Origin: Opeltia flavorubescens
Taxonomy: Eukaryota > Ascomycota > Lecanoromycetes > Teloschistales > Teloschistaceae
DNA: 64,000 nucleotides
Direction of reading: 5' to 3'
NCBI GenBank assembly: GCA_000442125.1
Contig: KE546971.1
Span: 1,490,583-1,554,582 of the forward strand
Both the position numbers and the translations under genes were made by a program. Of the stretch, positions 1 to 64,000 are shown piece after piece; the stretch's first letter is position 1, and every line of letters begins with the position of its first letter. The notes under the pieces were generated by a model. It did no database searches, was not told the DNA's origin, and was given only the letters and a program-made list of their open reading frames with translations.

Positions 1-682
1 ACGAACGTGGGCTGATCAGATGCCGCCTTCCATGGTAGCGGCAATAAGGAACAACAGCCTACCTACTCGGGCGAGGGGTATATTTGACAATGTGAGTCGC
101 TCTCTCCTCCAAGAACATACTGGATTTTTTCTTTTTCTCACTATAAGTAACGACTGACAATTCATCTAGTCTTATGTCCTCTATCGCGCCTGCATCATTT
201 ATTCCCACACTTCAATGTACCCCTCGCAACGACGCCCACCTTCCCCATACATGATCCCTAGTGCGATCTCCATACCGACTCAACTTACCGCCCAGCAATA
301 CAATCCCTCCGCCCCGCCTCATCCCGCAAACCACTACCACCCGCCGCCTTTCGACCTAATGGAAACCGAAATTACGCTCTCTGCCCACGAGATCCTCCAC
401 CTCACCCGCTCCATTATCGCTTCAGGCCATCATGAGCTGCGTTTCGCCGTCTTCCCTCTGTTCATGGCGGGATACGTGCTCCCATTGCAAGAACGTGGGT
501 TGGCGCTGAATTTGATGGAGGGCATGGAGATGGAGAGTATTGGACGGAATACTAGGGCTACGAGGGAGTTGTTGGAAGATGTCTTTGAGAGGAGTGATCG
601 AGGGGAGGGAATAGGGGCCAAGGGGGCGAGCGGGGTGGATTGGATACAGGTACTGGGGGAGAGGGGGTTGCAATTGATTTGA
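1..682 (+). CDS. Fungal-specific transcription factor, C-terminal end (partial)
   Basis: The 5' part lies outside the window. Two exons are visible, 1-91 (first full codon at base 2) and 170-682, joined across a 78-base intron (donor gtgagt, branch ctgac, acceptor tctag) in phase 0. The joined protein reads NSYVLYRACIIYSHTSMYP across the splice, a pattern seen in the C-terminal half of fungal-specific transcription factor domain proteins (Fungal_trans_2 type), where helices carry a conserved Y-R-A-C-x-I-Y-x-H-T block. A later helix (HELRFAVFPLFMAGY) also fits the family. The DNA-binding domain, normally an N-terminal Zn2Cys6 cluster, is not in view, so binding specificity and target genes cannot be inferred. 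The last residues are Gly-rich and probably disordered. Confidence 0.75.
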
Positions 683-1708
683 TTTCTGTTCTTGGGGGAA
701 AATTGGATAGGTTTACTGAGAGGAGTCTTCTGAGGCAGAAAGGGTAATTTACGCGATTATGATTTGCGGGATATTATGATGGGGAATTTTGGGGGGAAAT
801 ATGGGTGATTGGACTATGGAAATACGCTTATGGATGGATAATGTATATACGATTGTTGTTTTCGGCGTTTCTAGTTGGAGAACAGGGAAAGAACATTCGA
901 TGGGGTCGGAAAGTGGGTTGCAACAAGAATTTCATCGAGAAGGAAATTCCAAATTTTCTGTCGTGCCATATGGGAACCTAGTTGTATCACACCCAAGTAC
1001 TTTGCATACCGTGCCGCTGCCTATTTCCGCTTCCTTACTCCTTCTACCGCAAATAATCCTGACGGAAGACCCTTTGCGGAGGGATTGCCACGTGGTTATT
1101 TTCACGGGAGGGTGTGATGTGGGTTTTTGTCGTGCCGTATTTGTGCATTCATTACTGTCGGATGGTAATGTTACATTTCAAGTCTGACAGGGGTCTTGCG
1201 AGCGATGTGTGATGATGTTGGGGGCGAGAGAGCCCCTGGGGCTCTTTCTTGCCTCCGGTGGGCGGAGTAAGTTTTATATTGGGTTTTGGGAATTTTGATT
1301 GTTTTGGAGTTAGGGAGTGAGTGAATAGGTGGAGACGTTTTCGATGGAAGTTACTGAGACAGTCTCGATGGGGCTGTGAAAATTTGGCTGCTTTTTTCTT
1401 GGCTCGGGAGAATAGATCTGAGAGAGGAGTGTGGGTAGTTTTGGGATTGTCAGGTTGAGGACTCATGGTGATGGTGATGAAAAGATTATACATTTCTTTT
1501 CCCACTCTCCTGACTAATATTCTATACATCTTCCTCCTTGGCATCGATCCTCCTTGTCGACGTCCCCCCATTCCCACCCACGGCTTTTCTCTCCCCCAAA
1601 ACACCTGTCCACAGCCCGAACCCATCATTCAACTCAACTCATCTCGTCCCATCCCGTTTCACCTCTCTCCGCCTCCTGCCATACTCTCTCCTCCCCACTT
1701 TAGGTGAT
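683..1708. other. Convergent intergenic region
   Basis: Lies between the 3' ends of the transcription factor and PAN1 and presumably holds both 3' UTRs. Short open frames here have no recognisable domain. A palindrome AGAGCCCC-T-GGGGCTCT sits near 1228-1244. The stretch 1500-1700 is very pyrimidine-rich on the plus strand. Confidence 0.6.
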
Positions 1709-4700
1709 TCAATTCAAAACCTTCCCCGCCGTACTAGCCGTACTCCGATCCTTAGTCTGAACTTTCTTCAAGCCCTTTCCCTTCTGGATCTCCCCCAGTA
1801 ATCCACTCCGATCCCCCGAACCAGAACTCATAGGGGGCATAGGCGGTGGAGGTGGAGCGGATGGAGGAGCCCCACCGTTGAAGGAACCTGGCATCGGCGG
1901 TGGAGGTGGGGGAGCACTATTTCCAGGCATAGGCGGAGGTGGTGGGGGTGGGGCAGACGGAGCACCGAATCCGGGCATGGGAGGTGGAGGAGGAGGAGCG
2001 CTGGGTGCACCATCGTCGTAAGAAGGCTGCGGAGGAGCAGTCGATGGAGTTGAAGGACTTGCTATAGCTGGAGACTTTGGCTTATCGTCCATAGCTGAGA
2101 GGGGTCTAGGTGGCGCCATTGTGCCAAAGAGCATCGAGGCGAGTTGTTTGGCGCTGCCGCCCGTGGGCTTATCTTCACCGTCGTCGTCGGAGGAAGTGTC
2201 GTCTGTTGAGCCAACGGCGGACCATTCGTCTTCTTCCGGGCGGTGGCGAGAAGGACGGGAACCAGTCGGGGTGGCAGAAAGGGGAGGAGCTTGTTGTGTT
2301 GGCGCTTCTTTCGCTTGGCCTTGTTGCTGCTGTGCCAGGCGATGGAATGGGTTGGTGGAGACTTCAGCTGGCGATGTGATCGATGAGGTAGGCTGGGCGG
2401 AGGGTGTCGCTGTTGCCGGCTCGCTGGCTTGGTTGAGTTGTTTAAAGAAGGGGTTCTTGCTTTCGCTACTGAACGAGGAAGACGGACCTCGACTTACTGG
2501 TGCCGATGGTGGACTAGTTGCCGCTGACTCGGACGGAGTGAAAGTCGGCGGTGCTCGTTGCTCCGCTGCCGGTGGACTCTTGTCCCTTGAAAGAACTTGA
2601 CTACTGGTAGGAGTCGTTTCTTGAGGCGTAATCTGCTGTGGACCTTCTTCGTCTGACGAAGACTCATCTCCTAGGCTTTCGAGCTGCAATTGAAGCTGTC
2701 GCTCTCGTTCTTTAGCTGCTTCAATCTCGGCACGGTGAGCTGCGAGCTTGGCTTCTTGTTCCTTTGCTTCCTTTTCTGCAGCCTGCTTCCGACGCTTCTC
2801 TTCCTGCTTCTTGATCTTACCTTGCTTGACCTGTTCTTCCAAAGCCTTGAGACGGGCTTGACTTGCTTCCCGTTCTCTGGCAAGCTCATCCTCTTGGGAC
2901 TTAGCTTCGTTTCTACATGTACCGTTAGCTGAGAAGATCTGGAGGACTGGATATTGAACGCACTCCATTGCCCGAGTCTCCGCTTCCTGAGCTTGCTGCT
3001 GATCTCGAATAGCTTGCTCCTTTCCCTCTTGCTCGGCTCGAGCTTTCATGGCGTCTTCTTCCGCTTTTCTCTTGGCTTCAGCTTTTTGCGCCCCACTGTC
3101 TGCTCTACCTTTCCGAACAGGCGGAGGCGGAGGTTTCTTTGGCATTGACTGGTCGTTTTGAGGTGGACTTGGCTGTTCTTCTGCCAACCTCTGCTGCCGC
3201 TCTTCCTCTCTTTTCGCATCTTCTGCCTCAGCTTGGCGAACACGGTCTTGTCGTTCACGAGCTTCGCGTTCCTGTCGCTGTTGAGTAGACTCCCCAGATT
3301 TTGAAGGCGGCTTCAGGCCCAACACCGCCAGACGTTCTGCCATTCGTTGTTCCGCTTGCTGCTTGATGAACGCTGCCCTGTCCTCCGCAGTCTTGTATGA
3401 CGAATATGTGGATCCAGCAGCAGAAGTGGAACGAGTGCCATCATATGAAGTAACACCTCGGTCATGTCGCGTTGGAGTGAGATCACGCGAGCTGTCCGGT
3501 ATTGGAGACTCTTTTCGGGTGTCCCTTCCTCTGCCGGATCTGGTCATGGTCAATACTTCTAGCTGTAGAGATGGCTTTCTGAGACTTACTCTTCATGCCT
3601 AATACGGGCGCTACGACTGCTTCTTTGTAGATCAAAGATGAAGTCTCGGACCTCGTCTTCGACACCCAAGCCTTCCTCCCATCTTCTTCGCTCGTGCTCG
3701 GTCGTTGAATCCTCTCCGCCTTGCATTAAAGTGTCCTCCAGACTTCGCGAAAAGTCTCGTGAGCTATCTTCAACATCCTTGATCATACGCTCGTTGTTCT
3801 CTTTCTCTGTACGTATTCTTGCATTCTCCTCCTCTAGGCGTCTCGCAGCTGCTTCACTGTCATCCGCCGCTCCAATAGAAACCTTCCTGCCTGTCAATGC
3901 TGCTGAGCGTTGCTGCATCATAGCTTTGGCCCTAGCTTTCAATCTGTCTGATTCGGTCACGGCTCCTCCAGGCCCAGTGCCTACAACAGCAGAAGCACTA
4001 CCAGGATGCGCCTTGGCGTCTTTCAATCGAAACAATTCCAATTTTGCCTCCGCGATCGCTCTCTCTGTCTTGCGTGTATTTGAAGCTAGTTCTGGCAACT
4101 TGTCCGTGATTCTTTGCAGTTGACGTTTCATATTTCGACGCTCCGCTTCCGAGTCCACATTACGAAGTGATGCATTCGGATGGCTATCTATATCCTCCTG
4201 AATCCTCCTTATTCGGCGATACAGCTCCTCAGCATCACGTCGATCCCGTCGATCAAGAGCGTCCTCCTCATCTACAGCATTCTCGTCCTTAAAGTCAAGC
4301 GCATCTAGGATGATTTGCTTTTCTCTGATACGCTTCTGTAGCTGTTCGACAGACATGTCTTCATTTGAGACCTCTGAGACAGGAGATGTAGACGGTACAG
4401 GTGAGGGTGTTCGTCCGCCGCCGCCGATCCTTCGGCGAGCACTGGACCTGTACCCAATCTCGTCATCATTATTCCTAAATATAGTACCATCTTTCCGACC
4501 AGGCGTGATTCCATTGGAATCTGTCCGAAATGAATGATTCTTGAGATAGCTGACCCCTGTCTTTTGAGGCTGGAGAAAAGAACCTGTGTTCTTCCGTGTC
4601 TCGGCGTCTTGCGACAACAAAGATTTGACGGTCCCAATAGAATCTGCAAAATTCCTCGTTGACGGAGGCACTAGCTCGGGCGGTAACTGATTTGGAACAG

Positions 4701-6308
4701 GGTAACCGTTCAATTTTCGGTAGATCAAATGCATGGCAACAGCAAATTCATCCATGTCAAGTCTACCCTTGTTGCCAGGATCAGCGAGGGTCCATATTTT
4801 TTCCAAATCAGTTTTCGGCAAGCCGCTTTGACCCATCACCTCGATGGCAACATCGCCGCCAATGAAGCCTTTGTTCAGACCATCCCAAGCCTTGAAAAGC
4901 CCATCATATATCTTTTTCTCATCCTTAGTGACTGCCCAGGGTACGGTTGCGCTTCCAGATAAGCCTGCTGTTGTGAACCCTCCTTCCCGACCCGGCTGAG
5001 GCATCATCCGCTGCTGCAAAGCTTCGATATTTGGGAGACCTGAGGCAGGCGCATTGACAAGACCCCATTGTCCCGGTCGGCCCGTAGGCTGGGCGTTCAG
5101 TGGCATAGGTGCCTGCATGCCGGTTTGTGATGGGGAGAGATTGGTATTGTGACCAGTGGGCATTGGAGGCATGGGCGGCCGAGGACCTGAATACCCAGTC
5201 GCCTGCGGATTTGGTTGGAAACTGTTCATTTGCTGCTGCTGTGGGAACCCAGTTTGCTGCTGAGAAATTCCTCCAGGCTGGCTTTGGAAGCCAGTCGGTT
5301 GTGGCGGGATGTATTGCGCCGCGAAGCCTGTTGGCTGCGAAGTCAATTGCGATAGTAGCTGGCTATTGGAAGCTTGCGGTTGGGGTTGTTGGATACTTGG
5401 TGGATTATTATTACCTTGAGAAGGAGCATCAAAATTGGGCGCATTGCTTCGAGGCGGCGGCTGAGGTCGGTCGTCCGGAACACCAAACGAGATAATATCC
5501 ACCATGCTAGAAACTTCGTTTGCTATCTTCTCAGGTAACATCTGTGGCAGATCTTTCCCAACTAGCTTTAGATTGCATAGGTACATTGCGAGGGCGAACT
5601 CGGGGAAGAGCAATTGGCCCGATTTTGTCGTATCGGATAGTACCCTATGACCTTTAGTTGATTCCTTCATAAGAATAAGAGATAACCTACCATATCTGTG
5701 CCAAATCGGTTCCTGGAAGTTTGGAGCGGATAAGGAGCTCCTTGACCTTTTCCCCTAAAAACTGTAAACATGCTTATTCCCTTTGGCTTGCTATGTCGCT
5801 CACCATCCAGAGCTTGCCCATCACCCACTGCAGATTTGAAGAGCTGTTCAAACTTTGCTTGATCCGTCGCGGTCAGAAATGACAGGCGGATCTTCGGAAT
5901 CTTGGTTGAACTCGCGGACTGCTTGTGCCCCGATCGCTGTGGTTGGGCTGGAGGTGCCGGCTGGAAAGAAGCAGCAATCTGAGCTGAAGTCTGTCCAGTC
6001 TTCTGGGAGACTTGGGGCTGCTGGGGCTGGCTTATTTGGAATTGCGGCTGCTGGGACGGTTGTTGCTGGCTTTGTGGAAAGCCTGTGTACTGTGGCTGCT
6101 GCTGTTGGGCTTGGTAGCCTTGTTGTTGGATTTGACCCGGATATCCTGTGTACTGAGGTTGTAATGAACCGCCGGCAAAGCCTGTGGGTTGCTGCTGGAA
6201 TCCGCTTGGCTGCTGTTGGGGGTTTGGAAAAGTGGATTGACCATACTGCTGGGGTCCTGGGCGGCTGCTATTCCCAGCGCCGAGGAATGAGTTGGATGTA
6301 GAATACAT
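1709..6308 (-). CDS. PAN1: Actin cytoskeleton-regulatory complex protein Pan1
   Basis: Five exons (5804-6308, 5691-5754, 3590-5644, 2964-3539, 1709-2912) give 1467 residues. Order of parts: a Gln/Pro-rich N-terminus with many QPTGF/QYTGF-like repeats; EH domain 1 at about 145-235; a second Q-rich linker; EH domain 2 at about 435-520 with an EF-hand-like loop ([13 protein letters not shown]); coiled coil from about 600 to 1000; a Pro-rich tail with several PPPPPMPG blocks; and a WH2-like actin-binding end ([14 protein letters not shown]). Pan1 family proteins activate Arp2/3-driven actin assembly at endocytic sites together with End3 and Sla1. The start is the first ATG giving [10 protein letters not shown], the conserved family N-terminus. 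The splice at 3540-3589 is the least certain; phase and the downstream frame support the acceptor at gaccag. Confidence 0.93.
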
Positions 6309-6609
6309 ATGGGCTATGTGTACTCGGGTGAGCAAGCATTGACTTAGAAATGTAAAGGAGCTGCTCAAAGTTATTAGAGCTTGGTATATATTGGCTGACG
6401 ACGCCGCCGAAGCGCAGGCGCGAGGTCCGGCTTCGGCACTTCCCGTTCCACACTTCCCTCAATTGCTTCTATGGACCTACTTCCTATGATACATTGAATT
6501 TTGAAATAAACTCCTATGGGACTGAGGTTAGTTAAAAAGGCAGTGTTTCTGCATACTTAAAAAACCGCTCTACCTTGAGTCTTGAGACTAAGATCCTTCA
6601 AATATCCAA
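6309..6609. other. PAN1 upstream region
   Basis: About 300 bases between the PAN1 start and the 3' end of the NmrA-like gene. It should hold the PAN1 promoter and the neighbour's 3' UTR. No motif could be assigned. Confidence 0.5.
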
Positions 6610-7673
6610 TCAAAGCCATACGCTCTTCTTCTCCTCTGCAAACATTCTGAAAGTCTTTGGTGGTCTCCCGGCTACCATCTCTACAACATTGTTCTCAATC
6701 TCCTGCTGACCATCCTTAACCATTGTATCTAGACTGGCCAACATTTCAGCGTACATATTTTCCAGCCCGTGCTTCATATGCCGTTCGGCAAGCTCCTTTT
6801 CCGTCAGCTCGATATGCGTGATCTTCCGCCCAAGGATATCGCTCAGGATATCCGCAAGCTTTAAGACATCAGCGCAAAATCCTGACTGAGATCCTGAAGA
6901 CATGAAGATGAAGCACAGAAGGGGGAAAACTCACATCTNCATACCCTAACAGTTCCTTACCTACGACCACATGATCGCAATTATGGCTTTTCTCATCCAC
7001 CAATGCTCTATAAGTCACAGCTGCAATATCCTCCGCGCTCACCCATGGCAACTTTCCCTTTCCAGTCGCAGAATACACTTTGCTCTCATCCCGGATAGTG
7101 GGTAAATGCTGCATCTCGGAAAGATTTTCTATGATTCCCACATTAGTTCACTTCACTCATCCCACCCCTGGTCCGGTAATAAATCAAGGCACGACCGGAG
7201 AAGTCGAGGAAAAGAGGAATGGCGGCTACACAAACACACTCACCCATAAACCAAGCCGGTCTAACAGCACACCACTCCATCCCCTCCCCCTCCAAACCCT
7301 TCAAATATTCATGAACCTTCCCCATTAATGGCCCTCCCTCCTCAATTGCGCTGGAACTCAGTAATACAAACCTCTTGGTTCCCCTTTCCCTTGCAAACTC
7401 AACAAACGGCTTCAAAATCTCCAAAGGCTCTAGTAAGCCCGCAGCAACTAGGTATACCGCCTTGATGCCCTGCTCTCCAGCGATGGTCCATGGGGATGCC
7501 CATGTCGACTGGTTGTGCCAGTCGAACTTGCAGGATCGGGCGTTGAGTAAAGAACGGGGAAAGGTGCCGGAGCGGGAGGCGAGGATGTAGGGTGTCGGGG
7601 ATTGGGAAGAAGAGAGGAGGGAGGCGATGCGGACGGAGGTTTTGCCCGTGCCGCCTGTGAGGAGGATAGACAT
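6610..7673 (-). CDS. NmrA-like NAD(P)-binding oxidoreductase
   Basis: Three exons (7244-7673, 6935-7128, 6610-6858) give 290 residues. The N-terminus MSILLTGGTGKTSVRIASLL is a Rossmann dinucleotide-binding loop (TGGTGK) and marks the start; the only alternative upstream start in frame is a TTG. Downstream blocks RPAWFM, NLSEMQHLPTIRDE, LPWVSAEDIAAVTYRAL and ILSDILGRKITH are typical of NmrA-like/ergot-alkaloid-type (EasG-like) atypical short-chain reductases that use NADPH. The last intron (6859-6934) was placed by family alignment, because it brings the ELLGY and LADILSDILGR blocks together. An ambiguous base at 6939 falls in the codon after that Tyr. The substrate cannot be inferred, and no secondary-metabolite cluster surrounds it. 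Confidence 0.85.
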
Positions 7674-8048
7674 AGTCGTAGAGAAGCTTGAGGAGTTGGT
7701 AGATTTGAGTAGATTCAATATTTGATTGTTATTTTGTAGAACCTTAGTAACAATTCAACGCGTGGAGAATGAGGCATAATTGTCTTGTTTTCTCTTTTCT
7801 ATCTTCGACATTATAAGATACAGTAATCCTCAATCTCTCGTCCATGATACAACGGGATGCTTTTCAAGCACCAACGGAGTTAAGCCGGATATAGATAAAT
7901 CCATCGGCCGAATTTCAGCTACAAAGCTTGAACTCGCACCTACGAACAGCCACCAACATCTGCAGATCTGACACAAGGGCGGCATTCCACCACTTTGAAT
8001 TCGTCCGTACCCTACTAGGAATCTAGAAAGCCCACCCCCATAGTCTAA
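7674..8048. other. Intergenic between NmrA-like gene and eIF3m
   Basis: Promoter of the NmrA-like gene plus the eIF3m 3' region. Nothing else could be recognised. Confidence 0.5.
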
Positions 8049-9415
8049 TCAATCAACCAACGGCCCAACATCAATCTCCCTCCTCCCCCTCCCCATTCCG
8101 CCCCCACCACCACCATTAACCCTCCCCTCCACCTCCCTCAACTCCCTCTCCCGTTCCCGAACCATCTTCTCCCTCTCCCCCCTCACAACCGCCAACACCC
8201 CCTCCAAACTCGCCCTCCACGTATCCAGCCTTCCCTGCACCTCCGTCCACTGCTTCTCGCCGAAAACACGGTACGTACTCCTATGCACCAGGAACGTCTG
8301 ATTAAGTTGTGAGAGTTTGCCCTCCACCAGACCCGCGCGTATAGTATCAATGACCCAGATTTCCGTGTCTTCGGATGGGATCTGCAAAGCGCGGGCGATG
8401 TGCTGGTATGGTAAAGATCGTGATTGTGTGGACGCGGCAAGGGAAGCGAGTGTCAGGAGTCGCATTTTCCTCACTAAGATTTCATCGGAAAGGGTTTGAG
8501 AAGCGATGAAATCGTCATGTTCGTCTTTGAAATCATTGTAGTCATCTAGGACCTGTGCGTTGAAGATCTCCAGAAGCTCGAAGATGACTGTGTCGGTTCT
8601 GCGCAGTGCTTGGACGGAGTCGAGGCTTGTGAGGTCTTGGAAATCGAAGTGTGTAGGGTAGGAGAGGGCGGATTTTAGGGCGCGGATGGAGAGTTGGCGG
8701 GCTTCTGTCGAGGAAGCTTCGTCGGAGGGGATGGTGCGAAGGGCGCGGAGGAGGTAAAGGTATGATTGTTCTTCTTCCGAAGCCTCTTCGGCGACTTCGG
8801 CAATTGTGAGGTAGAGTTTCCGTTGATCTTCTTCGTCTGTTTCCCATTGTGCGATCCAGTCGTCGAGGTTCTTTAGCTGTGGGCGGAGGAGCTCGAAGGA
8901 GCCGCTAGAACGGATGACCCGGAGGATGGCGAGGAAGACGTGGTATCGTACATCATTATCTTGGGGAAGGATGTTGAAGATGGTGGTGAGGACTGAGAGA
9001 GCGAGACCGGGCCCGTTGGTTGGTGATGAACTGACTGGAGCTGAGAGGTTTTGACATATTTTGGGGAGGAAGATGTTAAGGTTTGGGGATTGGCGGACAA
9101 GGTGAACTAGGAGATTGTAGGCTGCGATGAACTCTGAGAGTGGCTGTTAGAACGGAGACTAAATCATAATGGGGCTCTACATATAGAGTGTGCCCAACCT
9201 TTTTCTGGAGCAGAATTCAACACTGCGCTGCCTGTGACTAGCTTCTTGAGCACTTCGTCCTTCTGGTTCTGCTCCAGCAGGGGTGTTATCTCTGTCTGCA
9301 CCGCAGTATTGTTGTCGCCTTGTTTCCTTTTGACTTCGTCAAGGTAATGTGAAAGTTCATCAGCAAGCTCTTCGAAGGACCCTTCAATCAAGAGAGTATT
9401 AGATGGGCCGGGCAT
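8049..9415 (-). CDS. eIF3m: Eukaryotic translation initiation factor 3 subunit M
   Basis: Two exons (9199-9415, 8049-9133) give 433 residues. The start MPGPSNTLLIEGSFEELADE is the conserved fungal eIF3m N-terminus; the frame continues upstream only to a TTG. Exon 2 is open over its full length but contains no ATG until late, so simple ORF scans under-call it. The C-terminal half carries the helical repeats and winged helix of a PCI domain, ending with QIPSEDTEIWVIDTIRAGL and SQLNQTFLVHRSTYR. eIF3m is part of the eIF3 complex that recruits the 43S pre-initiation complex to mRNA. The tail has an Arg/Glu-rich helix followed by a GGGGGGMGRGRR segment. The single intron splits the APEKEFIAAYNLL block (phase 1, 65 bases). 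Confidence 0.95.
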
Positions 9416-10007
9416 TTTGTATGTATTGGCAAACAAAATCCGCAGCGGAAACTTTGAGATATTCGATATTCAATGTGGGCGAAATCTTNGCAGGCTACGA
9501 TTTAGCGTCCGCTCCACCATCGGAGTTTGAGGCGGTTTTAGATGGCGGAGGAAGACGTGTGCCATTACAGATATGGTTTTCAGTGACAATAAAATGGCAG
9601 TGGCAAGATTCGAGAAGGGGTTTAAAAAAATTCCATTTTAGTAAAGACATGCGCGGACTCGTAAGGTCTATCATCTGTAAAAATAGGACGGAAATGTCTA
9701 TTGTCTCGTACAGATATTCAGCCATTCGTGCAAGCGGACGGGGGTTTGGACGAACTCGAACAGTCTTAGATATGCCCAAAATCAGAGCGACTATGCAGAC
9801 AATAAGCATTCATGATACTCCAATATCGCGAATCAAGCGATTCGACGCCTACTCAAGACAGTGAAATCCGCCAAATGACTTCTTCAATGAAGCGTTACCT
9901 TGATCTTGAAAAAAGTGTACCAAACTCCAAGCACGCAACTATGAGATGACCGTGCAATGATCCCTTAAACGCCCGCCATGACTGTCGAAGTTCCTCTCTA
10001 ATAGAGT
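9416..10007. other. Intergenic between eIF3m and RPB11
   Basis: Holds the eIF3m promoter and the RPB11 3' region. Overlapping open frames on both strands (9403-9864) have no family resemblance. One N at 9489. Confidence 0.5.
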
Positions 10008-11050
10008 CTAAATACCGTTGATTCCTCCATCCACGCTCTCCCCGACCATCTTCCTTAGTTCCCATTCCTTAGTGAACTCACGGCTTAGTAGACCAAGGTC
10101 CGTGACAAGGTCTTTGCAAGCTTGGACGAGTGCTTGGCGAGGAGTGAGGGTGCCATCGGTTTGAACGCGGAGGATGAAAGTACTAAGGTGGACAGTTAGC
10201 GGTCTGAAGATATTGGGTGACTGCATTGGGGAGACTACTCACCTAAAAAGCGGATGAGGAACCTTGTAGCCGGAGAAGAGCACGTGAGGGGACTGGAGAA
10301 GACGAGAGCGGAGCATGTTGCCTAAGGTGTGATCTTCTTTGTTGAAGGTGAAGACGGAAGTAGAGGGAATACCTGGGAGGAACAATCTGTAAGCATTTGG
10401 CGAAAGGGCGCGGTCTTGACCGACGTTACAATAACAGAGCGGAGAAATGGAGGAGCGACGAATTACTTACGGGTATCAGTCTCCTCAGTAACCTTCTTCT
10501 CCCCGTCGCCCAGCAGGAACAACTCGAATCTGTTGGGCACATTGTCCTCAGCAATTGGCCTCGACGCGCGAGATCCAGGCTCCGGGTTAGGAAGACGCAT
10601 ATTGGATGCCGGATTGCTGTCTTTCACCATATGGGAGTAATTGGAAATAATATATGTAGATTCCTTTAGGAAATCAGGGGAAGGAGAGTTTCCGGGAGAC
10701 ATTATGATGTTTTGGATAGTGAGGTTGTGATATACGAAGTATGGCTTACTGCCGTTTCAATAGGAACACAATGGGAAAGAAGTGGGTGAAAAGAGCTCAT
10801 AAGTGATGTGCATCTTGCATTTTCGTCTGGATGAGAGATTGCATTGGCCTTCACTTCGTGGTTTTTGATCCATCACAATCAACAAATCTTTGTCAACTAC
10901 CTTACTGTCAAACAGCCCGGGCAATTCCGTTCTTTCATCATAGAGTACTTGGCATTCGGGAGCGCTTTCCATTTTGCATAATGTTGGGTAGGAAAGGGGA
11001 AACAATCTTATCTCTAAGAAAGTAATCACTGACCTGTCCGGGGCATTCAT
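10008..11050 (-). CDS. RPB11: RNA polymerase II subunit RPB11
   Basis: Four exons (11034-11050, 10471-10529, 10243-10372, 10008-10182) give 126 residues. The reading [19 protein letters not shown], then [20 protein letters not shown], then [15 protein letters not shown] matches RPB11 along its length. RPB11 pairs with RPB3 as the eukaryotic counterpart of the bacterial alpha dimer in Pol II assembly. Exon 1 is only 17 bases and is followed by an unusually long 504-base intron (donor gtcagt, acceptor caacag); the other introns are 60 and 98 bases. The match of the 17-base exon to the family start, in the right phase, supports it over an internal start. The C-terminus ([11 protein letters not shown]) is a short lineage-specific extension. 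Confidence 0.92.
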
Positions 11051-11545
11051 TGCGCCAAACTCTTAAGCACCCAAAATTCCAAGAATTTCTTTCCACTTCG
11101 TTCGTAACGGCTTAGTGTTTATATGAGTTTTTAGATCTCAGTCGTAATATCGTCAGATCTTCGTCAGATTTGGGTATCGTGAGTATCGTTGGCGGAGGAT
11201 AAATTTGAAGCTTGGTCACCTGGACCCGAATGATTTCAATTCAAAAAGCCGAGCAAAAGATAACATGAGTCTACAGATTTTGAAAAGGAGTGAAAATGAG
11301 TACAATACTGACCAATAGTTGGAGATTGAGAACCATGGTAAAATAACAGATGTATAGTGTGGACCTCGCGACAATGCCAAGATGTGCTCCAACTTGATTG
11401 GCTGCGGATTTTTCACATTTAATTTGCCTGCCAAAGCTGTCTCCGTGGGCTTCCGAAGTTTCCTATCTCCATATCGTAGGTTTAGGTAGGAATGCAACTT
11501 ACACTATCACGAGATAAGAAGCTCAAGATCGTGTAGAATCAGATA
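11051..11545. promoter_or_regulatory. Divergent promoter region RPB11 / nitronate monooxygenase
   Basis: About 495 bases between divergent start codons. No clear binding sites could be named. An open frame at 11216-11497 (minus) has no family resemblance. Confidence 0.5.
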
Positions 11546-12586
11546 ATGCATCTACACAAGGATTATTCATGGGTCAGGGCCCCTGTCATCATTAGCGCCC
11601 CTATGCGTTTGATAGCCCTCGCTCCTCTTGCTGTCGCTGTCTCTAGAGCTGGAGGAATCGGGTTCATTGGAGCAGGCACAGATGAAGTCATTGATCTAGA
11701 GTCGCATTTGGAACAGGCATCAAAGTTGATTGCACAAGATCCTATTGAGGGTGCTTCAACATCTACATTACCAATAGGGGTTGGTTTCTGCAACTGGGGC
11801 GCTGATCTCAATACATCGCTACAGGCAATCAAAAGGTTTCGACCTGCTGCCGTATGGTTCTTTGCTCCTTACGAGAATAGCGACCTCATCAAATGGACAC
11901 ATGCGACAAGGGAGGTAACCCAAGGGGAGACCAAGATCTGGATTCAGGTGGGATCAGTTCAGGATGCTTTGGATGTGGCGAAGCAATGCAAACCCGAGGT
12001 CATAGTCGTCCAGGGAAGTGATGCAGGAGGCCACGGACTCGAGCAAAGTGCTAGCATCATTACTCTATTTCCAGAGGCTGCAGATGCACTAAAGGAGGCT
12101 GGCTTTGAGCATATTTCTCTTGTTGCAGCCGGAGGAATTGCTGAGGGGCGGGGTGTATCGGCATCTCTCGCACTGGGCGCTGAAGGAGTGGTCATGGGCA
12201 CTAGATTCCTGGCATCCACCGAAGCACAGATAGCTAAAGGGTATCAAGATGCTGTGATTAGAGCCAGAGATGGCGGTGTAAGTACGGTAAGAACCAAAGT
12301 CTATGACATCCTACGTGGAACGACAGGTTGGCCTCAACGGATAGGAGGTCGAGGGATCATCAACCAGAGCTTCCATGACGCTAAGGATGGGAATGTCACT
12401 GAAGAAAATAAGAAAGCGTATGCAGAAGCCTTGAAGCGGGGAGATCTCGGATGGTCGGAGGACGGAAGATTGACGGCATATGCTGGCACGGTCGTCGGAA
12501 TGATTGACAAAGTACAGCCTGCTCGAGAGATTCTAGAAAAGACCCGAAGAGAAGTCGAAGAAATTAAATTGAGGCTTTCAAGATGA
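11546..12586 (+). CDS. Nitronate monooxygenase (2-nitropropane dioxygenase family)
   Basis: Single exon, 346 residues. The protein is an FMN-binding TIM barrel of the NMO family: an N-terminal ISAPM block, the AGGIGFIGAG turn, the GSDAGGHG signature (about residues 155-162) that carries the catalytic His, and the AAGGIAEGRGVSASLALGAEG phosphate-binding segments, followed by GTRFLAS. Such enzymes oxidise alkyl nitronates (for example propionate 3-nitronate) to protect against toxic nitro compounds. It converges with LSM5, with only 17 bases between the two stop codons. No signal peptide is seen, so it is probably cytosolic or peroxisomal; the C-terminal LRLSR is not a classical PTS1. Confidence 0.92.
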   Translation: MHLHKDYSWVRAPVIISAPMRLIALAPLAVAVSRAGGIGFIGAGTDEVIDLESHLEQASKLIAQDPIEGASTSTLPIGVGFCNWGADLNTSLQAIKRFRPAAVWFFAPYENSDLIKWTHATREVTQGETKIWIQVGSVQDALDVAKQCKPEVIVVQGSDAGGHGLEQSASIITLFPEAADALKEAGFEHISLVAAGGIAEGRGVSASLALGAEGVVMGTRFLASTEAQIAKGYQDAVIRARDGGVSTVRTKVYDILRGTTGWPQRIGGRGIINQSFHDAKDGNVTEENKKAYAEALKRGDLGWSEDGRLTAYAGTVVGMIDKVQPAREILEKTRREVEEIKLRLSR

Positions 12587-12603
12587 GATTTATTTAGTAG
12601 GAC

Positions 12604-13186
12604 CTATGCTGCTGCAGACCCTTCAGGCCCTTCTCCGCCAGGAATGAGCTGTATCAATAATGAGCAATAATAAAAGTAGTGGGTTGATGGGTCATTACCA
12701 TGCATATGTTATTTCCGTTCAGTAGTATCTTTGGGAGCTTTGTATTCGAACCATTGTAATCGCTAGGAGTTGATCAGCACCTGGTAACCCTAATAGACCT
12801 GAATTAGCAGCCTACAATTCAGTCACATCTTCCAGCACCATATCTAGTACATATCTCAGCGCACGCCGAATGGCCAGAGTCATGAGGTGGTACGCACTAA
12901 CGTAATCATCAAATCCGAGCAGCGTCCCAGCAAATTCTATCAACGAGGAGTCAATCAGACTAGAGAAACTATTTGACATGCCACATATAAGGCACCTTTA
13001 TCTCCTTTCATGACTACAAATTGTCAGCGATTCAGCGCAAGTACTGGATAGGATTAATACTTACTAACCCATATTCTTGAACCCACACATTTATCAATCA
13101 ACTCTGCGACGCTGTGAGTCGCGTACAAGCAGAAATCATGGGAGATTGACTAGAATCATACCTAAAGGTAGAAGCTGTGATGCCAT
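12604..13186 (-). CDS. LSM5: U6 snRNA-associated Sm-like protein LSm5
   Basis: Seven exons (13162-13186, 13065-13103, 12996-13013, 12898-12936, 12816-12843, 12699-12762, 12604-12648) give 85 residues. The exons are too short to show up as open frames, but phases chain perfectly and the product matches LSM5: MASQLLPL, ELIDKCVGSRIWVIMKGDK, EFAGTLLGFDDYVNMVLEDV, TEFDYNGSNTKLPKILLNGN and NICMLIPGGEGP. Sm motif 1 (GTLLGFDDYVNMVLEDV) and Sm motif 2 (ILLNGNNICML) are present. LSm5 sits in the LSm2-8 ring that binds the U6 snRNA 3' end and in the cytoplasmic LSm1-7 decapping ring. Six introns of roughly 50-58 bases outweigh the 258 coding bases; the smallest internal exon is 18 bases. Confidence 0.95.
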
Positions 13187-13462
13187 CTTGTTAGACCCAG
13201 GAGCATGGCCGTAAGTTTTCTTTCCAGAGCAAAGTCCCAAATGACTGGATGGAGAAGCTTGGCACCGCCTCATCTGTATCTCAGAACGGGCACTAATTTA
13301 GCTCAGGAACGTGTGCGCCACTCGAATCCCTGCGCGGAATTTTGGACGAGCCTCGGACGTTCTGCCTGCCTGCACTTCGATGACTCTGATCGTAGTCAAA
13401 GACCATGCTGGACCGCTGTTTTAGGCTCCTAAGCCCATGGACGCGAGACTCGTCTCGGTACC

Positions 13463-16400
13463 ATGTTGCTCCGTCGCGAACTCACTCTCAATCACAATCG
13501 CATCTCGAGCATCACTGGGTTCCCTTTTGTCAAGATGTCAACTCTCCGTGACGCCCGGTCTCAGATCGATCGTAACGAAAGTATACGTCCAGCAAAAAAG
13601 AGAAATGACAAGCAGACTCGTAGCAGAAAACCCTCTGCCCGGTTCCGAAAGATACGAATCGATCCACCACCTCTGGTTCGAAAAGTCTCGCCAGAGAAAC
13701 ATACAATATCTCACACGGTTCCACCCCATCCGAAAAGTAATGCTAGCGAAAATAGTGAAGTCAGTGCACACTCGTCTCCCGGGAAAACATCAAAGCCGGC
13801 AATCGTTCAGAGACAGCCAAAACCCCCAGAAACATCTCGGGTTCGCCAGTCCGCTCAGCATTCAACCGATATCTTTAAGGGGGGAAAACTTCAAATAAAA
13901 AGCAAACAAAAGCAAGTCTCCGAATTTTGGAGTGCGTTGCTAATGCAATACAACATCTCTGAAAGACCTTTGACAGAACTTGACCGCATCTTAGGAGAGG
14001 TTGTTCGCGGATGTGATCGGCTCATCCACCTCATCCAACTAGTCGCAGATCGTTATTCCCTATTCCCTACGACTTCAAATCGATTTACGGATCTCAAAGA
14101 TGACTTTGTACTTTCACATAGAGGGTTTTCTGACATCCAATCAAGTTTGATAGAACTGTCGAACATTGAATGGACATTAAACCGAGCGTCATTATCGCGT
14201 GAAGGTAACACAAGCGATACTCTACGGCACACATGCCGCACGAGACTTGGGATGAATTCCACTGCCATAGAGGAGTTTCATGCTTCGCGAGACTCTATTT
14301 TGCTATACGCAGAAATGATGAGCAGATTCTATGACCGAAGAAAGGTTTATAGCAAGATTGAAACTATGATAGAACAGATATACCATGTTTTCGGGAGCCA
14401 TAACTTCCTGCTGACTGAGGAAGAGATCTTCAAAGCGGCAATTGATCACATCCGTGAATCAACGATTCCTAAGACGCTGCGCACCGTGCGTTCTATCGAA
14501 CAAAAGCACATGGACTTAAGCAGAAGCGCGGCGCATTTGGCACCATCAGGTATGGGAAGTTTCATTGATACCCTCGGACAATTCTACATATCCCTCAAGT
14601 CTGTGGAAGCACCCAGCTACAAACCAGTGCCGATGGAAGATGGTCCAGGTACAATGAGAGATCCGGGAGATTCAGTAAAAGCAGATTCGAGACAAAGTGA
14701 CCTCTCCGAAAGTCGAAAGCTTATTGGGCGTGGTCAACAGTCAGATACCCCTGATGAACAGCCCGAAGGCCACTCCGGCGCAGCCATACCCGCAGTTTCC
14801 CAAGATCATACCAGTGTGAAAACTGTAGATCCGAGGATAGTTCTATCTGCTGCAGAAAATTCCCTTGCGATCGTCCCACTGTCTAGACTGCAGCTGAAGA
14901 AGACGGATTACCTTTCGGGGCTTGAGCCTGAAGAGCGAGAAAACCGCAGGGTCTCTACGGCATTCATGCTTAGTTATGATACACTGCGGGCTCTACTCCG
15001 CTCGACGATTGATAGTAGCACCGATCGCACATACAGAATCGAGGCTACCATTTCCTACATGGAAATGCAAGACTTGAAGCATCGCTTGAGAGGCGCGATT
15101 CATGATGCTCGAAATGACGTTCGCATGCGCCTGGCGTTAAACAAGTTCCGGCATGGGCACCGCAGTCAAGATATCCTAGGAAGATCTCAGATACTGCATA
15201 ATCTTCGCGAAAGAGAACGACGTTCGACCTGGCGAGCCTTCATTAATAGCTGGGACGATATGTTCAGGCAATATCTTCTTTTGAGTATTTACCGGAAACT
15301 TACAGGCCGGTTTTCGTCGAGAGCTGCATATCAGTTACACAGGAATACGATTGCACCATTGCTAGAAACCTTCAAAGTTATAAAGGACATACTTGTAGTA
15401 GGACTCAACAGAACTAAAATTGAGCACGCGAAGATACAGGTTATGAGGTCCATTAGCGGCATAGATCGACTGACAGGCCATATTCTTGATGATAATTTTA
15501 CGACACCTTCAGGGCGCTGGAAATGGAGTGAACGTTATCCATATACCCTGCTGCTCTCCATGCGTCGGTTCAAACTTTCCAATCAAGATTTGAAAGCACA
15601 TATTGGGGTCAATACTTGGAGTCAGGAGTGGAAAGCACATGACGACGCTTTGGATCGAATGACAAGGGGAGAGCATCAAGCTGGGGGCATAAATCCCCAG
15701 GCTGCAACCCAGTCCGAGACCCTAGTGCAACAGACTGAGACGCCAACGTACCCTCAACATGAAGGGAAAGAAGGAGATAGCTTAGGAGTCAATGACTCCC
15801 GGGTCCAGCCCCATTTAAACCCTGAAAGTTCATCGAGCACAAACGAGACAAAGCCAAATCGGGTGGATGGCTATTGTGCACTGCGACCTAAATCCGTAGA
15901 CAGCTCGCGCATCGGACTAGAACAGGGATATTCGCTCACGTACGTACCAAATCAGGATACATCTAAGGATGATTTCAGCTTCGCTCGATCCAACCATTTT
16001 CCGCAGGCAAGATCGTGCAGAGAACCGCAGAGTCGATCCGATGTCCTCTTGGATGGGTCGCGAGACGTGGTTACCAGGTCAAGGGCAGGAACAACTACGT
16101 ATCATACTTCCACGAAGAGAAGATATTCGACCGCTACTGCTATTGCTGCCGCCGCTGTTCCCGAAACCAATGACATGTCCAAGATAGATGAAGTCCGAGT
16201 TGGTGACATCAATCCAATTGATGAGCACCAAGCGAACAGTCCACTCGGATACCATATTCCTTCTGATAGGATGCGGGAATGTATGCAAACTTCGAGAAGC
16301 TCAAGATCGGCGTATTGGCAATACACATTGTATGAAGGACGGAAGAGAGAAAAGGTCATTGTCCACTATTGTAAAAGCTTGGAGACGACGGAGCGAATCT

Positions 16401-17679
16401 CTAAGCTGTTTCTGAATGAGAGTACTATTGGCTTCGACATTGAATGGAAACCATTGGCGACGGTAAAGGATGGCGTCCGGAAAAACGTTGCGACCATTCA
16501 ATTAGCAAGCGAAGAGCGTATAGCGCTTTTCCATGTAGCCCGTTTTGCAAAAGGTGACGGGGTGGAAGATCTGGTCGCTCCATCGTTCAAGAAAATCATG
16601 GAATCATCGTCAATTACGAAGGTCGGCGTCTCCGTCAAAAGCGACTGCACTAGACTCCGGAAGTTCATGAACATCGACTCTCGTGGCCTCTTTGAATTAA
16701 GCCACCTTTACAAGTTGGTCAAGTTTGCTGCTGAAGACGTGAAGAAGATAAATAAGAAGCTGGTATCGCTCGCCACGCAGGTAGAGGAGCATCTGATGCT
16801 GCCCTTGTATAAGGATGAGAACGTGCGAGCTAGTGATTGGAGTGAAGAGCTCAATTACGAACAGATATACTGTATGCTTGACTCTTTTTGCAGATCCAAG
16901 TACCTACTAACAAGGCCACAGACGCAGCATCAGACTCTTATGCCGGCTTCCAACTCTACCACACCCTCAATAATAAACGCCTTTCCCTTCACCCCACCCC
17001 ACCTCTCCCTGCTCACGCTGATCTCAACCTCCCCATTCGTCTCGCAAACGGCCAGACAGTAGCCGAACATGAAGACCCTGTTGCCGAAGAGCCTGCGCCT
17101 GAACCTACAGATGCCCCTCTACCCTCAACCGAAAAATTAGCAGAAGATGTCCTAAATCTTCAAATTGAAGACAATTCTTCTCCTACTCCCACGGCTCCTA
17201 CCACACAAACCCCATCACCCCGACCAAAACCCAAATCCAAACTCCCCGCCTCCTCCTCCCCAAACCCCTCCCTCTCCTCCCACCCCTCAATCATAGCAGC
17301 AAACGAATGGATAAAACAATACCGCGCCACCACCACCACCACCTCTACCTCCCTCTCCACCAACGATCTCAGCTATCCCATTCTCCCTCCCCTAACCACC
17401 ACCTCCTCCTTAGCATCCCCCAATAACAACACCACCCGCCCCAGAGCCCTCCCCTCCCACCTCCGCGCCTTCTTCCTCTTCCACCACCATGGTCTTTCGA
17501 TACCCGATATCGCGTCCTTGCTGCGTAGTCCTCCGCTTCTGGAAAGGACAGTGGCGGGGTATGTGCTTGAGGCGGCGAGGGTGGAGGGATTGGAGGTCGA
17601 GGCGGGGAAGAGGGGGGTGTTGGAGGGGTTGGTTGGCGGGGGGAGGGGGGAGTGGTGGAGGGGGAGGGGTGGTGGGTAG
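13463..17679 (+). CDS. Large protein with C-terminal DEDDy 3'-5' exonuclease domain
   Basis: Two exons (13463-16871, 16922-17679) give 1388 residues. A basic, disordered N-terminus is followed by a long helical region (about 150-860) with no family I can name, then a WRN-like exonuclease fold at about 960-1150. The catalytic pattern is visible: Exo I GFDIEW (about 990), Exo II KVGVSVKSDCTRLRK (about 1060), and Exo III Y-A-A-S-D, which exists only after removal of the 50-base intron. The intron ends exon 1 at TAC-T and resumes with ACGCAGC, giving YYAASDSYAGFQLY. The C-terminus (1150-1388) is Ser/Thr/Pro-rich, with a late helical segment (HHGLSIPDIASLLRS) resembling a small winged-helix or HRDC-like fold. 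The likely role is DNA or RNA 3' end trimming; the N-terminal role is unknown. The second Met (13535) could also serve as start. Confidence 0.85.
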
Positions 17680-18426
17680 GTTGTGAGTGAGTGAGGGAGA
17701 GGATCTGACGTTCTTTGAGCCGAAAATATCTGATGGGAGTAATCTGTATTTGAAAGATTGGTTGTATGCGTTTTTGTGCGGCATCATTGAAGGTATATAA
17801 AGCGACTGGAATGATATGGCATAGTGGTGGATTTTTTGTATGTGACTTCTTGATCGATACGATACCCACTTTCTCGGTTTTTGTCCATAGCGAGATTTGA
17901 GAAGGGAGATGGAGATGGGATAAGTAGATAGATTATTCATTGTCTTTTTTTCGGTACGTGGTAGATTTTTGAGAAAGATCACTTTGAGTAGTTGCTGGGG
18001 TCTGAAGTGAATTTCCATGTCAATAATTGATACTTGTTTCTCAAATATCGAGTAGTACTTCATGAGAGGGACGACTGAAATAGTGATTCCCTCCAAATCC
18101 CAGTGAATATGGCAGCAAAACGGTTTGTTCACCAATTACCATCAGGTCATACCGAAGATGTGTTTTTTTAATTTTATTTTACCCCATATCCGATGAATTC
18201 ACTAAAGACTACTGTGAGCTAATCGATGTATCCTCTTCCTTTCAATCCTACAATCTCAGATAGAAGGCATATTTCTTCCTATTGCTAGCAGTCTTCCTCC
18301 AGATTGATCTCTTGCCATAACCAGTCCTCTTCAATTGGTTTGCACTTACCTAGCACTCCCTCCTTCTGTATTCTTCCCACTTCTTCCAATAGTAAGGTAA
18401 GAAAAAGATGGAAGGATAGAGGCAGC
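17680..18426. other. Convergent intergenic region
   Basis: 3' regions of the exonuclease gene and the 401-aa protein. No gene is supported here; the open frames on the minus strand are mirror images of the low-complexity exonuclease tail. Confidence 0.55.
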
Positions 18427-19632
18427 TTAGGGTTCCCTCACAATCCCCACCCTCATCCTCCCCTTCCCCCCCAACTCCACCAACTTATCAAATATCCCTT
18501 TCTTCCACTCCTGCCCGATTTGCACCAGCTCAGCTGCTGAATAATGCTGTGCTTTCAAAATCTTACCTTTCGTCTTCGTCTTCGACTTTGACTTTGAAAC
18601 AGGTACGGGCTGTACTGCCCATCCATTATTGGTATATTCGAAAGTATTATCGTCATCGGGACCATAGGCGGCGGGGTTCCAAGTTTTAACAGGCCAAGGT
18701 TCCGTCGAGTCTGGGGAGCGGTGAAGAGAAGCAGCCCAGGGGTCGTGAGTATCGGACTCGTTGAGGGGGGAGAAGGGTTGGTGGTGGTTAGCTTGCGCAC
18801 TGGATGGGCTGTCGGGGGAATTGAGAAACTTCTTTGTCGTCTTTGAGAGGGGTAAGGGGGACCCAGTAAGGAGGTCCTGGATCTGGCCGTTGATCTTCCT
18901 GGGAGTCGATTGCGTCGCTTGTTCGCCATTCTCGGACTTCTCGTCGGCGGCAAAGTGATTGCTGAAAGTTGCGCTTGATGAGGGGGAAGCCTCTGAGTTC
19001 TGGCCGCCTCTCATCCTGGGTTCGAAAGCTTTCGCGGCGTTGGGGAGTGCTTGGAGGAACGCTGCGCCGTCGGAGAGCAAGGTGGTGGGCTTTCTGGATC
19101 CTTCGGTCACTTGGGGCGAGGAAGGCGCAGGCGAGGGCATGCGCGAGGTAGGAGCAGGGACCTCGGTGGCTGCTGAGGCTTCGGTTGCAGATTGGGTTGT
19201 GTTGCCTGTTGTGGTAATTGAGCGCGTTGTAACTTGGAGTTCTGAATGGTGAGAGCTTGGCGGATTGGCATTGGTGCTGGTGATGCTATTGCTTGTGCGC
19301 CCCTCAACAACTGTCTCTTCTTCAATCGGGGATAAGTGCTCGGACTGATTGACGTGATGTGCGAGTTGCTCTTCGACATGCCCCACGTAATGATTTACAT
19401 CAACTGAGACCTCGTCGTTAGATGCGGACGAGTGGTTGATCAGATTGTCAGCATCGGGTGGTGTGTCTGCATTCACATCCTTCGGTGTTTTTGCCTGGTC
19501 CTCCTGACCCTTCTCTCCGGACGACTGATAAGGCGCGGATCTCGGTAGCCCTTGAAACACGGTCCCCTTCCCCTTCCGTAAGCTATGGATGAATGCTTGA
19601 AAGGCTTCTGACTTGGCTTCGAGAATGGGCAT
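18427..19632 (-). CDS. Uncharacterised disordered protein, 401 aa
   Basis: Single exon, taking the ATG of MPILEAKSEAFQAFIHSLRKGKG as start; the frame extends upstream only through TTG/GTG codons. I do not recognise the family. The first 25 residues look like a short amphipathic helix, the middle is Ser/Thr/Pro/Glu-rich and probably unstructured, and two C-terminal blocks look ordered: DPWAASLHRSPDSTEPWPVKTWNP and an end segment HYSAAELVQIGQEWKKGIFD followed by a Gly/Arg tail. The ordered C-terminus and uninterrupted 1.2-kb frame argue for a real gene. No signal peptide or membrane segment is evident. Confidence 0.7.
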   Translation of the reverse strand: MPILEAKSEAFQAFIHSLRKGKGTVFQGLPRSAPYQSSGEKGQEDQAKTPKDVNADTPPDADNLINHSSASNDEVSVDVNHYVGHVEEQLAHHVNQSEHLSPIEEETVVEGRTSNSITSTNANPPSSHHSELQVTTRSITTTGNTTQSATEASAATEVPAPTSRMPSPAPSSPQVTEGSRKPTTLLSDGAAFLQALPNAAKAFEPRMRGGQNSEASPSSSATFSNHFAADEKSENGEQATQSTPRKINGQIQDLLTGSPLPLSKTTKKFLNSPDSPSSAQANHHQPFSPLNESDTHDPWAASLHRSPDSTEPWPVKTWNPAAYGPDDDNTFEYTNNGWAVQPVPVSKSKSKTKTKGKILKAQHYSAAELVQIGQEWKKGIFDKLVELGGKGRMRVGIVREP

Positions 19633-20119
19633 CTTGATCACCAAGCCTTGAATCAGTTATATGAAACAGCAGGTCTTGTCATTATGCTCGCAGCGCAGTG
19701 AGCGATTTCATAGCAGTCAGATAAATGAAGAAGCTTTCTATATTGACATGCAAATCATAAGCGCGTCAAGCGCGTGTTTCTAGTGAATGATATTGACAAT
19801 CAACACGCTGTGTTCATCAATTGTTCGACTTCGTTCAGAGTTTGATGGAAATGGTGGTACAATAGTACATTGCACTGGGTTCTGTATCACTCGAGGAGAA
19901 TTGAAGAATTAGAAACAGACCAACTTACTACATTGGATGGACTTGTGATCTACTTTCATTTTGCATACTCTCGTTTGTTCAACAGCAATACAGGCACGAT
20001 AGAGCGTCTTAGAAGAAGAGGTGAGAGAGACACGAATCTCACGTAGCTGATATTAGGCGGGAATAACGGGGCGGCGCAGGAGCTTCTCCATCGACGAGCA
20101 ACGATGTCTCCAGGGCGGT
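19633..20119. other. Intergenic upstream of the 401-aa gene
   Basis: Promoter of the 401-aa gene and 3' region of the methyltransferase gene. Nothing else could be recognised. Confidence 0.5.
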
Positions 20120-21869
20120 CTACTCACTATCTGGTCGTAGAATGTTCTTAACCTTTTCTCCCAGTCCCCCAGCAACCTCACCTGCCTTATGTGCTGTCCT
20201 GTCGACTTTCGACGCGGCAATGGCACCTTGGAGACCAAACTGGCTTGGAATCCCCTCGACCCGGTGCTTCGAGTTGAGATTCTTCACCATGGTAATCTGG
20301 TAGCAAGTGGCTGAGCCCTGTCTCGCGATGATGGTTGAGTAAGCAAGAAAGTATTCCCATATCTGTCATCAATCGTTAGCAACGCACGAAGACCGCGATA
20401 CATGGGAGATCAAACCCTGAACCATCGTGTCCCATACTTAGCCTCAACCTTCTCCCTGTTCGCCATCCAATTTCGATACCACCTCCATAACGTCGCAGAA
20501 TAATGCACACCAATTGTATCAATGCTTTTGATCTCAAACCCAGCGCCTTCAAGCTTATCGACAAACCACCCCAAAGGCGTTGATGCATCAGCTCCCGGAA
20601 AGATATACTTGTTCATGAACAAACCCCAGACTAGATCCTCATATTGCCACGGCTTTCTTATTCCAGCAATTTGCAAGAAAAATGTTCCATCATCATCCAG
20701 CATATCGTAGACTTGTTTGAGAAAAGTTGAGAAATATCTCACGCCTACATGTTCCGCCATCTCTAAACATGTGACTTTGTCGAAACCTCCTTCCGGGACG
20801 ATGATGTCTCGATAATCATGGCACTCAATCCTGCTCTGGCTCTCGGGGACGCCAGCTTTTCTCAATGCATTATTGCCATACGCGGTTTGATTTTTGCCCA
20901 GGGTAACACCGGTCGCTCTGGCACCAAATTCCGTGCTTGCGTATTTGGCTAGGGTCCCCCAACCGCATCCAATGTCCAGTAGCTGGTCGCCTTTCCTGAG
21001 ACCAATCTTTTCACATACGACGGCGAGTTTATTATCTTGTAGCTGCTCTAACGATTCCTCTTTGGTTATGTCTGATACGATACCAGAGGTATATATCATT
21101 CGTGGACCAAGAAACCATCCGTAAAAATCATCGCCGCGGTCGTAATGGTCTCGAACCTGCTCCTCATCTATCATAATAAGCACAACTCAAGACGAGGGTG
21201 AAGAAGCATACACACCTTGAGATCTGGTATGCATGATAACCTCCGGGATCATCCCAGTGAAAAAATATCGGAAAAGACTGAACGTAAACTTCCAATTCGC
21301 CCAATCATGCCTGTACTCCAAAATTTCAAGCGCGTCACCCTTAAAATCCACCTTCTCATCAAAGTACATCTCGTGGAATGTCTCCATGGGAATCTTGCTC
21401 TTGCCATAGTACTTCGCTCTATCCTTTTCGTCTCGGAAAGATAGGTAGTGTTCGACAGGCCGACCAGGGTAACGAGCTTTCTCGTTCTTTCGTGGTGATA
21501 TTGAGGAGGCAACATACCAAAAGACGCAAAGGATTGGTATACTGGTGAAGATGGCGAAAAGAAGGGTTGTCCAAAATCCTCCACCGACTTTTCGGGCAAA
21601 CAGCCAGGGGATGCCAATTAAAAGGGTGATGAGGAAGGAATTTGAGAAATTGTCGCTACCGGAGGCATCTGCAGGGAGAGGAGCGTTTTTAATGGCTGGA
21701 TACTGCCATTGGATTAGCCATTGAGCTCAATTATAAGAATATAATGGATATTGTTCAGTACAGCGGTAGTTCTAACTCCATAATCCTCTGCAGGTGGTAC
21801 AGGAGTAGGTGCTGCCGGAGTCCCGACATACTCGAAGTCTTCTGATGAGTCAGAGACTGATTTGGACAT
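20120..21869 (-). CDS. Sphingolipid C9-methyltransferase
   Basis: Four exons (21762-21869, 21216-21702, 20416-21167, 20120-20362) give 529 residues. After an N-terminal DFEYVGTPAAPTPVPP block come two closely spaced membrane segments (about 50-100) and then a cyclopropane-synthase-like SAM methyltransferase domain: RDHYDRGDDFYGWFLGPRM, motif I LLDIGCGWGTLAKYA, GVTLGKNQ, CLEMAEHVGVRYF and NKYIFPGADASTPLGW. The tail RIWEYFLAYSTIIARQGSA is created by the last splice. Family members add the C9 methyl branch to the sphingoid base of fungal glucosylceramides at the ER, which affects hyphal growth and virulence in several fungi. Start chosen at MSKSVSDSSEDFEYVG, the first ATG in the open frame. Introns are 59, 48 and 53 bases. 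Confidence 0.94.
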
Positions 21870-22388
21870 GTCGACAGCACTCAATGGATCGGAAACAGCA
21901 AAAATGAGTGACTTGAGTAAGGGAGTAAAGGATGATTTTAGGCTTTTCTTAGAGTACCTTGAGGTCGCTGCCAAGACTCGGTTAGCCCGCTTCGACCTAC
22001 CAAGCTAAGCTAAGTGATAGGTCTAGCCCCTTTGATTGGCTTGCAAAGTGCACTAGCATTGAGGGTCCTGATGCCATTTTAACAATACCCATGTTCAAAG
22101 ATATCAATTGCTATGGTTTCAATACCTTATAGCCACATAAACGATACCTCGATATTTACCATTCGATCTTGTAACCGCAATTTTGAATTGAATGTATCTC
22201 GAACAAAGATGGACTGTTTATCACTTACGCCTATATTAGCTTTTTAGATCCAATGGCCATTCACGTTTTTCACTCAAGTTATGTATTTCTGTTCATTGTT
22301 ATCCCTTTCAAAGATAAATTCAGATATCGATATCGTCATCTCTTGAACAAATGCTTATCACAGCCAGGAAATGGAAAGAAGAATCATA
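21870..22388. other. Intergenic between methyltransferase and DUF6594 gene
   Basis: Promoter of the methyltransferase and 3' region of the DUF6594 gene. AT-rich; nothing else is seen. Confidence 0.5.
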
Positions 22389-23448
22389 TCATGTCGGTGA
22401 CGTAGCCGGGGATCCTCTATTCTGTCTTCCCAGATTACCACTTACAAAGACGACAAGCACCGCTGCGTACGCAGCACAGGCCGCAAAGATTTCAGACTTT
22501 CTAGCGTTGGTCATCAGGCCAACGAAGGCAGCGAAAGCAGCAGTATATCCCGCAACCAGTCCCAGTCTTTTCTCCTCGTTAGTCACATAATAGAGGTTGC
22601 ATACCGCCCCAAACAGGAGAATTGCTGCTAGGGCGACGTCAGTAAAGGCGACAATTGCGTGTAATCTCCTCTCCGAGAGATATGCCAATTGCTGGCCTCC
22701 TTTCCGTTTCTAACCTCGTGATCGTTAGCGGAGCAGAATGACCTTTCCAACAGGTAGAGTTGCTAGCTAGCCTTACAACGAGGATGAACGCAAGGTAATG
22801 GCGAATAAAACTTGTCAGCCGATCTTCATCCGAAGGCTGGCATAATGAAACTAAGTCGCTCGTGTCGTCTATGAATCTTGCACCGTGACCTCCCAATGTT
22901 GGGTATGGGTCTCTTGACGGATGTACGTTGTTGAAGACATTCCTGAAGGCGTCAAGAGTCCGCGGCGAGGGACGTTTTAAGGCAAGAGCGGCTTGTTCGA
23001 AAAGCATAGCTTCTCCTGAAATCATCAATCAGTATCAAGAAGCGAGGTCTATATAGGGAACATGACTGTAATCTCTGATTGTGCAGCGTATATCCATTGC
23101 AACTTCCAGTCGTTCCTTCTCTCTGACGTTGCCCGCTTCGGTTGCTCTTTCCTTTAAGGCTTGCCAGTTTCTGGCGCTAACTTTCTCATCTGTCGAACTG
23201 TGCAAATACTCCCTATCTAAAGCGTCTTGCCGCGCTTCCAGTTCTGTCAGGTCACTTTGCAGGTGGAGAAGGTTTCTCGCTGAGAGTCGAGCAAACCGAC
23301 GATAAATCGCGGTACTGTGATAGGTATCACTAGCAATGAAAGCGGCGAGCGACGGATAGCCTTTGATATATGTTTTGGGAACTTCCTCCATCTCTATATC
23401 ATACATTATCGCTGGTTCATTGGCGCGAGTTGATATCTGACCGCTCAT
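22389..23448 (-). CDS. DUF6594 domain membrane protein
   Basis: Three exons (23067-23448, 22777-23015, 22389-22709) give 313 residues. The N-terminal block GYPSLAAFIASDTYHSTAIYRRF, LSARNLLHLQSDLTELEARQ and the middle block RDYREAMLFEQAALALKRPS are characteristic of the fungal DUF6594 family; the C-terminus has three hydrophobic segments predicted to cross the membrane (HAIVAFTDVALAAILLFGAV, LGLVAGYTAAFAAFVGLM, IFAACAAYAAVLVVFVSG). Function is unknown; the family is expanded in ascomycetes. An in-frame ATG at 23508 would add 20 residues; the shorter start is preferred because a hydrophobic extension is not usual for the family. Introns are 51 and 67 bases; the 23016-23066 donor (gtcatg) is weak but in phase. 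Confidence 0.85.
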
Positions 23449-23730
23449 AAGATTATGATCAAAAGGGTTCAATTTACTGACCACAAAAATTTCTATCCGG
23501 AATATCATAAAACCCGCACCTCAACCGACTGTCAAATCGACATACGAGGCGGGGTGAAGCGCCACTATTACATAGCCACTGATGAGTCGGAGAGCCTTGT
23601 CGGATCTTCGACAGCCTTGTCTCCCCAGATAGTGCATCCCATTGTACCCATCACGACTCTCAAGTAGGATGATTAGCGAAAATATTTTGGAGCGCTTCCA
23701 GAAAATTCTTGAAGACCGATTGTTCCACCC

Positions 23731-25970
23731 ATGGCACCCACGGAGTTTACTCCCATTGAAGACCACGACTTCAACGTAGAGATACACGAGGTCTTGCAGC
23801 CCATACATCCCGATTCGAGACGACCGTCATCGCCGTCATACCCGCCAGGTCTTCTAGAGCCGTTAATGGTACAAGAGCTGATCGATGGTCAGTTGTCTAA
23901 GGCTTCTATCGATTAATTCAAGCTTTACAGCAAATGGGCTAACATCAGCTTTCGGTTCTATAGATCAGCCCTCTGTAAGTTCGTCTATGAGAGAATTCAG
24001 GTCTCATTTATTACAACTTCATATAGAAATTCTTTGGTCTTCATGATAATTACAGGAAGATTTGTGATGATGATCAATTCAAGAAAGCCCATCCCGAGCT
24101 GGCCAATAATCTCATGGATGGTTTCTCGGATCCAGACTCTGTCATCTTCATTCGTCCCGCTCAAGATGAAGATGAAACGATGAAGACTACTCCCACGCTC
24201 ATGATTTCCAAAAAAGTCAATCGTACACGGATGGATCTACCACTGATTATACGGGACTCGACAATCATCTCTCGACCTGACTCCGGTTCTGAAGAGAACA
24301 TCATGATGCTGGACCTGGCCCAGTCTCTGAATCTGCAGCTTGACTCGACCCCTGAATATCAAAGAGAATTCAGGATGGCTAATGGGAAATACGTTAAAGC
24401 CCTTGGTCGTACAACGGCCAATTGCTGCTTCGCCAAAGATCCAATNGTAGAATTACGCTGCTGGTTCTACGTATTTCAGCAACTAATCAGCCCGCTAATT
24501 ATGGGTATGGCTTTTCTCGAGGAAACCCAAACACTCGAAAGATATCGGCATCGACTGGAAATCCGCATGATACCGCGCGCATTGCCTTTGCAGTTATGTA
24601 GCCTTGACTACCCACGCCGTCGGCTGTATTGTCTTGCCGATTCTCAACCTAAACTTGCGAATGCCGATACTGGATCTGAGCTCGATTTGATGTCGCTAGA
24701 ATACGTACAGAAGCGGGGCTTTACTGTTCAGCAGGTGGACACAACAGATTCCACAGTCCAATTTGCTGATCGTAGCTTGGCACAACTAGCTGGAAGGGTT
24801 CAAGTCAACATTAGTATAGGTCACGAAGGTAGCACTTGGTATTCGAGAGTGTTCAATGTTTTGGAGGGTTTGACATGTGATGTCCTTTTCGGGGAAGACT
24901 TCTTGGACGCCACAGCAGCCTTTCAGTCTTATTCCCAAGCGTTTGAGTTGGATACTGATGACGATGGCTTCTGTGAAGTCAACGCGATTGTTTGGTTCAA
25001 TGTGCTTGAATCAAGTCTTGCGCAAGTTTTCTGCAAGAATGCACCTGGATCAGACCCCCCATCTGGCAAGTCCCGATCCCAACATATTGAAATGACAGAA
25101 GTGTCGTTAGGCCGAGAGACATGATTCATAGGCTTGGCTAACGTGTCTCTATGGGACGTAGGAGAACCTGGTCTGATGGCAAAGGTCAAAAGCCGAGTTG
25201 ACACATTCTTCCGGGGCAAGGATTATCAAGGTCGAACGAATTTGGACCTTCCGAACGGTAGGACACTTTTTTAAACATATCGTCACTAATGGTAGCAACT
25301 GTGACATCCTGATTCGCATCTAATTATGCCAGACAACGACGATTCCGATCAACAAGAAAATCACCGTAGAGAAACGGCAAAGTGTGCGATTGCTCGACTG
25401 CCGGAAGCTGAGCAAGAAGCTGCATTGCAGATAGAAAGAGCTCAGATCGACGCATACGAGAATACACGGGTTTCATCCACGCCTCAGTCGTCGGAAAATG
25501 CCTTGGAAGGCAAATTTCCGTGTCAAAAACTTGGTTGCACTGCAAGTTTTCAAACACTGTACCTGCTTAAGTAAGAGCTCCCTCAGTATTCAGGTATCTA
25601 GACTTATCTGGTCCAAGCTCTCATATGAGCGTACATTCTTCTAGTCGTCCCCATTACTGCCCTATAGCAACTTGTCCACGTAGCAAAGGGGGACAAGGCT
25701 TCAGGAGGAAGAATGAACTAATCAGGCATGGTTTAATCCATCAAAGCCCAGGATACACATGTCCTTTCTGTCCAGACAACGAGCACAAATACCCTAGGCC
25801 TGATCAGTTGCAAAGGTAGGCAGTGACCCCAGCGCTTGCTCGCCAGCCGATTTTAATGAAGTGGTAGGCATGTGAGAGCCAATCATGCAGAGGTGGACAT
25901 GAGCGACCCTAGGCTACGTGATGTTTTAAGTCAAAGAGTACCCGAGAAGAGACGTCGTTTCGGTCGATAG
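23731..25970 (+). CDS. Retropepsin-like domain protein with C-terminal C2H2 zinc fingers (host gene)
   Basis: Modelled as seven exons (23731-23887, 23949-23974, 24027-25014, 25132-25257, 25333-25570, 25618-25815, 25868-25970), 611 residues. Two tandem acid-protease-like modules are visible: one with D-S-G-S near residue 146, one with the catalytic D-T-G-S at 275-278 and a hydrophobic DVLFGEDFL block. A charged helix (RETAKCAIARLPEAEQEAA) links to C2H2-type fingers: C-x4-C with H-x3-H, a second C-x4-C, and a short C-x2-C finger ending LQRHVRANH. Proteins of this arrangement occur in fungi as ordinary host genes related to retroelement proteases, probably long domesticated; function is unknown. 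The weakest junction is the 117-base intron 25015-25131, so the protease-like and zinc-finger parts might be two genes. An alternative acceptor at 23930 is also in frame. An N lies at 24446. Confidence 0.62.
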
Positions 25971-26121
25971 GAGTGGTTGGTAACTTCAAACCAAATGGTC
26001 TTTTTTTTTTAATACGGCCGCTAGTGATTAGCGTAGTATTAAATTGTCAGTGTGTTGATCGTAGTGTATTGTGAATGTCTGAAAATACTCCCCAATTGAA
26101 ATACTCACACCCCCCTTATCG

Positions 26122-27093
26122 TCATCCACACCCTCCTCGTCCGATACCTGCGCCCCTGGTCCGATAGCAGCCGTTCCCCACACCACTATCACTATCCCAC
26201 GCAGCCCCTTCTCTCTCGCCCCTCCTTCTTGCTATAGTCTTCCCATCCCAACTGACACTCCCCACTCTTGATATGATCCCAGAAGTCCCCCCCTCACGTC
26301 CCTCGTTCAAGAAACTCTTCTTCCCCAGCGTATTATTGAAAGTTATATGCATCAGACCATTCAATTGGCGCAGCAAATCACGCTCATCCAGGAAGGAAAG
26401 CCCACACTCCTCGCAGCAACTGGGAGGGAGTATCTCCCCTGTCGTTCCCGTCCAAATCTCTTTGCTCTTTCCTTTCCCTCCCTGATCCATTGGTGTGGCT
26501 TCCTCACCTAACACTGCCCCATACTTCGTAAAGGCATGTTAAGCCAGTTTACCCCGCTCTCGCCAAACGAACACCTACACCCCTTGCAGAATAATCGAGC
26601 CACACACCCCCCCCTCCGTCGCCTGACAAGCGTGTTCTCTCTGCAGCGCCGTAGTGTCGAACCAATTCTCACAGCCAGCGCAGAAAATCTTCGTCCCTTG
26701 TGAATGGCGGTGATGAAAGTAGCCGAAACGCATCTGAAGTCTCAAACGCTCGCTCGTTCACAGAGGGAAGCAAGTCGTCACTTCCGTAACCTTTCTCATG
26801 ATTATAAATTCCCTTAGATACGCGGGGTTGGTGCGGGCCACGTCCCTTGTCTTTCTCATGGCTGTTTAAATCGCCTTCGCTGTGGGAGGTACGTGTACAG
26901 GTACCGCAGTGCCATTCTCCATGTGTGTGTTCGTGCTGTTTGATCTGTGATGAGGTATTGAAGAGCTTGTTACAAATGCTGGATGCGAAACCGGTCTGTT
27001 CGTCGTGGGTTTGGTTATCTGAGGGAAGGTGCATGATGCGCTCGTGCCAGGGGCGGAGTGAAAGGTTCGAAAACACTGCTTGCACTGGTACAT
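26122..27093 (-). pseudogene. Decaying C2H2 zinc-finger gene
   Basis: Starts with an ATG giving MYQCKQCFRTFHSAP, the signature start of a common fungal C2H2 family (YQCKQCxRTFxSAP...H). After a run of C the finger continues in another frame (WHERIMHLPSDNQTH), with degenerate fingers behind it (ICNKLF...HEHTH; WHCGTCTRTS...HEKD). A third frame adds IFCAGCENWFDTTALQREHAC and FCKGCRCSFGESG, and the stretch around 26400 adds CEECGLSFLDERDL. At least three frames are needed to read the fingers and several have lost a Cys or His. Some junctions could be introns, but the first shift lies inside a finger with no splice signals. A recent loss of function, or base errors in a draft assembly, would both explain it. 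It lies 3' of the retropepsin/C2H2 gene. Confidence 0.6.
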
Positions 27094-28131
27094 TATAGCG
27101 ATTCGTGAGGGATGATGTGTGTGATAGAAGGGGATGTGAGAATATGTAGACAAGGCATAAGGAGAGTTGGGGGCTGATGATAACTGTTGACAGTGATGAA
27201 AGAAAGCTATGGCATAGTCTTTCGGACAAGACAGGCGGACAAACAGCAAAGCAGGAGTGACAGATACGACAAAGAAGAAATATCCTACATGACCACTTCG
27301 AATGAATGAATCCGCTTACCGGTAGCATCATCAAGCATGAACAGACCTGCATCTCTATGCCAACCTCTCCCAAAACCCCGTCAAAAGGCACAAATAAGCG
27401 AAGGAAAGGGAGCAGATATCATCTTTCAGATCCTCATTTGAAATTTTTTCCTATTCTCATTCCACATCCCTAGAACTAATCTCCTATCCTCATCCTCATA
27501 TCTCATGCCCACTTCCTTCCCCTTCCACTTCTCCCTGCCTGTGTGGCCCGGACACTCACTGACAAGCAGCAGCAACCATTGGAAAACCCCTTCACAGCGT
27601 CGGTGCTCTTCATCCCTCTTGCCTGCTTATCCACCTTCCAATGCATGAGACTCATACCTAATACTGCCACGACGCCATCCTGCTAAAACGATCATCACGA
27701 ACTGAAGAAAATTCGCAAAAGAAATGAAAAGAGAAGAAAAGCATCAGGGTATCTATGTTTTGTACATTTCCCGTTAAAAAAGGCAGCGGAAAACCGTGAG
27801 GAAAGCCCCTATCTGAAGAGCTTTTTGCGCCGTCGTATGGAATCGGAAATAGTGGAAAACGCCCCGAAAAAGGTGAGCATCGCTTGTGCAATGCTTCGGC
27901 CGTGGTCGCATTTGCTGCTGAAAGGAATTGTGGTTGAAGAAACGGATCTATGCCGTCTGTCCGAAATGCATCGTTCGCAATTTGTTGGAAGATAAGGTTG
28001 GATAGAGCTGAAGAGATACGGTGAACAATGCAATGAGCCCAGCTTGGGCCGCAAGCAAGTCTAATGCTCGAAAAGCGTAGGGTGCGGTGGATGATCTTCT
28101 GCAGCGATGCTGGCAGGACTCCAGAGTCAGC
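27094..28131. other. Intergenic between C2H2 relic and Rho GEF
   Basis: About 1 kb. It holds the upstream part of the C2H2 relic and the 3' region of the Rho GEF. Pyrimidine-rich on the plus strand around 27430-27640. Short open frames (27658-28054) show no domain. Confidence 0.5.
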
Positions 28132-31100
28132 TTATGAAGCTAGCTTGCAAAAATGTTTGTTCCAAATCCAGCCAACTTGATTAGTCCGATCATCCTGGTT
28201 CTTGGCGAGCCAAAGCTCTCCTTTCTCGCCAATGACATCGAATATCTGGTGACACAATTAGCTAATATCAGTGTAGCCCATGAATGGTTTGGCTTACCTC
28301 TCCTGCAACATAAGTCAGGTAAGGATAGCCAGCTTCTCTCCTTGCCCGATCGATATTGAATTCATATACACTGGCTGCGAGGAATATCACATTGAATTGA
28401 GGCTGGGGCCGAGTAAGGCCATCATCGGCAGGAGACTGTGTACGCGGAGAATCGGACATTGGCAAGGCGGACGAAAAGATGCCAGAATATCGTCCAGAAG
28501 GGGAGGGAGGCCGTGCCTGAGTCCCAGATGCGTAGCTAGGATTTCCAGAAGACTGATTTGCGAGGGTAGTGGCTTCACTGACGCGGTTCATGTCTGGTGT
28601 CTCCACGGCAAAGCGCGGTTGAGAAAGCGAAGATCCAGCGGCAGTAGCAGGTCGTCCGAAGCCGGCACTACCTGGGGTCGTATCATTGGAGTAAGAATGA
28701 TAACTACCAGGTACTTCCGGTGTTCGCGGACTTCGACGGGTCATGGCGGAATTTGCGCGGTGGCGATTGTTCAACTCGGGCTGATTTGATGTGGAGGCCA
28801 TCACGGGAGCCATTGTAGGCGGCTGTTGCAATCCATTGTCCATACCGAAAAACCCTCCAGCGCCGCTTCTTCCCCCGAAGTCAGGCTGAGGAAGGACTGG
28901 TGACATATCGCTGTTGACCGAAGTCGTCCTTCGTCGATTCAAATCTAGAGAATTCTTCTTCTGAGATGACTCTTCACCAGTCAGGGTTCGTGTTGGCGAA
29001 AGTAGATTGACCATATTGACTGAGTCAGCAAGCATGGAGCCATTGCAGACTCCCAATGATAAGACCTGTGCTTCGAAAAACGCAAAGTCGCCTTTGAAGG
29101 CATCAATCACCTCTGATACCGGCCCCGAGGCTTTGTAATTATCAAGAGCTTGTCCAAGCTTTCGTCGCCAGATGGCATGCCACTGTAGCTGTAGCTGCAC
29201 AAAGCTATTTAGACAAGCTTCAACCAGCTTCCCAGTCAATGCAAATAACTTGGGCAATTCTTCCTTGAGTGATTCGTTGATGGCAACGAATTGCTCGCCT
29301 TGTTCAGTTGTCTTCTTGTCTGGCTTATCACCACGCTCCTTGATGCCTTTAAAACGGGCGTAGTCCATGACTCTTTTGTTGCGTTTTTGCATGAGCTTTT
29401 GCGGGCCATCGTGGAGCTTTAATAANGTAGTCATGGGCTCAATGACGTTCTTGCGCACAGCATTGACCTGCTTACTATCAGCAAATAGCTCATGGATTGT
29501 GTATCAATACCTACGTGATCCGTGAGAGCAGTCATCGACATCTCCCTAGTAGACATCCTGAACTTCCGCCATTTGCTCTCAACCTCAGGATAGCTGCTTT
29601 GAGCTACATCGATGTGATTCTCGATAGCCATTATGAAATCGCTGAAGCGGTTCATCCAGAGTTGAACGTCATTGGTGTACATCTCGACATCTCGCATGAC
29701 AACCTGTAGTTGGAAGAAGTGGGAACCAAACCTCTCCGATACAGCATTGTAAGCTTTGTCTTCGACCATATCTGAAAGGCCAACTTGTTGCCTCAATTTC
29801 TCCGTTCGGCGTCCGAACGCTTTGGACAGTCCAAGGCGAACGTCAGATTCTTTTCGTTTCCGATTATTGGTCACTTGTTCCATGAGGTCTGCTCGCTTCT
29901 TCATTTCGTTGATCCTCATTGAAATGCCTTTCATCTCTCGAGAAGCAACATCCAGCTTGGTATAATCTGGATGATTCTCTGGAGTCGTTTCGAGGAGCTG
30001 ATCGAGCAGTAGCGGATATTTGAGGATTCTCTGAACAGGTTTGACGAGTAATGAATCAAGGTCCCATGCAGCAGTTAGATCGTGAGCGTAGGCTCGACAT
30101 TCCTTCAGCCAAATCTGCACCTTGTCGTTCTTTTGCAGCTGTGCTAGCTTCTGATTCGCAGCGTCATGATTCTTGAGATAATCCGCATACACTTTCTCCA
30201 TCTCTACCATATGCGTGCCAAAGGCATCACCGATGAATGTCTGGCGGTCCTTGTCTTCATCGTTCGCGTCTGGTCCACTGATAGACGAGTGGTCATCGGT
30301 GCCACCGCTGTAGGAGGTCGAGTTACTCATGCGATTGCCTCTCCATCGTTTTGACTTTGGTAGAACGTATACTGTTCTCGCTGCTTGCTTGAGGGCATCC
30401 AAGAAGTTCGTTGAAAAGGCGACAATCTGATCAGAATTACTGAACAATGTCTTGACATCCTCCGCGGATATTATAATGACATTTGATGTTCCCTTGTAGA
30501 TGTCCTCTACAACCTTCATGTCTTGGCCGAATGAGTGTTCTGTATCGATAAGCTCCTTGATGATATTCCTCCGCCTCGTCAAACGCTTTAGCTCTGATTC
30601 AGTAAGAGCTGGTGTGCTTTCTGTACCAAGCTGAGGTTGTGAAATGGATGAATTAATGGAAGGTTGCACCGAGGACGCTCGGGTGTCGGAGTCAGGAAGT
30701 TGAGACGAATCGCTGCTAGCATTCATTGGTAGTCCAGCTGGAAGCCCATGTGGATTGATTGTCGAGGCAACATGCTTACTGTATACGGACGGTGACGGAG
30801 GGCTCCTTGCTTGCTTGTTACTTTGATCTGAAGAAGGGACAGGGGGTGGAGGGGGAATGTGGGCTGGTAAGGGAGGGGGTGAAATGGCAGGAGAATCATC
30901 ATCCTGGGGCGAGGTAACGTTGATTCCGATTTCGAGGCCCAATCCCTGAATTTCAGGCAATTGAGGGGAATCTTGCGCGTCTCCCCTGGGCTTTGTCTGT
31001 GACAGATCTTCTCTGTGCATGGACCAATCTTTAGGTGGAAGACTGGGCTTATCGTCCGAGGGGCTGTCGGCAGCTTGCAGATGGATCCAGTCCCCGATTG

Positions 31101-34100
31101 AGGGCGACATGTTCCAATCATCGGGATGGTTCAGGCTTGCTCGGTGTAACTTATTCTCGCCTTCCTCGACCTCAAGGCTTGCTGATCGACTGTGTTTGCT
31201 GGCGATTTCGAGCCCGTGAGCCATATCAGTACTGTTGCTCCGTAAATTTGCAGCTTCGGCACTGTGATGATCCCTAGGGGCTGATGTTGGCGAGTGAAGA
31301 TTTGTCTGGGCCCTGCTCTGAAACCTCAATGGGGGAGTCATGTTGTTCGTTTGAGCGAATCTGTTCCTGGCAAGCTCCTGGAGATATAATTGTGTAACCT
31401 TCTTGGGGTCCCATCCTCCTTGCCGTGCAAGATCGGGTGATTGAGCAAAGATTTGCTGCTGAACATCGTTCATCATATCGGGGCTGACGACATTAGGATC
31501 GTGATAGTGATCGAGCACTCGGTTGATGGTACTGTAAGCATCACTATCCATTGTGCTTCTTGTGGTCAAGGGTGAAGAAAAGGTTGCAGGAGACCATGGT
31601 TGTTGTGTATAAGCGCTTGTTGCAGTAGAGACAGACATATGCGAAGTTTGTTGAGCCGGTGCCGGAGATAGTTCGTCTATCCTTGCCATACGACGCTCTC
31701 TGTCATAATCGAGGGATTGACGATCGGACTGCCGATCCTTGGATCGACTTGAAGAACTCCAGGAGCTTATACTCCACCGGTTATTTGGCTGTTCGCTTGC
31801 GCTAGCCTCTCCTGAAGTACCTTCCTGGGTTTCATTGAAGTGTGACTTGTCTACAACGGGCGTTTCTCCTAACATAATTTGTATGGATTCTCTATCATCT
31901 TTGTCCGAGGAATCTGCAGTTCTGGGTCGACGAACGCTCGTTGGACTCGAAGGGCTGTGGTCTCGAATGCTCATAATATGACTAAGAAGCGTAGGTTGAC
32001 TCTCACCAGGACTAGGTGATCGGTCTTGCGGTTCGTCATCAAAAAATGTACCGACAGAATCTACTGTACCTGCAGTCACAGCAGACATAGGTTCCGTTTC
32101 TGATGGTGTTGATGTGTCATCTTCATCGATATGCGAGAACCGATTGAAACCACCCAACGTTGGGGAATCCTCCTGACTCATATCTAGTACCGACCGCTCG
32201 GAGAGTAGACCAGTATTGATGGTCAATTCGCGTTCTGATTTTGGGAGCTCCTCTGCTGGAGTTCGAAACACTTCTTCCTCTTTTGCCAATTCTGGTGACG
32301 ACTCGACCATTGTGGACTCCTGCAATGTCTGCGTTTCCTGCTTTTCATCAACATGGATTTGATCTGTTCGAACCGCTTGCCCATTTGCCTGCAAATCCTC
32401 CTCTACTTGCGAGTCGAGAGCCGCCTGCTGCGCCATCGATTCCCTCCTCCTTTCCTCTTGGCGTTCGTTTTCCTTCACCGTGTGCGTGAATGCGGCTTGG
32501 ATTTTCTGACGACGAGCTGCAAAATCCACCCCTCCCAATTCAGGTGGTCGTCTGCTCCGATGCTGTTTTGGGCTTTTCGGCTGTCCATTCTCATGTCCAG
32601 CGAACCGGTCAACTGCTCGAGCCCTAGATGCTGATGTAGTTGCTGATGACACTGGCTGTCGAGGTCTTGAGCTTCGTAAAGGCGGCGATTTCTTTGGAAG
32701 TGGGGCCGAGATGTAAGCAGCAAGCCGAGGACTGGTCGAGAGATGCTGGACACCAGGACTGTTCCTGCCGCGACGTGGAGAATAACGGGAAGGACTGCGT
32801 CTCGTATCACGTATCGGACTTTTTGGAGGTTGGGTAGATCTTGGTAATGTGCTTGAGCCCCTTGGAGGAGGTACGATAGGACCTGTACGTCGACCAGCGG
32901 CGGAATTAGCTCGAGTTGATGGTGTTGAATTACCAGAATCCGATTGGGTGCTAAGTCGACGCGTACTAAGAGGGATGCGGGATTGCGAGTTTCGCTTCGG
33001 TTGAGTTGGAGATGTAGGAGGTGATGAATGATTGGTGAATGAAAGCGGCGCTGCGACAGGTTCTCGAACTGCAGTAGGAGGAAGCCGAGGCAAACCCGCG
33101 AAATCGCTTCGTGTACGGCGATGACGGCGTGACGGTAGCTCTGGGATTACTTTCTCATTCTTAATCTCATCCAGTGTAGGATTTGCACCTAAGTACCAAG
33201 CCGAGGGAGAGGACGGAGACAATGTTGCAAATCGCTGAGTCTCTTCGTCCGTGGGGAACATAGCGTTCGGCTCTCTCATGCTGCCCTCAGAACCTCTACG
33301 TCGGCCAGGAATTGAAATCCCATAGCCCAGATGGTAGTCATTCACACCCTCACCGACAATTTCTCCAAACAAAGGCTTCCGCAGTGTTTGACCATTTGAA
33401 GCAAGATCTGTCATAGATTGTGAAGTGAAGTTATTCACGTCATGTGATGTTGGACCTTGGCTTCTAGGACTAACGGCAGCATCTTCTATTGGCCGGCCAC
33501 GTCGCTGATGTTTGGGCGTCCTACTTCGCTCTTGCCCGCTCAGTAAATAAGCTCGGTTCATAGCCTCTGGTGGGAAGCTACCTTTTGACTGTGAAGAAGT
33601 TCGGGCGCGGGCGTAGCTGATATGGGTCGCTGGATTCGAATTTCCAGAATTGGAATGGGTGGAAGCTGAGCGGGAGGTTGTCTTGCGCGGCAATGGCGGA
33701 ACCTCGTCAGGAGTCTGGTTGAACCTATTGACAAGGTCCTTCAAAGAAGTTTGACGATTTCGGGGAGTGCTAGACAAACTTGGATTGGATTTCGCGGAAT
33801 GGGACGAAGATCGCTCGGTGGAGGTGGTGGAGGCGTATCTCGAACCGTTAGGCATGAAAGTCCGCGATGACAGGGACGGTTGTTTGGAGGCACTTGAACG
33901 CGACGACGATGGACTTTGTCTCCGATAATGCTTGGACATTGTTATGTCGTCATCCCGCTGGCCGAGAATAATCTCCCCCTGGCGAAGACCTTCTCTTGAA
34001 GTGCGGGAAAATGAATCGTGGTAGCGGCGATAGAACTCGTGTGGATCGGGAGAAGGGACGTCTCGTTCTGGCGTCTCGGCGAAGGCGTCGACATTAGAAT

Positions 34101-34314
34101 TGGAGAAGTTTGGGTCAAAATCGGTTTGAAAGCTTGGACCCTGACCGTTTAGCTGGCCGTATGTATATGCAGGAAGTGGTGCAACCGAGTATGGAGATGT
34201 GTCGACGTTGGAAGTTGCACTGATGGGGTAGGTGGCTTGCTCATTGGAGATGTCAGGAGAGGATGGATCATGCTGGTGGTCGTCGGTAGGGTAGGGCGAC
34301 TCGAGAGCCGACAT
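28132..34314 (-). CDS. DH-BAR-SH3 Rho guanine nucleotide exchange factor
   Basis: Three exons (29515-34314, 28298-29467, 28132-28245) give 2027 residues. The first 1250 residues are Ser/Pro/Arg-rich and disordered, with a PPPLPAHIPPPPPVP segment. A RhoGEF (DH) domain follows at about 1265-1480 (RRNIIKELIDTEHSFGQDM; LDSLLVKPVQRILKYPLLL; MRINEMKKR), then a BAR domain at about 1510-1760, another disordered linker, and a C-terminal SH3 domain (FNVIFLAASVYEFNI; YLTYVAGEIFDVIGE; NQVGWIWNKHF) whose core is joined by the last 52-base intron. The DH-BAR order recalls fission yeast Gef1 and animal Tuba, activators of Cdc42 at sites of polar growth and septation; the partner GTPase here is inferred. Starting MSALESPYPTDD is the first ATG of the frame. 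An N at 29426 lies within the BAR region. Confidence 0.9.
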
Positions 34315-36569
34315 TTTGAGTAGATGACATTAGGGCATGATGGTGCAAAGAAAGTAACGCTCGGGCGCAGCAACGGACAGATGGTGGACTGAGATTCGTC
34401 GAGATTTTGGGATGTGTTGACAGGGCTGCAATGAGAAGTGGAAGGCGCACTAGTTCAAGAAGTGAGTGGTTGGCGTTTGTTCGTTTGTTGACGCTGTAAA
34501 GATTAATTAGGGCAGTGGACGGTAGAAGGATAGTGGATGGAACAGCGAGGCAAATCCTTGCTGCGTGTCCTGTGGGTTGAGGGGCGGTTCGAGATGTTCA
34601 GTTCCAAAGGTCAAGTTGGTGGATGAGAAAGTGGCACAGGAAAACGGGAAGGGACGTAAAAGTGCGCGGGCTAAAGATCGACTTTGCCGAGTATAGCACT
34701 AGCTTGAAACATGATGAGCAAATCGGAACCCGTTTCTCTCAGCCGATACTAGCACACGCTCTATCTATCTATCTGTCTTTCAGGGTCTTGCTTGACAGTT
34801 GGCAAAGTGAATTGTTTGCCCAACAAACAGACCTCCTGTGACTGACTTTCCATTTGATAGGCCTCATAGGAAAAGTGATGACTTGAATACATTTTTACCT
34901 GAAAAGACCAATGTCCCTTTCCCCTAGTTGCGTCTATCTCTTCGTACATGGATGTTATGCATGCGCTTACGAAATACATGACGATTTTTATGCGTCCTTG
35001 ACCTCCTTGCTCCTAAAATCAACTGACAACCCCATGTATAATTGGAGGAAAAGCAGATATGAGGAAATCAAGGGTGTAGAGACAGCGAAGATCCACGCCA
35101 GAGAAGGATCTCGGCTGCAATACACAATGAACAATGCACGAAAGCGGCGCGTAAACTTGCTTCTATCTAAGGCTTAGCGTTTCTTTCCCACAGGAAATTC
35201 TTCGATGTATCGAATCCTCTTCTTTCGTATCTAACATCTTTCAGCGTTGACAAGATGGCTATATGGTGACGGGTGGAGATGTATTTTGAAGCGGTCGAAT
35301 TCGTCTCGGTCGCATTCACCGCACAAGGCTGTCTGGCGGTGAGTTGCTAAATCCTGCGCGGAGCCTCGATCAATTCATGCAATCGACTGGTGGACATCTT
35401 TCTGCTCAATCTTTCATGCGCATCCTTGGCGGACAATGGATACCTGCTTGGTTGCGCTTATAGTATGCTGCTGTCGATAGCGGGTATAATTTCTCCGCAA
35501 TTTCATCTCCGACAAACCCTCGAATTGAAAAATTCCAATCCGCAACGTCACACGACTCTGAATATCTCAAGGTGTAAAGCCACGGGAAATGACGTGTCTC
35601 GACGGTTGAGGTGGCCCGCGACCAGCAAAACCGCTCTGCAGCTCTCCCGCCACGATGGCGCTCCCGTTCAAGAGATTGGCTCGAGCGCGTTGGTCTAAAG
35701 GTCTGATGCATGGAGCTACCGAAAGCCACATAGGTGCGTCAGCAAACGCGTGTACCTAGCTTCTCTTTAACGCGTTGCATCTTATTTGTATGTGACGCGA
35801 CAGGATAGCACAGATTCGTACTTTTAGAAGTAGCTGCCGTGGGTGGTAGGTGTATCTTTCCCGGTTGTGTTTAGCTCCAATATATCGATTCTCCGAAAAT
35901 TCTAGTGCCATGGATAAAATGCTCGTAGTACCCGTAATCGTGAGTAAGATAACCAGACTCTTCATCGTGACATCAGCTACCAATGTGTGCTGAAAGATAT
36001 ACTGGTGTTTCTCATTTCTTTTTCTGCTCATCCAATATAATATCTTCCATAGAAAACCTACCGGTACCTTCAATTGTAGCGAATCGCTAGATACTCGAGA
36101 CTCACTGGCCCCGAATTGGATATTGATATCTTGATTCATTCTGTTTTGCTTCTGCATCATTCACTTCATTTCATGAAGAGTCCACACCAGTGAACATACA
36201 ATAATGGACGTTATCGGCGGACACGGCACCTATGGTTCAACATTTAGCGCAATAGTTAATCTCCAAAGTCGGAATGCGCCTTCCTCAACTATACATTTCA
36301 ATTCTTCATAATCATCCTTTTGAACTCCACTCCATCATCAATCTTGTGGCGATGGCGTCGGGAAGGTGATCACAAATTCACCTTTCTTTTTCCCTGCAGT
36401 CTATTGCAAAATCTGTCGGAGAGGAATATCTGTCATAGTCGCTTAAAACTTTCCTTCTCGGACTGTAAGTTTCGCTACACATTCTATCGTAGTAGCTTAC
36501 TATTCAAAGCTCACGGCTGTTGACTTCCAGCTATTTTCAGACGCAACTACAGCATCAAGAATTTCAGCC
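34315..36569. other. Long intergenic region
   Basis: About 2.25 kb between divergent genes (Rho GEF and the 2EXR-like gene). It should hold the long 5' leader and promoter of the Rho GEF and the promoter of 36570. A short CTAT repeat lies at 34760-34773. Open frames on both strands at 34623-35177, 35390-35729 and 35756-36160 lack coding character or domains. No RNA gene was recognised. Confidence 0.5.
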
Positions 36570-37550
36570 ATGCCTCGGCTGCAGACCATTTCGCCTTCAG
36601 CCCACAACGACGACTCGAGAACAGCGATCGGCCCTCTGAGTCGAGATGTCGATCCTGCGCCTTTACAACGGGCCCTGATCAAATGCGAAGATCAGGAGAC
36701 CAGCAACCATGTGCTCAACCCCTCACCCTTCACGATTGTTCCCTATCCTGGTGAAGATCTCAAGGTCGTCCCAGTGGAAAAGCCGTTCCCGTTCATGAAG
36801 TTACCGCCAGAACTACGTCAAATGGTATTGAAAGAGTTGCTTGTCCAAGCACACGATATCGTCATCTTTAATGTATCCTGGCAGCTTGAGTATTCCGCAA
36901 AAATTCGTTCTCTTACAGATTTGAGCCATCGGTTGAGCCATTGGGCGAGCCACTCTCCTGCGGAAACCTGCCAAATATTCAGAGTATCCAAAATGTGCTA
37001 CAACGAGGCGATGCCAATCTACTTCGGCTGCAACCGTTTTAGATTTGAGACATTGGATCTCATGTCATTGCTCGATAAGCTCAAAGTAGACTATCGTCGA
37101 AACATCAAGTCTTTGTCGATCAACTTCTGGGGGCATTTCCCCGCGAAAGCTACGAGGATATTGCGCGCATGCACCGCGCTTCGTCGGCTTCATCTACACA
37201 TAAGCTTCAGAACTCTCCGCTATAGCAATGCTGGATTTTTCCCAGTACTCAAATCAAGCGGCATCAATGACCTCCTCAAGGTTCGGGGGATTGTAGAACT
37301 TGAGGTCACGAAGTTAGAAATTCCATTCATTGACATGAAAATGGAAGGCTGGGAGCCGTTTCTCGAGGCACTACAAGTGCTCAAGCAGCCTTATTCTGCG
37401 GCTGCTATACGCTGCCAAAACACGAAAGACTATCCACCGGACAAGGCTAAGCGCGTTGTCTTTGGAAAAGCGAATGTCGTGACTCGAAGTGAAAGACTTT
37501 TGATGAATAACTCCGGCGAGGAGCAGGATGAACCCAACGAGCAACAATGA
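36570..37550 (+). CDS. 2EXR / F-box-like domain protein
   Basis: Single exon, 326 residues. After a disordered N-terminus, the block FPFMKLPPELRQMVLKELLV is the helical start typical of the F-box-like/2EXR families of fungi. It is followed by the usual TCQIFRVSKMCYNEAMPIYF motif (old 'R-V-x-x-x-x-x-E-A' segment), FRFETLDLM, and a CTALRRLHLHI strand-helix repeat. These proteins are numerous in fungi; the F-box-like start suggests a possible role in ubiquitin-ligase assembly, but no partner or target is known. The tail (MNNSGEEQDEPNEQQ) is acidic and probably disordered. Start is the first in-frame ATG, just after an intron-like stretch (acceptor-like tttcag at about 36535-36540), so a 5' UTR intron is possible. 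Confidence 0.8.
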   Translation: MPRLQTISPSAHNDDSRTAIGPLSRDVDPAPLQRALIKCEDQETSNHVLNPSPFTIVPYPGEDLKVVPVEKPFPFMKLPPELRQMVLKELLVQAHDIVIFNVSWQLEYSAKIRSLTDLSHRLSHWASHSPAETCQIFRVSKMCYNEAMPIYFGCNRFRFETLDLMSLLDKLKVDYRRNIKSLSINFWGHFPAKATRILRACTALRRLHLHISFRTLRYSNAGFFPVLKSSGINDLLKVRGIVELEVTKLEIPFIDMKMEGWEPFLEALQVLKQPYSAAAIRCQNTKDYPPDKAKRVVFGKANVVTRSERLLMNNSGEEQDEPNEQQ

Positions 37551-37765
37551 TCACGATCATGAGCAGCGACAAGTTGCAACTGTTTGTAATGTTACTGAAT
37601 TCCAATGCATTCCTTGCAATGTAGGAGAGAGAGCAAAGGACAGGTACGTATTGGTACGTATTTAATGCTTTGCCCGAAGCTATCATGGTGGAAAATTATG
37701 CTCTCGACGTATCGACGACGAATCTGGCTTCACACATGGCTTCAATACTTGGCGGGCATGCTTAT

Positions 37766-38818
37766 TCAATTTCTTAATGGTAATACATGCTGGCTCAGAA
37801 TACTCTGCCTGCAAAGTGGGCATTCTGGCTTTTCTTTAATCCAATCCTGTATGCAAGTCCAACAGAAAACATGCCCGCATGTTGTCGTGCTCGGATCCTT
37901 CATTTCTTCAAGACAAAGTGTGCACTTTCGTAACTGCTTGCCTTGTATCCAACCCATCATCGTTCTATCCCTGAGATCGTACCTTGGTTCTTCACCGAGC
38001 TGGGGTGTATGTGTGGTCGACTCCAGTCGGGTTTGTGAGGTTTGTGCCCCAGGAGCATACTGATCGTCATTCGGGTGCTTATGGCCGAGCTCCTTCGTCT
38101 GCCCTTCCCTCTCGTTGCTCTCATCTTCCATCTTCGCTATCGTCTCGCGAACATGCATCCATCCCTGTACAACCATCTGTAACACCAATAGCACCCCAAG
38201 AACCTCATACCCAACCCTTTGCTCTCCCTCGGCCAGCCTTTTCGTAAAGATATACCGCAGCCCGAACACCCTCTTACTCAATTGGTAGTAGCTACCTGAG
38301 AAATAGAACACCGCCAATGTCACCGCATACACCAACGATGGCGATGTGATGGTCCCCAGGTTCTCCAGCACGTAATTCGATAACCATCCATCCCTTTCCC
38401 CACTCTTCTCTGTTTTTCTCAGCCTTGACTCCAGTTTCAACCTAACCCTCATTCTCAGCGCGGGTAACGCCTTCGTCAAAACATATGGTAACACCACGCA
38501 ACCTAGTATATACCCCGCCCTTCTTCCAACAGTAGGTAATCGCCCATCTTCTCCCTGCACTTGCACAATGTCGCAGTACTCCTCCCCTAATGTACGGTTT
38601 CCGATGAATGTCGTTAAGCTAAGGTAGAGTAATTCGGAGAAAGTGGCGAGCTCGGAGGTGTGTGTTTGGGTGAAGCGTTGGCCGTAGACACGGCGGAGGA
38701 TAGCGGAGAGGTCGGCGGTGAGGCGGGAGGTGAAGAAGGTGTCTTTTTGGTTCGAGCGGATTATGTCGGGGGAGGTGGCGAAGGGGTAGGTGAAGGTTTG
38801 GGAGGGTTTGGTGGCCAT
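37766..38818 (-). CDS. PEX10: Peroxisome biogenesis factor 10 (RING E3 ubiquitin ligase)
   Basis: Single exon, 350 residues, starting at MATKPSQTFTYPFATSPDI, the only ATG near the frame's beginning. The N-terminal half matches Pex2/Pex12-like membrane domains (RSNQKDTFF, VYGQRFTQTHTSEL, LYLSLTTFIGNRTLGEEYCD) with several hydrophobic helices. The C-terminus holds a C3HC4 RING: CTLCLEEMKDPSTTTCGHVF followed by C-x2-C and CPLCR, about residues 297-335. Pex10 forms the peroxisomal retrotranslocation ubiquitin ligase with Pex2 and Pex12, ubiquitinating the import receptor Pex5. It is divergent from the ERD1-like gene, with 227 bases between start codons. Confidence 0.95.
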   Translation of the reverse strand: MATKPSQTFTYPFATSPDIIRSNQKDTFFTSRLTADLSAILRRVYGQRFTQTHTSELATFSELLYLSLTTFIGNRTLGEEYCDIVQVQGEDGRLPTVGRRAGYILGCVVLPYVLTKALPALRMRVRLKLESRLRKTEKSGERDGWLSNYVLENLGTITSPSLVYAVTLAVFYFSGSYYQLSKRVFGLRYIFTKRLAEGEQRVGYEVLGVLLVLQMVVQGWMHVRETIAKMEDESNEREGQTKELGHKHPNDDQYAPGAQTSQTRLESTTHTPQLGEEPRYDLRDRTMMGWIQGKQLRKCTLCLEEMKDPSTTTCGHVFCWTCIQDWIKEKPECPLCRQSILSQHVLPLRN

Positions 38819-39045
38819 TGGTATGCTGTGCTTCGAGCTCAGCAGGTAGACAGAGTACCATAGGGTCAATACCTCGGCATTGAATGAATTGGACCGTGCT
38901 TTTGACGCGGTTGACGCCTGTGGCTCAGTCAAATCGCACCGCCGCAACGACGACGTCTGACAAAAGCAATTGACACGTACGACAATCTACTGCTGACCAT
39001 AGTCGCTCTTTGCATCCTCAGGCGAGATTCTAGCATGTCCGCACA

Positions 39046-40558
39046 ATGGATGGCGATCCTACGGTTGAATCTCAATTGGACTCCCTTTCCCTGATCCTCC
39101 CTCTCCCCTATCGCATCGCATTTATTCTGGTTCTGGGAGTTTGGGCTTGGGGGGTGAATTTACATTACTTGTATCTTTTGAAAATTGTCAGTCAATTACC
39201 TGCTATTTGAGATCATTGCTGACCATATCAAGGACGTCCCGTACTTAATTAAATACTCCTCACGCACTTCTTCCCCCTTGCCGCACCACCAGCGAATCTA
39301 CGCCCTCGCAACCACAATCACAGCCCCCCTTCTCATCTCCCTCCTTTTCTTCTGGACCCTCACACGAGGCCGACCCTCCGCCGTCCTCGCCTGGGACATA
39401 ATCCCTCAATCCTACCTTTTCCTGCTCATCCTATTCTTTGTCATCCCTTACAAACGACTCTCCCCCAATGGCCGCTCCCGCTTCCTCACAATATTGAAAC
39501 GCATCAGCGTGGGGGGAATCGCCGAAACTCAAGATGGGAAGTTCGGCGATATCTTACTCGCTGATGTACTCACCTCGTACGCGAAAGTGTTGGGCGATCT
39601 CTTCGTATCCCTTTGCATGTTTTTCACATCGGGAAAATCTTCGACGGATAAACCCGACAGAGGGTGTGGGGGACAGTACATCGTGCCGATCATTATCAGC
39701 ATCCCGAGTATCATTCGGCTGAGGCAATGTCTGATTGAATACATGCGGGTGCGGAAGAGTCCGCAGAAGTCACCTGGTCAGGGGTGGGGAGGACAGCATT
39801 TGGCGAACGCGCTGAAGTATTCGAGTGCGTTTCCGGTGATTGTGCTTAGTGCGTTGCAGAGGGGTTATGATCCGGGGAGGATTGGGTTGAGTCAGACGGG
39901 GCTTTATCGGTTGTGGTATGTCTTACCCCCCACCCCCCCTTTTTTTTTCTTCTTTTTTTTTCTACAAAGGTGCTCGAATACAGTTTCCCTGACTTTCCCC
40001 CACAGGCTCATCTCCCTCTTCCTCAACTCCTTCTACTCCTTCTACTGGGACGTAGCCAAAGACTGGGACCTCGAATTCTTCTCCACCCTCTTCTCTCACT
40101 CCCCCTTTTCCTCCACATCATCCCAACAAACCTTCTCTCCAACATCCCCCTCTTTATACAACTACTCCCAATCATCTCCCCACCAGCATAATCATAGTCA
40201 CCACCTCCTCTCCCCCCACCCCCACCAGCAGAATCAACACTGGGGCCTCCGCGCCCAAACACACTTCCACACCCCATCTATCTACTACACCGCCATCGCC
40301 ATCGACCTCCTCCTACGGTGTACGTGGAGCTTGAAACTCAGCCCGCATTTGGATCATTGGGGGGAGATGGAGGGGAGTATTTTCGTCATGGAGATGGCGG
40401 AGGTGCTGAGGAGGTGGGTTTGGATTTTCTTTCGCGTGGAGGCGGAGTGGGTTAGGAGTAGAGGGGTGGGGGTTGGGGGTAGTGTGGGGATGGGGGAGTG
40501 GGCGGGGATGGATGGAGAGGATGGGGAGGATGTACTTTTGGGGGAACTACCTCGGTAG
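39046..40558 (+). CDS. ERD1: EXS-domain protein, ERD1-like
   Basis: Three exons (39046-39186, 39233-39915, 40006-40558) give 458 residues. The first exon supplies MDGDPTVESQLDSLSLILPL and a membrane segment ending WAWGVNLHYLYLLKI, which joins DVPYLIKYSSR, the ERD1-like N-terminus. The EXS region follows: SRFLTILKRIS, DGKFGDILLADVLTSYAKVL, GGQHLANALKYSSAFPVI, then LWLISLFLNSFYSFYWDVAKDWDLEF across the second splice, and WIFFRVEAEWVR near the end. Erd1 in yeast acts in the Golgi in phosphate recycling and retention of ER and glycosylation proteins. A His/Ser/Pro-rich low-complexity loop (about 295-345) and a Gly/Val-rich loop near the C-terminus are unusual. The second intron keeps an open frame (see findings). 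Confidence 0.9.
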
Positions 40559-41660
40559 GGGAATGGGAGGGTGGAGAAGGATGTTTTGGTTTTGTATGGA
40601 TATACGGAGGAATAGCAGATGAGATTTATTTGCATAGTTATTGTTCTGGGGTATGGCTACGTGGTTGGGCTGGGGGGGTTTACGGTAGTTTCTCGAGGTA
40701 GAACCTGCCATTTTCAATCATGAGAAGATCGTTGAGTCCCAAAACATACAAACAATTCCACCTCGCCTTTTCAGCCAAAAAAGGTATCCACACCACTACC
40801 ACCACGTCCATCATCAAACCCATATCCATCTGCCAAGAGACAAGCTTAGATCACATCGATCATAATTCAAACTCCCATACAGTTTTTCGCTCTTCATAGC
40901 AAACATATTCCAAGAACCCCGTGATTGAGCAAATTGATATACCGTCTTGATTCCGATTCAACGAGATGCTTTGTACTAGCATGAGGATGGATACACAGTC
41001 ATTGGACCAAGGCGAATACGGGAAGTTTTGGAGGGGAGTAAGATTGTTGGTTTGTAAATTGTATTTATAGAGAGCAGGGGTATCTTATATGCTGGGCGAT
41101 TGGTAGGGGCTGCTGCAGCGGTGACTGTAGGGGTAGCTGTAGGTGTGGTCTGAGTGTTTTGCTATTAGTGGACTGGAGCTTGTAGATAAGGTTACGCTTT
41201 CCACAAGTGTTTGGACTGGTGATCAGGGTTCCGTTGGTGGAGAGAGGGTGTTTGATTTCGGGGATTTTAAGGGCCTGCTGTATCGGGAAGTGTGTATGGC
41301 GGAGTTTCAGGAGGGAATCGTGAGTGGGAAGAAAATGTGTCATGTGAGAATACTGCAGGTGAGAGAAGCAATTGGTGTTTCGGAGTTATTCTGCGGTCAT
41401 GTCGCTCGTGGTTCCATTGGCCAACTCATTTTGGTCCAAGTCAATGGAGCTTCCCTCTTGTTATACATTGGCACTGCGTCCTTGGGGTGATAGGGAACCC
41501 TCACTTGCTACCGGGTGATAAATGAACACGGCAAAGGTGGGTGCAGCCACGATTATGGGATCCGGGCCCTGTATGAGAAAAGGGAGAAGATGGAGTCGAT
41601 GGGTCGAATTCAAGGCTCTTCATACGGGCGTATGTTATTCCTCATGTATCGATTTTCCCC
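40559..41660. other. Convergent intergenic region
   Basis: About 1.1 kb between the 3' ends of the ERD1-like and NLR genes. Open frames on the plus strand (41143-41856) lack domains and run into the antisense of the NLR. No gene is supported. Confidence 0.5.
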
Positions 41661-44465
41661 TCAGCGGCCATACCTAGTGGGAGCTCTTCTCTGCCTTGAA
41701 GAAGTACGCCTTTGGTTTCTTTTTGGCAACCTTTCATCGTCACACAAAGAAGCGTCCATTCCTCTTTTTACGCCATCCGTTGACCTTTCTTCAACGTTGG
41801 ATTGTCGAACCTCAGGAATCGCTGTGGCCTTTGAATCCTCGAGCATTCTGGAGTAATCTCTTGAACAATCTATAGTCCACTGATCATCCGGGCCAAGTGT
41901 AGCTCGAAGTCCAGCGCATGCCCGCTGGTAGAGGGGTTCTGCATTGCTGTATCGCTTCTGCATGTGATATAATACGGCGAGGCTGTGGATTGTTTCAAGG
42001 GTCTGTTGATGCTCCTTTCCTAGCGTCTTCTCCCCGCTTTTTAATGCCCTGTGAAAGAGTATTTCTGCATCGCCATACCGCTTTTGCATCTGGTATAAGT
42101 TGGCGAGGCTATTGATTGTTTTAAGAGTACGTTGATTCTCCTTGCCTAGTGCCTCCTCGTCCCATCCCAATGCCCTCTGATAGAGTAATTCTGCATCCAG
42201 ACAACGCTTTTGCACGAAATAAAAAGTAGCAAGATCATGGACAATGGTTAGTGTCCGTGGATGCTCCTTGCCCAACATCTTCTCACTCGTTCGCAATCCT
42301 CTCTGGTAGAGTTTTTCTGCATCTCGAAAACGATTTTGCTTGCAGTATAAGCTAGCAAGGTCCAGAACAGTCGGAATCGTGTTTGAATAATTCCTCCTTA
42401 ACGTCTTTTTCCTGCCTCTTGATACTCTGTCATAAAGTTTTTCTGCGGCTTTCAATTTTCCCTGGGCATGTAATACATGTGCCAGATTGTGAACGCATGT
42501 CAATGTATTAGAATGCTCCACTCCCCGGACATATTCGTCTATTTTTAAGACTCGCCGGTACATCGTCTCTGCGGCTTCGTACTGGGACTGATTGCGTAGT
42601 ATTGTTGCTAGACAAACAATACTGGATAACGTACTCTGATCTTCAGCCCCAAAGGCACTCTCACTTCTCTTTACAGCTCGTACAATCATTTCCTCCGCAG
42701 CCTGATACTTGCCCTGCTTGCACAGTATTCCTGCTAATTCATGGATGATATCCAACGTCTCTGGATTTTCTGCTCCTGATTCTTTTTCTCTCTCCTCTAG
42801 CGCTCGCCTGCACATCTTTTCTGCAATCGAGTAGTCCCCTATTTCTCCCGCGTAATAGACTGCTTTCTCTAGCACAGCGGTGTAATCTTGCAGATGCTGG
42901 CTGTTGATAGGTCGGAAATTTAGGACAACCTTAACGTGTGGGAACAATGCTCGGCATGTCACCCAAGTCTTGTATTTTCCGTTGGGAAAGACTTTATTCA
43001 AAACTCTGGTGTACCTTGCCCGACAGACTTCTAAGTCCCCAGACGACTCCAACCATCTTTGTGTTGAGAACTGCACAAGTCGATGCATTTCAAACAAGGT
43101 ACCGTCGAACTCAGTTGCTCGGATTAGGGAATAGTTCGTGAGTGTCGATATATCGTCATCGAAATCTATATCTGTAATGTTTGCTGATTTACGCCAATAG
43201 TCCTTGTCATAACCATCTGCGCAATTTGTATCAGCGACGCTTACTGGTGCACCGCGATCTTTTTTGTTATAACGACGAAGGACCCACTCTGGGGCTCCCT
43301 GTCGATCGAAAAGACTCATCAATGACAGGAGCCGGGCAGCTGAGGGTCTTTGTTTTCGGATGTGTTCGAACGATATCTGCCAAGTGGTGATGATCGAATT
43401 ACTTGCGCTAGGGTCTCTTCGGATATCTCCCATATCTCGGTTTAGAAGACTAGCCCGATCCTGATCGCTCCTAGAGAGAATATCGAAATATCTGGAAATC
43501 GTAATGCGGGGCGCACGATGATTGATGAATGCTCCAGCTTGGCTAATCGCAAGGGGCATGTAATCTAGAGCCTGTACCAATCGCACCGCATCCCCACCGT
43601 CTATCTCATGTCCAGCTTTTTTTTGTAAGAGTTGCAGAGCATGGCTCTCAACCATTGGCTCTATGTAAATGATATCTCGACTGTGATTTCCGACCAGTCG
43701 CAGTGCTGCGTTCTGATTGCGAGAAGTGACCAGCATCGAGCCATTCGGCGTTTGAGGAATGGTTGATGACAAAGGGGCGGCGGCTTCGAGATTTGAATCG
43801 CTTCTATCGGTCCTCAACGCCTGTTCATGAGAGCTGACCAAAAGCGCTAAATCATCAACGTTATCGAGGATCATGATCCATCGACCGTTATCCTCATCGC
43901 TCAGCCAGGCGTTGACCAGTGGTATCACGTCAACCCCTGGTTCATCCCGACGGGGAATTTTCACACGGTCAGCTATCGTACGGTATCCTTCTTCGAATCG
44001 GGAAGCACTGCCGCCGAAAATCCAGAAGACCCATATCGATGGGTCGTTCTCTCGGATCTGATATGAATACTCAATCGCGAGCTGAGACTTCCTGTCACCG
44101 GTACATCGAGATCAGTCCTTGTCCAAGATAATCAACGAAGCATTAGATGTACCCTATGCCACCAAGACCGACGAGGGCAGTTCGCGAGGCTGGCTCCGAA
44201 CATTTTTCATGGATTTGATCAAGATAGCCCCGGTCTATAAAGCCAGGATCACGTCGGAAAGGAACGGTGGAGGAAGGTCTTGGTCTTGGTCCGTCGAAAT
44301 CTAAAACCAGGAGGCATTTTATGTCAGTGATCCCAAGGGTTTTTATGATATAGGCATACCTGACTGACGATTGTAATGAACGTGAAAATGTCCGGCATTC
44401 GAACCTACTTGGAGGCCCGTGTTCTCATGGCCTGAGAACTCAGTACAAGCGTTCGAAGTCGTCAT
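41661..44465 (-). CDS. NLR-type protein: N-terminal amyloid-like motif, NB-ARC, TPR repeats
   Basis: Three exons (44360-44465, 44153-44300, 41661-44091) give 894 residues. Residues 15-25 read NTGLQVGSNAG, an N-x-G-x-Q-x-G-x-N-x-G motif of the kind used as amyloid signalling sequences in fungal NLRs. A linker leads to the NB-ARC ATPase: PFRRDPGFIDRG, P-loop VGLGGIGKSQLA (about 79-89, restored by the second splice), Walker B WIMILDNVDD (156-165), GSMLVTSRNQ, and a YMPLAI motif. About residues 490-820 hold eight TPRs of the 42-residue NLR type (A-E-x-L/M-Y-x-R-A ... G-x-E-x-x-x-T-L). No catalytic N-terminal domain is present. By family, such STAND proteins oligomerise on ligand binding and template their effector. 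The effector candidate is the divergent hydrolase at 44952. The short Arg-rich tail is probably disordered. Confidence 0.88.
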
Positions 44466-44951
44466 TCTGCATTGGGGCAAGCGTAGATCTCAAAACCCGC
44501 CAACGATTGGGAATTCTTTCACCAGACACGACACAGAATTTGTAGTTGTTCCTGCTATGCGCGCAGTGGCACTGTTATCTCAACATGATAGGTTAGCATG
44601 CAAAGCTGTCTGAATAGATGCCTCCTTGACCTGTTCCACGCAAATCTGCTAGAGGGTGGCTTGACGTGCAGAGCAGGCAGACGTTCCGGAGCCAATGAAG
44701 AAGAGCCTTGCTACACCCTCGCAAGGGTTATACCTCCCTTACGAAGGATGCATTGCTTATGACATCTTCTACTGGTATACGAGCCTGAGTTTCTCTTTTC
44801 TATTCCTTTCCTATTACCGTGATCTCAAAAATATTCTGAGAAATACTTTTTTTTACTGCTTTCTTGTTCATGATTAGACAACTAGCTACTGTTGGCTTTA
44901 GCTGTTACTGAATAGGCCACTCTCCCACTGTCCAGTCTATGGAAAGTGGAA
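44466..44951. promoter_or_regulatory. Divergent promoter of the NLR / alpha-beta hydrolase pair
   Basis: 486 bases between the two divergent start codons, so both genes could be co-regulated from one region. I could not name specific factor sites; T-rich tracts occur at 44785-44860. Confidence 0.55.
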
Positions 44952-46420
44952 ATGGGTTATGGGTTGTTTGAGCTTCATAATCCCAATGATGCCTCTGTAG
45001 AGTCAGTATATCATGATGTCGACACATCGATAAAAATCCCCAATGTTGAGTTCTCACAGTGTTGTCCTTATTCATGGGTTACACGGCAACGAGGTCCGGA
45101 CGTGGACCTATGGTTCAGGACAAAAATCCGTGTTTTGGCCTCAAGAGCTTCTCCCGAGTGACATTGGCGATGCCCGGATCTTGAGCTTTGGATACGATGC
45201 AAACATCGCTCATGTCTGGGCTCGACCATCTGAAAATCGACTCGATTCATATTCGGATGACTTTTTTCAGCAATTGGACAACAACCGGCACAGGATAGGT
45301 GCGGTATGCCTTAATGTTTCTTTTAGATTTGAATGCTTTGCTAGGCTTCCTAGTCGAAATTCCATCATTCTACTTTCCTCTCATCGTCTTCCTTGCCACT
45401 CTCTGAACACTTCTCTGTTCATTCATTATCTGTTTCCTATCCTCCCATCCTTTGATTCGCTTCTCCATACATTTCGCTATATGTGGTACGACTTTGCAGG
45501 AAAGGCACCATAAGCTTCCTTTAAACATCTCCCACCGTTCGAACAGATATTTTATCTCTATACTAAAATCTGCGACTATGCTCAAGACAGATCGTCCTAT
45601 CATTCTAGCTGCGCACAGTCTAGGTGGTCTAGTCTGCGCCAATGTACGTGTCGAATCACTTACCCTCCTAGTGCTTGCTCATCACATCTACCAGGGTCTC
45701 GTCGATGCAGCCAGCGGGTCCGAAAGCATCAGACATCTCGCCAGCTGCGTCCGACGTATCGCCTTCCTCGGAACCCCTCATCAGGGCTCTGATAAAGCAC
45801 AATGGGCAGAAACAGGCAGATGTTTCATTAAGTACTTCAAGACAACCAACGCAGAACTCTCGAAGGACCTCGATAAGAGATCAGAGAAACTTGCGAAGCT
45901 TGGGGTGCAGTTCCCTACCTTGCTGAATTCCCGGGCTCAGGAACCAGAAACTCGAATCGATGTTGTGTGTTTCTATGAAGGTCTGACGACGAGGCTGGGA
46001 CTCGTTGATCTTGGCATGGTTTGTTGTAATATATAACACCACCACGTAGAACTTTGCTGATCTACTCCATGTAGATTGTAAAAGAATCATCGGCTTGCAT
46101 CGCCGGTTATCCTAGGACTTTGCTCGATGCGAATCACGAGAATATGTGCAAATTCAAGGATAGGAATGATATCAACTATGTTCGCCTCTCAGGTCTGTTG
46201 GTAAGATGGGTCCAGGAGCTCAAGAATGCTCAGGAGGCGACTAAGGAGAAGACGGTAGGCTTCCTTATCATCCCAAACCCTCAGGTCAACATGATGAGTT
46301 CTGAGTTGAAGATAGGCCACACATTCGTCATATACAGTCTATTCGGGAAGCCATAATTCGGGATTTCAAATGGGGCATAATTCGGGAAGTGTCAATGGTT
46401 TTACGTTTGGGGGCAAATGA
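44952..46420 (+). CDS. Alpha/beta-hydrolase (lipase-like effector) with C-terminal amyloid-like motif
   Basis: Six exons (44952-45001, 45060-45303, 45587-45643, 45695-46018, 46075-46254, 46316-46420) give 319 residues. The fold is that of the serine hydrolase domain found in fungal NLRs and SesB-like lipases: VVLIHGLHGNEVRTW (18-32), nucleophile elbow AAHSLGG (Ser109), HLASCVRRIAFLGTPHQGS, and the catalytic-His block LLDANHENMCKF (His246). The last exon ends NSGFQMGHNSG (299-309) plus a short SVNGFTFGGK tail; this N-x-G-x-Q-x-G-x-N-x-G spacing matches the NLR's N-terminus. The 283-base intron 45304-45586 is long for this genome and is supported by phase and domain continuity only. Without the last splice the protein would end at 46356 lacking the motif. 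Predicted role: membrane-acting cell-death effector or signal amplifier, by analogy. Confidence 0.8.
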
Positions 46421-46807
46421 TTGCATGTCCAACTACAAAGGGTCATTGTATCGTATAGTCGGTCTTCTTATTACCTGCCCGCGAGTTTCAGAAAGTGAAT
46501 GCAGAGCTCATGCTCCCAGGAATCGAGCCAGGTGTTAGGGAGAATCAAGGGCAGTCCACACGACACACATTTGCTATTCCTATGGTTCACAACCATCCAG
46601 TTTCTATGCATAGACTCGCAGCGGATGCGAAGGCCATCTACACAGAGTCATAATCCTACACTTGCTAATAGAAGGTAATGGCAGGCCCTTACCCGTGGCT
46701 TTGGAGGTAACGAAATCGTAGAGACGGGTACCCTCGATTTCTTGTACAAGGAAACGCGTTTGCAAGCCAATCATGTCATTATTTTCCTCTTCTCATTCCT
46801 ATCATAC
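46421..46807. other. Convergent intergenic region (hydrolase / FCF1)
   Basis: 387 bases holding the 3' regions of both genes. Nothing else was recognised. Confidence 0.5.
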
Positions 46808-47622
46808 TCACTTCTCCGGCGCATCCGGCAATCTCTCAATCACATACTTCCCTCTCGCCACACTCATAATCGGCACCCCAGGAATCTTCCTCACCCTCCT
46901 CTTCAAATCCCGATCATTCGTCGCCACAATGTAAATTTTATGCTTCTGCACCCTATCCACAAGACAATCATCCGCATACACCCCCTTATGACTACACTTC
47001 AACCTCTCCCATCTCTCATCCCGGGCGATGCGTAACGCGATGCGGTATTTGGGGCCAAGTTTTTCCAATTCGGCCATGACGCAGTCTGTGATTATTGGGA
47101 TACATTTTGCGTAGAGGCAGTCCATCATTGTGGATTGGAGCTCGAGTTTGTGTTGGACGGTGTGGGAGAGGAAGTTTGTGTCGATGAGGACGTTGTAGGG
47201 AGGGACGAGGGCGGTGTTGTATTGGAAGAAGAGGGAGGACTAGATTGGTGTTTTAGGAGGGAATTTGGGGGGATTATGGAGGAGAGGGTGGTACGGACGC
47301 TGACTTGTGGTCTAGAGGGTAGTTAGCTTTTGTCGGTTTGGGAGGAATTTGTTTGTAAGGAGGGGGGGAACGTACATTTCTCGTACTACCTCATCACCTT
47401 TTGATTTTCTCTTGCTCTTATCCTCGTCTTTGTTTTGGTTCTTCTTGCTGTGGCGGTATCAGCTGCGTGAATAGGAAAATTGTATAGCAAAAGACCTACA
47501 GGCGGGCATCTCGTTGGCCAATTACCCTTTTGACCTTTGATAACATTGAGCATTCTGCAAGGCACGAGAACCCAGGTATGACTAACTGCAGCGAACTTCC
47601 TCGTCTTCTTGATGCGACTCAT
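46808..47622 (-). CDS. FCF1: rRNA-processing PIN-domain protein Fcf1
   Basis: Five exons (47587-47622, 47500-47534, 47376-47447, 47299-47311, 46808-47239) give 195 residues, the usual family length. Assembled: MSRIKKTRKFAA, VKRVIGQRDARL, KKNQNKDEDK..., VVREIPQVS, SSLFFQYNTALVPPYNVLID. The PIN domain follows with the acidic residues of LIDTNFL, KCIPIITDCVMAELEKLG, YADDCLVD and IVATNDRDLKRRVR. Fcf1 (Utp24) is the endonuclease of the small-subunit processome that cuts pre-rRNA at sites A1/A2. The fourth exon is only 13 bases; the donor gtccgt is preferred over gtcagc because it restores the conserved PQVSSSLFF sequence. It is divergent from the CSI2-like gene. Confidence 0.93.
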
Positions 47623-48107
47623 CGCGATAATGGAAAGCACTTGGCCATAGCCGACGTTACAATCGAATTGTTTTGAAGATGGAAAAGAAGACCTCGGCTC
47701 ACAGATAAGATATGAAATGCCAAGACTTTCTATATTTGGGTTTTGGCTTTTGGTTGCCTCTTCGATTGGACCACGCTAGAGACCAAACAGACCATCCCCC
47801 TCCGCAAGCTTTGCGTTGACACCTTAATTCATACATTCACTACACCTCAGTCGCTCGTTATTACTACAATACCTTATTCTTATCATAGCCTTCTTGACGA
47901 TCCCTATCGCTACAGAAGTACTCTTCGATCGTTCCTGTCCATACATACAGTGTAATCTAAGGGGGAAGCGAAATCTATCTGACATCTCGCATTCACAAGT
48001 CTCATCGTACCGAGTGAAAGTCTTCGGAATCGCACGATCTAATACATTTGGTGGAGAAGGCTGTTTCCGGTCTCCATTTTCGCTGCGGGCGTGATTGAGA
48101 CGCCAGG
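47623..48107. promoter_or_regulatory. Divergent promoter region FCF1 / CSI2-like
   Basis: 485 bases between divergent start codons; it presumably carries both promoters. No specific site could be assigned. Confidence 0.5.
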
Positions 48108-49163
48108 ATGCGGTTCTTTCGGAGGGCAGCTCCGTCCAGGACCTCGTCAATCCTCCTCCTATTGCTATTTGTCCTTTCCGTCGCTGCGCAAGCACCGCAA
48201 GGTCTACCACCACTGACGAGCAACGTAAATGACGCAAAGCCGACCAATACAAAAGCGGATTCCAAATCTGCTGCCAAACCCACAGCAACAGCGAGCAAGG
48301 AGGCAAAGCCTTCAGCCAGCGATGCAGCCCCCACAGGCTTGCCTGCCCTTGAGACTTCTGACGGTGTACCTTCCGGTTTACCGACAAGGGCGGGCCAGAA
48401 AGCCCCTACCCCGACCGTTCCGCCGACAGCCAATGCGCCTTACATGAAGAAATCAAACCTACCAGAAGGGACTGTCTTTATCGGTGTTGGAGCTGGCCTT
48501 GCTTTCATTGGCCTAGTGGTTCTTGCATGGCGCGGATTAGTCGCATGGTCGTTACATCGTTCGGTACGCAAAGCAGCAATGGCACAATCTGCTCAGTATA
48601 CTCAGCTGGGCGATGCGAAGAGCAAGTCGAGAACTCCAGGAACACCTTTCTACAGTCAAGGACCTGGATCTGCCTTGAGCCTTGACCGTCTTGCTGCAAC
48701 TTCAAAAGGAGGAAGCAAGACTCACACAGCACGATCAAGTCTGTTCTTCTCACCCACTGCTGGTGCAGGCCTGCAAAATCCTGGGAATAGAGCCTCTGGC
48801 TATTTGCCTGCAGGCTACTACGCTGCTGGAAATGCCGCCGCTCCTGGCGGGTCTCCGATGACACATGTGGGAGGTGGAAGTCCCATGACTGGAACTGGAG
48901 CGCAGAACAATCGCTACTCTAGAGCAAGGTCTGCGGGACCCTCTCCACCCGGGACGCCAAGTCTTCCACCGAGCAGAGGGGCGGAGGTTGCATATGGCCG
49001 ACCTAGCACTGCAGGACTTTCAACGCAAGCAAGTGCTAGCACCCTTAACTTGTCAACAGCACCGGAAGGGAGAGCTCCTAGTGCATATCTTGAGGATCTA
49101 TTTGAGGGTCATTCCAGTATAGGGCAGGTATCTTATGATCAACCACGGAAGAGCAGGAGGTGA
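48108..49163 (+). CDS. CSI2: Csi2-like single-pass membrane protein
   Basis: Single exon, 351 residues. An N-terminal signal peptide (about 1-28, ILLLLLFVLSVAAQA) is followed by a Thr/Ser/Ala/Pro-rich extracytoplasmic part, the conserved block YMKKSNLPEGTVFIGVGAG and one membrane helix (about 120-145) ending RGLVAWSLHRSVRKAA. The cytoplasmic tail is long, Gly/Ser-rich and disordered. This block defines the fungal Csi2 family; yeast Csi2 is linked to bud-neck chitin synthesis. A role in cell-wall chitin or polar transport is inferred from the yeast homolog. The start gives the signal peptide directly. Confidence 0.85.
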   Translation: MRFFRRAAPSRTSSILLLLLFVLSVAAQAPQGLPPLTSNVNDAKPTNTKADSKSAAKPTATASKEAKPSASDAAPTGLPALETSDGVPSGLPTRAGQKAPTPTVPPTANAPYMKKSNLPEGTVFIGVGAGLAFIGLVVLAWRGLVAWSLHRSVRKAAMAQSAQYTQLGDAKSKSRTPGTPFYSQGPGSALSLDRLAATSKGGSKTHTARSSLFFSPTAGAGLQNPGNRASGYLPAGYYAAGNAAAPGGSPMTHVGGGSPMTGTGAQNNRYSRARSAGPSPPGTPSLPPSRGAEVAYGRPSTAGLSTQASASTLNLSTAPEGRAPSAYLEDLFEGHSSIGQVSYDQPRKSRR

Positions 49164-49515
49164 CAAGGAGTATAAGCATGAGCATCGAGCGTTGGGCATT
49201 GGAAAGGCGTATGGTGGCTTGCTTGGATGACTCAAATACATGGAGTTTGTATCTTATATACTTTGCGGATTCCTACGACGGATAGCGTAGCCGAACGGCG
49301 ACTTCGAATTGTAAACCTAATTCATCTTTGTATCAATGACGTGTATATGACTTTTTAGTCGGTCGTGACTTCCTATCTCTAGTTCCATTCAGAAATGTGG
49401 ATATGACACGCGCCTGCCAAAATCTGAACGGCTCCGCCGTATCGCCGTTTGACCTTCAACCTTCTTATACTTCGAGACTTGATGTACCTTTATCAACCCA
49501 GTCTATGTCCCAGCC
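49164..49515. other. Intergenic CSI2-like / recyclin-1
   Basis: 352 bases: 3' region of the CSI2-like gene and promoter of recyclin-1. Nothing else was recognised. Confidence 0.5.
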
Positions 49516-52450
49516 ATGTCAAATTTCAAGAGAACCACCGTGAAAGGCGGCTCTCCTCGACCAAATGTATTGGCCCCGTTGCAGATGACCCAGATTGTGG
49601 GATCAAAACCTCTGTTACCGGCTGGTAATGATTAGACCTCTCTAACTCAAACGTGACTTCTCTGACATGTGCTAGAGGTTCTCTCCGTGATCCTCGATCA
49701 TGTCACTCCCACGGATCTTATTCACTTCGCAAGGGTTTCGAAGCGTATGAGGGAAATGGTATACGATGATACGAGATGGGTTCAGAGACTACGTTCCATG
49801 GACTGCTGGAGTGAGGCTGAAGCGAGGAAGAGAGCAGAGGCAGCATGGCGGAGGAGAGCTGGTTCACAGGCCCTTCCCCATGAAGACCCTGCAGAAAGGA
49901 CAGGCATAGGCGTGAATGGGGAGTCTCCTTCGGTATCGGGCAACAACAGGCAAAGGACTGGCAGTAAGACTACATCTGATGCTGGCTGGGAGCAGGTTGA
50001 TGCGAGCAAGAACAACGAGCGGTCTGGGGTCGCGGGCTCCCAAAAACACGTCAATGACGGGTTCGATGTCGTTCCCCTCTCTTCCAATGCTTCTACCAGA
50101 CCAGGGCAAACTACCAAAACGCAAGATCCTTTGCAGAGATTGGATGTCTTTCTCCAGGCCCGCTCCATACGTGGCCAAGCAAGGCAAGAATACGGCAAAA
50201 TTCACGGAGCGCTGAATCACTACTACATTGACGCTATTGCCTGCGAAGATCATACTACAGCTATAGTCTTTCGAATATATCGAGATCCCAACCAGCAGGC
50301 CCAGATGCTCGCGAACTTGCTTAGGTTCCAAATTTCTGATATTGCACAGGGATGGCAAGAAAGGCAGGAGAAGCTACAGAGCTTGGTCGATGCCTTTGAA
50401 ACTGCAGTAGCACATGAGTTTGAGCAGGCACTGGAGACGGCGGATATTGATGGCAGGCTCCGGAAATACGGCCATGTCCTTACTACGCTCAATGGAGGCG
50501 AGAAGGGGGTGGACCTCTTTATTTCAAAAAGCCCGACGATTGCACGGAAGAATGAGCTTGGGAATCCCATGGACTGCCTCAGACTTGGCTCTTCCACAAG
50601 CGTCTCTTTGGACGAATCTCAGCAATTTTTCAGTCAGCTGTCTACCTCCTTCAATGAGCAGATTGCTATCATGGATCGTGTATTTCCAGCCTCCGTGAAA
50701 GCTGCAACGACGTTTCTGCATAGGGTCGGCAAGGAAGTGTTTTCTGAGTACATTTCTACGCTTTTGGACGAGACCCATCGAACCGGCACGGAGCCATATC
50801 TCAAGGCAGTATCCGGAATCTACCAACAATCATTATACATGGCTAGAGCGCTGAGACCATCCAAAGATACTGGTGATGATTTCTACGAAGCCATAGACCG
50901 CATTGTTGCTGGTGTATTTGAGCTCCACATCGACTTGTACCTAAATGAGGAGTATTCCTTCTTCAAACGCAAATCAGAAGCTGAAGTTAGTGAATGGGAA
51001 AGGCAGCTTTCAGAACAGGACGCCTCGATGCAATCCTTGTATATGTCGAATGTGAACAGACAAGCCGATAAGCGTGATTTCCTGACATCTTTCAAGAAGG
51101 TGGTGATGATGCCAGTAAATGTTCTACCAACCTTTCCGCTCTCCTCGCCTTTCGGTGGAAAGTCGGCCACTGCTAAGGCACTGGTCAATGGAGAGAATCT
51201 TGAGACATCATCTCAAGCCCCGTCTCAATTATCCACCCGACCTTCAACTCCGAGCATGATCAATGGCATCACGAACGCTGATAGATCGACAACACCTTTG
51301 CCAGAGCCACCAACCACTGAACTGGCGGCCAAGGCAGCCATCATGAGCTCCAGACTAGAAGGCATCCGCTCATTGTTCAGCATTGAGATAGCCTTGAACC
51401 TAGTTCATGCTGCAAAATCAGCAATCGAGCGAGCCGCCGTGTTCTACAGAGCTCAAAGTCAATTTGGAGAAGATGCGCGCAAACAATGTCAGCTTATCTT
51501 TGTCTTACTTCTCCAGATCTTGGGCAATCGACATATCAAGGCTGGCTTCGACCAGGCTGTAGATCATCTTACCAACTATGATCCGAAGGAGATACAAAAC
51601 CATGGCCATACTGAAGTCAAGCCTTTAGTCACCTTTCTTGAGCTTGTCAACGTGGGTGACCTGATCCAGCAGATGCTTGACGTATTCTATGAGCAAGAAA
51701 TGGTGGCGACCAAACTTACTGACAGAAGTGATTTTCTCGATCCAGCCGTAAAAGAGAAAAGGAGATTTGAGCAGATGCTCGACGAACGGGTTGCTGCCGG
51801 GTTGAACAAGGGTATCGAGGTCCTGATGGCAGAAGTAGAGTTCCTCTGCGCCACCACCCAGAAGGCCAGTGATTTCAATCCCGACGCATCAGGGACCAGC
51901 AATGGAGATGTTATGGACATCGGACCAACCGAGACGGCGAGGAAGATCGTGGACGTTGTCTCGTCGCACACTAGAATGCTTGTTGGGAGCACAGATAAGA
52001 ACATGCTAGACGTTTTCAACCAAGAGGTCGGACTTCGGATTTTTACAGCGATATGCAAGCATCTCAAGAGGCAACGTATCAGTGTTACTGGGTCTATCAA
52101 TTTGATCAGGTAAAGCTTGCGTTCTACTCTTCGTTCATTTCTGTTCCTCCTACATGGATGCTGACCAGATTCACATTAGCGACATGAATCATTACTTCAC
52201 CTATATCCAGACTCTGAAGAATCAAAACCTCCTTCAATACTTCATTGCTCTACGAGAATTGGCCCAGATCTACCTTGTGGATGCATCGGATGCCAAAGAG
52301 CTAGCAACGATCATCGCGGATGGGGATCGCTTCCATGGCATTTTCCGGGCAGAGGAAGTGTATGAATTTGCAGAGCGGCGGGCGGATTGGTATCAGATCC
52401 GACCGAAAGTGGAAAGAGCAATGTATGGGATTGGATGTTTGGTAATGTGA
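49516..52450 (+). CDS. RCY1: Recyclin-1: F-box protein with Sec10-like domain
   Basis: Three exons (49516-49624, 49676-52109, 52180-52450) give 937 residues. The N-terminus has an F-box at about 36-80 (EVLSVILDHVTPTDLIHFARVSKRM), a disordered linker to about 190, then a Sec10/exocyst-like helical domain to the end (RLDVFLQARSIRGQARQEYG; YISTLLDETHRTG; DMNHYFTYIQTLKNQNLLQY). This order is that of yeast Rcy1 and fission yeast Pof6, which work in endosomal recycling and polarised transport. The first splice creates the F-box start (PA-E-VLSV) and the last restores NLISDMNHYF. The protein ends with ERAMYGIGCLVM; CLVM fits a CaaX box (C, two aliphatic residues, then Met), and a C-terminal prenylation box is known for yeast Rcy1. 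Confidence 0.92.
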
Positions 52451-55400
52451 AGCGTGCTAGATAGTTGAAGATGAAGTATTGATGGGGGCGTCTGCACTGA
52501 CTTGGATGTAAACCTGACTTGTTTACTCACCGAGTTGTTCGTCTTCTGTATAGTCAGCACTTCATACTTTCTCTTTGCAAACCTTGACCTTAACTCTCTC
52601 GACTAAGTCTTTTCTAGTGTCTAAGGCCAAAGACCGCAAATATGCTCTGAAGGTCGCGATCATAGATTTTCGAATACCCACGCCGACGTTCAAATCACCG
52701 AAAAGAGTAAAGTGGCATTTCTATTTTCTAGCTCACAAAACATAAACTCAATCATTCCCATCTCAGTTTCCGTTTCTTCCTTCCGCTCAATTGCATTCAC
52801 AGAACCTAATATCAATCATCTGGCTTTAGCCTCTCTCATCTTGCCTTCTGCCAGCTCTTGCTAGCTCTCGATGGTTACTTTCCCAGATCAAATCCATGAT
52901 TCTCCATTGCCCTATTTCAACTTATTTTCTCTACATTTCAACCAATGATTGTTCCACTCAGCACCAACGAAGGCCTTAAAATGCCGTTTTTATGCGCTCC
53001 TGAGTGCTCACTTTGGCCTTGCGCCTGGCCAAAAAGCCTCCATCGACAACTTTCAAAAGCTCCATGGTAACGTCTTTGAGATCGACGATGCGATACGGCA
53101 CAAATCGAAACCACGATTTGGCGGAGAATGGAGTCAGAACCGCATCACAAGCTAATGAGTCAAATGACAACATCACTCGCGGCTTGTTTGACCGCCAACA
53201 ATGAACCTCGATACATAGTGAGCGGCACAACGGCAATTCAACGAAAGATGGAACACGGTGTCATCTACGATGATTTTCGACATAGAAGGCCTCAGCCGTT
53301 GCTCGCAGACTTCCCGGAAACCGGTTCGACGCATCAACAACCACTATCGCCTCCAGTTACATTGTAGGAGTAATGTTCAACTGGAGAATGACCTAAATGG
53401 AGCACAGTTAGTGCCCATGGCGTTAAGGTGTCGACTCAAACCCTGAAATATGAGTGAACGGTTGGCTGATGACTCCAGTACTGCAAAGCGCAGCTATTAT
53501 ACCTCTCTTCATCATCAATATAGGCAATCTCGTGCCCTTCTTAATTTACCAATTACTCATTCTGGACGGTATTTCAGGGGAGTTAGACTGTCACACGGCA
53601 TAGTCATTCTCAAGGAACAGGATGACGATATTAATGATGATGATAAGTCAATGTCTCGATCTTTCTAGCAGCATGAAAGCCTTCATCGTGCATCACATCC
53701 GTAAAAATCCTCTCTGGACTCATGGAAGGACGGTTTTAAATGTTATATTACGTAGTTGGATGGTCCATGCTTCACAGGATATCTATATGATCAAGCGTGG
53801 GAAATGGCAAGGTTCAACGCAGCTCTCGTCACAAAATTCTTCCTTTTCACGGCCATTTATGTCCTCTTCCTCCTCGCTGGCAAACGAAATGGCAAATAGC
53901 TCAGTAATTATATCACTCGCTCTCTTCATGAGCACGACAGTATAAATTCTGGTAGCCTAGATCTCGTTATCCATCAGGCCATAACACACTCTTGAAATGT
54001 GATTGCTGGATATGCAGGTAGCGGAGGCCATGTTGCAGAACAAATGTCAGATATTCTGATCGGCTTCATGCAGCTATTGCTTCCTCAAGGAGACAATACC
54101 AAAGAGTTAACTGGGCGGAGTTATGGTACAAAATCCCTTGGACAAACGAATGGAAGGCCATCAAAAGTGCCTACAGGGTTCACGGTCTAGCAAATTGACA
54201 TATCGATTGTAATGTCTGTAGTTTCGTCATCAGTTTGGTATTACTTACCACAACTAGCATATCGCATCAAATCTGGTACAAGAAGTCCCTGATCACCACC
54301 CACAATGTCGGATCTATGTCCACTTTACCGCTTTAACATAACAGCATACAGATTATCCCTAATTAATGGCCTTGCAATCCTCTCGGAAATCGATTATACA
54401 CTAGATCCACCGGCCGTTACCCCAATGGAGGAGGAGATACGGCAGGNATTCGCATGGAATGTCAAAAACTCCTGGGTAATCTAGAAGTATCTACAGAATC
54501 TGGCAACTATCGAAGCCGATATGAAACTGTACATAATCGAGAACAATGTTGATATTCCAAGTATGATTGCGACGGTCTTGATTGCTCTTGGCATACTGGC
54601 TGAGGAGGAGAGAGAAGTTGCTATATCTTACTGTAGACTCAGTTCTCGGCTTTATTGGGAAGCCTTTAGCCAAGAATTTCTAATGCTACCAGGTTTGCAA
54701 CTGGACAGGACAGTTCCCGAACCGCTGGGGATACAAGATAGCGATCCCATTTGACACTCACTTGGAGGGTAATAAGCAATTCTAGTTGGTGGGCGCCTTT
54801 CACTCCGTGTCCGAGAAAACTACATTGCCCATCATCATTGCCTTTTTAAATCCTTCAGTTGTTTGAGTTTTATTTTCCCGCCACTCATTGCTGCTTACCT
54901 TTATTACCCGTTGCTGCTATCCGACATGGATTTGGATGCTCTGCGTTAGCCGTTGAAAGCATCGTGATCACCTGCCTGGTATAAAATGCTTCTGGAAACG
55001 ATATGAATACAGCCCGAGATACGACATGAAGTCAGTCTCTGTACCAAATGCGTCAGTCGAGCAGAAGTATCAAGATATCTAGAAGCATTACGACGCAAAC
55101 TCAAAGGAAGTCACAAAGAACTGGAGGAAAGTCTCCGTAAGGTAAAGGAGAAATGCTTGGAGCAAGTTCAAGCACATCTAAAAGTATGCATTGGAGATCT
55201 GGTAATTTCATTCACAAGGAAAGCATCCCAAAAGATTGGCCGAAAGAAATATACCCTCTTTAAAGATGCAACTCGATAATGAACGGACTATGTAAGTCAA
55301 AATGCAGACTCGGCATTTGCATCAACCATCACAGAGACTGAATTGAAGACCCTCATTTTATCCAAGGGGTACCTCAAAATTCTATAAACCGAGAGTATGA

Positions 55401-58400
55401 AACAAGTTTGTCACCATTCAAAGCTTGCTTCTAGAATTACGGTGATCATACTAGCTTGTCACCGATCGCAATAAGGTCGCGCATTAGTCGCAATATAAGA
55501 CAGCCAGGATACTACTGATCAGCACATTCAAGGACTCGTATGACCGATATATTTAACCAACCGTGAGTGGTTATAGACTTAAATATCCGCCATTATCTGA
55601 CTTAATTTTGAACTTTCATGATGGCTGGCTCTATATTCACAATATCAGCGACTCAAGGTTGGCCGTTGAATATGCCCGACAGCCCTTTCATGCTTGCGTT
55701 ACGCACTCTTCTTGGAGATAATGCCTTTACGGCATCAACATCCATATATTATCCGGAAAAGCCCAAGGCTAAGCTGTACGACGTATGCAACAGCTGGTTG
55801 AAAAGGTGTGTCATAATCTCCAGTCCTCCTTCATAAAATTCAAACTTTCTTCCCTACCTCCTACACTTTTCAACATTGCTTTCTTTGATTCCATGTAGAG
55901 TTCAATTCAATATTATTACTCTCATTTCCTGCGTTACTTTGTTGATATGTACTACTGGCAGAGAAGTTGCAAGTGGAAATTCGCGATGAAGTTACTTAAC
56001 TTGCTTCATGCCTCAAACATATACTGTTTCCATCCTGATTTTCATATGCTACAACTCCCTAATCTCATATTTCAGGATTTCAATTTCCATCATTCAGACA
56101 TTTGTTTCCTCATCGAGCGTTCGCAGACTTCTTATAGGCTTCGGCCCAGAACGTCATCTTTCCCTAATCTGTATATCTTCTTTTTCATGGCGAAGCATCG
56201 TTGAGCTTGCAATGAAACGCAATCATGCGGCAATATTCCTGTAACGCTCATTGATCATATCCCGTTCTATATACTTGAATTCCAAGATTCCTAGACTGGT
56301 CATGACCATACCTTAAGTAAAGCCTCGGGGAAAGAGTATCCTCTGCCAGGCTTTAGGATGCTCTGAAATCCAGTCATTCGTATCATCTGCGTCTTAAACT
56401 CTATGTCGAATGATCATGAGAGTGTACATTGAAAGCGGAGTATCGACATCTCGGATACGAAAGTCATCTCCCGTCTCGACTAGCATCAGGGAACACTGGC
56501 AGCACGGAAAGTGAAACGGACTCCGAAGACACAGACTCGGACTCAGGTTAATCCTACATCAAGTCAAGATCTCAGATTACTATACTTGCTCCTGTAAACA
56601 GTGATGGCAAACCAGCGTCGGATCTCGATTCTTCGGATATTCTTCTTTCAAGCCTTACAGATGATCCAAGCGAGGCCGACATCCGCGCCGACGACTTCAT
56701 CCACTGCCGTACATTCTGTCTCTCACTATAGATACACCAAAAGATTTAAGGCGTCGGGATGCACATGGTCACATCTATGTTATCACTTTGTCCCTTGGCG
56801 CTGCATAACAGATGGACATTCAGTCATGGAACTGGAGGAATCAAGCACGAAAACCCCATCACACAGGCAAAGTTCTCTACCAAAGCATGATCCCCTGATT
56901 AAAAAACCCAGGATCCAAGAAAATATACGATAATGACGGCCAACACATTGGTCTGGCGCCCTGGCCCGGGACACTAATAAGCTCTATGACAACACGGCAG
57001 ACATTAATTGAGCTCGACCCCGCAGCACTGGATCCAATACCGCAAACGACTTGCTGTCATAGTTGAAAATGGCTACCCTACACTGACCATAACATGAGCT
57101 ACCCAAGCGCTGGGCTTGTTCAAGTTTACTTCCAACCAAATTGCGAACTAGCCTTAGGGGAGGAAAGAGGAAGCCAGGACGTACGGAGGTGCCTTGTCTT
57201 TGCGTCGAAGACCTTTGTCTGGACCTTCCTGGTTACTGGATCAGAGTTAGCAACTAGTCGATGATCAATCGTCATTTTTCCTCAATTTCGCGTATCATAG
57301 ACAACCATTGAGACACATTGAATCGCTCAATCTAGGGATATCAAAATCTATAGTTAAGAACAGGCGGAAATATTCACATCCTTGCACTAAAAAAAAGCGA
57401 GCTGATGAACTCTAGCATATAGCAGCACAGACACAAATAAAGGACGCCTCTCTGCGGAGTACAATGGAATCGCCACGATGTCCCATACTGAGGAGGATCA
57501 AAATGGAAATGTAACTCCTCGTGTGGATGATGAAGGTGTAAGATACAAGGTCAAAGATGAGGATGCTGCACGTATCTCACCGAATCCACGCAAATGGCTA
57601 GCCGCAATGTTTTTCGAGATTTCTCAAATCCTCAGCTAATTGTTATCAACGAACTTGCGATCAACGAAGTTCTTCAAGTAATGAGACCTATACTTACCTT
57701 GGATACTACCAGAGTTTTTAAACAAGAGATCTGTTTGCAGATACCAAAGCGGGTGCAGACTGGCTGGCAGCTTGCCCGTAAAAATGTCCATTTACCCAAG
57801 ATATTAATCAAGACTTAGCAAGTCATTTCTAACCGGGGTGGTACTACCTATATGTTAGAATCACATCTGAGGGTTCATTCAACGATACCCCGCAACCTGA
57901 AGGGAGACGCTCTTCTCCGCGACTAGACATCAGCATTCTTGTATGCGGGCCCCAATTCCCACCACGTCTTCTTTGTTGTCGAGGTTATCGACTTGTGATA
58001 TCCAAACTGTTAGTCAATTGCAATACCACCCGCAAAAGGTAGCCACAATTGCACCGAATGTCATTGCCAAAAGAGGATTACGGAAACCAGACTACAAGGC
58101 CCCTTTGATACGAGACCTAACTTTATGCGAGATTGAGCCCTTATAGACTTACAACTTCCAAAAGTGTCCTACTACTTACCGTCCGCGAACTTCCTCGCCT
58201 ATTCGCTCGATATTCATTGGGAACGCAAATGCGGATAGCAAAGATGTCGAGTTTATAGATAAAATGACTTACACTTCCGATCAGCTCTGTGGTATTTGAA
58301 CACGACTATTAGTAATAAGGCGAGAGTGTTCAGACATTGAGTATGAGCCTAGGAGAGAGACCAGATGATGATGACTTCCCTGGCAAAAGATGACAATAAA

Positions 58401-61400
58401 GCCTTCTCCTTAGAACACACTTGAACGACAACCTCAGATTGGACCGGTGTCGCCAAGAGCTAGAAATAGGATTTCCTAATTTGATAAAACACGAAACGAT
58501 CAGATAAAGTCAAAAAGAGACCACCCCTACTTACTCGAAAACAATGGCCGAAGGTTCCCTTCTACACTATCAAGTCAATTTAAAGTCCTAAGAACCCCTC
58601 TCTAACTACGTAATTTCGCTCGAAACGGCCACCTTCCCAGGACCCAACCTCAACAAAACTCTCTATCTCATACGGATCTATTGTCTTACAAAGATGGTAA
58701 TTTCTCGACTGTCATCACCTTCTTTACAGAGTCGGGAAGCTATGACTGGTCAAGCAGGTACTATGACGACGGAAATCGAGGTGTTGAAAGACCGCAGCTA
58801 CCCACGAAAAGCCAAGACCATGTACCTAAATATTAGACAGGGGCTGAAAAAGTGGGCTTCAGCTTCCAGAATAAAACCGAAAAAAACAAATTTTTTTCAA
58901 TCTATGCTCCCACCCTACTCCTGAATCAATTATTCAAGATGACCCGGAAGTGGCAACGAAACGAATTTCTATTTGATGTTCTCGCGTAGCTTCTGCTATG
59001 GGCTTAACGAAAGAGGTATTTTACTGATATAAGAAGAGCACGAAACAAGGTCCACACGCCAGCAGCTTTGACCGACATCTCCATAACGGGGAGAGAGAAT
59101 TATGAAAAAAAGGGAAAGTGAGATCAATGTATCGACTCAACTGTTTTATACATTTACCAGTCGCGATTCCCTTCTCCAAGGCTTTAGATCTGAGCGTATT
59201 CAAAGACAGGATTTTGGAAGCGAAAATGAGATTGAATCGGGAGATCGCGCTTGTGCAAGGGAGGAAAGAAGATCAAGGTTATGTAGAAAGGATAGGTAGC
59301 TTAAAATTAGATCGAATAATAATCATGAATTGACGAATCGTGGACCTTGAATGGAAATCGTTGAGCTTCCACCTGGTTAGATTCATCAAATGTGTGATTC
59401 AACAGCCGGTATTACTATCAATGAAAATTCCCAGGTGCAATGCGGTACACAACTGGAAAGGAAGAAAACTCACCTGACCTACCGTGACTAGGCATGCTCT
59501 CCACGAACCATGACGTAGACTAAAGCACCTTCATCCAAGGAGTCTTGAAGTTGCCGTCCCTGTATTGCGCAAGACATAAGCTTTCTCAACATGGAGACAA
59601 CCCATGTCTTTCCACTTTGCTACTTATTCCACAGCTTATCGAGAATGAGAATAGTGTACAGGTGGATTGCCCAAACCAGTCGTGGAGAATAGCTTCCTGC
59701 GGTCAAGAGTGTAGTTCGTGATCTGTAGTGTCGCCGATGTAATAGGTCGTAGACATAGCGATACGGTAAGGCATGTGCTTATGATTCAGCCATATACTTT
59801 TGCCTGCTCGTGGGTTTGATTCTGCTCTTCATACACATTTTCCTGAATAAGCGCTCCTACCCAGAACTCGCTCTATGGAATTGGCCAAGCTTCTGTGGAT
59901 TCCTTGATGATCATCATGCAAATCCAATCATCAGTCAGCTGGCAGGACTGAGGCTGTTCATGACTTTCAATTGTCCACAGGGACATCGCTTTCACCGAGG
60001 TGGTGTCATTGCCGCTTGCGATCAAGGCCCAAAGGGTGCGATCACCGCGGGTGAAATGACTAGATCAGATAGGAATTTGATGAGATGCTCTACCAGCTTC
60101 ATGGGAAATGCCGGTGTTGTCCTCTGAATCATCCTGAGCGCTAGTTGATCCCTAAATTGCATATAATTTCGAGATAGCATAGTACATCAAGCTTGATGCG
60201 AGTTCAATGGGTTGGGTTGCTCGGGCTGTAATGATGTCGCACAGGCGACAATCTTACTGTCTGACGTGTTTTGCGGACTCCCAAATTGACAGAAGCGTGA
60301 TGTACATTGTACGGTTGAAGTCGCCAGAAAATCCGGAACGGTCTCTCGGAGAGCTTGAGGTGGATTCGGATGCACAATCCGACCGACGGTGCAACTTGCA
60401 GGAGGTCTAAGTCCATGGCGTTGCGGGTAGTTCGGGCTCTCGAAGCTTATCCATTACAGTTTAGGCTTCGCTGTATGCACCTTATATGCATGGTGCTGAG
60501 AACTCAGTCCAAACAACGAACGCCACTTATCCGTATTGAAATTGCAAGTCCTTGCTGGTGATCTTGAATCTCGATTTTGCTCTGTGTCTGAAGATGCCGA
60601 TATCGGAAATGTATCGATCTGAGTTTACGCGGAAAGCAAAAGCCTATCGTTCAACAGGGCATTTCCACTCCAGCAAATGCATGGCGAAAAATCGTGGCGC
60701 TGATGAGATCGGCCTGTTGCATGTGCACGCTGTCGATCTCCTGCTCAGGATTTCCGATCGGCGGTTTGCCACTTCCCAATTGACATATAGTAGGACCCTG
60801 AGGCAAGCCTTGATTGTTTTGGCTGGAGGATAGGCAGGATTATTGGGCGCCATATTCTCCTTTTGCAGCTGAAACATCCACGCTGCGGGCGTGAAATCTG
60901 GGAACCCGATGACCAGGAGGCGGAGAGAAGCCGTTGGAAGGGCTCGTGCCCAGCATAGTGGCGCGGTAACTGCAGGTGCAGCTGTTGTGCATGAAGAGGT
61001 CAATATCGCTGGGTCAGTGGATTCCGATAGCCGTGCTGATGGGATGTAGCATGTTATCGAGCACCAGTAGGGTTAGTTGCCGAAAGGCATCGAGAGCTTC
61101 AAGGATGCGTCGAGCTGCATCTGGGCCGTTGAAGGAAGTGGAGTCTTCATGAGCATCAATTGCCCAAAGTAGATTGAAGAGACTGAAGAAAAGTTCGAGT
61201 GCATGGGGAATGCAGGGTAGGTGCATACGTGGGTTGGCGATGATTAAAAAGATGGAACCAGCTTTAAATCGCTAGTACCCAGCGGGAAGACCCCGCTAAC
61301 GCCAATCAATCGGCTAGCAGGGGTGGTGGGGGTTTAAAGCTTGTCACTTTGAGGTTGTGTGACAATCATCCCAGACCTGTACAAGTAGTCACCGCACAAT

Positions 61401-61753
61401 CCTCTCATCATACATGCCTCTTTCTGTCTCTAATTCCCTACATTCTTTTACCTGTTGTCTTGCTGTTCTTGTCACGTCTTAGCCAATTCAACCCTTGACC
61501 TGCTGACAGCTTGTTGGTACCCGAGAGCAACTTTCCCAGTCTATTGGATCCAAGCTTGGTCGCACACAGAACAGCCCACAAAGTCTTAGGATGACTGAAA
61601 GCTAGAAATCAGCTATTCATATCAAAAGCTAATACTCTCGATCTTGGTAGCTCTCATCTGCTACGCCGAACACATCTCTACCTACGCCAATGTCTTCCCC
61701 CATCTTGTACAATTGCTAGCAGAAAAAGAGCCATCTCGAAATCCAGAGGCCAC
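52451..61753. other. Gene-poor block with coding relics
   Basis: About 9.3 kb without an intact gene I can support. The DNA looks more AT-rich than its flanks, and open frames are short. Several pieces look like former protein-coding exons: 52976-53236 (minus; SWFRFVPYRIVDLKDVTMELL), 54305-54755 (plus; PLYRFNITAYRLSLINGLAI and IPSMIATVLIALGILAEEER), 55030-55280 (plus; CTKCVSRAEVSRYLEALRRK), 55618-55816 (plus), 56580-56730 (plus; acidic, SDLDSSDILLSSLTDDPSEA), 57481-57640 (plus) and 60644-61226 (minus; GFPDFTPAAWMFQLQKENMA and ALDAFRQLTLLVLDN). None shows a named domain, and no terminal repeats were noticed. The block could be eroded host genes, remnants of mobile DNA, or both. The last ~500 bases are the velB promoter/leader, with pyrimidine-rich runs at 61400-61480. 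An N lies at 54447. Confidence 0.5.
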
Positions 61754-63181
61754 ATGCTCCCCATGTATGCCCCTGGCAGCCACCACAATGTCATGCCACC
61801 ACCCCTTTCCATGGAACCCAATCCTTCCATCGAGCGCAATGGTCCATCTTATGCTCCGCCTTCATCAGCTTCAGTTCCAGTCCCATCTCCAAGCCTTCCA
61901 ACCTCTCCTCAGGAACCATCATCGACAAGCACCGAGGTAAATGGAAGGAAGTACAGGTAAAGGAAGTTCCAGCTCAACGGATCAAATCTCACTGGCTAAA
62001 TCATTTTATCTAGTCTCGAGATTTCACAACAGCCTGTCCGAGCTCGAATGTGTGGGTTTGGTGATAAGGTGCGTCATAGGAGACGATGAGCAGACTCTCA
62101 AAGCTGACATTGAATCGCAATAGGATCGAAGACCGATAACACCGCCTCCGTGTATTCGTCTGATCGTTCGAGATGCGAATCATCCCTACAATGAAATCGA
62201 TATGAAGTGAGATACCTTGGCGGGCCCCAAAGATCTGCTATCCGTACTCCGTTGACACTGCCCACCTAGTCATATTGATACCTCCTTTTTCGTCCTCACG
62301 GTTGATCTCTGGAATTCTGATGGCGACAAAGAAGTCAACCTTGTCCGCCATTCACAAACGTCACCCTCTATCTCCGCCGCGACCTCGGCCTCGTATCCGC
62401 CACCCAACGTTCTGCAAAATCCATTTGGTCTACCGACTACATATCTTACCAACTCACCGTACGCTACCGCTCCGTCTCCGAGCCAAATGCTACCTTCTCA
62501 TCAACAGATGTATTCCACACCAGCCATGAACTATCACCCTTACCAACCGCAGCAACAGCCAATATATCACCAGCAGCATCAGATAGCTCCACCGCCTCTA
62601 CATGCTCATCAACATTCGTATTACGGAAACCATTCAGGGATGGCAATGCAAACTCCAAGCTTCTACGGATCGCACATGCAACAAACTCAAGGACCTTTGC
62701 TATCACCGCACCACGCGATAGATCCTCACGCTTCTACACCGACACCCCAAGGCATGTTCACTCGAAACCTGATTGGCAGTCTCTGCGTTAGCGCCTTCAA
62801 GCTTACGGATACGGAAAACAACATGGGTATCTGGTTCATCCTGCAGGATCTAAGTGTGCGGACAGAGGGCGTTTTTCGGTACAGTTATTTTCCCTCACAC
62901 TTCATTTGAGGACCTTATTAATCCTTCGTTCTACTAGGCTTAAGATGAATTTCGTCAACGTCGGATCTCCTACCAGTTCCACCTCCCCAAGCAATGGATC
63001 CGCTCCAGTGCTCGCATCCTGCTTCTCCAAAGCATTCCAAGTCTACAGTGCGAAGAAGTTTCCTGGCGTTATTGAAAGCACAGGTTTGAGTAAATGCTTC
63101 GCTACGCAAGGAATTAAGATTCCAATACGCAAGGATGGTCCAAGAGGGAACGTCAGAGGCGATGAAGAAGAGGATATGTGA
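61754..63181 (+). CDS. velB: Velvet complex subunit B
   Basis: Five exons (61754-61956, 62014-62068, 62124-62206, 62270-62878, 62938-63181) give 397 residues. The velvet domain is split as in other VelB proteins: first half [35 protein letters not shown] and [20 protein letters not shown]; then a Pro/Gln/His-rich insert of about 140 residues; then second half [10 protein letters not shown]-type block ([20 protein letters not shown]), [20 protein letters not shown] and [20 protein letters not shown]. VelB pairs with VeA (and VosA) to link light, sexual development and secondary metabolism in the nucleus. All four introns are short (55-63 bases) and phases agree. The start is the first ATG ([11 protein letters not shown]); a further upstream exon cannot be excluded. 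The tail is acidic. Confidence 0.95.
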
Positions 63182-64000
63182 GATTATGAATGCTCACGAA
63201 GGTCATTAAGGGCATATAATGGTACGGCATAAGGGACAAAAGTCGACTGTTAGGCGTTTCCGGCACAGATGAAGGAGGTTCATACGGGTGGTCGGACAAA
63301 GGAGTCAGGTCATGGGGATGGGTATAGAAGAGCCTTTTATGTGGGCAATATTTTAAATGCATCATATTATTTCGGAATTACCAATGCAACTACTCTTTTT
63401 ATCATGAATGATTTGGTAAAGCGATCGATTGTGTGAGTCTAAACGCCTTTGCAAATATTGGTCGATAGATACACGAAGCCCTCCAACGCCATTTTGGCCC
63501 GCTGATCAGGGTCTCCAAAACTCCAGATAATACAGTGGTCCCGGCTAAAATTCCCTTTTGAATGTGATCACATCAAAAATGCTCGTCGATACCCCGAGTA
63601 CTAGGCTGTGTATATGTAGACGCCGCTGGACTATGGATTGAACGTCGCCGGATCCGAGACTTTAATTTCCATCGCGCCATTCTTTGTCGTCTAAGGAGGA
63701 GTTCTTGTCGGTCGAGGTCTGGGTGCGTGGACGATGGTGTTGTGAGTGATATGGAGAGGGAGAGGAGGTTGGAAGTCGGGGTCGATGGCGGTAAGGGAAG
63801 GGTTGGTTGGATCATTGTGTAATTGATTTTCTTGGTCTTGTGTATGGATGGATGGGAAGGGGTCTAAGTAGACGGATGAGATTTTATAGATCGATGAGAG
63901 CGGAGAGGGAAGTCGTATTATAGAGAGGAGAGGAGTTTGATCAAAAGCTTCAAAGCGCTCAACTGCGCTCAACTCAACTTAACTCAAAACGATGGAAAAC
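63182..64000. other. 3' flank of velB
   Basis: About 820 bases. Overlapping minus-strand frames at 63573-63972 start from non-ATG codons and show no domain, though a gene entering from the right edge on the minus strand cannot be ruled out. Confidence 0.4.

What the first reader, a model, noticed from the sequence alone, without database searches (positions are those of the whole stretch)
41661..46420. Divergent NLR / alpha-beta-hydrolase pair sharing an amyloid-like motif
The NLR (894 aa) has no enzymatic N-terminal domain but begins with NTGLQVGSNAG (residues 15-25). The divergent hydrolase ends with NSGFQMGHNSG (residues 299-309). Both fit N-x-G-x-Q-x-G-x-N-x-G exactly, with the six fixed positions identical and hydrophobic or polar residues alternating between. 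Seen in sequence: motif, positions at opposite termini, and head-to-head arrangement. Established: fungal NLRs can activate neighbouring effectors (HeLo/HELL or SesB-like lipases) by prion-like templating of short shared motifs, for example HET-S/NWD2 and the PP-motif HELLP/SBP/PNT1 set. Inference: this is such a two-gene cell-death system, using a RHIM/PP-like or related motif, with a lipase as sole effector nearby and no HeLo partner in the window.
Basis: partly seen in the sequence, partly recalled or inferred. Interest (0 to 1): 0.9.

Follow-up and report, generated by a model that had tools for sequence, protein, structure and literature searches.

The report
PP-motif receptor and lipase gene pair
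Two neighbouring genes in what is probably a lichen-forming fungus, one coding for an immune-type receptor and one for a lipase-like enzyme, carry the same short amyloid-type tag (the known fungal PP motif, a relative of a motif used in mammalian necroptosis), so they look like a new example of a known fungal cell-death switch, unusual in that no pore-forming partner with the tag was found.

Summary
NLR residues 15-25 (NTGLQVGSNAG) and hydrolase residues 299-309 (NSGFQMGHNSG) both match N-x-G-x-Q-x-G-x-N-x-G in spliced models of divergent genes 486 bp apart. The motif is not new: its core NxGxQxGxN is the published PP (pseudopalindromic, RHIM-like) amyloid signalling motif (PMC9815663 passages), held in Pfam as PF17046 Ses_B. 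Ses_B matches the hydrolase tail above its cut-off (28.5 vs 23.2 bits); on the NLR it scores 18.5 bits in the whole protein (below) and 23.4 in the exon search (above). The proteins are a PP/NB-ARC-like/TPR receptor (PNT1 type) and a SesB-like alpha/beta hydrolase (SBP type). Homologues in Gyalolechia gomerana carry consecutive locus tags, and two other fungi fuse such a hydrolase to an NLR through one PP motif. [quoted passage not shown] Verdict: new member of a known kind, apparently lipase-only. No transcript, amyloid or activity evidence was available.

The parts
41661..44465 (-). NLR gene, three exons (44465-44360, 44300-44153, 44091-41661), 894 aa: PP motif, NB-ARC-like domain, TPR repeats
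   Evidence: Spliced model, identical to P0093. TPR_10 185 bits; NB-ARC 14.6 bits, below its cut-off of 23.5. P-loop GLGGIGKS at residue 80, LDNVDD at 160, MPLA at 263, MHRL at 420
44391..44423 (-). PP motif of the NLR, NTGLQVGSNAG, residues 15-25, in exon 1
   Evidence: Ses_B 18.5 bits on the whole protein, 23.4 bits in the six-frame genome search
44466..44951 (.). 486-bp region between the two start codons, presumably a shared promoter region
   Evidence: function inferred from the head-to-head arrangement
44952..46420 (+). SesB-like alpha/beta hydrolase gene, six exons (44952-45001, 45060-45303, 45587-45643, 45695-46018, 46075-46254, 46316-46420), 319 aa
   Evidence: Spliced model; P0003 from its fourth residue equals the model from residue 99 to the end; homologues; hydrolase fold of homologue P0002
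46355..46387 (+). PP motif of the hydrolase, NSGFQMGHNSG, residues 299-309, in the last exon (46316-46420)
   Evidence: Ses_B 28.5 bits, cut-off 23.2, residues 289-313
46255..46315 (+). Intron 5 of the hydrolase; if it is kept, the frame stops at 46356 and the motif is lost
   Evidence: homologues P0001, P0002, P0007 and P0011 continue into the motif at this point

Best explanation
This is a two-gene PP-motif (RHIM-like) amyloid signalling module. The NLR senses an unknown ligand, probably through its TPR repeats, and oligomerises through its NB-ARC-like domain, which brings several N-terminal PP motifs together; they assemble into a short amyloid seed. The seed templates the flexible C-terminal PP motif of the SesB-like hydrolase made by the divergent neighbour gene, clusters and switches on the enzyme, probably against membrane lipids, and leads to regulated cell death. 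Shown here: both gene models, the shared motif, its match to the PP family, a second species whose homologues carry consecutive locus tags, and natural hydrolase-PP-NLR fusions. Inferred from the PNT1/HELLP/SBP and NWD2/HET-S precedents: oligomerisation, templating, enzyme activation and cell death. The trigger is unknown.
For: Shared motif at the expected ends. Ses_B/PP profile match. PP core and PP loci in the literature (passages and section). Full motif near the C-terminus in 9 of 92 hydrolase homologues and near the N-terminus in 40 of the 120 NLR homologues listed (280 found; the window's own near-copies P0003 and P0093 are counted). Gyalolechia gomerana Q9188_004242 (hydrolase) and Q9188_004243 (NLR with the motif) with the same longest-contig length 27687. 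Fusions P0104 and P0120: hydrolase part 38% and 36% identical to P0002, then one PP motif, then NB-ARC. In the model of P0002 residues 283-295 and 299-318, the tail with the motif, have pLDDT below 50, as expected for a flexible tail.
Against: No transcript, fibril, seeding or activity data. 83 of the 92 hydrolase homologues do not have the full motif within 60 residues of the C-terminus (one of them, P0041, has it further in), among them five Teloschistaceae models and close relatives P0008 and P0009 with a changed motif.
Confidence: 0.8

Rival explanations
1. The NLR's PP motif mainly serves another, unlinked effector (a HeLo or HeLo-like killer with a diverged PP motif), and the lipase is an accessory, as HELLP and SBP share one NLR in Chaetomium.
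For: One NLR with two effectors is described for PP (PMC5485727 passage), and NLRs with unlinked effectors are predicted in other species (PMC7889193 passage). The assembly has 30 HeLo-like and 11 HeLo matches.
Against: Ses_B has only two matches in the assembly, both in this pair; the hydrolase tail finds only itself; a loosened PP pattern near all 50 HeLo-like, HeLo, SesA and Goodbye matches gave six stretches, none resembling a PP motif.
Confidence: 0.12
2. The two ends share the motif by descent and bind each other, but as an ordinary peptide contact (scaffold or inhibitor site), without amyloid propagation.
For: Nothing here measures amyloid formation; the motif is short.
Against: PP motifs of Podospora HELLP and PNT1 form prions and fibrils or foci in experiments (PMC7885112 passages), and the residue pattern is the same.
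Confidence: 0.06
3. Chance likeness or a wrong gene model: the hydrolase really ends at 46356 and the motif is not translated.
For: The motif lies in a separate last exon in another frame; five Teloschistaceae gene models lack it (P0004, P0005, P0012, P0013, P0015).
Against: Expected counts 2.5e-5 and 1.2e-5; 0 of 5000 shuffles; the same tail at the same place in P0001, P0002, P0006, P0007 and P0011; the five models depart at the exon 5/6 junction, as a missed last exon would make them.
Confidence: 0.02

Closest known systems
Chaetomium globosum HELLP / SBP / PNT1 PP-motif cluster (PMC5485727 and PMC7885112, passages; the original study was not read)
   Same: PP motif at the N-terminus of an NB-ARC/TPR NLR and at the C-terminus of a putative lipase encoded by a neighbouring gene
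   Different: No HELLP (HeLo-like) partner with the motif was found, at the locus or in the assembly
Podospora anserina HELLP / PNT1 pair (PMC7885112, passages)
   Same: Two-gene PP-motif system with an NB-ARC/TPR NLR
   Different: The partner there is a HeLo-like cell-death protein; here it is a SesB-like hydrolase
HeLo-Goodbye / sesB / STAND PP loci (PMC3321046, section 8 read)
   Same: sesB homologue and STAND protein share the PP motif
   Different: There a HeLo-Goodbye protein is adjacent; here none was found
Sigma-motif loci sesA / sesB / het-eN (PMC3321046, passages)
   Same: SesB-type hydrolase paired with a STAND protein through a shared terminal motif; some such loci lack sesA or sesB
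   Different: Different motif (sigma: GxGxQFNxx and GGTQNINT submotifs); 0 NACHT_sigma matches in this assembly
Mammalian RHIM (RIPK1/RIPK3)
   Same: PP is described as related to RHIM, and RHIM and PP prions partly cross-seed (PMC7885112 passages)
   Different: No kinase here; likeness to RHIM was not tested for this pair

Membership tests
PP-motif amyloid signalling pair | PP core NxGxQxGxN in both proteins | tested here: met
   core as given in PMC9815663
PP-motif amyloid signalling pair | Pfam Ses_B (PF17046) over cut-off in the effector | tested here: met
   28.5 vs 23.2 bits, residues 289-313
PP-motif amyloid signalling pair | Pfam Ses_B over cut-off in the NLR | tested here: inconclusive
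   18.5 bits on the whole protein, 23.4 in the six-frame search; homologue P0095 29.3
PP-motif amyloid signalling pair | Motif at the NLR N-terminus and the effector C-terminus, genes adjacent | tested here: met
   Residues 15-25 of 894 and 299-309 of 319; 486 bp between the start codons
PP-motif amyloid signalling pair | NB-ARC and TPR receptor | tested here: inconclusive
   TPR clear; NB-ARC 14.6 bits, below the cut-off of 23.5, but the P-loop and other motifs are present
PP-motif amyloid signalling pair | Motif forms amyloid and templates the effector | not testable with these tools
   Needs peptides and fluorescent fusions
HELLP/SBP/PNT1 three-gene type | HeLo-like (HELLP) partner carrying the motif | tested here: not met
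   limits: exon-by-exon search, possible divergence
SesB-like (SBP) lipases | Alpha/beta hydrolase with nucleophile elbow and catalytic His | tested here: met
   AHSLGG at residue 107, LDANH at 242, Ser and His conserved in at least 90% of 31 homologues; fold of homologue P0002. DUF676 19.8 vs 20.3 in the final model
SesB-like (SBP) lipases | Lipase activity | not testable with these tools
   No assay; SBP itself is called a putative lipase (PMC5485727 passage)
Sigma-motif (sesA/sesB/het-eN) systems | NACHT_sigma motif | tested here: not met
   0 matches to PF17106 in the assembly at E up to 10; the submotifs printed in PMC3321046 differ

The most novel reading that the evidence does not exclude
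A lipase-only PP/RHIM-like signalosome in a probable lichen-forming fungus: the receptor's amyloid seed switches on an enzyme and nothing else, with no HeLo-type pore former bearing the motif anywhere in the genome, so that the SBP-type lipase alone carries the output.
Probability: 0.4. Interest if true: 0.5.

Novelty: new member of a known kind. Interest (0 to 1): 0.35.

Why it matters
In the PP loci described in the passages read, a HeLo-type protein is present wherever the lipase is, so the lipase's own contribution cannot be read from gene content. A natural NLR/lipase pair without a tagged HeLo partner would make the role of SesB-like lipases in RHIM-like amyloid signalling directly testable. 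It also points to PP signalling in Teloschistaceae lichen fungi. One search for amyloid signaling, lichen and NLR together listed 4 papers; in the only one on fungi, PMC10197012, both lichen mentions shown were in the reference list (passages; it counts 3).

Tried and rejected
Sigma motif: considered because SesB is named after the sigma locus; rejected on the printed sigma submotifs and 0 NACHT_sigma matches. HET-s motif: 0 matches to PF11558, but the control genomes were silent too, so this is weak. Hydrolase models: a wrong intron-1 donor broke the frame; then 316 aa; final 319 aa. Chance and artefact: rejected. Co-evolution of the two motifs within species: not tested, because outside the window no species gave both proteins with the motif. 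The motif was not modelled as a fibril. The PDB fold search confirms only the hydrolase class (TM-scores 0.34-0.49 by query length in the 50 rows shown). Hidden HeLo partner: sought by Ses_B, by the tail peptide and by pattern at all 30 HeLo-like, 11 HeLo, 5 SesA and 4 Goodbye matches; not found, but the genome is searched exon by exon and a diverged motif could be missed.
Full report
1. Observation. The window holds two divergent genes. The minus-strand gene (exons 44465-44360, 44300-44153, 44091-41661) encodes 894 aa and begins MTTSNACTEFSGHENTGLQVGSNAGHFHVHYNRQS. Its model is identical to P0093, a protein in the public set. The plus-strand gene has six exons (44952-45001, 45060-45303, 45587-45643, 45695-46018, 46075-46254, 46316-46420) and encodes 319 aa ending ATHSSYTVYSGSHNSGFQMGHNSGSVNGFTFGGK. 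P0003 (224 aa, 99% identical; its longest contig, 6482, has the same length as that of P0093) equals my model from residue 99 to the end, starting at its own fourth residue. These are predictions from elsewhere, not known transcripts. From composition the pattern is expected 1.2e-5 times in the NLR and 2.5e-5 times in the hydrolase. The best 20-residue ungapped match between the two ends was reached in 0 of 5000 shuffles, by a small margin (51 against a maximum of 49).

2. What the proteins are. The NLR has a P-loop (GLGGIGKS), LDNVDD, MPLA and MHRL and many TPR repeats, but its Pfam NB-ARC score (14.6 bits) is below the cut-off. The other protein is an alpha/beta hydrolase by its motifs AHSLGG, GTPH and LDANH, with the serine and histidine conserved in at least 90% of the 31 homologues aligned. 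Pfam DUF676 scored 20.8 bits on my 316-aa model and 19.8 on the final one, around its cut-off of 20.3. The structure model of homologue P0002 (mean pLDDT 82; residues 283-295 and 299-318 below 50) resembles many PDB hydrolases (429 chains with E up to 0.001, modest TM-scores), and the alignment profile matches lipase BlEst2, 6wpx, at E 1.9e-8. Apart from near-identical P0003 and unnamed P0002, the four closest hydrolase homologues by E-value begin with three Teloschistaceae lichen fungi: P0001 Gyalolechia 76%, P0004 Seirophora 79% and P0005 Fulgogasparrea 74% (lineage of Gyalolechia, family of the other two recalled). The source is therefore probably such a fungus; no record names it.

3. The motif is the PP motif. 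Pfam Ses_B (PF17046) matches the hydrolase tail at 28.5 bits (cut-off 23.2) and the NLR N-terminus at 18.5 bits on the whole protein or 23.4 in the six-frame search, which marks it as over the cut-off. PMC8086366 takes PP from Pfam Ses_B (passages). PMC9815663 gives the PP core as NxGxQxGxN (passages). PMC3321046 defines the PP motif in HeLo, HeLo-Goodbye, STAND and sesB proteins (section 8 read; other passages). PMC5485727 and PMC7885112 (passages) describe PNT1, HELLP and the putative lipase SBP, and prion behaviour of the Podospora PP motifs.

4. Conservation. Of 92 hydrolase homologues, 9 carry the full motif within 60 residues of the C-terminus, and one more (P0041) further in. Of the 120 NLR homologues listed (280 found), 40 carry it within 60 residues of the N-terminus; that search used residues 1-160, so it includes the motif. 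P0003 and P0093 are the window's own near-copies. Hydrolase tails agree beyond the 11 residues, for example FSGNNNSGFQLGHNTGSISGFIFG in P0002 and FSGPNNSGFQLGHNAGNLNGFTFG in P0007. In Gyalolechia gomerana the hydrolase (Q9188_004242) and a motif-bearing NLR (Q9188_004243) have consecutive tags and the same longest-contig length. That hydrolase model lacks the motif, as do P0004, P0005, P0012 and P0015; all five depart at the exon 5/6 junction. Missed last exons or real intron retention would both explain this. P0104 (Cenococcum) and P0120 (Hyaloscypha) are single chains in which a hydrolase, 38% and 36% identical to P0002, is followed by one PP motif (Ses_B 32.0 and 26.5 bits) and an NB-ARC domain (28.4 bits in P0104; 20.4, below the cut-off, in P0120). 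Pfam itself reports no hydrolase family in P0104 and only sub-threshold ones in P0120. These fusions are an independent sign that hydrolase and receptor work together.

5. No tagged HeLo partner found. In the 34.4-Mb, 23-contig assembly Ses_B has two matches at E up to 10, both in this pair, and the hydrolase tail finds only itself. The assembly has 30 HeLo-like, 11 HeLo, 5 SesA and 4 Goodbye matches at E up to 1 (some lie at the same locus). A loosened PP pattern in the roughly 3-kb stretches around all 50 gave six stretches, none resembling a PP motif. Of the 11 NLR-query matches, 3 are this gene; the other 8 do not lie beside any of the 16 lipase-query matches outside this locus (positions). 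Limits: exon-by-exon search, first-look filters, counts that are lower bounds, possible divergence.

6. Mechanism and standing. By analogy with PNT1/HELLP/SBP and NWD2/HET-S, receptor oligomerisation would nucleate PP amyloid that templates the hydrolase tail and turns the enzyme on. Sequence, position and family are shown; amyloid, activation, cell death and trigger are inferred. The pair is a new member of a known kind. Its one distinguishing trait is the apparent lipase-only output: in the passages read, PP lipases occur together with a HeLo-type protein, whereas some sigma loci lack sesA or sesB. No paper was read in full, and the original C. globosum study was not read, so a published lipase-only PP pair is not excluded.

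Noticed in passing
44440-44472, minus strand: An upstream ATG 7 bases before the NLR start opens a 10-codon out-of-frame ORF (MQNDDFERLY*) that overlaps the start of the NLR.
   Followed up: no
46255-46315: The last hydrolase intron reads through in frame to a stop at 46356, so intron retention would give a lipase without the amyloid motif; five related gene models depart at the same junction.
   Followed up: partly
P0008, P0009, P0014 (homologues): Hydrolases 46-52% identical to the window's end in a changed motif with GLQQ (for example NNGLQQHTNSG, NYGLQQHTNSG), possibly a diverged PP variant; Ses_B is not reported for them at E up to 0.01.
   Followed up: partly
P0104, P0120 (homologues): One-chain hydrolase-PP-NB-ARC proteins in Cenococcum and Hyaloscypha.
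   Followed up: yes
P0074, P0076, P0078, P0079 (homologues): Weak bacterial homologues of the hydrolase (E 1e-8 to 1e-7) with Pfam PF20285; three are named ABC-three component system proteins and P0078 a putative lipase, with the same label in its second name.
   Followed up: no
45304-45586: Hydrolase intron 2 is 283 bases long, against 51-61 for the other four.
   Followed up: no
39185-40558 (+) and 46808-47128 (-): The pair is flanked by an EXS-family gene and an Fcf1 gene, that is, ordinary conserved genes.
   Followed up: partly
24114-25124 (+): ORF with a DTGS stretch that by eye resembles a retropepsin-like protease; one of the window's five single N bases (24446) lies in it.
   Followed up: no
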